Below, piece by piece: positions 1 to 34,212 of a DNA stretch of 34,212 nt. Source of the stretch: Nitrospirota bacterium (GTDB taxonomy: Bacteria; Nitrospirota; Thermodesulfovibrionia; Thermodesulfovibrionales; UBA6898); NCBI GenBank assembly GCA_024275975.1, contig JAJRYC010000094.1:1-34212 (forward strand), given 5' to 3'. The notes beneath the pieces were generated by a model. That model did not search any database. It was not told the origin of the DNA and worked only from the letters and a program-made list of their open reading frames with translations. The position numbers were made by a program, and so were the translations under genes. Position 1 is the first letter of the stretch; the number at the start of each line of letters is the position of its first letter.

Positions 1-1
1 T

Positions 2-274
2 AATTTTCCAAATGGATACCCATCGTACCTGTGGCTGCCTTCCAGTAAGAGAAGAACTGGTGCAGTAGTAATAGAGGTAATCCGGAGAGTAGGAGAAAAG
101 AGGATATGGGAGGGATGTGAAGTCTGGCCGGGTACAGGAGCATTGGGAGACACGCATTATTACGATGTAAACACGGGGGTTTTGGTGGGGGCGGAAAGTA
201 TCAGGGGCAAACTAAAATTGACTTTAGTAGATACCAATCTTGAGGCATTGAAAGAGGTTTTACCGAAGAGATGA
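2..274 (+). CDS. 3' end of an unknown protein (partial at window start)
   Basis: The frame is open from base 2 to a TGA at 272-274 and encodes about 90 C-terminal residues; the start lies outside the window. The piece contains 'THYYDVNTGVLVGAE' near its end, a pattern of short strands often seen at the C-terminus of secreted or lipoprotein-like hypothetical proteins. I do not recognise the family. The stop overlaps the ATG at 271 of the next, restriction-related frame, so the two may have been joined by a deletion. Reading-frame quality is good but functional evidence is absent. Confidence 0.45.
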   Translation, partial: NFPNGYPSYLWLPSSKRRTGAVVIEVIRRVGEKRIWEGCEVWPGTGALGDTHYYDVNTGVLVGAESIRGKLKLTLVDTNLEALKEVLPKR

Positions 275-683
275 ATGCCCTGTTTACCAAGTGGAAAAAG
301 AAGAGCACTGCTTACCTGAAGGCATTGGAAACAGGCCTGCGCCCCAAAGATGTGATATCGGAGCTTTCCGACAGCCTGTTGGCCCGGCACACCGGCACCT
401 GCTCGATAAATACGATGTCTATCAGCACCTGATGAACTACTGGGCTGAAGTGATGCAGGACGATAGCTACATCATTGCTGACAGCGGGCTGTATAACAAT
501 TTAGGTGATGATGAAGACCTGGCGCTGGCGGTTCATGAAAAGATCATCACATACAGGCCGGACAACTGGAAGGGGAACGAAACAAAGGAACGGGTCATTA
601 AGAGCAGGTTATATGAAGTGCTGGGTGATGAAAAAGAGGTGGAAAGAATATTTCCTGTCATAAAAAAACAGAGCGAATACTAA
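259..683 (+). pseudogene. Type I restriction-modification remnant: hsdM piece fused to hsdR tail, frameshifted
   Basis: The first frame, with ATG at 271, reads 'MNALFTKWKKK...LRPKDVISELSDSLLARHTGT', like the C-terminal third of HsdM, the N6-adenine methyltransferase of type I systems. At about base 399 the match moves to the -1 frame and continues as 'LLDKYDVYQHLMNYW' and 'AEVMQDD', the familiar HsdM sequence. This implies loss of one base. After 'IIADSG' the text switches without a break to 'LGDDEDLALAVHEKI' and ends 'EVERIFPVIKKQSEY', which resembles the extreme C-terminus of HsdR. The hsdM core, all of hsdS and most of hsdR are therefore missing. The translatable part downstream of the frameshift runs to TAA at 681-683, one base before the next gene. 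It cannot encode a working restriction or modification subunit. The hsdM assignment is strong; the hsdR-tail assignment is from memory of the family and is less certain. Confidence 0.75.
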
Positions 684-684
684 T

Positions 685-1398
685 ATGGAACAATTGCAAC
701 TGGGAAATATCACCGTTGAGGTGATACAAAAAAACATCAAGAATATTTACCTGAGTGTCTATCCGCCAACCGGAAGGGTGAGAATTTCAGCGCCCAATCG
801 AATGGACATTAGCGCCATCTGTGTGTTTGCCATCTCAAAACTGGGCTGGATTAGAAAACAACGGGCGAAACTTAAAAATCAGCAGCGGGAAGCCCCAAGG
901 GAATTTCTGAACAGGGAGAGTCACAGTTTCAACGGTCACCGCTATTTGCTTGAGATTATTCAGCATAATGCCCCGCCCAGAGTTAATCTGCAACACAGCA
1001 AAATTGAGCTGTACGTAAGACCGAAAACAAGCAGGGAGAAGATGAAAGCCATCCTGGATGAATGGTATCGCGGACATCTGAATGCAATCCTCCCCGTGCT
1101 TATAGCGAAGTGGGAAAAGAGAATAAATGTTCAGGTCAATGAGTTCAGGATCAAAAAAATGAGGACCAGATGGGGAACCTGTAACCGGGAGGCGAAACGA
1201 ATTTGGTTGAATCTGGATCTGGCTAAAAAGCCGTCGGAATGTTTGGAATATATCGTTGTTCATGAAATGACGCACCTGCTGGAAAGGACCCATAATGACA
1301 GGTTTGTATCTCTAATGACCGGGTTTATGCCCAAATGGCGCTTTTACAAGGATGAGCTGAACCGGTTGCCTGTAAGCCATGGGGCCTGGAATTATTAA
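685..1398 (+). CDS. YgjP-like (DUF45) zinc metallopeptidase
   Basis: This 237-residue protein is a YgjP/SprT-type metal-dependent hydrolase. The zinc site is visible as HEMTHLLERTH: His193, Glu194 and His197 form HExxH, and His203 is a likely third ligand. Upstream of it the segment 'KMRTRWGTCN' (about residues 160-170) is also typical of the family. No signal peptide is seen, so it should be cytoplasmic. The ATG sits one base after the stop of the hsdM/hsdR remnant, so it was probably translated with that locus. Genes of this family are commonly found as the last gene of type I restriction loci, and here it survives intact while the restriction genes have decayed. Its substrate is unknown. 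Confidence 0.85.
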   Translation: MEQLQLGNITVEVIQKNIKNIYLSVYPPTGRVRISAPNRMDISAICVFAISKLGWIRKQRAKLKNQQREAPREFLNRESHSFNGHRYLLEIIQHNAPPRVNLQHSKIELYVRPKTSREKMKAILDEWYRGHLNAILPVLIAKWEKRINVQVNEFRIKKMRTRWGTCNREAKRIWLNLDLAKKPSECLEYIVVHEMTHLLERTHNDRFVSLMTGFMPKWRFYKDELNRLPVSHGAWNY

Positions 1399-1415
1399 AC
1401 GAAGAAACAAAGTAC

Positions 1416-1467
1416 GGGGTCAGCCCCCGACAACGGACAAAGTTGTCCGTTGTCGGGGGCTGACCCC
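1416..1467. repeat. Perfect 25-bp inverted repeat (REP-like hairpin)
   Basis: The arms at 1416-1440 and 1443-1467 are exact reverse complements separated by only two bases (AG). The outer part reads GGGGTCAGCCCCCGACA and the inner part ACGGACAA. It lies 18 bases after the YgjP stop. There is no T-run after it, so a classical rho-independent terminator is less likely than a REP-type dispersed repeat, although it could still fold in RNA and protect or end the transcript. Confidence 0.9.
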
Positions 1468-1650
1468 TAAGATTTGCTTTATGAATGGCAAAAGAAACAT
1501 TGAGTGCGGTCCTGATAATCCGTATCCATTAAGCTCAAGAAAAACTGAACTCATCTGGGGTGCTAACAAGCTTGTGGGTATCAAATCTTTTGGTTTTTGC
1601 ATAAATTTTATAAAAACTCTTGATAAATAAAGCATGTTTTTCATTGAATC

Positions 1651-1685
1651 TGATATAATTCTACAAATCGGTTAATCGTGATTAA
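1651..1685 (+). promoter_or_regulatory. Extended -10 promoter and operator-like palindrome of the TIGR04255/HicA-like operon
   Basis: TGATATAAT at 1651-1659 is an extended -10 element (TG, one base, TATAAT), with no good -35. The predicted RNA start is near 1666. Just after it lies TTAATC-GT-GATTAA (1672-1685), an inverted repeat at the place where an autorepressor of a toxin-antitoxin operon would bind. The first gene starts with GTG at 1698, preceded by AGGGGC. Promoter function is inferred from sequence only. Confidence 0.5.
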
Positions 1686-1697
1686 TAGGGGCAGACC

Positions 1698-2414
1698 GTG
1701 TCTAAAAAAATAGAATCCGAAATATATCCTAATTCGCCACTTATTGAGGTTATTTTTGAAATCAAATTTCCTGGGGAACCTGTTGTGGAGTGCAGAAGGG
1801 ATATTTTTTATGAATTGGTGAGAGGAGATTATCCCAAGGTTTTAGTTCCTTCTACTAAAGAAGGTAGTTTTGTTGCACTTGAGCCGTACCGGTTTGAAAA
1901 AGAGGACGGTTCTTCTGGAGTTATGCTGGCAATTAATAAACTTTCTTATTACAGCCGCAAGTACCCGGGATTTAAAAATTTTAGAAAAGAATCGTTAAGT
2001 TTAATCAGCAAATTCAGGAAAGCTTATCCAAAGATTAATAAGTTAAGCAGAACCGGCTTCAGATATGTGAATATTATTCCGTTTACGAGAGAAGAAGGGT
2101 TGATACCAATAGAGAATTTTTTAAATGTCGGCCTCAAAATGCCGGGTGTAATACCTGAGAAGTACAATAATATTAGTATCGGCTTTGTGGTGGATAGCGA
2201 CGGAGGATCGGTTACGACCCGTATTGAAACTATGACAACTGCTGACCAAACTGGTGAAGCAATGCTTCTGGATATTGATTATGCCAAGGAACGCAACCTT
2301 GCAATTGGGTCCGTGAGTAAATATATTGATGAAAGTCATAAATGTGCAAGGCAGTTGTTTGAAGATTTGATTACCGGCAATTACAGAATGTTTTTGAGAG
2401 GAGAAACTTTATGA
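1698..2414 (+). CDS. TIGR04255-like family protein
   Basis: This 238-residue soluble protein begins 'PNSPLIEVIFEIKFPGE' after a short leader, the hallmark opening of the sporadically distributed TIGR04255 family, whose function is unknown. Later landmarks are 'TGFRYVNIIPF' (about residues 118-128) and a charged C-terminal helix with 'ARQLFEDLITG'. The start is GTG with AGGGGC about six bases upstream; no better start is seen. Its ATGA end overlaps the next start by four bases, so translation is coupled to the HicB-like gene. Such sporadic genes often travel with mobile or defence loci, which fits the neighbouring restriction remnant. The name rests on recall of the family's opening motif, without a profile search. 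Confidence 0.65.
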   Translation: MSKKIESEIYPNSPLIEVIFEIKFPGEPVVECRRDIFYELVRGDYPKVLVPSTKEGSFVALEPYRFEKEDGSSGVMLAINKLSYYSRKYPGFKNFRKESLSLISKFRKAYPKINKLSRTGFRYVNIIPFTREEGLIPIENFLNVGLKMPGVIPEKYNNISIGFVVDSDGGSVTTRIETMTTADQTGEAMLLDIDYAKERNLAIGSVSKYIDESHKCARQLFEDLITGNYRMFLRGETL

Positions 2415-2809
2415 CAACGGCAACAAGAGAATCTGTTTCTGCTTTTGATCCTGTATTGCCCTTTCCTGTTGAAACAGGCAAAGGGAGAATAACGGATGAA
2501 GATTTTCAGAAATTTATGGCGCCTGGATATTCAACTCCTCTGTGGTCAATACCAACCAAAAGGAAAAAATATAAAGTTTCGAAACCAATAAAGGTGCATA
2601 TATATATTGAAGATAATTTCTATTTTGTGGAAAATGAGACCCTTGTTATAGTTGGTATGGGGGAGTCTATCACAGATGCTATTGATGATTTTGGAAAGCA
2701 GGTTATTCATTTCTATAAATACTATAAGAAACTGTCGTGGGACAGGGTGACAGGGGATGCCGAACGCTTAAAGGGGCTTTACGAAACTCTCCTTGTTGAT
2801 CGAGATTAA
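2411..2809 (+). CDS. HicB-like putative antitoxin
   Basis: This 132-residue protein has a loosely structured first 60 residues followed by strand, strand, helix: 'KVHIYIEDNFYFV', 'ETLVIVGMGESITDAI', then 'DDFGKQVIHFYKYY'. That pattern (two strands, a Gly-x-Gly turn, then 'T.EAi..F' and a helix) is like the partly degraded RNase H fold of HicB antitoxins. It overlaps the TIGR04255-like gene by four bases and ends two bases before the HicA-like gene. The placement upstream of a HicA-like protein is the main support for an antitoxin role. No DNA-binding domain is obvious at the C-terminus. It could instead be an uncharacterised partner of the TIGR04255-like protein. Confidence 0.5.
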   Translation: MTTATRESVSAFDPVLPFPVETGKGRITDEDFQKFMAPGYSTPLWSIPTKRKKYKVSKPIKVHIYIEDNFYFVENETLVIVGMGESITDAIDDFGKQVIHFYKYYKKLSWDRVTGDAERLKGLYETLLVDRD

Positions 2810-2811
2810 CA

Positions 2812-3096
2812 GTGTCGATAGACAGAAAAACCATCGAATCCTCATTACGCAAAAAAGGCTTTATTGAAGAAGGCGGAGATCATAAGTACTTCTATCACGA
2901 AGTAAACGGAAAACGGACCGGCTCTTATACCTTTACGTCTCGTGGAAGCGGATATAAGACATACGGAGATACCCTGCTAAAGCGAATGCGGTTTCAATTA
3001 CGGTTGGATTCATTGACTCAGGTAAAACGTCTGCTTGAATGTCCGATGGACATGGATGAATATAATTCAATCCTAAGAGAAAAAGGCATTTTTTAA
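2812..3096 (+). CDS. HicA-like putative mRNA-interferase toxin
   Basis: This 94-residue basic protein has the pattern 'SSLRKKGFIEEGGDHKYF', in which Gly-Phe is followed by Gly-Asp-His. In HicA toxins a Gly-Ser-His-His segment at the matching place carries the catalytic His of a dsRBD-like fold; here His24 would be the counterpart. A middle part rich in Thr, Ser and Gly ('YTFTSRGSGYKTYGD') and a helix 'LLKRMRFQLRLDS' follow. It is longer than classical HicA (about 60 residues). It starts at GTG, two bases after the stop of the HicB-like gene, so the pair is translationally coupled. The toxin call rests on the weak motif and on gene order. Confidence 0.5.
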   Translation: MSIDRKTIESSLRKKGFIEEGGDHKYFYHEVNGKRTGSYTFTSRGSGYKTYGDTLLKRMRFQLRLDSLTQVKRLLECPMDMDEYNSILREKGIF

Positions 3097-3111
3097 ATAT
3101 TTTCATCTAAA

Positions 3112-3250
3112 TTAGCTCCTACCAAATGCATTATAGCGGCCAACCTTCCGAATTTCCATCCAGTTGTCTTTCCGCCTTGTAATGTCAAAAAGAATTTGCC
3201 AATCTTCCGCATCAGGTGGAAACACTGTAGATTTAATCAGATGATTTATT
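3112..3250 (-). pseudogene. Minus-strand gene remnant of unknown family
   Basis: On the minus strand an open stretch of about 45 codons ends at a TAA (3114-3112) and contains 'PDAEDWQILFDITRRK' followed by 'NWMEIRKVGRYNAFG'. The composition looks protein-like, but no start or upstream part remains: the frame hits a stop where the prenyltransferase-like fragment begins. I read it as the 3' end of a gene cut off by the recombination that brought in the downstream cassettes. The family is unrecognised. Confidence 0.35.
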
Positions 3251-3251
3251 C

Positions 3252-3401
3252 GATTATGAAGTCAACAACCTCGATACCACCCTTGCCCTCCAGGCCCTGA
3301 AGGCAGTTGGCCACGATGACCTTGAAACAATCGGGTATGCATTGGCTTATCTCCTCTCCACCCGGAATGATGACGGAGGATGGGGAACAACATTGGCATA
3401 A
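3252..3401 (+). pseudogene. Fragment of a prenyltransferase/squalene-cyclase-repeat surface protein gene
   Basis: An open frame of about 49 codons reads 'NNLDTTLALQALKAVGHDD' and 'AYLLSTRNDDGGWG' and then stops. It matches the gene at 12161 (around 12570-12690) almost base for base in its middle, including the 'GCCCTGAAGGCAGTTGGCC' stretch. The QW-like 'DGGWG' motif is that of squalene-cyclase/prenyltransferase repeats. It has neither start nor signal peptide and ends where the repeated cassette begins (3404), so it is the stump of an older copy of that surface protein gene. Confidence 0.8.
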
Positions 3402-3403
3402 AA

Positions 3404-4260
3404 CGATTTTTAAAGAGTGAAATGATATCGTTCCCGACTATAAGCTTAATCTGTAGATAACATCATAGATTTGAACATATGAAAAGCTAAAAATAAAAAT
3501 AGAGCTTGACAAAAAGAGAAATATTATTTATTTTTACCCATTACTTCTTTCCCAGGAGGGGGAATCAATGCAATCCACAAACAATTTCAGATTCAGAACA
3601 ATATCTGTGATAGTACTTGCATTCTACCTGTGGACATTCGGCGGAATATTTGAGCTTGCATATGCGTTTAAGACCAGCTCAGACAAAGCACAGCGGATGG
3701 AATTAGGGAAACAGAAAGAACAGGGGCCTGGGGAAAGATTAAATAAAGCGATAGAAGACATAGAACAGATAATCCAGGCAGTAGAGACCGTCCGGACAGT
3801 CGAAGAAAAAAGGGCGGGAAAAGAGAGACTGAAGACAAAAGAGCTTGAGATTGAGGCTCTTGATAAAGAGATAAGGAAGCAGTTTTCAGAGACGGAAACA
3901 AAAATCAAAGACCTTCCAGAAGCAATAAAACAACGCCACAGGGATTTTGTTAAAAAATATGAAGAAAACCTCAAAGAACTGAAGAACAATCTTGAAGCGA
4001 TAAAAAAGCATGACATAGGAAGCAGGGAATTTGACGAAGCAGTAAAAAAGACAAAAGCGCATCTCGAAAAAGTAAAACCCAGGAAGAAGCACATCCCATT
4101 AGACCCGAACAAACTGCCCCACAGGACAGCCGAGCCGACAAAAAAGAAGCCGAGGCTGAGGCCGGAGCAGTTCAGCATAGAGCATAGCACAGAGGGCATA
4201 GCGCAGAGACATGAACCAATCCTTGTTGCATCAAATGGATCGTTGAATGGGTTATTAAGC
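3404..4260 (+). repeat. Long direct repeat, copy 1 (promoter plus first 231 codons)
   Basis: From CGATTTTTAAAGAGTG at 3404 through the promoter, start codon and first part of the gene at 3568, the sequence is nearly identical to 7425-8324. Similarity drops sharply after codon 231, with one shared patch at the 'GLLLAAADPP' segment. The left edge in both copies abuts a broken prenyltransferase-type gene, so it marks the end of the duplicated cassette. Confidence 0.85.
3506..3534 (+). promoter_or_regulatory. Promoter of the first large exported protein
   Basis: TTGACA at 3506-3511 is a consensus -35, followed after 17 bases by TATTTT at 3529-3534 as -10. The gene start at 3568 has a strong ribosome site, AGGAGGGGG, six bases upstream. 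The same arrangement is kept in the second copy at 7527-7555. Confidence 0.65.
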
Positions 4261-6693
4261 CGGAACCCAGAACTCGCAACCATGAACCTTTATGAGCTAT
4301 CCGATATTAGTAGCCAGTTTCTTCCTGCTTCAACTACAAACTCAGAACAAACAACCTCGAACACGTTCGACAAGCTCAGTGCAGGCTTGCTGCTTGCAGC
4401 AGCCGACCCGCCCACGGATGCCGACCTGGCGGAAACGATAGAAGTTCAGTTCACGGAAGCAATAAGGGCAAAAGCAGAGGAGCTTGAGAATAAACCTGTA
4501 AAAATATACAACTGGGTAAGGAACAACATAGAATTTGTACCCACCTATGGTTCCATTCAGGGCGCAGACATGTGCCTTCAGACAAAACAGTGTAATGACT
4601 TTGACACGGCATCACTACTCATCGCTCTACTCAGAGTCTCAGGCATACACGCCAGATATATTGAAGGGACAGTTGAAATCCCTATAGAAAAAGTAATGAA
4701 CTGGGCAGGAGGGTTTACAGATGCCAATGCTGCAATTGATTTCATAGCAAGTGGAGGAGTGCCGGTAGCTACTGACACATCAGGTGGGAAGATAGAAAAA
4801 GCACAAATGGAACATATGTGGGTAGAGGCCTGGATTGATTATATTCCATCAAGGGGAGCAAGACACAGGAACGGGCAGGGAGATACATGGATAAGGCTTG
4901 ACGCGAGTTTTAAGCAGTACAACTATACAGAGGGAATGGATATCAAAACAGCGGTGCCCTTTGATGCAGAATCCTTCATAGAGCAGATAACTGCTACAGC
5001 AACCATTAATGAAGAAGAAGGTTATGTAACAGGAGTAGATTCATTATTTATAAGTCAGACAATGGAAGATTATCAGACACAGGTAGAAAATTACATCACG
5101 GACAACTATCCTGAGGCAACAGTCGGGGATGTGCTTGGCAAGAAGGAGATAATCAAACAGGAATTCCGTTATCTGCTTGGAACACTGCCTTACCGGGTGG
5201 TAGTGACAGGGCAGAAGAGTGCGGAGATGGCTGACAGCTTGAGGCACAGGATAAGGTTCAAGCTGATGAAGGATACATATGATGATTTTTCAGATACTTT
5301 TATGGATATCACAAAGAACCTTCCTGAGATAGCGGGAAAGAAGATAACCCTGAGCTATGCACCTGCAACAGAGGCGGATGAAGCAATAATCAACTTATAT
5401 CTGCCGGAGCCGAATGAAGACGGCACACCAATAGACCCGTCTGAACTGCCGACAACACTGCCTGCGTATATTATCAATGTCATACCGGAGTTGAGGGTGG
5501 ATGGAGAAGTTATAGCCAAAGGTACGGTGGTGGGTCTTGGAGTGACAGAGTCATTCAGGATGACCTTCAGTGCACCGAACGAACCGCCTGATGTACTGTC
5601 AAGCGTGATAACAGCAGGGGAATATTATGCAATAGCCATTGATACGGGCCGCATATCAGAGGCACAGATGACAGAACTCAAGTCAAAGCTTGAAGATACA
5701 AAGGCAAAACTTGAGGCACAGGATTTTACAGGACTTACAAAAGACGATATAGTGGGAGACTTGCTCTATACAACAGTATTGAGCTACTTTGCAGAATTTG
5801 ATGTTATGGACTATGTTACAGCAAAGACAATGGGTGTATCGTTAACGAAACTGCCCTCAACAGGAAGGTTTTTTATGGGACTAAATGTGACCTGGCTTTT
5901 TGAAGTTCCTCTAAATGTATCGGCAGGTGGGCTAATGATGGATATAGGATTGATAAAAACAGTGCCAATTGCTCTTGATGGAGACAATAACAGGAAGCTT
6001 CAATTTATGCTCTCATCCGGCATGAACTCATCTGCACTGGAGCACTCAGTTCCAGAGCAACTATTTTCAACTCCTGAGAACCCGGCAGAGGGTATATCAG
6101 CAGTAAAGGCATTACAGATAGCCAATGATCAGGGGATACCGATATATACAGTTAACCAGACAAACATAGATGCAATTCTTCCTCAGTTGCAGGTTGACTA
6201 TGATGTAAAAGTTGACATACAAAACGCAGTGAATGCAGGAATGGTTGCTACTGTTTCAAAGACGAACATCTCCTTCACCGGTTGGACCGGAGCAGGATAT
6301 ATCATAATCAATCCTGATACAGGTGCTGGGGCGTATATGATTAGTGGGGGGTTGAGGGGTGGGCTTTTGATTGGCTCAGTATTTCTACTTATTGCAGGTC
6401 TATTCCTATCTCTATCAATATTACTTTTTCCGATAGGCCTTGTAGCTCTACCAGTATTTATAGCTCTTCTAACTTTATTCTATGTAAATGTGCTTATATC
6501 ATTGGTTTTTCTCTATGGGGTCGATACAGCAAGGAATTTTGGCCATTGTATGTGGGGAAATGCTGGGGCAGGTTCCACAGTGTTACAACAGGTATCGCGA
6601 ATAAAAGAGTTATTAAGTCAAATTGTTAGTATAGTGCTAGTTATTCGGAATATTATATCTTTTGGTGAATGTATTGCCGATGAACTATATTAA
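3568..6693 (+). CDS. Exported transglutaminase-fold protein with membrane-spanning C-terminus (polymorphic toxin-like)
   Basis: This 1041-residue protein begins with a Sec signal peptide ending 'FELAYA' (about 1-33). A charged coiled coil follows (35-185), then a short repeat-rich linker (231-275). The transglutaminase-like core (about 290-450) has 'LLIALLRVSGIHARY', His416 in 'MEHMW' and Asp445 in 'WIRLDASF'. Where the catalytic Cys belongs (four before the Ala of 'DTASLL') there is Asp344; Cys342 is nearby but is Gly in the sister protein. A long beta-rich part leads to 'GAGYIIINPDTGAGAYM' (about 908-925). After it comes a unique tail with two or three hydrophobic spans (932-990) and a polar end. 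The small membrane gene at 6711 follows by 17 bases. Constant front and variable tail suggest a secreted effector with a membrane-active end; that function is inference. Confidence 0.75.
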   Translation: MQSTNNFRFRTISVIVLAFYLWTFGGIFELAYAFKTSSDKAQRMELGKQKEQGPGERLNKAIEDIEQIIQAVETVRTVEEKRAGKERLKTKELEIEALDKEIRKQFSETETKIKDLPEAIKQRHRDFVKKYEENLKELKNNLEAIKKHDIGSREFDEAVKKTKAHLEKVKPRKKHIPLDPNKLPHRTAEPTKKKPRLRPEQFSIEHSTEGIAQRHEPILVASNGSLNGLLSRNPELATMNLYELSDISSQFLPASTTNSEQTTSNTFDKLSAGLLLAAADPPTDADLAETIEVQFTEAIRAKAEELENKPVKIYNWVRNNIEFVPTYGSIQGADMCLQTKQCNDFDTASLLIALLRVSGIHARYIEGTVEIPIEKVMNWAGGFTDANAAIDFIASGGVPVATDTSGGKIEKAQMEHMWVEAWIDYIPSRGARHRNGQGDTWIRLDASFKQYNYTEGMDIKTAVPFDAESFIEQITATATINEEEGYVTGVDSLFISQTMEDYQTQVENYITDNYPEATVGDVLGKKEIIKQEFRYLLGTLPYRVVVTGQKSAEMADSLRHRIRFKLMKDTYDDFSDTFMDITKNLPEIAGKKITLSYAPATEADEAIINLYLPEPNEDGTPIDPSELPTTLPAYIINVIPELRVDGEVIAKGTVVGLGVTESFRMTFSAPNEPPDVLSSVITAGEYYAIAIDTGRISEAQMTELKSKLEDTKAKLEAQDFTGLTKDDIVGDLLYTTVLSYFAEFDVMDYVTAKTMGVSLTKLPSTGRFFMGLNVTWLFEVPLNVSAGGLMMDIGLIKTVPIALDGDNNRKLQFMLSSGMNSSALEHSVPEQLFSTPENPAEGISAVKALQIANDQGIPIYTVNQTNIDAILPQLQVDYDVKVDIQNAVNAGMVATVSKTNISFTGWTGAGYIIINPDTGAGAYMISGGLRGGLLIGSVFLLIAGLFLSLSILLFPIGLVALPVFIALLTLFYVNVLISLVFLYGVDTARNFGHCMWGNAGAGSTVLQQVSRIKELLSQIVSIVLVIRNIISFGECIADELY
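4261..4380 (+). repeat. Repeat-derived linker inside the first large gene
   Basis: Between the conserved 'GLLS' and 'GLLLAAADPP' segments this copy carries text unlike the sister gene. It includes GTTCGACAAGCTCAG at 4365-4379, a sequence I know as part of a dispersed bacterial palindromic repeat. The sister gene has a different repeat at the same point (8344-8386). The frame remains open through it. Confidence 0.5.
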
Positions 6694-6710
6694 TTGAAGA
6701 TTAATGAGCG

Positions 6711-7067
6711 ATGGAATTTACTGGATATCATGTAGAATTAGCCGGACATATTTTTTTCTTAGGTATTATAGGGCTTGGACTGAGAAACCATTCCAGAGCG
6801 TCGATTATTTGTGCTTTCAGTCTGAGTGCGATAGGTGGAGCCTTTTTGATATACAATGTTATCTGGATAATGGATAGTATGGATAAACTTAATGCTAATA
6901 AAGACATGTTTGTACAGACTTTAATGCTTCAGAAAACACCAATCACTGAGTACCTTCATGTTACTATGACAGCATCCTATGCGATAGTTTTTGTTTCCAT
7001 TGAGTTGTATATACTGTATTTCGTGAATAGGTTCAGGAATAAATTCAAGAAGAAAAACACAAACTAA
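6711..7067 (+). CDS. Small membrane protein, candidate immunity protein
   Basis: This 118-residue protein has three likely transmembrane helices (about 10-28, 33-54 and 82-106) and a strongly basic C-terminal end ('RFRNKFKKKN'), which places the tail in the cytoplasm. No family is recognised. It starts 17 bases after the stop of the large exported protein and its TAA overlaps the next ATG by one base, so it belongs to the same transcript. A small multi-helix membrane protein directly after a protein with a membrane-spanning variable tail is the arrangement expected of immunity to a pore-forming toxin. Alternatively it may be a membrane anchor or export helper. The ribosome site is weak, consistent with coupling. 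Confidence 0.55.
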   Translation: MEFTGYHVELAGHIFFLGIIGLGLRNHSRASIICAFSLSAIGGAFLIYNVIWIMDSMDKLNANKDMFVQTLMLQKTPITEYLHVTMTASYAIVFVSIELYILYFVNRFRNKFKKKNTN

Positions 7068-7441
7068 TGATGAAAAGAGATCACATGCCACGTCTTAATA
7101 TAAAAAGGAGAGATTTTTATACGAGACGGATCATTGGTGTCATAGTACTCATAATGCTTCAGTTTGTAATAAGCTCTTTTGCCTCTGCCCAGACACCCGA
7201 GATAACAAACGGTCTTGCCTATCTCACCTCTACCCAGAACCCTGACGGTTCATGGGGAGATGAGGAAACAAGTACAGACATCCCGCCTGCTACAGTTTCA
7301 GTGATAGAGACATTGCAGGTCCTGGATGAGACAGGCACTATAAATTATTCAAATGCCACTGCATGGTTTCAGGAACAGTCTATAGAAACCACGGAATATC
7401 TATCCGAAAGAATTCATGCCCTCCCGATTTTTAAAGAGTGA
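7067..7441 (+). pseudogene. Truncated prenyltransferase-repeat surface protein (N-terminus only)
   Basis: The frame encodes 124 residues: a basic leader, a signal peptide with core 'IIGVIVLIMLQFVISSF' ending 'ASAQ', then 'GLAYLTSTQNPDGSWGDE', the same opening repeat as in the gene at 12161. After 'TTEYLSERIHAL' the similarity ends and five unrelated codons lead to a stop inside the cassette repeat that begins at 7425. The full gene of this family is over 1600 codons, so this is its stump, cut by arrival of the second cassette. It overlaps the preceding gene by one base. It may still be translated and exported as a short product. A second ATG at 7085 is a possible start. Confidence 0.8.
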
Positions 7442-8324
7442 AATGATATTGTTCCCGACTATAAACTTAATCTGTAGATAACATCATAGATTTGAACATA
7501 TGAAAAGCTAAAAATAAAAATAGAGCTTGACAAAAAGAAAAATATTATTTATTTTTAAGTACTTTTATTTATTCCCGGGAGGGGAATCAATGCAATCCAT
7601 AAACAATAGTAGATTCAGAATAATATCCGTGATAGTGCTCGCATTCTACCTGTGGACATTCGGTGGAATATTCGAGCTTGCGTATGCGTTTAAAACCAGC
7701 TCAGACAAAGCACAGCGGACGGAATTAGGGAAACAGAAAGAACAGGGGCCTGGGGAAAGATTAAATAAAGCGATAGAAGAGATAGAACAGATAATTCAGG
7801 CAGTACAGACCGTCCAGACAGTCGAAGAAAAAAGGGCGGGAAAAGAGAGACTGCAGACAAAAGAACTTGAGATAGAGGCTCTTGATAAAGAGATAAGGAA
7901 GCAGTTTTCAGAGACGGAAACAAGAATCAAAGACCTTCCTGATATTATCAAGCAGCGGCATAGGGAGTTTGTAAGTAAATATGAAGAAAACCTCAAAGAA
8001 CTGAAGAACAATCTTGAAGCGATAAAAAAGCATGACATTGGAAGCAGGGAATTTGAAGAAGCAGTAAAAAAGACAAAAGCGCATCTCGAAAAAGTAAAAC
8101 CCAGGAAAAGACACATCCCATTAGACCCGAACAAACTGCCCCACAGGACAGCCGAGCCGACAAAAAAGAAGCCGAGACTGAGGCCGGAGCAATTCAGCAT
8201 AGAGCATAGCGCAGAGGGCATAGCACAAAGATTTCAGAGCAAAGAGCATGGCGCAAAGAGCATAACGCAGAGATATGAACCAATCCTTGTTGCATCAAAT
8301 GGATCGTTAACCGGCTTGCTTTCT
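7425..8324 (+). repeat. Long direct repeat, copy 2 (promoter plus N-terminal coding part)
   Basis: This is the second copy of the segment at 3404-4260, with scattered substitutions and an extra 42 bases near 8229-8270 made of 'AAAGAGCATGGCGC'-type units. It covers the end of the truncated gene at 7067, the promoter, and the first 230 or so codons of the gene at 7590. Its high identity, compared with divergent downstream coding sequence, points to recent duplication or gene conversion. Confidence 0.85.
7527..7555 (+). promoter_or_regulatory. Promoter of the second large exported protein
   Basis: TTGACA (7527-7532), a 17-base spacer and TATTTT (7550-7555) copy the promoter at 3506. The TTG that opens the longest reading frame at 7527 is part of this -35 box, so the true start is the ATG at 7590, which has GGGAGGGG just upstream. 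Confidence 0.65.
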
Positions 8325-10868
8325 CCTGCGTCTGAAGACTATGGGCCCCCTCTCCCCCTTGCGGGAGAGGGTTGGGGTGAGGGGGAAACTCCAAACTCAG
8401 AACTATCAACTTCAGGCTTGCTCCTTGCAGCAGCCGACCCGCCCACGGATGCCGACCTGGCAGAAACGATAGAGGTTCAGTTTACAGGTGAGATCAAACA
8501 ATTAGCAGCAGATTTGGAGTACAAACCACTAAGGATATATGAGTTTGTACGAAACAACTTTGAAACCGAGCCTTATTATGGTTCTCTTAAGGGTGCACAA
8601 CAAACACTTCTTGAAAGGGCAGGTAATGATTTTGATCAGGCGAGTCTGCTCATATCATTATTGAGAGCTTCAAATATCCCCGCACGGTATGTATATGGTA
8701 CAGTGGAGATACCCATTGAAAAACTTATGAATTGGGTCGGTGGAGTTACTGACCCCAATACCGCTGCTCAGATAATGGCTACTAATGGAGTCCCCGGTCA
8801 ATTAATTACAGAAGGTGGACAAATAAAGTATGCCCAGATGGAGCATGTGTGGGTTGAGGTATATGTACCTTACGGGAACTATCGAGGTGCACTGCGAGAT
8901 AACAGCATTAAGACATGGATTCCATTAGATCCAAGCTTTAAACAATATGAATACAAAAGAGGAATGGACTTATATACTGCTATGGGGATAAACGGAGAAC
9001 AATACATATATGATTACATTACAGATGACTCGCCATCGCCAATTCCCCCTGAACTTGAAGAATTATTTCCAGATTACACCATCAGTCCATATCAGTATTA
9101 TAGTCAAAAGCTAAAAGCTTATCTTGATGCTAATATCCCCAATTATGACCTTGAAGAAATCTTAGGAGATGTGGAAGGATTTCTCCCAAATAACTTTATA
9201 ATCCCCCAAAATTATCCTTTCTTTCTTGGATCCTTGCCTTATAAAGTCATTATCAAAGGAATAGTTTTCTCATCAATTTCAGATAATCTACGCCATAAAA
9301 TTACCATACAGCTACGTTCACCAGCAACATCATATTCCCTTGAAGAAATAGATTTCACATATAAATTACCCGCCTCTAAATGGATAAATCACAGGATTAC
9401 ACTTTCTTATAAGCCGGCAACTAAAAATGATGAAACACTTGTAAATCAATATGGAGACCTATTAAATGTTCCTCCATATTTAATCAATGTCAAGGCAGCT
9501 TTGAAAATTGATGGAGACGAGGTTGCATCTGGCAATCCAACAGGTCTCGGATATGACCAGATTCTAAATATCACCTTTACTTCTCCAAACCAGAAAAGCG
9601 ATGTAGTTGAGAATGCAATTATTACAGGCACGTATGCCGCCATCACAATAGTGCCAAGCAAAGTAAGAGCTGAATTTTCTGGTAGAGGAATGGAGCAGTT
9701 ATTATCAAACCTTCATCAAGTTCCCTCAGAGAATGTGGACCTTGATGATGTCTTAGGCGAAATGCTCCATAATATCGGACTTACTTATTTTGGACAATTA
9801 TCTTTCCAGGAATCCCTGTATGCTTCTACATTTCAGGTGCTGGTATTTCGACAGCCATCAGAGGCCATAGTAGCTTCAAATGTATCTGTAGAGTACTTAT
9901 TTGATATACCATCTTTAGTTGAGGAAGGAGGGATATCCATTGATGTGGACAGGAATCAATATATTACTATCTCAATAGCTGGAGATGAAACGAGGACTAA
10001 AGATTTCATGATAATATCTGGTATCACTTCATCAGCTTGGGAGAATGAAATACTAGAATTCATGTATGATGTACCATCCGTATCAGCTATTAAATTATTG
10101 AGACTCTCTGCATTACAAGAGATAGCAATTCATACCATAGACAAGGATAATATCAGTCAAACCCTTCCACTTCTTCAAATAAGCCAAACAGTAAAATCTT
10201 CAATACAGAATGCCGTAAATGCCGGGAAAAAGGTTATTGTTCCTCAATCCAATATCCAATACCTTGACTGGTATGGAACAGGATACATAGTTTTAGATCC
10301 TGTAACAGGGGCAGGGGCCTACATGCTTTCAAATGAGCTGTCAGGTGGATGGTCAGGAGCAAAACTGCCAGAATCTTCAAGGGATATAAATGCTCTTTTT
10401 AATAGACTTTGTCCAAATGCTCGTGAGCGAGTATTGCGGATTGCTTCGGGATATTTAGGTACGCCATATGTAGATGGCGGTAAGGTTCTTGATGCTGAAT
10501 GTTCTAAGGGCGGGTTTGATTGTTCAGGGTTAGTAGGGTGGGTGTATAAATTAGCAGGATATCCTCAAATATTCTGGAATCCAGATCCAAGATATTCAGA
10601 TAAGCAATGTTTTGGTGTGAATGCCGAAACGCAATATACATTGACTAAACACACAGATTATCCTCTTATTGCTGATTTAGTATTTTTCTCACACACTGAT
10701 AGTCCGGAGGGAATTGGTCATGTTGGGATTATTATCGCAAAAGACATGATGATTGATGCATTTAGCACAGAAAGCCCTATTAGCTTTGAGCCATTTTCAG
10801 CAGTAAGGTGGTGGCGGGTAAAGTATTTTTTTGGATATTTAATTGAGTCATGCAATACAAATGAATGA
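7590..10868 (+). CDS. Exported transglutaminase-fold protein with C-terminal NlpC/P60 domain (polymorphic toxin-like)
   Basis: This 1092-residue protein shares with the gene at 3568 the signal peptide, coiled coil, transglutaminase-like core and 'GYIVLDPVTGAGAYM' motif (about 896-912). In the core, 'GNDFDQASLL' has Asp347 where active enzymes have Cys; His419 and Asp447 are in place. The unique C-terminus (about 950-1092) is an NlpC/P60 cysteine hydrolase: 'YLGTPYVDGG', then Cys978 in 'FDCSGLV', His1044 in 'GHVGII' and a polar third residue around Asp1056. NlpC/P60 enzymes cut peptide bonds in murein stems, though some act on other amides. A promoter and strong ribosome site precede the ATG. 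The following gene (10896) is 27 bases on. Toxin function is inferred from the constant-front, variable-tail design; a cell-wall remodelling role is the main alternative. Confidence 0.8.
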   Translation: MQSINNSRFRIISVIVLAFYLWTFGGIFELAYAFKTSSDKAQRTELGKQKEQGPGERLNKAIEEIEQIIQAVQTVQTVEEKRAGKERLQTKELEIEALDKEIRKQFSETETRIKDLPDIIKQRHREFVSKYEENLKELKNNLEAIKKHDIGSREFEEAVKKTKAHLEKVKPRKRHIPLDPNKLPHRTAEPTKKKPRLRPEQFSIEHSAEGIAQRFQSKEHGAKSITQRYEPILVASNGSLTGLLSPASEDYGPPLPLAGEGWGEGETPNSELSTSGLLLAAADPPTDADLAETIEVQFTGEIKQLAADLEYKPLRIYEFVRNNFETEPYYGSLKGAQQTLLERAGNDFDQASLLISLLRASNIPARYVYGTVEIPIEKLMNWVGGVTDPNTAAQIMATNGVPGQLITEGGQIKYAQMEHVWVEVYVPYGNYRGALRDNSIKTWIPLDPSFKQYEYKRGMDLYTAMGINGEQYIYDYITDDSPSPIPPELEELFPDYTISPYQYYSQKLKAYLDANIPNYDLEEILGDVEGFLPNNFIIPQNYPFFLGSLPYKVIIKGIVFSSISDNLRHKITIQLRSPATSYSLEEIDFTYKLPASKWINHRITLSYKPATKNDETLVNQYGDLLNVPPYLINVKAALKIDGDEVASGNPTGLGYDQILNITFTSPNQKSDVVENAIITGTYAAITIVPSKVRAEFSGRGMEQLLSNLHQVPSENVDLDDVLGEMLHNIGLTYFGQLSFQESLYASTFQVLVFRQPSEAIVASNVSVEYLFDIPSLVEEGGISIDVDRNQYITISIAGDETRTKDFMIISGITSSAWENEILEFMYDVPSVSAIKLLRLSALQEIAIHTIDKDNISQTLPLLQISQTVKSSIQNAVNAGKKVIVPQSNIQYLDWYGTGYIVLDPVTGAGAYMLSNELSGGWSGAKLPESSRDINALFNRLCPNARERVLRIASGYLGTPYVDGGKVLDAECSKGGFDCSGLVGWVYKLAGYPQIFWNPDPRYSDKQCFGVNAETQYTLTKHTDYPLIADLVFFSHTDSPEGIGHVGIIIAKDMMIDAFSTESPISFEPFSAVRWWRVKYFFGYLIESCNTNE
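8344..8386 (+). repeat. Dispersed palindromic repeat inserted in frame in a coding sequence
   Basis: CCCTCTCCC (8348-8356) and GGGAGAGGG (8363-8371) form a 9-bp stem with a six-base loop, followed by TTGGGGTGAGGGGG. This C/G-rich hairpin is a widespread intergenic repeat that gives peptides such as 'LPLAGEGWGEG' when translated. Here it lies inside the gene at 7590, keeps the frame, and is absent from the sister gene. Confidence 0.8.
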
Positions 10869-10895
10869 TAGATGTATAGATGGAGGAAGATAAAT

Positions 10896-12158
10896 ATGTA
10901 TTTTAAGAAAAATTTTATACGATTATTTTTAATAATTACCGTTTACTTGAATATCTTACTACCAACTTCTTTATTTGCAAATGACACAATGGTTGGTGAA
11001 AGCGGCCATACAGTATTTCCAATAAACACTGACAAGATACGGATGGTATCAGAAAAGGTTACAGTGAAGATGGGACCTGATGGTTCTGGAATATTTGACC
11101 GAAAAGCATTTGTGACGTGTGAGTTTTTGTTTGAGAATACATCACAGGAAGAGATTAAAGCCAAGCTTGGATTTCCCACAAACGAAGTCTGGTCTGACTA
11201 TCAATATCTAAATGACTTTGTTTCTTATATTGATGGTGTGAACAAAGATGTTCAAATAAAGAAAGAAATACTGGGGCGAAAAATAATCAGCGTCCCATCT
11301 GGGGAAATAATAACAGGGGATTACCAAAACCGGAGCCCTTCGACGTATAAAATAATAGAAAATTATAGGAACTGGTATACATGGGATGTAACCTTCCCAC
11401 CACTAAAGAAAATTAAGGTTAAAAATAGCTATTGGGTAACACTTTCTTCTGATCAGCATGTCTATTTTTTTGAATACATATTGACCACTGGTGTAAATTG
11501 GAAAGGTTCAATCGGGAAGGCAGAGATAGAGGTAATCTATAAAGATGCCCATGATTTAAGAAACAGGGTTATTTATGTAAGTCCAAAAACCTATAAAGTG
11601 GAAGATAATAAAATAAAATGGAGATTTACAAATTTTCAGCCAAAAGAGAATATTAAGATTATTGAAAAAACGTTGTGGAAACAATTCATTTTCACACGTT
11701 ATATCATGTATGACATATTAAATTCAAGAGAATACGAAGGTGGATCAAGATACTACACACAAGAAGATTTAGACATAAAAAATGTTGAAGAACACAAAGA
11801 ACTAAATCGCCTTTTAAATGAAATTGATTCTCGTGAGTACTTATTAGATAGTATGCGCTACTCCAATGGATTATTCTCCATGGAGAATAAACCATTGGAA
11901 GAACCAAAAGAATTATATTTTTTAACGAGGGATGCATTTTTAGAGGAAATGAATCAGTTGTATGTCAGAGTCTTAAGAAATGAAATATTTGCAAGGCATG
12001 GAAAAACTTTTAAATCAGAGGATTTAAAGTGGATTTTTAAAGATATAAGTTGGTATAAACCTGATCCTGATTTTTCATACGATATGCTCAATAAGATCGA
12101 AAAAAAGAATTTAGAGTTTATCATTGAGTACGAAAAGAAGAAAGGTTGGAGAAAATAG
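10896..12158 (+). CDS. Exported protein with DUF4424-like and YARHG domains; candidate immunity or cell-wall protein
   Basis: The ATG at 10896 is preferred over the one at 10872 because GGAGG lies nine bases before it and the product then opens with a clean signal peptide ending 'LFAN' (about 1-26). The 420-residue protein has a beta-rich middle with 'FEYILTTGVNWKGSIGKAEI' (about 190-215), like DUF4424 proteins. It ends in a YARHG domain (about 358-412): 'LRNEIFARHGKTF', then 'SWYKPDPDF'. YARHG domains are extracytoplasmic and are thought to bind cell-wall material. Placement directly after the NlpC/P60 protein, in the slot where the first module has a small membrane protein, makes a periplasmic immunity role possible. 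Its stop overlaps the upstream end of the next frame. Confidence 0.7.
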   Translation: MYFKKNFIRLFLIITVYLNILLPTSLFANDTMVGESGHTVFPINTDKIRMVSEKVTVKMGPDGSGIFDRKAFVTCEFLFENTSQEEIKAKLGFPTNEVWSDYQYLNDFVSYIDGVNKDVQIKKEILGRKIISVPSGEIITGDYQNRSPSTYKIIENYRNWYTWDVTFPPLKKIKVKNSYWVTLSSDQHVYFFEYILTTGVNWKGSIGKAEIEVIYKDAHDLRNRVIYVSPKTYKVEDNKIKWRFTNFQPKENIKIIEKTLWKQFIFTRYIMYDILNSREYEGGSRYYTQEDLDIKNVEEHKELNRLLNEIDSREYLLDSMRYSNGLFSMENKPLEEPKELYFLTRDAFLEEMNQLYVRVLRNEIFARHGKTFKSEDLKWIFKDISWYKPDPDFSYDMLNKIEKKNLEFIIEYEKKKGWRK

Positions 12159-12160
12159 AT

Positions 12161-15100
12161 TTGAAGGTAGATGGACAAATAAAGCAGATATCAATAATTC
12201 TTATAATGCTATCTGCAGTTGTATTCATTACATCTTATTCTTACGCCCAATCTATATCCATTGATAATGGTATTTCCTGGCTTGCTTCGAATCAAAATCC
12301 TGATGGCAGTTGGGGTAGTGATGCTGGCCTCACAGTATTAGATACATCTGCAGTGCTTGATACGCTTGGTTATTTAAATGTAGGCGATGCTGCTTATCCA
12401 AATGGAGTCACATGGCTGAGTTCTCAATCTCCGGTATCAACAGATTTTCTTTCGAGAAAAATAACAAGTCTCTATTTCGCTGGAGATGATATTTCTGATG
12501 ATTTATACACTTTAACTGATATGAAAAATTCAGATGGAGGCTGGGGAGGAGATGCAGATTCAACAAGCATGATAAATGACACTACCCTCGCCATTCAGGC
12601 CCTGAAGGCAGTTGGCCACGATGACCTTGAAACAATCAGCTATGCTTTGGCTTATCTCCTTTCTACCCAGAACGAAGACGGAGGGTCGGGGTTTTACGAG
12701 GGCGATGACAGCAATGTCTATATGACGGCGCTGGTGCTGAAAGTTCTCAGTTCATATAGTTCAATATTCAATATTCAAAGTTCAATAAATAATGCGGTTA
12801 GTTATCTTTTAACAAAGCAGGATACAGATGGAGGTTTTGGCTCAAGTCCCTCTACAGTATATGAAACAGCCCTTGCCTTTGAGGCGCTGGTGGAAAGCGG
12901 GCAGGGACAAGCCCAGCCCCTGCAGGATGCAATAAAATATCTTTATGCAACCCAGCTTCCCAATGGCTCATGGAACGAAGACCCATACTCGACTGCCATG
13001 GCGTTAAAAGCATTAGCCAGAGTAAAACCGAATCTTTCAATATCATCAGAAGATATTATATTTTCAAACCCCACACCTACAGAGGGAGAGACGGTCACAA
13101 TAACAGCCAATATCCACAACACAGGCTCTGCACAGGCAGACAATGTACTAATACAGTTCTATGACGGAGACCCATTGGCAGGAGGGGTTTTAATCGGGGA
13201 GACAACAATGCTGTCAATACCTGCATACAGCAGTTCATTATCAACCACCTCATGGACAATCCCGGATGCAGCAACCCATTTAATTTATTTACAAATAGAC
13301 CCTATGAACGTCATAGACGAGCTGGATGAGACAGACAACACAGCCTCCAGGATCCTCACATCCGCAACCTTACCTGACTTAAGCATAACCCCGGCTGATA
13401 TAGTCTTTGACCCTTTATTCCCGGAACCCGGGGAAACAGTAACAATCACTGCGACGATCAGAAACAGGGGAGAGACAGGGGGGAATAACATAACAGTAGA
13501 TATCTATAATGGAGACCAATCAGCCGGGGGGACATTGATAGGAAATGCAACAGTCTCATCAATAGGACCTGGAAGTGCATCCTTCATTCAACTAACAGGT
13601 AGTTTCACAGCAGGAAGTCACGATATTTATGTAGTGATAGATAGAGCTAATACAATAGCAGAGGGTGATGAGGATAATAATACTGCGATGAAGACCCTCT
13701 CGGTTGGACTTGGAGTTATTGACCTTACTACAACAGGCACAGCTATCACTTTCAGCCCTGCATATCCGGTAGAAGGAGATATCGTTACCATCAATGCAAC
13801 AATATATAACGAGGGTGAGGCAGAGGCAAATAATGTTCTGGTAAGGTTTTATCTTGGAGACCCGGATTCAGGAGGGACTCAGATAGGCCCTGATATATTC
13901 ATACCTGTAATCCAGGCAAGAGACACAGGAAATATAAATACAGTATGGGACAGCACAGGGCATGCCGGCGATAATGACATATATGTAGCAGTTGACCCTC
14001 TTAATACAATCCCGGAGACGAATGAATACAACAACAAGGCATTCAGGACAATCAAAACAGGAGTAAGCGAAGGGCCTGATTTGGAAGTATCACCAGCAGA
14101 TATAAACTACGCCCCTGTAGATCCTGTCACAGGCGATACAGTCACAATAACAGCGAATATAAGAAATATTGGTACAGACGATGTAAGCAATGTCCTTGTA
14201 GAGTTCAGCAATGGAGATCCAAATGTAGGCGGAACATTAATAATAGGCAGTCAGACAATACCATTTATAGCACAGGGAGACTCTGTTAATGTCCAGATAA
14301 CATGGGATACAACCGGATTCTCAGGCACTTATGAAATCTATGTAAATGCTGATCCATTTAATGAAATAGCAGAATTAAACGAAACAAATAATACTGGTCA
14401 TTTACCAATCACAATAACAGCACTGCAGGGACCTGACTTAACCATTTCAGAAATAGACACAACAACCCTTACAACTGATATCCAGACCCTCGAGATTTCA
14501 GGTTCGATAAATGTGACTTTAGAAAATATAGGCAATGAAGATACGGGTTCTGCCTTTGCAGTAACAGTATTTGAAGATAAAGATGGCAATGAAACCTTTG
14601 ATGCAGGCATAGACAATATTCTTGGAGAGACTACTTATTCAAACACTCTTGCACCTCAGGCAACAGATACAATAAACATCACTCTGTCAGGCAAGATTCT
14701 TTTCAGAGACAACATTATCTATGTAATTGTAGACAGCATTGATTCCATACAAGAGCTTGATGAGACAAACAATAAGAGAAACACGGGACAGGAGTGTGAA
14801 TATATACCACCTGTAGGCACATTCAATCCAGTAGAAAAATGGGCATGGACAGAAAGTTCGATCGAGTCTAATTCACTTAATGTCATGATGACTCCGTCCG
14901 TCATCGATTTGAATGGAGACGGCATGCCTGATATAGTTTTTGGCTCGACGTCTTCAAGAAGTGGTGGTTCTGCCCAAGTGGGGATTCTGCGCAGCCTCAA
15001 TGGTGGCGACGGTACCGAGCTTTTCTCTGTGACCGACCCAGACCTCGCCATCAACACAGCCTCTTCTGTTGCCACGGGCGACATCGATCTCGATGGATTT

Positions 15101-17206
15101 CCCGAGATCATTGCCTGTGACAGTACAGGTAAACGGCTGATTGCGTTTGATCACGACGGCACATTCAAGTGGCGGAGCACATTTCTCGAAGCCATCAACT
15201 CGGGAGCACCGAGCTTGGCTGACCTGAATAGTGACGGGAGACCTGAGATCGTGGTTGGTCGCCAGGTTCTGGATAGTGACGGTACACTTCTCTGGACAGG
15301 AACCGGTGGGAGCGGTTCAAGCGGCGTCGGACCAATATCGCTGGTAGCCGATGTGAATCTGGATGGCAGCCCGGAGGTCCTCGCCGGCAACACAGTCTAT
15401 ACCTTGAGTGGCGAGATTCTATGGCAAGCGGACGTTCCCGATGGATACAACGCTGTCGGCAACTTCGACGATGACTTATTCCCCGAGATCGTTCTGGTCA
15501 GTGGTGGACAGGTGTGGCTTCTCGATCATGATGGAACAGTTGCCTGGGGTCCTGTCAGCATCCCTGGTGGTGGAGTCGGTGGCCCCCCGACAGTGGCCGA
15601 CTACGATGGCGACGGAGAGATCGAGATCGGCGTAGCAGGAGCCAGACGGTATGCTGTCTTCGAAACAGATGGTAGCTTAAAATGGTCCACAGTCACACAG
15701 GACCTGAGCTCTAACCGTACAGGTTCCTCGGTCTTCGATTTTGACGGCGACGGCTCGGCTGAGGTTGTCTACAGGGATGAGCTCTATCTTCGGGTCTACA
15801 GAGGTAGCGACGGCAATGTGCTTTTTCAGACCCCAATGAGTTCGTGTACGTGGCGCGAGTATGTACTCGTAGCTGATGTAGATGCTGATAACAATGCGGA
15901 AATCGTGGCTGTTGCCAACAACAATTGTGGCTTTGGACCGCAGCGTGGAGTCTTCGTCTTCGGCGATGCTAACGACAACTGGGTAAACACCCGGAAAATC
16001 TGGAACCAGCATACATACCATATAACCAATGTTAATGATGACGGAACGATTCCAAGGCATGAACAGAACAACCAGGAGATATACAATAACTACAGATGTA
16101 ATTCTCTTCTGCCTGAAGAAGTATTTGGTTCCCCGGATATAACGGTATCCTATATAACAGTTGACCAGACAAATTATCCTGCATCAGTTTCTGTCTCGGC
16201 CAGGATCGGTAATGGCGGCGCTGTGAGTCACCCGGCAGGAGTGGATATTACTTTTTATGATGGAGACCCATCACAGGGAGGAGTCTCTATTGGAACAGCA
16301 AAGACAACAAAAACCCTTCAAAAAGGAGATTATGAAGATGTATCAGTAGTCTTCAACAATCCTACTGCTGGTGTGCATGACATCTATGTAGTGGCGGATG
16401 AAGAGAATAAATTCAATGAATGCAGGGAAGACAATAATATCGCCCTTGCTTCATTTAATCTTGAAGGAGGGATTCAGTCTTCAGAAGAGATGCCGGACCT
16501 GGAAATATCCTCCCCGGACATAACCATAGTCCCGCCTGATACCATTGAAGGCCAGCCGGCGCGAATAACAGCAATCATCCATAATATCGGAACTCTTGGC
16601 GCATCGAATGTGGTTATATCCTTCTATGATGGAGACCCGCAAAACAGTGGCGTCCTCATTGGTTCGATCACAAAATCTTACATTGACGCAGGGGCAACCG
16701 CCCTTGCATCAATAACATGGGATACCTTTGGACAACCAGGGGTAAATTATATCCATGTAATCGTAGACCCCCAGAACTTCATATCTGAATCCAATGAAAA
16801 CAACAACGAGGCAATTATTCCTGTGGATGTTACACCACCATCAAAACCGGATTTAGCCGTAACATCATCTGATATTACATTCTCAAATTTAAACTCTAAA
16901 GAGGGAGAACCACTTACAGTAAGCGCAACCATTCATAACATTGGAATAGAAACAGGTAATATTGAAGTATCACTTTATGACGGAGATCCATCCTCAGGCG
17001 GGATAATATTAGCAGAAAAAACCATTTCACAGCTTATCCAATTTGGAGGAGAAATTACATTAGACTTTGATATAGATACAGTTGGTTTTGCAGGCAGTCA
17101 TGACTTGTATATAAGCATTGATCCGAATAATACAATAGACGAAATTTCAGAGTCTAACAACATTGCATGGAATTCCCTGACAATAGGAGAATCAGGTATT
17201 AATTAA
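12161..17206 (+). CDS. Giant surface protein: prenyltransferase-type repeats, CARDB repeats and FG-GAP propeller (ends at an in-frame TAA)
   Basis: I favour TTG at 12161 (GGAG nine bases upstream) over TTG at 12146, whose only purine run abuts it. The 1681-residue protein has a signal peptide ending 'SYAQ', then squalene-cyclase-like repeats with 'QNPDGSWG', 'NSDGGWGG' and 'DTDGGFG' (about 35-290). Five CARDB adhesion-type beta domains follow (290-880), marked by 'TVTITANI' and 'VLIQFYDGDP'-like strands. Next are about eight FG-GAP/VCBS repeats with calcium-type 'DLNGDGMPDI' loops (905-1285), a 'KIWNQHTYHITNVNDDG' segment, and three more CARDB domains. It should be secreted and extended, probably cell-surface. 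The FG-GAP block is more GC-rich than its flanks. The frame continues open after the TAA at 17204 into the next entry, so the original protein was about 2360 residues. Confidence 0.85.
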   Translation: MKVDGQIKQISIILIMLSAVVFITSYSYAQSISIDNGISWLASNQNPDGSWGSDAGLTVLDTSAVLDTLGYLNVGDAAYPNGVTWLSSQSPVSTDFLSRKITSLYFAGDDISDDLYTLTDMKNSDGGWGGDADSTSMINDTTLAIQALKAVGHDDLETISYALAYLLSTQNEDGGSGFYEGDDSNVYMTALVLKVLSSYSSIFNIQSSINNAVSYLLTKQDTDGGFGSSPSTVYETALAFEALVESGQGQAQPLQDAIKYLYATQLPNGSWNEDPYSTAMALKALARVKPNLSISSEDIIFSNPTPTEGETVTITANIHNTGSAQADNVLIQFYDGDPLAGGVLIGETTMLSIPAYSSSLSTTSWTIPDAATHLIYLQIDPMNVIDELDETDNTASRILTSATLPDLSITPADIVFDPLFPEPGETVTITATIRNRGETGGNNITVDIYNGDQSAGGTLIGNATVSSIGPGSASFIQLTGSFTAGSHDIYVVIDRANTIAEGDEDNNTAMKTLSVGLGVIDLTTTGTAITFSPAYPVEGDIVTINATIYNEGEAEANNVLVRFYLGDPDSGGTQIGPDIFIPVIQARDTGNINTVWDSTGHAGDNDIYVAVDPLNTIPETNEYNNKAFRTIKTGVSEGPDLEVSPADINYAPVDPVTGDTVTITANIRNIGTDDVSNVLVEFSNGDPNVGGTLIIGSQTIPFIAQGDSVNVQITWDTTGFSGTYEIYVNADPFNEIAELNETNNTGHLPITITALQGPDLTISEIDTTTLTTDIQTLEISGSINVTLENIGNEDTGSAFAVTVFEDKDGNETFDAGIDNILGETTYSNTLAPQATDTINITLSGKILFRDNIIYVIVDSIDSIQELDETNNKRNTGQECEYIPPVGTFNPVEKWAWTESSIESNSLNVMMTPSVIDLNGDGMPDIVFGSTSSRSGGSAQVGILRSLNGGDGTELFSVTDPDLAINTASSVATGDIDLDGFPEIIACDSTGKRLIAFDHDGTFKWRSTFLEAINSGAPSLADLNSDGRPEIVVGRQVLDSDGTLLWTGTGGSGSSGVGPISLVADVNLDGSPEVLAGNTVYTLSGEILWQADVPDGYNAVGNFDDDLFPEIVLVSGGQVWLLDHDGTVAWGPVSIPGGGVGGPPTVADYDGDGEIEIGVAGARRYAVFETDGSLKWSTVTQDLSSNRTGSSVFDFDGDGSAEVVYRDELYLRVYRGSDGNVLFQTPMSSCTWREYVLVADVDADNNAEIVAVANNNCGFGPQRGVFVFGDANDNWVNTRKIWNQHTYHITNVNDDGTIPRHEQNNQEIYNNYRCNSLLPEEVFGSPDITVSYITVDQTNYPASVSVSARIGNGGAVSHPAGVDITFYDGDPSQGGVSIGTAKTTKTLQKGDYEDVSVVFNNPTAGVHDIYVVADEENKFNECREDNNIALASFNLEGGIQSSEEMPDLEISSPDITIVPPDTIEGQPARITAIIHNIGTLGASNVVISFYDGDPQNSGVLIGSITKSYIDAGATALASITWDTFGQPGVNYIHVIVDPQNFISESNENNNEAIIPVDVTPPSKPDLAVTSSDITFSNLNSKEGEPLTVSATIHNIGIETGNIEVSLYDGDPSSGGIILAEKTISQLIQFGGEITLDFDIDTVGFAGSHDLYISIDPNNTIDEISESNNIAWNSLTIGESGIN
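17204..17206 (+). other. In-frame nonsense codon splitting the giant surface protein
   Basis: TAA lies in the same frame as the genes on both sides. The 36 codons between it and the next usable start (GTG 17315) are all open and protein-like ('GVSTDKGIYTANEDVQI'). This is a point nonsense change, a read-through site or a sequencing error, not an ordinary gene boundary. Confidence 0.8.
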
Positions 17207-17314
17207 GGAGTCTCAACAGATAAAGGCATATACACAGCAAATGAAGACGTTCAGATAATTGTAAGCATCGAAAACCTTATCAATTCAGATCGCTCAGGCA
17301 CCCTTGAGGTTAAA

Positions 17315-19240
17315 GTGTTAGATTTGAATGACAATGTTGTTTCAATTGTAACCAGTCAGGTATTTACACTTGGCCCGAATGAAAACAAGGTCTCAAATTA
17401 CACATGGAATACTGCTCAAACCCTTTCAGGCGATTACAAGGTCTACAGCCACTTTATCGAGGGCGGAAATGTTACTGCCAGGGCGGATACACCAATAACC
17501 ATATCCCCGGCTAAGGACATAACATCAAAAGTGACCACTGATAAAATATCATACGTAGCAAATGAGACGGTTACGATCAACTCCACTATAAGGAGTGAAA
17601 GCACCAACTACATATTTAAAAACCTTAAAACTAAAATAACCATAACAGACGTCAATGGAACAGAGCTTTACACGGAGACCGGCACCATCTCCATCCTGAC
17701 TCCAGGCCAACTAACAGAACAAAAGACCTATTGGAATACGTCCACGTATCCAAAAGGGGCATATACAGTAACGCTTGAAGTCCTTGAGGACACCACAACC
17801 CTAAGCACATCCATGGCGACATTTGAGATTCTGGGCACATCAATTACAGGCGAGGGACTGACCGGCACAATCAGCGCGGCTCCAGACCCGGTCTATCAGG
17901 GCCGGGATGAGACCCTGACGTATGGCATCACAAACAGCGGCAATGAAGATATAGCCGCTCTTGATCTGAAGGTACTCATAGTCGATCCGGATACAGAGGA
18001 GATAAAGGATACCTTTGAAGCCGCAATCGACCTGCTGATGAATACAACCGCCACCGGCAACTTCATCTCATCAACCTCGGACCTTTCCCCCGGGACCTGC
18101 CTGGCGATACTTCAGGCCTCAACAGACACAATGACCGGGCCAAAGACCCTTTCTAGCACAACCTTTGAGGTGAAGCCAGGCATAGAAATCACCAAGAGGG
18201 TCCCTGATGTCACAAACCTGCTTGTCTGGGTAAACGACAGGTGTGGTAAATGCGGTGAAGAGGCAGGCACAGGGCACTGCAGTGACAATAATGATGGGCT
18301 TGTTGATATAGAACTCCTTGAGGGGATACTCAAAGAGGCTGTAACGGGCTATCTCATAGTCCATGACAAAAAGGATTTTCAGGCGGAGCTGGGCAATCTC
18401 TATTATACGGACTTTCTGATACTGGGAGATTACCATCCAATAGAGGACGGTTTCCGGGAAGAACTCAGGGAAAAGGTCTACTCAGGCAGGGGGCTTATAT
18501 CCTCGCTCTACCTGAAACACGGGGAGCGTCAGGGAGAGGCCTATGACCCTGTATTCGGCATAAAGTTTAAGGGATATCTGCCTGGTGAAACCCACAGAAT
18601 TAATCTCATAGATAGCCCTGTCACAGCCGCGGGCATACTGGAAGCCGCGGGAAAGGCGGCAAAAATCGAGGCTGATGAAGGGACGACCATAGCAGGCTGG
18701 ATAGAGACGGACAGCGGATGTCAAAACACAAAAGACAGGAGAGAGAAGACGGAAAAATGCGCAGGAAAGGAAGAATCCCCCGCGATAGTCCTGAATACAT
18801 ATGGAGAAGGGAAAGCCGTATACCATGCATTTGATATAGGCGCGACACTCAAAGACGAAAGCCTTGAACAGCTGTCAGACTTAATCAGCAACTCGATAAC
18901 CTGGGTCCATAAACCCGTAGACACGGCAGACCTGCATACAAATCAATTCGTGCCGGTGGAAATACGGCTTACGAGCCTCGGCGCAGCCTTTGACCTGAGA
19001 ATAAAAGAGACATACCCGGTTGGATTAAAACTCTTTGAACCAATAACCGGGCAATGGATAGAGGAGAACCCATGGCTGGTTGAACTCCGTTTAGAACCTT
19101 ATGAGACAGAGACGATTCTCTACTATCTGCTTACGCCGGATACAGCCGGAATATATACCCTGGAGTCAGAGGTCGGATACATGGTAGACGGAGAGTACAA
19201 CTTCTACCGGAGCCTGATATTGGACCTGGAAGTTAAGTGA
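17315..19240 (+). CDS. C-terminal part of the split surface protein
   Basis: The frame is open from 17207; the first possible start with any ribosome site is GTG at 17315 (GAGG five bases upstream), giving 641 residues without a signal peptide. The first 300 residues are Ig-like strands like macroglobulin or CARDB domains ('TVTINSTIRSES', 'TYWNTSTYPKGAYTV'). A middle domain (about 300-540) has a Cys-rich start 'NDRCGKCGEE' and 'DFLILGDYHP', then 'GRGLISSLYL' and 'GEGKAVYHAFDIG', recalling a glutamine-amidotransferase or ThuA-like fold. The end is another beta domain. Alone it would stay in the cytoplasm, so it makes sense only as the tail of the upstream protein or as a pseudogene piece. The domain naming is tentative. 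Confidence 0.65.
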   Translation: MLDLNDNVVSIVTSQVFTLGPNENKVSNYTWNTAQTLSGDYKVYSHFIEGGNVTARADTPITISPAKDITSKVTTDKISYVANETVTINSTIRSESTNYIFKNLKTKITITDVNGTELYTETGTISILTPGQLTEQKTYWNTSTYPKGAYTVTLEVLEDTTTLSTSMATFEILGTSITGEGLTGTISAAPDPVYQGRDETLTYGITNSGNEDIAALDLKVLIVDPDTEEIKDTFEAAIDLLMNTTATGNFISSTSDLSPGTCLAILQASTDTMTGPKTLSSTTFEVKPGIEITKRVPDVTNLLVWVNDRCGKCGEEAGTGHCSDNNDGLVDIELLEGILKEAVTGYLIVHDKKDFQAELGNLYYTDFLILGDYHPIEDGFREELREKVYSGRGLISSLYLKHGERQGEAYDPVFGIKFKGYLPGETHRINLIDSPVTAAGILEAAGKAAKIEADEGTTIAGWIETDSGCQNTKDRREKTEKCAGKEESPAIVLNTYGEGKAVYHAFDIGATLKDESLEQLSDLISNSITWVHKPVDTADLHTNQFVPVEIRLTSLGAAFDLRIKETYPVGLKLFEPITGQWIEENPWLVELRLEPYETETILYYLLTPDTAGIYTLESEVGYMVDGEYNFYRSLILDLEVK

Positions 19241-19871
19241 GATATTCTTTTTTCAGCATTCCAAATGAACGGTCTGTCTACGGGGAGGGGAGGGCCAGAT
19301 AATTTTTTTGAATTTTTACCCTGACTTTTTGTATAATCATCCATGTCTACCTGATGCTGATTCTGGTCTAATCCTTCATTCTCCAGTTGCATGCTTCCTG
19401 GATACGAAAAGTCCGGGATAACTCTCTCCGGATTAGTATGGACGAAAAAGGGGCTTGTGCGGTTTTCTTTTGGCATCTTTTTTGGTTTTCCTGCAAACAG
19501 ACGGGCGGCAGATGCTGCATCGGGTCTTGCTGCAGTAAAGACAGAAGTGGCAGTCAGAACACGGGTTCTTTTTAGGTGATGGCTTTTTCGGCATTGCTTA
19601 TATTAAGAAGTATAAACCTGTTATAGTAGAGAGGTAAAGTCCGGATCAGAGTTTTATAAGGATTGCTTTTATATTAAGATGTATTTCGGGTTGTTTCTTT
19701 TATCTGATATCCAACTGATATTTCGCATACTCTTGATTGACTCCTGAACCCAGAATCTTTTAAACTAAATGTTTAGTATTTGTTTCCATGCACTTCCTTT
19801 TAGCCGGGATGACAATCTTATTTAGCCGGATTTAACGGAATGTAATATTATTTAATTGAGAGGTAAGCATT
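19241..19871. other. 630-base spacer without a convincing gene
   Basis: Short open frames exist (for example 19391-19579) but lack ribosome sites and protein-like composition. A good promoter is visible: TTGAAT (19308-19313), 18 bases, TATAAT (19332-19337). The RNA it would start has no clear product. No tRNA, known riboswitch core or terminator could be recognised. Confidence 0.5.
19737..19777 (+). promoter_or_regulatory. Possible promoter and palindrome upstream of the S1-domain gene
   Basis: TTGACT (19737-19742), an 18-base spacer and TAAACT (19761-19766) make a plausible promoter. ACTAAA-TG-TTTAGT (19764-19777) overlaps its -10 and could be an operator. The untranslated leader would be about 95 bases, and GAGAGG precedes the ATG at 19872. 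Confidence 0.35.
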
Positions 19872-21368
19872 ATGGATTATGACGAGAGTATTGAAAAAGA
19901 GATTTCAGATGTAGAGAGCCAGGATAAAACCGGAGAAAGCGATGAGAATTTCGCTGATTTGCTGGAGAAGAGCGATAATCTCAATACGAGGCTATCACCG
20001 GGGCAGAAGGTCAGGGCCAAAGTAATCAGTATATCGGGAGATGTTGTCTATATCGACCTGGGAGGGAAAAGCGAAGGGGCGGTAAATCTGAGTGAATTCA
20101 CAGATGAAGACGGCACCGTTAATGTAAAGGAAGGCGATGATATCGAGGCTGTTTTCCAGTCGGTTAAAGACGGTATCAGGATGCTGACAACCCTCAGTAA
20201 CGGCTATCCTTTAATTAAACTCAATGCCATATATGACGCCTATAACGCGGGGTTGCCGGTAGACGGAGAGGTGAGGCGTGAACTTAAAGGTGGGTTTGAA
20301 ATATCGGTCGGTGGAGTGAGATGTTTCTGCCCATTTTCTCATATAGACCTGAAAGGCGGCCGTGAAGGCGGTATTTATCTCGGGCGGACATTTCCCTTTA
20401 AGGTGCTGGAATATGAAAATAACGGTCGTAATATTATTGTGTCCAGGCGGGTCCTCCTTGAGCAGGAGAAACGCGCCCTGGTCGAAAAGCTGAAGGAGAC
20501 CCTCCATACCGGGATGGAGCTGACAGGAACGGTCACCTCTATCCAGAAATTCGGGGCTTTTGTTGATATCGGAGGAATAGAGGCGCTTATCCCCGCGAGT
20601 GAAATTTCCTGGATCAGGACGGTGAACCCGGGTGATGTTCTGGCTGTTGGCCAGGAGGTCCTGGCGAAGGTGATAAACCTGGACTGGGACAATAACCGGT
20701 TGACCCTAAGTACTAAAGCGCTGCAGCCGGATCCATGGAGCAATGTTGGAGACAGATATCTGGTTGACAGCCGGATAAAGGGAACGATTGTCCGCCTTAC
20801 CGGTTTTGGCGCTTTTGTGAATCTCGAACCAGGTATCGATGGCCTGATTCATATATCGAATCTTGGTGCAGGCAGGCATATAAATCATCCAAAAGAGGTG
20901 GTTGAGGTCGGCCAGGAGGTTGAAGTCTATGTCCGGGAGGTTGATTCCGGAAAGAAAAAGATATCCCTGTCAATACAACCCAAAATTGATCCGGTAAAGA
21001 TTGTCTTGCCGGCGATAGGCGAGCTTTTTGACGGTACTGTTGAGAAGGTCATGCCGTATGGTATTTTTATGAAGATTGCTGATGGTTTGTCCGGACTTAT
21101 ACCGAATTCCGAGATGGGGACTCCCGGAGGGACTGACCACAAGAGCATGTTTCCTCCCGGAAAGGAAATGAAGGTTGTGGTTATTGAAGTGGATACCAAA
21201 AACAGCAAGGTGCGTCTGAGCAGGAAGGCTGTTAAGGAGAAAGAGGTGCGGGAGGATTATGATAAATATGCTAATTCCGGTAGCAAGGCCGATGGGTCGA
21301 CGGGAGGTTTCGGCAGTCTGGGGGAAATACTCAAGGCAAAACTTGAAGAAAAGAAACTGGCCGGCTAA
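19872..21368 (+). CDS. Multi-S1-domain RNA-binding protein (ribosomal protein S1-like)
   Basis: This 498-residue protein has an acidic N-terminal 40 residues and about five S1 (OB-fold) domains at roughly 44-110, 128-198, 214-284, 299-370 and 383-455. The third and fourth carry the classic 'FGAFVDI' and 'FGAFVNL' strands and 'GLIHISNL', and the fifth has 'YGIFMKI'. The second domain is divergent ('GGFEISVGGVRCFCP'). Bacterial S1 and its relatives bind single-stranded mRNA and help ribosomes load on structured leaders. Six-domain rpsA is about 550 residues, so this is either a short rpsA or a paralogue; I leave the symbol blank. It has its own promoter candidate and converges on htrA. Confidence 0.9.
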   Translation: MDYDESIEKEISDVESQDKTGESDENFADLLEKSDNLNTRLSPGQKVRAKVISISGDVVYIDLGGKSEGAVNLSEFTDEDGTVNVKEGDDIEAVFQSVKDGIRMLTTLSNGYPLIKLNAIYDAYNAGLPVDGEVRRELKGGFEISVGGVRCFCPFSHIDLKGGREGGIYLGRTFPFKVLEYENNGRNIIVSRRVLLEQEKRALVEKLKETLHTGMELTGTVTSIQKFGAFVDIGGIEALIPASEISWIRTVNPGDVLAVGQEVLAKVINLDWDNNRLTLSTKALQPDPWSNVGDRYLVDSRIKGTIVRLTGFGAFVNLEPGIDGLIHISNLGAGRHINHPKEVVEVGQEVEVYVREVDSGKKKISLSIQPKIDPVKIVLPAIGELFDGTVEKVMPYGIFMKIADGLSGLIPNSEMGTPGGTDHKSMFPPGKEMKVVVIEVDTKNSKVRLSRKAVKEKEVREDYDKYANSGSKADGSTGGFGSLGEILKAKLEEKKLAG

Positions 21369-21454
21369 TCCTGGTAGCCAGTCAGTTTTATAACAGCTGC
21401 TGGACCTATCATCAGGGGATTTTATAAACAACTGAATTATATCTTTCCCTGAAA

Positions 21455-22582
21455 TTACCCGACCTGTTCCAGTGTTACTTTTACCTGAATGCGTCTGTCG
21501 TCCCGTAATACGCCTAATGTCACCTCGTCACCGACATGGCGCCTGTCAAATTCGTTCTGGAGATCGTCATAGGTGCTTATCGGCGTATCGTTCACCCTTT
21601 CGATAATATCCCCGAGGATTATTCTGTCGTTTATTATTTGAGTTTTCCTGAGGCCTGCAGCCTCGGCTGTGCTCCCCGGCAGTATTTTAATTATCAGTAC
21701 ACCCTTAATACCCAGTCGTTTGACAATTCGGTCATCCGCTATTGTTATTCCAATTCCAGGCCGGATTACCTTTCCGTACCTGATGATCTCCGGCACCACC
21801 CGGTTAATGACATCTACTGGAACGGCGAACCCGATTCCGGCGCTGGCCCCTGTAGGGCTGTAAATGGCGGTGTTTACCCCGATCAGCCTGCCCGCGCTGT
21901 CAAGCAGCGGCCCCCCGGAATTTCCCGGATTTATCGCTGCGTCGGTCTGTATGACCCCCTGGATGGTCCTGCCGGTGACGGACTTGATCCCGCGCTCCAG
22001 GGCGCTGACTATGCCGGATGTGATTGTCTGGTCGAGTCCGAACGGATTACCGATGGCGAAAACCTTCTGGCCGACCAGAAGGTTTCCGGATTCTCCGATG
22101 AGGATCGGTTTTAATATTTCAGGTGGAGCCGATATTTTCAGTACGGCAATATCCTTGTCCGGCGACGCCCCGATCATAATCCCCTTCCAGGTGGAATGGT
22201 CCGCAAGTGTGACTTCCACTCGGTTGGCGTCTTCGATAACATGATAATTGGTGACGATACGGCCCTCCCTGTCCCAGATAAAACCTGAACCGGTCCCTTG
22301 CGGGATTTCGTAAACATTGAGACTGAACAGGCTTCGGCGGAGTTCAATACTGGTTATATAGACCACGGACGCGGAGGTGGCCCGGAATAATTCAATGGTG
22401 TTCTTTTCGTCTTCGGCCAGGTCGCCCCTGGCGGTTACCGGCCTGGGCCTGGCATCCGGGTCCAGGGGTCTTTCCGGACTTAAGAATAACCACCATATGC
22501 CTGCCAGGACCAGCAGTGCGGCCAGACCAGGGAGGATTCCCCAACGGCCTGCCGGGTGATGTTGCCGGGGCCGGTTTATCAT
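21455..22582 (-). CDS. HtrA/DegP-type serine protease with PDZ domain
   Basis: This 375-residue protein has one N-terminal hydrophobic span (about 15-34), probably a signal anchor, so the protease faces the periplasm. The trypsin-like domain shows the full triad: His114 in 'TNYHVIE', Asp144 in 'DKDIAVL' and Ser222 in 'NPGNSGGPL'. One PDZ domain follows (about 280-370), as in DegS-type proteins; DegP has two. Such enzymes degrade misfolded envelope proteins or cleave regulators. Its ATG overlaps the stop of uvrB (ATGA), so it is the last gene of a coupled minus-strand operon. A single PDZ and a membrane anchor favour a DegS-like layout, but the substrate cannot be told. Confidence 0.92.
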
Positions 22583-24570
22583 CGCACTCCAACCTCCAGC
22601 ATCTTTTCCTTTATCTCTTTTATCCTGTCCCTGATCAGCGCGGCCCGTTCGAATTCGAGGTTCTTTGCGGCCTCTTTCATCTCATCCCCGAGTTTCTTTA
22701 AAGCGCTGTCATCACCGGTATATTCTTCATGATCTTCCGCGGCGTAAGAAACCGTCCAGTAGTCTGCTTCGTAAATCGAGCCTGCAATGTCCTTGATATT
22801 GCTTTTGATGGTTTCCGGCGTGATCTTCATCTTCCTGTTGTATTCTTTCTGGATGCGTCTTCTCCTTTCGGTCTCGTCAAGAGCCTTTTTCATGGAGCCT
22901 GTAATCGAGTCGGCATAGAATATGACCGTCCCGTTTACATTTCTCGCGGCCCTGCCTGTTGTCTGTATCAGGGACCTCTCCGACCGGAGGAAACCCTCTT
23001 TGTCCGCATCCAGGATTGCGACAAGCGAGACTTCTGGAAGGTCGAGCCCCTCGCGCAGGAGGTTAACGCCGATGAGGACATCGAATTTGCCGAGCCTCAA
23101 GTCCCTGATTATCCCGATGCGTTCGAGTGTCTCGATGCCGGAATGGAGATACCTGGCCCTGATGTCGAGCTTTGTGTAGTAATCAGTCAGGTCTTCCGCC
23201 ATCTTCTTGGTCAATGTCGTGACAAGCACCCTTTCGTCTATTTCCATCCTCTTTCTTATTTCCGCGAGGAGGTCGTCAACCTGTCCTGAAACTTTACGCA
23301 CATAAGGCTTTGGATCGAGCAGTCCTGTCGGACGGATTATCTGCTCGACTACCTTCCCCCTGGATTTTTCTATCTCATACGGGCCCGGGGTTGCCGAGAC
23401 GTAGATTGCTTTGACGACTTTTTTCTCGAATTCGTCAAATTTCAGCGGTCTGTTGTCGAGCGCGGAAGGAAGTCTGAAGCCGAAATTTATAAGGTTCTGC
23501 TTTCTTGAACGGTCCCCTTCATACATCCCCCTGATCTGCGGCATGGTGGCGTGAGATTCATCATTTACTATAAGAAAGTCCCCGGGGAAGTAATCGATCA
23601 ATGTATACGGGGCCTCACCCTGCGCCCTTCCGCTTAGGTGTCTTGAATAGTTTTCGATGCCGTGGCAGAATTTGAATTCCTTCAGCATCTCCATGTCAAA
23701 GCGTGTCCTCTCCTCGATCCTGCGCGCTTCGGCCACCTTGCCCTGCTTAAGAAAGTTTTCGACTGATTCCTTCATCTCCTCCTCGATTTTTTTCAGCGCG
23801 GTTTCGATGCGGTCTCCAGGTGTCAGCCAGTGGCTGTTCGGGAAGAGGGCGATCTTCTCAAGTCTCCTTATCCTGTTGCCGGTTAAAGGGTCTGTTTCAT
23901 ACAGGGACTCCACGGTATCGCCGAAGAATTCGATACGTATCACCTTGTTAAGGGCAAAGGAAGGATATACCTCAACAATGTCGCCCCTTACCCTGAAAGT
24001 GCCTCTCTTGAATTCAGTATCGGACCTTGTATACTGTATTTCGATAAGCCGCTCTAAAAAATCATCCCGTTCCGACTGCATGTTCTCTTCTATCAGCAGA
24101 TGCAGGTCGATATAATCCCGGGGAGAGCCGATGCCGTATATACATGAGACGGATGCAACGACGATAACGTCGTTCCGCTCCAGCACGGCCCGCGTGGCGG
24201 AATGCCTTAACCTGTCGATGTCATCGTTTATCATGGCGTCTTTCTCTATGTAGGTGTCTGTTGAGGGCAGGTATGCCTCGGGCTGATAGTAGTCATAGTA
24301 GCTGACAAAAAACTCGACTGCGTTTTCAGGAAATAGTTCCCTGAATTCTCCGTACAGTTGCGCCGCAAGTGTTTTGTTATGGGCTATGACGAGTGTCGGG
24401 ATGTTTATTTCCGCTATAACATTCGCTATAGTGAACGTCTTGCCCGACCCTGTTACTCCGAGCAGGACCTGATGCCTCTGCCCCCCGGCCAGCCCCTTTA
24501 TGAGTTTATCTATCGCAGCGGGCTGATCGCCCCTGGGTATGAAATCCGTTGTAAGCTTGAAGTTCGACAT
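22579..24570 (-). CDS. uvrB: Excinuclease ABC subunit B
   Basis: This 663-residue protein is UvrB, the damage-verifying helicase-like subunit of nucleotide excision repair in the cytoplasm. Walker A is 'GVTGSGKT' (38-45); the damage-probing beta-hairpin with '[12 protein letters not shown]' lies around 92-103. Helicase motifs such as '[14 protein letters not shown]' and 'QTTGRAARN' are intact, and the UVR domain that contacts UvrC is at the end ('[17 protein letters not shown]'). Length and all landmarks are normal. It follows folD by 28 bases and overlaps htrA. No Shine-Dalgarno sequence is seen before the ATG. Confidence 0.98.
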
Positions 24571-24597
24571 GAGAGGTATTATTTTAAAGCGGCGGGG

Positions 24598-25536
24598 CTA
24601 CCTTAATAAAGGGCTTTTAAACAGTTCATTGCGCTGGGCCGACCTTACTGTATTTTCGAGCAGCATGGCGAGCGTGACAGGACCGACGCCCCCGGGGACC
24701 GGGGTGAGCAATGAGGCCTTTTTCGAGACTGTTTTGAAATCAACATCGCCGCATATACCGCCGTCTTCAAGTATGTTTACTCCGATGTCGACCACAACGG
24801 CCCCTTTCTTTACCATATTGCCCCTGATGAGTCCTCGCTTGCCTGTTGCGCTGCAGAGAATGTCCGCCTGCTTTGTAATGTCGCCAAGGTTTTTTGTCTC
24901 CCTGTGGCATATTGTAACGGTCGCTTCTTTTACCAGAAACATGGAAGAGAGCGGCTTGCCGACGGCGAGGCTCTTGCCTATGATGACGGCATGCTTTCCC
25001 TTGATCCCGATATTATGGTGTTCGAGCAGTCTTATCACTCCAAAAGGCGTGCATGGAAGAAAGCTCCATATTGAAGGTACGAACCTTAGTTGCTGGTACA
25101 TGTTCAGATGGTTACCATTAAAAAGCTGGAATGTGGATTCATCCGCGGCCAGCCTGCCGACGGATATAGCGCCGAGTCCGTCAATATCTTTTTCCGGCAC
25201 GATGGAGTTGATGATCCTTCTCGCGTTGATATGTTCCGGAAGCGGCATTAATATCAGAAGACCGTTGATACGTTCATCTATATTTATTGAATGGACAATA
25301 TTAAGTATCTCGTTTACGGTTACGGTATCGGGGAGCCTTAACTCGTAAGCTGTTATCCCTGTCTTCCCGCATTTACTCAGGATTGCCTGAAAATACTGGG
25401 CTGATGCCGGGTTATTGCCGACGAGCAGTACAGCCAGGCCTACGTCGATCCCGATTTTATTCAGGTGCTCTACCTCTGTTTTAACGTCCGCCTTAATCTC
25501 TTTCGCCAGTTTTTTCCCGTCCAGAATATTATTCAA
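24598..25536 (-). CDS. folD: FolD-like methylenetetrahydrofolate dehydrogenase, catalytic Lys missing
   Basis: The 312-residue product aligns with FolD, which oxidises 5,10-methylene-THF and hydrolyses the methenyl product in one-carbon metabolism. Family landmarks present are 'LLVGNNPASAQY', 'EKDIDGL' (Asp119), 'VVIGKSLAVGKP' for the dinucleotide fold and 'PVPGGVGPVT'. Two key positions differ. The Lys four residues after the conserved Tyr (Tyr48) is Ile52, and the Gln of the usual 'VQLPLP' is Leu96 ('ILMPLP'). About 20 extra residues precede 'PCTPFGVI'. In studied enzymes this Lys is needed for the cyclohydrolase step, so the protein may be a dehydrogenase only, or use another substrate. 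The start is TTG with GGAGG seven bases before it. Confidence 0.85.
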   Translation of the reverse strand: MNNILDGKKLAKEIKADVKTEVEHLNKIGIDVGLAVLLVGNNPASAQYFQAILSKCGKTGITAYELRLPDTVTVNEILNIVHSINIDERINGLLILMPLPEHINARRIINSIVPEKDIDGLGAISVGRLAADESTFQLFNGNHLNMYQQLRFVPSIWSFLPCTPFGVIRLLEHHNIGIKGKHAVIIGKSLAVGKPLSSMFLVKEATVTICHRETKNLGDITKQADILCSATGKRGLIRGNMVKKGAVVVDIGVNILEDGGICGDVDFKTVSKKASLLTPVPGGVGPVTLAMLLENTVRSAQRNELFKSPLLR

Positions 25537-25561
25537 CCGGTACCTCCAGTGGATTCATTGT

Positions 25562-26239
25562 TCATCTGATCAAAAAAGAGACAAATCTCTTCGTATCCTC
25601 AAGGGTTCCTAAAACAACGTCTGCTCCGGCGTCCGAAAGGGCGTCAAATGAGTATGGTCCCGTTGCCACGGCTATGCTGAGCGCGCCGTAAGGCTTTGAA
25701 CACCTGATGTCCATGGGGGTATCGCCGATAACAACGCAATCGCTGTAACTGATCCGGTGGGAGTGCTGTTTATGAAATTTGTCCACTGCTATCGGCAGGA
25801 GGTTGTTGCGGTTTTCATCGTCGTCTCCGAACGCGCCGATTTTAAAATATGAGTTTAGGCCGAAATGCTCAAGCTTGATTCCGGCGCCTTCCGCTATATT
25901 CCCCGTGAGCAGGCCCAGTGTTAACCCTTCATCCTGCCTGAGCGTTTCTAGTGCCTCCATGACCCCGGCCTTGATATGGCCTCTATCGTTGTTTATATAG
26001 TGTCTTAAATGTTTTATATAGGTTTCGCAGAAACCGGGAATGACCTCGTCCGAATACTCGATGCCGTGCAGGTTTATGCCCTCCCTGATTATTCCCAGGT
26101 CTGTTTTGCCGGCCATGTTTATGTTTTTGAAGGCGTCGCTGATTGAGAACATCTCCTCAAACGCAAGGTCTAATGACTTTGTGCCCGCGCCTCCGGAGTC
26201 GATAAGCGTGCAGTCGATGTCAAAGAGTATAAACTTCAT
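25562..26239 (-). CDS. HAD-superfamily phosphatase, phosphoglycolate phosphatase-like
   Basis: With the start at 26239 the protein has 225 residues. The HAD nucleophile motif is 'FDIDCTLID' (Asp7 and Asp9), motif II is in 'LGLLTGN', and motif IV is 'VVIGDTPMDIRC'. A helical cap lies between motifs I and II, as in phosphoglycolate phosphatase (Gph), which salvages the 2-phosphoglycolate formed in DNA repair. That fits co-transcription with uvrB, but the substrate cannot be assigned from sequence. An upstream extension to 26335 is open but has no homologous look and runs through the promoter. It is the first gene of the operon HAD-folD-uvrB-htrA. Confidence 0.85.
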   Translation of the reverse strand: MKFILFDIDCTLIDSGGAGTKSLDLAFEEMFSISDAFKNINMAGKTDLGIIREGINLHGIEYSDEVIPGFCETYIKHLRHYINNDRGHIKAGVMEALETLRQDEGLTLGLLTGNIAEGAGIKLEHFGLNSYFKIGAFGDDDENRNNLLPIAVDKFHKQHSHRISYSDCVVIGDTPMDIRCSKPYGALSIAVATGPYSFDALSDAGADVVLGTLEDTKRFVSFLIR

Positions 26240-26245
26240 ATTTTT

Positions 26246-26275
26246 AAGATAGCCATTAGAGAGACCGCAAGTCAA
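26246..26275 (-). promoter_or_regulatory. Promoter of the HAD-folD-uvrB-htrA operon
   Basis: On the minus strand TTGACT (26275-26270) is followed after 18 bases by TATCTT (26251-26246). The expected RNA start falls at or next to the ATG at 26239, and no Shine-Dalgarno sequence exists, so the first mRNA may be leaderless. Confidence 0.5.
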
Positions 26276-26331
26276 CCTTAACCTGATTGTGGTGTGAACT
26301 GCCGGGCGCAAAGCGCGAAAAAAAGCATAGC

Positions 26332-26545
26332 GCATAGCGCAACGAATAAAAGAAGTTCAACGTTCTATGTTCTACGTTCAAGGTTAAGAGACGAAAGACA
26401 CAGACAAAGACTAAGAGCATAGCGCAACGAATAAAAGAAGTTCAACGTTCTATGTTCTACGTTCAAGGTTAAGAGACGAAAGACACAGACAAAGACTAAG
26501 AGCATAGCGTAACGAATAAAAGAAGTTCAACGTTCAAGGTTTAAG
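26332..26545. repeat. 85-bp tandem repeat, about 2.4 copies
   Basis: Copy 1 (26332-26416) and copy 2 (26417-26501) are identical as far as I can read, each beginning GCATAGCGCAACG. Copy 3 starts at 26502 with one change and loses 14 bases between two internal CGTTC units. The unit begins with the 'GCATAGCGCA' motif also seen in the coding repeats near 8210-8270. No open frame spans it. Confidence 0.9.
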
Positions 26546-26729
26546 GCGCAAACAAAAGCAAAGCGCAAAAAACAAAGCTCAGACAATATTAATTTGCCAC
26601 TGATTGACAAAGAAATTGACCTGGAGCTTATTGAAAAAAACTCCTGACAATTTGACGCACAGTAAATGCACACCAGCGGTGACTTTTTTGTTTTTTGTAC
26701 GTTGTATATTTTTTGATCAATTTTTAGCT

Positions 26730-26757
26730 GCTGATGCCATACATGGTGTGCATCAGC
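26730..26757. repeat. Inverted repeat upstream of higBA
   Basis: GCTGATGC (26730-26737) and GCATCAGC (26750-26757) form an 8-bp stem with a 12-base loop. It is 60 bases from the toxin start, too far to be the main operator. Function unknown. Confidence 0.5.
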
Positions 26758-26785
26758 GATCAAGATGTTGGGCATCAAAATATAA

Positions 26786-26819
26786 TTGCAAATAGCATGA
26801 GTACCGTGCTATCATGCTA
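26786..26819 (+). promoter_or_regulatory. higBA promoter with operator palindrome
   Basis: TTGCAA (26786-26791), 18 bases, TATCAT (26810-26815) form the promoter. TAGCATGA (26793-26800) and TCATGCTA (26812-26819) are exact inverted halves, one in the spacer and one over the -10, as expected for repression by HigA. The RNA start would be at the GTG itself (26822). Confidence 0.65.
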
Positions 26820-26821
26820 GT

Positions 26822-27115
26822 GTGATCCAGTCATTTAAAAATAAAGGAACAGAAGATATATTTAATGGCATAAATTCAAAAGATGCGAGAAAAACATGCG
26901 CACAAGTATTATGGAAAATTGCAACAAGGAAACTGGATCAACTGGATTCAATAATACAACTTCATGAATTGCGCATACCACCAAACAATAAGCTGGAGGC
27001 CTTAACAAGAGATAGAAAAGGTCAGTACAGCATAAGGATAAATGATCAGTATCGCATCTGCTTTATCTGGATCGAATCCGGGCCGGATAAAGTAGAAATT
27101 ACAGACTATCATTGA
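26822..27115 (+). CDS. higB: HigB/RelE-family toxin
   Basis: The product has 97 residues and starts at GTG ('VIQSFKNKGTEDIF'). It shows the HigB plasmid-killer pattern: 'ARKTCAQVLWKI', a Leu/Pro-containing 'LHELRIPPNNKLEAL', and the core 'GQYSIRINDQYRICFIWIE', where the Arg residues belong to the ribosome-dependent mRNase site. Enzymes of this family cut mRNA on the translating ribosome. The toxin gene comes first and the antitoxin second, the reversed order typical of higBA. The gap to higA is 21 bases. The promoter seems to place the RNA start at the GTG, so translation may be leaderless. Confidence 0.9.
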   Translation: MIQSFKNKGTEDIFNGINSKDARKTCAQVLWKIATRKLDQLDSIIQLHELRIPPNNKLEALTRDRKGQYSIRINDQYRICFIWIESGPDKVEITDYH

Positions 27116-27136
27116 GATAAAAACAGGAGGCAAACA

Positions 27137-27454
27137 ATGATCAGGATACCACCACATAGAGAACCGACTCACCCGGGGGAAATGTTGCTTGAGGAGTTTC
27201 TTTACCCTATGGGCATTACGCAGAGAGAATTGGCTGAAAAAATTCATGTGCCATATCAGAGAGTAAATGAAATTATCAACAAGAGACGCGGCATTACGCC
27301 AAGTACTGCATTAAGGCTTGCAAAATTATTCAGAGTTTCAGAAGATTTCTGGATGAACCTTCAGTTACGCTGGGATTTATATAGAGCCAGACTGAATGAA
27401 TCAGAGGAATTGAAGGAAATCAGACCATTAAAAGTGAAGGAGACAGCGGTTTAA
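27137..27454 (+). CDS. higA: HigA-family antitoxin (XRE-type DNA-binding)
   Basis: The 105-residue protein has the HigA opening 'PTHPGEMLLEEFLYPMGIT', then a helix-turn-helix of the XRE/Cro type (about 32-85: 'TQRELAEKIHVPYQRVNEII', 'PSTALRLAKLF'), then the family signature 'WMNLQLRWDL'. It neutralises HigB by binding it and represses the operon through the palindrome over the promoter. AGGAGG stands eight bases before the ATG, a stronger ribosome site than that of the toxin, consistent with an excess of antitoxin. Confidence 0.95.
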   Translation: MIRIPPHREPTHPGEMLLEEFLYPMGITQRELAEKIHVPYQRVNEIINKRRGITPSTALRLAKLFRVSEDFWMNLQLRWDLYRARLNESEELKEIRPLKVKETAV

Positions 27455-27729
27455 TAGAAGAATTGTCCAACACTTATAAGATAAACACAAGAATTGCTTT
27501 CCCAAAGGATATGAAGATGGTGTTTTCTATTTTCCAATTAATCAAAGGGGAATGAAAAGCAATACCTACCAGATGACATTTATAAAATCCCCCTTAATCC
27601 CCTTTGCTAAAGGGGGAGACTGTTTGCTATGGGCTTTTCTATAATCTTTAAGAATAACCACCTTAATCCACCTTAATCTAACTTACCATGTTCTGCAATT
27701 ATGACCGGACACCAGAGGAAGGCTGTAAA

Positions 27730-27759
27730 AGTAGGGGCATGGCGCGCCATGCCCCTACT
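27730..27759. repeat. 30-bp perfect palindrome
   Basis: The sequence from 27730 to 27759 equals its own reverse complement, with centre GGCGCGCC and ends AGTAGGGG/CCCCTACT. It has no loop and no T-run. It resembles dispersed palindromic repeats, not a terminator. Confidence 0.85.
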
Positions 27760-27861
27760 GTATCCAGACCTAAATGTTGGTAAGGATAAGTTATTAAAGG
27801 GGGATTAACAGGAAGCATATCCTTTTAATATGATTTCACCCACTCTTTTTCCACGATGAGA

Positions 27862-27867
27862 TATAAT
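27862..27867 (+). promoter_or_regulatory. Probable -10 box of selD-pyrE
   Basis: TATAAT lies 49 bases before the selD ATG, with no clear -35. AAGGAAG at 27904-27910 is the ribosome site. Confidence 0.4.
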
Positions 27868-27916
27868 AGATAACTATCGGCTTTTTAGTGAATTCAGTAA
27901 ATAAGGAAGACAAAAC

Positions 27917-28960
27917 ATGGATATAAAACTGACAGATCTGTCCAGTTGCGCGGGTTGAGCGTCTAAATTCAGTCCTTTGGACCTGTCCAACGTGCTTGGG
28001 CAGCTGCCTGTAACTACTGATAAAAATGTGCTGATCGATTCATCGAATGCAGACGATGCAGGTGTGTATCGTATTACGGACGATATCGCGGTCGTGATGA
28101 CAACCGATTTTTTTACTCCTGTTGTCGACGACCCATACTGGTATGGAGCAATCGCCGCGGCCAATGCACTCTCGGATATATACGCAATGGGAGGCAGGCC
28201 GCTGACAGCGCTGAATGTTGCGATGTTCCCCGATAAGGCTGAGTTTTTTCCTCTACTCAAGAAGATAATGCAGGGCGGTATCGATAAGATGGCCGAGGCA
28301 GGGGTCTCCATAATCGGCGGCCATACTGTTAAAGACAATGAGCCGAAATTCGGATTTTCCGTCATGGGTTTGATACACCCTGACAGGATCCTTGATAATA
28401 CAAAGGCAAGGCCGGGGGATGCCCTGATACTGACGAAAAAGATCGGCACGGGAGTTATCTCCACAGGGGTAAAGGCCGGAAGATGCAGTGAGGCGGTCGT
28501 GAAAGAATTTATGATTTCGATGGCGACGTTAAATAAAAGGGCCGGCGAGATAATGCTCGAAACCGGCGTAAGCACGGCTACGGATATAACAGGTTTCGGT
28601 CTTATCGGGCATCTTTATGAAGTGCTTTCCGCGAGTGGATGCCGCGCGCGCCTTTATGCAAGCCGCGTCCCGGTTTTCAGCGGAGCAGAGGACCTTGCTG
28701 AAACGGGCATAGTCCCTCTGGGCACAAGGGATAACATGAAAAGTTTTGACGGGTATATCGAATGGAGCAGGGGTGTTACGGAGGTTGATAGAATTTTGAT
28801 GAATGACGCCCAGACATCAGGCGGCTTTGTCATCTTTGTTCCGGGAGAGAGAAAAGATGCACTTGTGGCTGCGCTACGGAAAGAGGGCGTATTGGCGGCC
28901 CATATCGGTGATGTGATGGATAAGGCCACGGACGGGAAATTAATATATGTCGATAGATAA
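27917..28960 (+). CDS. selD: Selenide, water dikinase, itself a selenoprotein (Sec14 at UGA 27956)
   Basis: SelD makes selenophosphate from selenide and ATP, the selenium donor for selenocysteine tRNA. The frame from ATG 27917 (AAGGAAG upstream) reads 'DLSSCAG', a TGA at 27956-27958, then 'ASKFSPLDLSNVLGQLP'. The TGA sits at the known Cys/Sec position, three before the conserved Lys (Lys17), so it is Sec14 and the protein has 347 residues. The AIRS-type domains follow: 'SSNADDAGVYRI' and 'TTDFFTPVVDDPYWYG', then 'GGHTVKDNEPKFG' and 'TDITGFGLIGHL'. A naive reading would begin at TTG 27977 and lose the active site. The stop overlaps a possible upstream start of pyrE. Confidence 0.95.
27977..27990 (+). 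promoter_or_regulatory. Possible SECIS hairpin for Sec insertion in selD
   Basis: TTGGA-CCTG-TCCAA forms a compact hairpin starting 18 bases after the UGA, inside the coding sequence, where bacterial SelB-binding elements lie. The loop holds G and U, as bacterial elements usually do. The fold has not been computed. Confidence 0.5.
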
Positions 28961-28982
28961 AAAAAAGAGAGGGAAACTGAAT

Positions 28983-29543
28983 ATGAAGAAACGCCTGGCC
29001 GGGCTTATTTTTGAAAAGGCTTTTAAATACAGCGAAAAACCAGCGTTCAAGCTGGTCTCCGGCAGGATGAGCTGCTACTATTTTAACTGCAAGACTGTGA
29101 CGCTCCATCCGGAAGGAATGTACCTCATAGGCAGCATTATTTATGAGATGATAAGAGATATGGATGCCAAAGGCATCGGCGGACTCACACTCGGGGCTGA
29201 CCCGATAGCCGGCGCGGTTGCGTATACATCCTACCTGAAAGGAAGCCCCGTCGAGGCGTTTATTGTCAGGAAAAAGACAAAGTCACACGGTACCATGCAA
29301 TGCATAGAGGGAAATGTCAGGGAAGGAGACCGGGTGGTGATTGTGGATGACGTTATAACTACCGGCAAATCAACGATCGAGGCCATCAGCCGGTCGAGGG
29401 ACGCGGGTCTCGAAATTGCCGGTGTGATCGCGCTGGTTGACAGGCAGGAGGGGGGGAAGGAAAATATAGAGGCGCTGGGTCTTGATGTGGAGTCGGTTGT
29501 TACGCGGGATGATGTTATGAAGCTTTATCACAGTGTTGCGTGA
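28983..29543 (+). CDS. pyrE: Orotate phosphoribosyltransferase
   Basis: The 186-residue enzyme joins orotate to PRPP to form OMP in pyrimidine synthesis. The PRPP-binding loop is 'VVIVDDVITTGKSTIEAI' (about 118-135). The family's N-terminal pattern is 'LVSGRMSCYYFNC' (about 23-35), and 'KSHGTMQCIEG' is the flexible catalytic loop. I choose ATG 28983 because GAGAGG precedes it; the upstream ATG 28947 overlaps selD by 14 bases and adds only a Lys/Arg stretch. It is co-transcribed with selD and converges on glnE. Confidence 0.93.
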   Translation: MKKRLAGLIFEKAFKYSEKPAFKLVSGRMSCYYFNCKTVTLHPEGMYLIGSIIYEMIRDMDAKGIGGLTLGADPIAGAVAYTSYLKGSPVEAFIVRKKTKSHGTMQCIEGNVREGDRVVIVDDVITTGKSTIEAISRSRDAGLEIAGVIALVDRQEGGKENIEALGLDVESVVTRDDVMKLYHSVA

Positions 29544-29597
29544 AATTCATTAATAAGCGCAGGCCCGGTTTACGCGGGATTTAAGGTTGCATTTTTT

Positions 29598-32432
29598 TTA
29601 ATCAGTGAGGTATTTTTCGCTTATCCCGGCTGTGGACGCTCTCTTCCGATCGAGATATTCCATGAATTCAGCAGGGTCTTTAAAGCCCATGAACTCCGAA
29701 GTGATTTTCAGGATATAATCTTCTTTCCTGAGAATATTTTCTCCCCTCAGCCGCAGGAAATTTTCGAGGACGCGGTAGATATGATATGCCTCGCTTAACT
29801 GGTTCGCGTCAGACCTGCTCAGAATTCCTGAATCCTTCAGCCTGCCTATCGCTTTTAATGTGCCATGGACCAATAATCTTTTCTCCCTGCGGCAGTTGAC
29901 GAGCTGAAGGTACTGGACCGTAAACTCGATCTCCCCGATTCCGCCGGGACCGAGCTTGATATCGTAACCTTCGGGTTCTTTCGATAGTTCCTTCAGTATA
30001 CTTTCCCTCATCTGCCTGATATCCGCCGCCGAGACGCCGCCGCCTCCGGATATAAGCGCATCTCTTGCCATGTTGATAAACGATAATCCCGTTTTTATAT
30101 TCCCGGCCACCGGCCTTGCCTTGAGAAGTGCCTGGAGTTCCCAGAAGGCAGCTGATTTGGAATAATACCTTTTAAAGCTCTCTATCGAGGAGACAAGCGG
30201 CCCTTTTGACCCCTCGGGCCGGAGCCTGGTGTCAGCCCTGTAAGCAATGCCCTCTTTTGTATAGGAGATGAGCATCCTCAGTAATTTTTCGGCCGCCCTG
30301 GTATTTTCAGGCCTGACTTCTTCCATACAGACGAATATCAGGTCGAGGTCGGAATTGAATGCTATCTCCCTGCCTCCCAGCTTACCGAAGCCTATTACCG
30401 CCATGTCTTCGATACCGGCGGGGATATGCTCCATGCAGATGGACAGTACGGCTTCCGCCGTTTTGGTCAGACCCTTGATCACATCGGTGACGTCTATTTC
30501 ATTCCGGAGGAACAACAGACCGAGCCTTATCTCTTCCGTCTGTTTGACAAGTCTTATGGAGGTATTTACGGAATAGCCTGATGATATGGTGGTCCTTATT
30601 TCATTTTTAAGGTAAGTCAGGCTCTTTTTTATGATTTTCTGCAGGCCGATCATCTCGAGATGCCGGGGACTGCTCATCAGCATCCTCGAAAGATATTCGC
30701 TCTGTGAAAATACGTGGGTGAGTGTTTTTACGAGTTCCTTATTGCCGGCGAATGCCTCTAAATAAGACTCCCGTGTGCTCAGGAGTATCGCGAATGACCG
30801 CAGGTGGTTTAATGCTATATCCGGCATGACGCTTTTTAGCGCGGAGTCGACAAAAACAGGAAGTATCTCGCCAAGGAGTCTTCTGCCTCTCAGTGTCTGG
30901 AATGTGAACATGCTGTCCTTTATCGCCTTTATGTTCCTCACCGCCCTGTTAACATCGGTAACTCCCGTGGTCGAGAGATATTCCTTTAATTCAGAATCTG
31001 AAAGCTCTTCATCAAATAATGTCCCGCTTGAACGAGGTTCTTCTTTCTTCCCGCCGAACAGTGAGTCGTAAATGCTTCTGACATTCGCTCTTCTCTTTTC
31101 AAGGCCGGAAGCAAACATCTTTCCGTCCTGAAATCCCATCTTTTTCGCCAGCGTATCCAGTTCATCCCGGCCGACAGGCAGGGTATGGGTCTGAAGGTCA
31201 TTGACCTGCTGGAGCCTGTGCTCAAGCGTCCGCAGGAACCTGTAGTTGTCTGACAGAAGAGAATAATCTTCCTGACCTATAAGCGCCTTCTGTAACAGCC
31301 GGTGTAAGACTTTCAGGATGTTCCGCTCCCTGAGCAGAGGCTCTTTCCCACCATATATCAGCTGGAGCGCCTGCGCGAAAAATTCTATTTCACGTATACC
31401 GCCGTATCCCCTCTTGATGTCCCCTTTTTTGAATTTTGAATCTATGCGTGTCTTCAGCCTCTTTATCTCATCTATCGAACTGAAGTCGAGATATTTTCTG
31501 TATACAAAAGGCCTTATCATATCCATGAAGCTGTCGCCGAGTTCCGGATTACCGGCAACAGGCCGCGCCCTTAATAACATCGCCCTTTCCCATGCCCTGC
31601 CCCATGACTCATAGTACATCTCGTATCCTCTCAGCGAGAGGGCGATGTTTCCTCGCTGTCCCTCTGGCCTCAATCTGAGATCGACCCGGTAAGCGAATCC
31701 GGTGGATGTGTTCAGCGACAGAAAACGGGTCAATGCCTCCGCAACCTTACTGTAGTATTCGTGGGCGCTGATTTTGTTTATGTTTACGCCCTGGCCGGTT
31801 CTGATACCCTCTGTCTCTCCTTTTTCGGTCCCATACACAAAAATCAGATCGACATCGGAACTGAAATTGAGTTCCTCCCCACCAAGTTTTCCGAGGGAGA
31901 TGACGGAAAAGGCGTCATCCGCGGGAACGCCGTAGATTCCGGCCAGGGATTTTCTTACTATCTCCAGGGAATTTTTGATGATCGCCTCGGCGAGGGAACT
32001 CAGCTCGAGCATTGTATCGACAAGGTCGCATCTTCCGAGGATGTCCCTTAGAGTTATCCTGAGTATCTCTCTTAACCGGAATTCCCGCGCCGCGTCCATG
32101 TATGGATCGAGAGATGGATGTTGAGGATACAGGCCGATGCGGTTCGATGAAACATTGAGATTATCAAAATTCTCTTTCAGGGAAGATGAAAGGGTCTCTT
32201 TGTCGGGTTGGGCGCCGGTATTCATAAGAATATTAAAGAGTATATCCGGATTCGAGACAGAATAGTTTGCAAGGAACTGGCTGAAGCTGAAGAGCAGGGC
32301 CACCTCTCCCAGGTATTTATCCAGTTCGTCCGCATGGGAAGGATTTTCGGCAAGGAAAGCCGAGAGGTTTTTCAGTGACCGCCCGGGATCCGGTGTTGTA
32401 TCAGCGGCGTCCTTAAGTCTTTTTTCGTCCAT
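29598..32432 (-). CDS. glnE: Glutamine synthetase adenylyltransferase / adenylyl-removing enzyme
   Basis: The 944-residue two-headed enzyme adds AMP to and removes it from glutamine synthetase, under PII control, to match nitrogen supply. Both nucleotidyltransferase sites are visible: 'GKLGGEELNFSSDVDLIF' near residue 180 and 'GKLGGREIAFNSDLDLIF' near 680, each with the paired Asp residues that hold the metal. Each is followed by 'RVDLRLRPEG' or 'RADTRLRPEG' and a helical GlnD-type domain ('GYGGIREIEFFAQ', 'GPGGIGEIEFTVQ'). Length is normal. It starts 21 bases after dppC, so it could be read from the permease transcript, though the functions are unrelated. Confidence 0.97.
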   Translation of the reverse strand: MDEKRLKDAADTTPDPGRSLKNLSAFLAENPSHADELDKYLGEVALLFSFSQFLANYSVSNPDILFNILMNTGAQPDKETLSSSLKENFDNLNVSSNRIGLYPQHPSLDPYMDAAREFRLREILRITLRDILGRCDLVDTMLELSSLAEAIIKNSLEIVRKSLAGIYGVPADDAFSVISLGKLGGEELNFSSDVDLIFVYGTEKGETEGIRTGQGVNINKISAHEYYSKVAEALTRFLSLNTSTGFAYRVDLRLRPEGQRGNIALSLRGYEMYYESWGRAWERAMLLRARPVAGNPELGDSFMDMIRPFVYRKYLDFSSIDEIKRLKTRIDSKFKKGDIKRGYGGIREIEFFAQALQLIYGGKEPLLRERNILKVLHRLLQKALIGQEDYSLLSDNYRFLRTLEHRLQQVNDLQTHTLPVGRDELDTLAKKMGFQDGKMFASGLEKRRANVRSIYDSLFGGKKEEPRSSGTLFDEELSDSELKEYLSTTGVTDVNRAVRNIKAIKDSMFTFQTLRGRRLLGEILPVFVDSALKSVMPDIALNHLRSFAILLSTRESYLEAFAGNKELVKTLTHVFSQSEYLSRMLMSSPRHLEMIGLQKIIKKSLTYLKNEIRTTISSGYSVNTSIRLVKQTEEIRLGLLFLRNEIDVTDVIKGLTKTAEAVLSICMEHIPAGIEDMAVIGFGKLGGREIAFNSDLDLIFVCMEEVRPENTRAAEKLLRMLISYTKEGIAYRADTRLRPEGSKGPLVSSIESFKRYYSKSAAFWELQALLKARPVAGNIKTGLSFINMARDALISGGGGVSAADIRQMRESILKELSKEPEGYDIKLGPGGIGEIEFTVQYLQLVNCRREKRLLVHGTLKAIGRLKDSGILSRSDANQLSEAYHIYRVLENFLRLRGENILRKEDYILKITSEFMGFKDPAEFMEYLDRKRASTAGISEKYLTD

Positions 32433-32453
32433 TATAACAAGGGAATCATTCCG

Positions 32454-33314
32454 CTAATGTTTTCCGGACTCCCATAGCCTCGGGTCGATCGAGTCCCTGA
32501 TCCCTTCCCCGAGCAAATTATAGCCGAGTACAGTGACCAGGATGGCCAGGCCTGGGAAGACCGAAAGCCACCATGCGATTTCGATGTTATCTTTCCCCAG
32601 CGTCAGGATGTTCCCCCAGCTTGGAGTCGGAGGCTGTACGCCGATTCCAAGAAAACTCAGGGCCGACTCCACCAGTACCGCGCTCGCCACCCCCAGGACC
32701 GCGGAGATGAGCACCGGGGCCATGCTGTTGGGCATAATATGTCTGAATATGATCGCGATATCGCCCGCTCCCAGCGCCCTTGCGGCAAGTACATACTCGC
32801 GGGTCTTTAATGACAGGAACTCCGCCCTCACAAGCCGGGCTATGCCCATCCATGAAGTAACGCCTATGACGATCATGATGTTCCATATGCTCGGCCCTAT
32901 AAAGGCGATGACCGCGAGGATCAGAAAAAACGTCGGTATTGAAAGCATGATGTCAATAAACCTCATGATGATTCTGTCCGGCCAGCCGCCGTAATACCCT
33001 GCCAGCGCGCCGAGTATCATGCCTATGACAGATGATATGCCTACCGCGACAAAGCCGACCATCAGTGATATCCTGCTGCCGTATATCATCCTTGAGAGCA
33101 CGTCCCTTCCGAGGTCGTCGGTCCCTAAAGGATGGCGCGGGCCGGGAGGTTCGAGTACCTCTTTTCTGTCGATTTCATTTGGATTATATGGTGAAATCAG
33201 AGGGGCCAGAAACGCCACAAGGAAGAGGGCCAGCACAATAACTCCTCCCGCGACCGCAAGATTATTTTGTCTGAATCGTCCCCAGAACAGATGTCTCAAG
33301 GAATACTTGTTCAT
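32454..33314 (-). CDS. Peptide-type ABC transporter permease (DppC/OppC family)
   Basis: The 286-residue inner-membrane protein has six likely helices. The first is followed by the periplasmic 'HPLGTDDLGRDVLSRMIYG' segment that marks DppC/OppC permeases. The EAA loop that touches the ATPase is 'EYVLAARALGAGD...FRHIMPNS' (about 170-195). It pairs with the permease encoded six bases upstream to form the channel for peptides or similar small solutes; the substrate-binding protein and ATPases are outside the window. The end is 'DSIDPRLWESG', typical of the family. Substrate not assignable (dipeptide, oligopeptide or nickel). Confidence 0.93.
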   Translation of the reverse strand: MNKYSLRHLFWGRFRQNNLAVAGGVIVLALFLVAFLAPLISPYNPNEIDRKEVLEPPGPRHPLGTDDLGRDVLSRMIYGSRISLMVGFVAVGISSVIGMILGALAGYYGGWPDRIIMRFIDIMLSIPTFFLILAVIAFIGPSIWNIMIVIGVTSWMGIARLVRAEFLSLKTREYVLAARALGAGDIAIIFRHIMPNSMAPVLISAVLGVASAVLVESALSFLGIGVQPPTPSWGNILTLGKDNIEIAWWLSVFPGLAILVTVLGYNLLGEGIRDSIDPRLWESGKH

Positions 33315-33320
33315 AATCGC

Positions 33321-34212
33321 CTATTTCGCCCTTATTCTCGGGTCGGCCAGCATATAGCCTATATCCGCCAGCAGGTTTCCGAATAATGTTAATATCGCGC
33401 CGATTGTCAGGATACACATCACAAGCGGATAGTCCCTTGTCATGACACTCATATAGAACATCTGGCCCATGCCCGGTATGCTGAAGATATTTTCGAATAT
33501 CACGCTTCCGCCGATCAGGCCGGGGACCGCGAGCCCCAGAAGTGTGATGATCGGCAGAAGGGCGTTTTTAAAAGCGTGTCTGTATATAACTTGCCTTTCA
33601 GTCAGCCCCTTCGCCCTTGCAACCGTCACATAGTCCTGCCTTATCACCTCGAGCATGCTGCTTCGCATATATCTGGAGAGGCCCGCAACTCCTCCCAACG
33701 CAGATACGAAGACAGGCAGAATAAGGTATTGACCCCTGTCCCATAACTTTGCGAGCAGGTGCAAAGAGTCGTAATTCATGGACTTAATGCCTGATATCGG
33801 GAGCCAGCCGAGATATACGCCGAAGAACATCATAAGCAGCAGTGCAAGCCAGAATGCGGGGGTGGCGAACCCCAGGAATACGAGCGTCGTTACTATTTTG
33901 TCATACAATGAATACTGGCGTGTCGCTGATGATATGCCTACGGGTATGGCGATAAGAAAAATAACGGACATTGATAGTAGATTAATAAGAAATGTGATGT
34001 AGAGCCTCCTGTCAAGCAGCGGCTGACCGGTGTCCCATATCTTATCCATCACGGGTCTCTGGTCGGATGATAACGACTTACCGAAATCGAGTTTAACGAT
34101 TCGCTTCAGCCAGAGACCGTACTGTACATATATTGGCTTGTCCAGCCCGTAATATTTTTCGAGCATCTCCCTTGCCTCGGGCGTAATCTTCGGGTTCATC
34201 TCCGTCATTATA
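33321..34212 (-). CDS. Peptide-type ABC transporter permease (DppB/OppB family), N-terminus beyond window
   Basis: The visible 297 codons cover nearly all of a DppB/OppB permease: '[20 protein letters not shown]', then membrane helices and the EAA loop '[20 protein letters not shown]'. The ending '[12 protein letters not shown]' is the normal family C-terminus. The frame has no stop before the window edge, and DppB proteins have a first helix and a 'PGDP' segment before this point, so the ATG at 34208 is internal. It is six bases upstream of dppC and forms the paired permease. Confidence 0.93.

Follow-up and report, generated by a model that had tools for sequence, protein, structure and literature searches.

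Organization of the three-gene operon

The window (the whole stretch of DNA that was analysed, 34,212 nucleotides from a Nitrospirota bacterium) carries three genes on the forward strand, designated T, B and A. The genes, and the elements to which the text refers, are the following.

1651..1659, + strand: extended -10 element, TGATATAAT; the same 9-mer occurs in relatives
1672..1685, no strand: inverted repeat TTAATC-GT-GATTAA, close to where the RNA should start; may be an operator
1698..2414, + strand: T, TIGR04255 family protein of 238 aa, GTG start; predicted two-repeat TBP-like fold; proposed shared accessory
2411..2809, + strand: B, HicB-like protein of 132 aa, ATG start; candidate antitoxin, upstream of A in all trios
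2411..2560, + strand: residues 1-50 of B, N-terminal tail of variable sequence; suggested docking site of T
2561..2734, + strand: residues 51-108 of B, the region aligned with HicB by hhalign
2812..3096, + strand: A, HicA-like protein of 94 aa, GTG start; candidate RNase toxin
2881..2883, + strand: codon for His24 of A, which is invariant among close relatives (alignment A4) and aligns with the His in the G-S-H motif of HicA; candidate catalytic residue
3040..3093, + strand: residues 77-94 of A, C-terminal extension past the HicA domain; the hhalign alignment ends at residue 76

A preliminary description of this DNA had reported three coupled genes behind an extended -10 promoter and an inverted repeat at the RNA start. 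The reading frames are arranged as it claimed: T and B overlap by 4 bases via ATGA, and B and A are separated by a gap of 2 bases. The extended -10 element was also recovered, and its 9-mer recurs at about the same distance before T in five related loci (L002, L004, L005, L006 and L127). A -35 element was not found upstream of the trio. The inverted repeat exists as well, but it is not conserved: among the relatives only L004 has a palindrome at this site, with a different sequence, and the repeat was therefore rejected as a conserved operator.

Upstream of the trio a gene for a YgjP-like metallopeptidase is located at 685-1398. Between this gene and the trio lies a perfect 25-bp inverted repeat (1416-1467) with 2 nt between its arms, of which a genome search with 18 bases of the arm and at most 2 mismatches revealed no other copies. 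At the 3' side the trio is followed by a cluster of genes for large proteins (3568-6693, 7527-10868, 10872-12158 and 12146-17206). Two of the encoded proteins have transglutaminase cores (one of them also NlpC/P60), one is a YARHG/DUF4424 protein, and the cluster also includes a CARDB/FG-GAP protein of 1686 aa. The stretch at 3250-3400, after the trio, resembles by eye a fragment of the prenyltransferase-like repeat of the 12146-17206 protein and is possibly a remnant copy of it.

Relation of B and A to HicB and HicA, and recurrence of the trio

The score of A against PF07927 (15.1 bits, E 0.025) does not reach the Pfam gathering cut-off of 27 bits, and A is therefore named a HicA-like remote relative and not filed as a member of this family. 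For B, no family match was obtained with the Pfam, NCBIfam and PADLOC profiles, and a DNA-binding domain was not recognised. Profile-profile comparisons (hhalign) were made with canonical hicA genes from Nitrospirota and the adjacent hicB genes where these were recognised. The probabilities were 93.5% for the extended A family against canonical HicA and 93.3% for the extended B family against canonical HicB, whereas the six cross-controls gave at most 0.5%. With the narrow families the values were just 40% for A and 50% for B, so the match of 93% depends on including distant relatives. Judged by these profiles, A is remotely related to HicA and B to HicB, in line with the resemblance to a HicAB pair that the preliminary description had noted. 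The reversed (hicBA) gene order and the enlarged toxin that it mentioned were found too.

Against PDB sequences the profiles of A and B yielded chance matches only. The AlphaFold model of A shows the order alpha-beta-beta-beta-alpha-alpha but is poor (pLDDT 58.8); in this low-confidence model an extra helix appears at residues 81-90. A Foldseek search with the poor model returned HicA (6g26 and 4c26) at ranks 14-21 with E about 2.

The T-B-A trio was found in ten genome records besides the window, in two phyla. Scanning genome contigs with A gave nine loci, and in six of these (L002-L007) T and B were directly upstream; in L003 T is cut by the contig edge, and in L007 A matches over residues 1-70 only, after which the sequence ends. 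Four further trios came from L087 (genome G035 of the phylum sample) and from L127, L128 and L129, in three genomes sampled from the phylum to which L010, a Desulfobacterales bin, belongs. For the window, L002 and L004, dN/dS was 0.05-0.15 for T, B and A alike; all three genes are under purifying selection. The trio is not unique to this genome, and the idea of a stable three-gene operon holds.

Relatives of B and A also occur without T on the Geminocystis plasmid L018, where B has 70 aa and its N-terminal part is missing. In L010 (4235-5281) and L135 (609-1644) a HicB-like/HicA-like pair is preceded by a different first gene of about 110 aa instead of TIGR04255. This alternative first gene resembles DUF3467 by eye, and the pair of L010 sits among type VI secretion-like genes. 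Lone partial copies of A, with T and B absent, were seen in L008 and L009 5001-5156 and in L015, the last with in-frame stops. Viral scans with B alone or with the T of the window alone gave no matches, nor did a search of phage records with one relative of T as query.

TIGR04255 as the first gene of many operons

T matches TIGR04255 with 112.1 bits (cut-off 30, E 4e-32) over positions 2-248 of 252, and the genome of the window has one TIGR04255 gene. Sampling of the window's phylum revealed the family in 56 of 295 genomes, and that of the phylum of L010 in 21 of 247; the 14 control genomes lacked it. Neighbourhoods were collected for about 100 T genes, including those on plasmids and IMG/VR contigs. 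When the 104 T genes with at least 300 bases downstream were counted, 91 were followed by a co-directional reading frame that started between -35 and +25 bases from the T stop, in 47 cases with a 4-base overlap. In most of these operons a third gene came next; it belonged to recognised families (HicA 11, with the window counted; HEPN 7; DUF7689 6; PIN 3; zeta 2) or to families named here (CL1 25; QDCD 19; CL8 13; CL31 2). Representatives of PIN, zeta and DUF7689 scored over the Pfam cut-off and HEPN slightly under it, whereas those of CL1, CL8 and QDCD matched nothing in Pfam and nothing meaningful in NCBIfam. The PIN, zeta, HEPN-like and HicA-like folds are all common among toxins, and in one plasmid operon the third gene is annotated as a zeta toxin. 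The QDCD third genes (for example at 2969-3637 of L056) encode proteins of about 180-330 aa with a motif of the RQGDI...QDCD/SHDCDL type, a candidate new effector. Second and third genes are also mixed: a CL23-type second gene is followed by PIN in L057 and by QDCD in L059 and L067, and an HTH-type second gene by zeta in L082 and by QDCD in L063.

The first gene had been called an orphan, a label that has to be dropped: TIGR04255 stands first in a wide variety of three-gene operons, the majority of which have no HicA relative. Counting how often TIGR04255 adjoins the other two genes, as had been recommended, does show a recurrent HicBA trio (11 cases including the window), but TIGR04255 is not the private partner of HicBA. 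Because the operons are so varied and mostly HicA-free, TIGR04255 has the look of a general accessory and not of a HicBA-specific third part. What is new is that T seems to be an accessory common to exchangeable toxin-like modules, and many toxin systems may have it as their common controller.

To what extent T follows its partners can be read from a quick tree of 101 T proteins, made without bootstrap and with sequences largely from two phyla. On this tree the partner labels required 18 changes versus 66.8 when they were shuffled, which implies that T lineages are tied to partner type. The T proteins of the HicA type form a single clade (SH-aLRT 100), and partner exchange was repeated, three times for PIN and twice for zeta. 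T proteins that have no coupled partner form a group of their own. This lineage comprises L081, L085, L091, L096, L097, L100, L102 and L106, in which no coupled downstream partner of a known kind was seen, and its role may differ.

The AlphaFold model of T, made with 16 sequences, reached a pLDDT of 81.5 and a pTM of 0.79, and its order of strands and helices occurs twice. Foldseek matched the model to the AdoMetDC prozyme (E 1e-5) and TBP (E 6e-4), both with low TM-scores. In VIA-align, guanidino kinases and Mediator Med18/20 scored Z values of 7-8 and TBP slightly less than 7, all in the middling range. These models indicate with moderate confidence that T is a TBP-like alpha/beta protein of two repeats. 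A shared fold by itself shows no function. The T profile did not match any PDB sequence, SecB included, and SecB was absent among the fold matches listed by Foldseek and VIA-align, although absence from such a list is no evidence against a SecB-like fold.

The unrelated second genes have in common a polar N-terminus. In their first 45 residues or so the fraction of S/T/N/Q was 0.262 versus 0.179 in the remainder, and this enrichment was seen in all 11 label groups. It was not seen in the T proteins, the third genes or the control genes (controls about 0.18 versus 0.17). In most groups with at least three members the tail was less conserved than the remainder; the difference in conservation was small in the PIN and QDCD groups, in which the second genes come from more than one family.

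In several loci the T operon was embedded among genes of defence systems. It was situated between HmaA and HmaB in L056, between Mod and Res of a type III system in L050, and next to the type I HsdM-HsdS genes in L060 (in the order HsdM-HsdS - T operon). Downstream of the HicA trio, L003 carries genes for HsdS and a PDC-S06 protein, and L004 one for an HKD+Snf2 helicase. These cases were picked by eye, and a matched comparison of 80 neighbours of 20 T loci with 117 genes of 20 control regions from the same genomes gave no clear excess of defence genes near T; they are therefore anecdotes. Strong defence matches amounted to a few proteins in either set, and T, B and A did not match any model of PADLOC-DB 2.0.0. 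TIGR04255 three-gene operons were also observed on IMG/VR contigs (L114, L115 and L121-L126), several of them beside phage structural- or lysis-like genes. This suggests that they are carried as prophage cargo.

Proposed function and relation to known systems

The preliminary description had suggested a tripartite toxin-antitoxin or defence system. The first of these is the best reading of the data, whereas the case for defence is circumstantial only. We give even chances to the proposal that T, B and A together form a tripartite toxin-antitoxin module, with T as a shared accessory that works with tailed antitoxins. The toxin would be A, a dsRBD ribonuclease of the HicA type that is extended at its C-terminus; B would be its HicB-type antitoxin and T a dedicated accessory acting with B. 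In toxin-antitoxin-chaperone (TAC) modules a C-terminal extension of the antitoxin gives it SecB dependence (Bordes 2016, PMC5105189), and by analogy the tail of the second gene is proposed as the binding site of T. T would attach to the polar tail at the N-terminus of B; in the sister operons its targets would be comparable tails on second-gene proteins of unrelated families. Once bound, it might assist the antitoxin in folding, keep hold of it or shield it, in the manner of the SecB-like chaperones of TAC modules. If T were lost or diverted, for instance during phage infection, the toxin would be set free. The toxicity of A, its neutralisation, the binding of T to the tail and the trigger are what we infer here. 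In its favour are the conservation of the trio under purifying selection, the profile matches of A and B together with the invariant His24, the coupling of T to toxin-like genes in so many loci, the link between T lineage and partner type, the polar tails of the second genes and the operons embedded among defence genes. Several findings go against this reading. A is below the HicA cut-off of Pfam, its AlphaFold model is poor and brings up HicA structures at low ranks, the profile support drops to 40-50% without distant relatives, defence genes were in no clear excess near T, and a T-only lineage without partners exists. T does not match SecB by sequence, and its TBP-like nearest folds could equally mean binding of DNA or of a ligand.

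Preferring a helper of the antitoxin to a sensor or an autoregulator as the function of T is our own choice. As a sensor, T would trigger abortive infection: B and A would be a complete pair, and T would recognise a phage product and then release or activate A. The operons would share their first gene because sensing is common to them, while the effector is exchanged. A common first gene with exchangeable effectors fits this scheme, as do the T operons inside restriction-modification and Hma operons and those on putative viral contigs beside phage structural-like genes (L114, L121-L126). However, the matched comparison was without enrichment of defence genes, and the link between T lineage and partner type fits an interface between the two proteins at least as well as it fits shared sensing. 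We consider a sensor unlikely.

Slightly less probable still is that T is the transcriptional autoregulator of the operon, with a TBP-like saddle that would bind the operator and repress the promoter. That B has no recognised DNA-binding domain, that TBP is among the best Foldseek matches of T, and that the extended -10 element is conserved, with the inverted repeat downstream of it in the window, would all agree with such a role. Yet this repeat is not conserved, a middling Z of about 7 is common also to folds that do not bind DNA, and in some T operons the second gene already codes for an HTH protein. A derivation of B and A from HicB and HicA as non-toxic RNA-binding proteins, for example in a regulatory RNA-binding complex with T, would suit the remote homology and the A-type pairs L135-L138, which are without the histidine position (NGWF or similar versus GDHKYF), but it is improbable given that His24 is retained in the T-associated clade and that PIN, HEPN-like and zeta proteins occur in the sister operons.

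Returning to the tripartite toxin-antitoxin module, part of its organization has been described before. The order hicBA occurs in classes 2 and 5-8 of HicAB systems, a HicA of 95 aa has also been reported, and class 8 combines a HicA of about 95 aa that has two extra C-terminal helices with a HicB of 342-356 aa that has three domains (Gerdes 2024, PMC10865869). As in class 8, hicB precedes hicA in the window, no DNA-binding domain is found and A is of similar size (94 aa), its dsRBD-type order and extra C-terminal helical stretch being seen in the low-confidence model only. Unlike class 8, B has 132 aa and a separate TIGR04255 gene comes first; a third gene of this type is present in none of the 14 published classes (PMC10865869). 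In L131 a relative of A lies behind a protein of 353 aa, a size that fits class 8, and this locus looks like a class 8 hicBA pair.

The hyperpromiscuous antitoxins of Panacea (PanAT, PMC8832971) resemble T in that one conserved family is combined with many unrelated toxins. Panacea is a domain of the antitoxin, whereas T forms a third protein apart, which has a fold of its own and is encoded before the antitoxin-like gene. In the open-access literature no paper was found on the function or operon context of TIGR04255, nor on such three-part systems under other names. Among papers on HicA, TAC and other tripartite systems, no title or abstract describes the T-B-A trio.

A parallel is also offered by TAC, which likewise consists of three genes, with one accessory family serving several unrelated toxin-antitoxin families, HicAB included, and with antitoxins that bear a variable extension (PMC5105189). 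The systems differ in that the accessory is TIGR04255, by sequence not SecB, and is the first gene, ahead of B and A. Moreover, the variable polar extension is N-terminal, whereas that of TAC is C-terminal, and a chaperone role is for T a proposal. A tentative generalization, which we hold to be possible though rather doubtful, is that TIGR04255 is an antitoxin-handling hub with a TBP fold, unrelated to SecB, that would recognise polar N-terminal tails across HicA, PIN, HEPN, zeta and undescribed effectors. It would then represent a second, independent class of toxin-antitoxin-chaperone systems, and the unnamed third genes would be new toxin families. TIGR04255 occurs in many genomes without an assigned function, and its position at the head of three-gene operons that often end in a gene for a known toxin fold gives it a testable role. 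At least four uncharacterised families (CL1, CL8, CL31 and QDCD) are flagged as likely effectors, and TIGR04255 neighbourhoods could, if the reading is true, serve as a handle for new toxin and defence systems. If T does serve unrelated antitoxins via their tails, evolution would have found in it a second solution to the problem that SecB solves in TAC.
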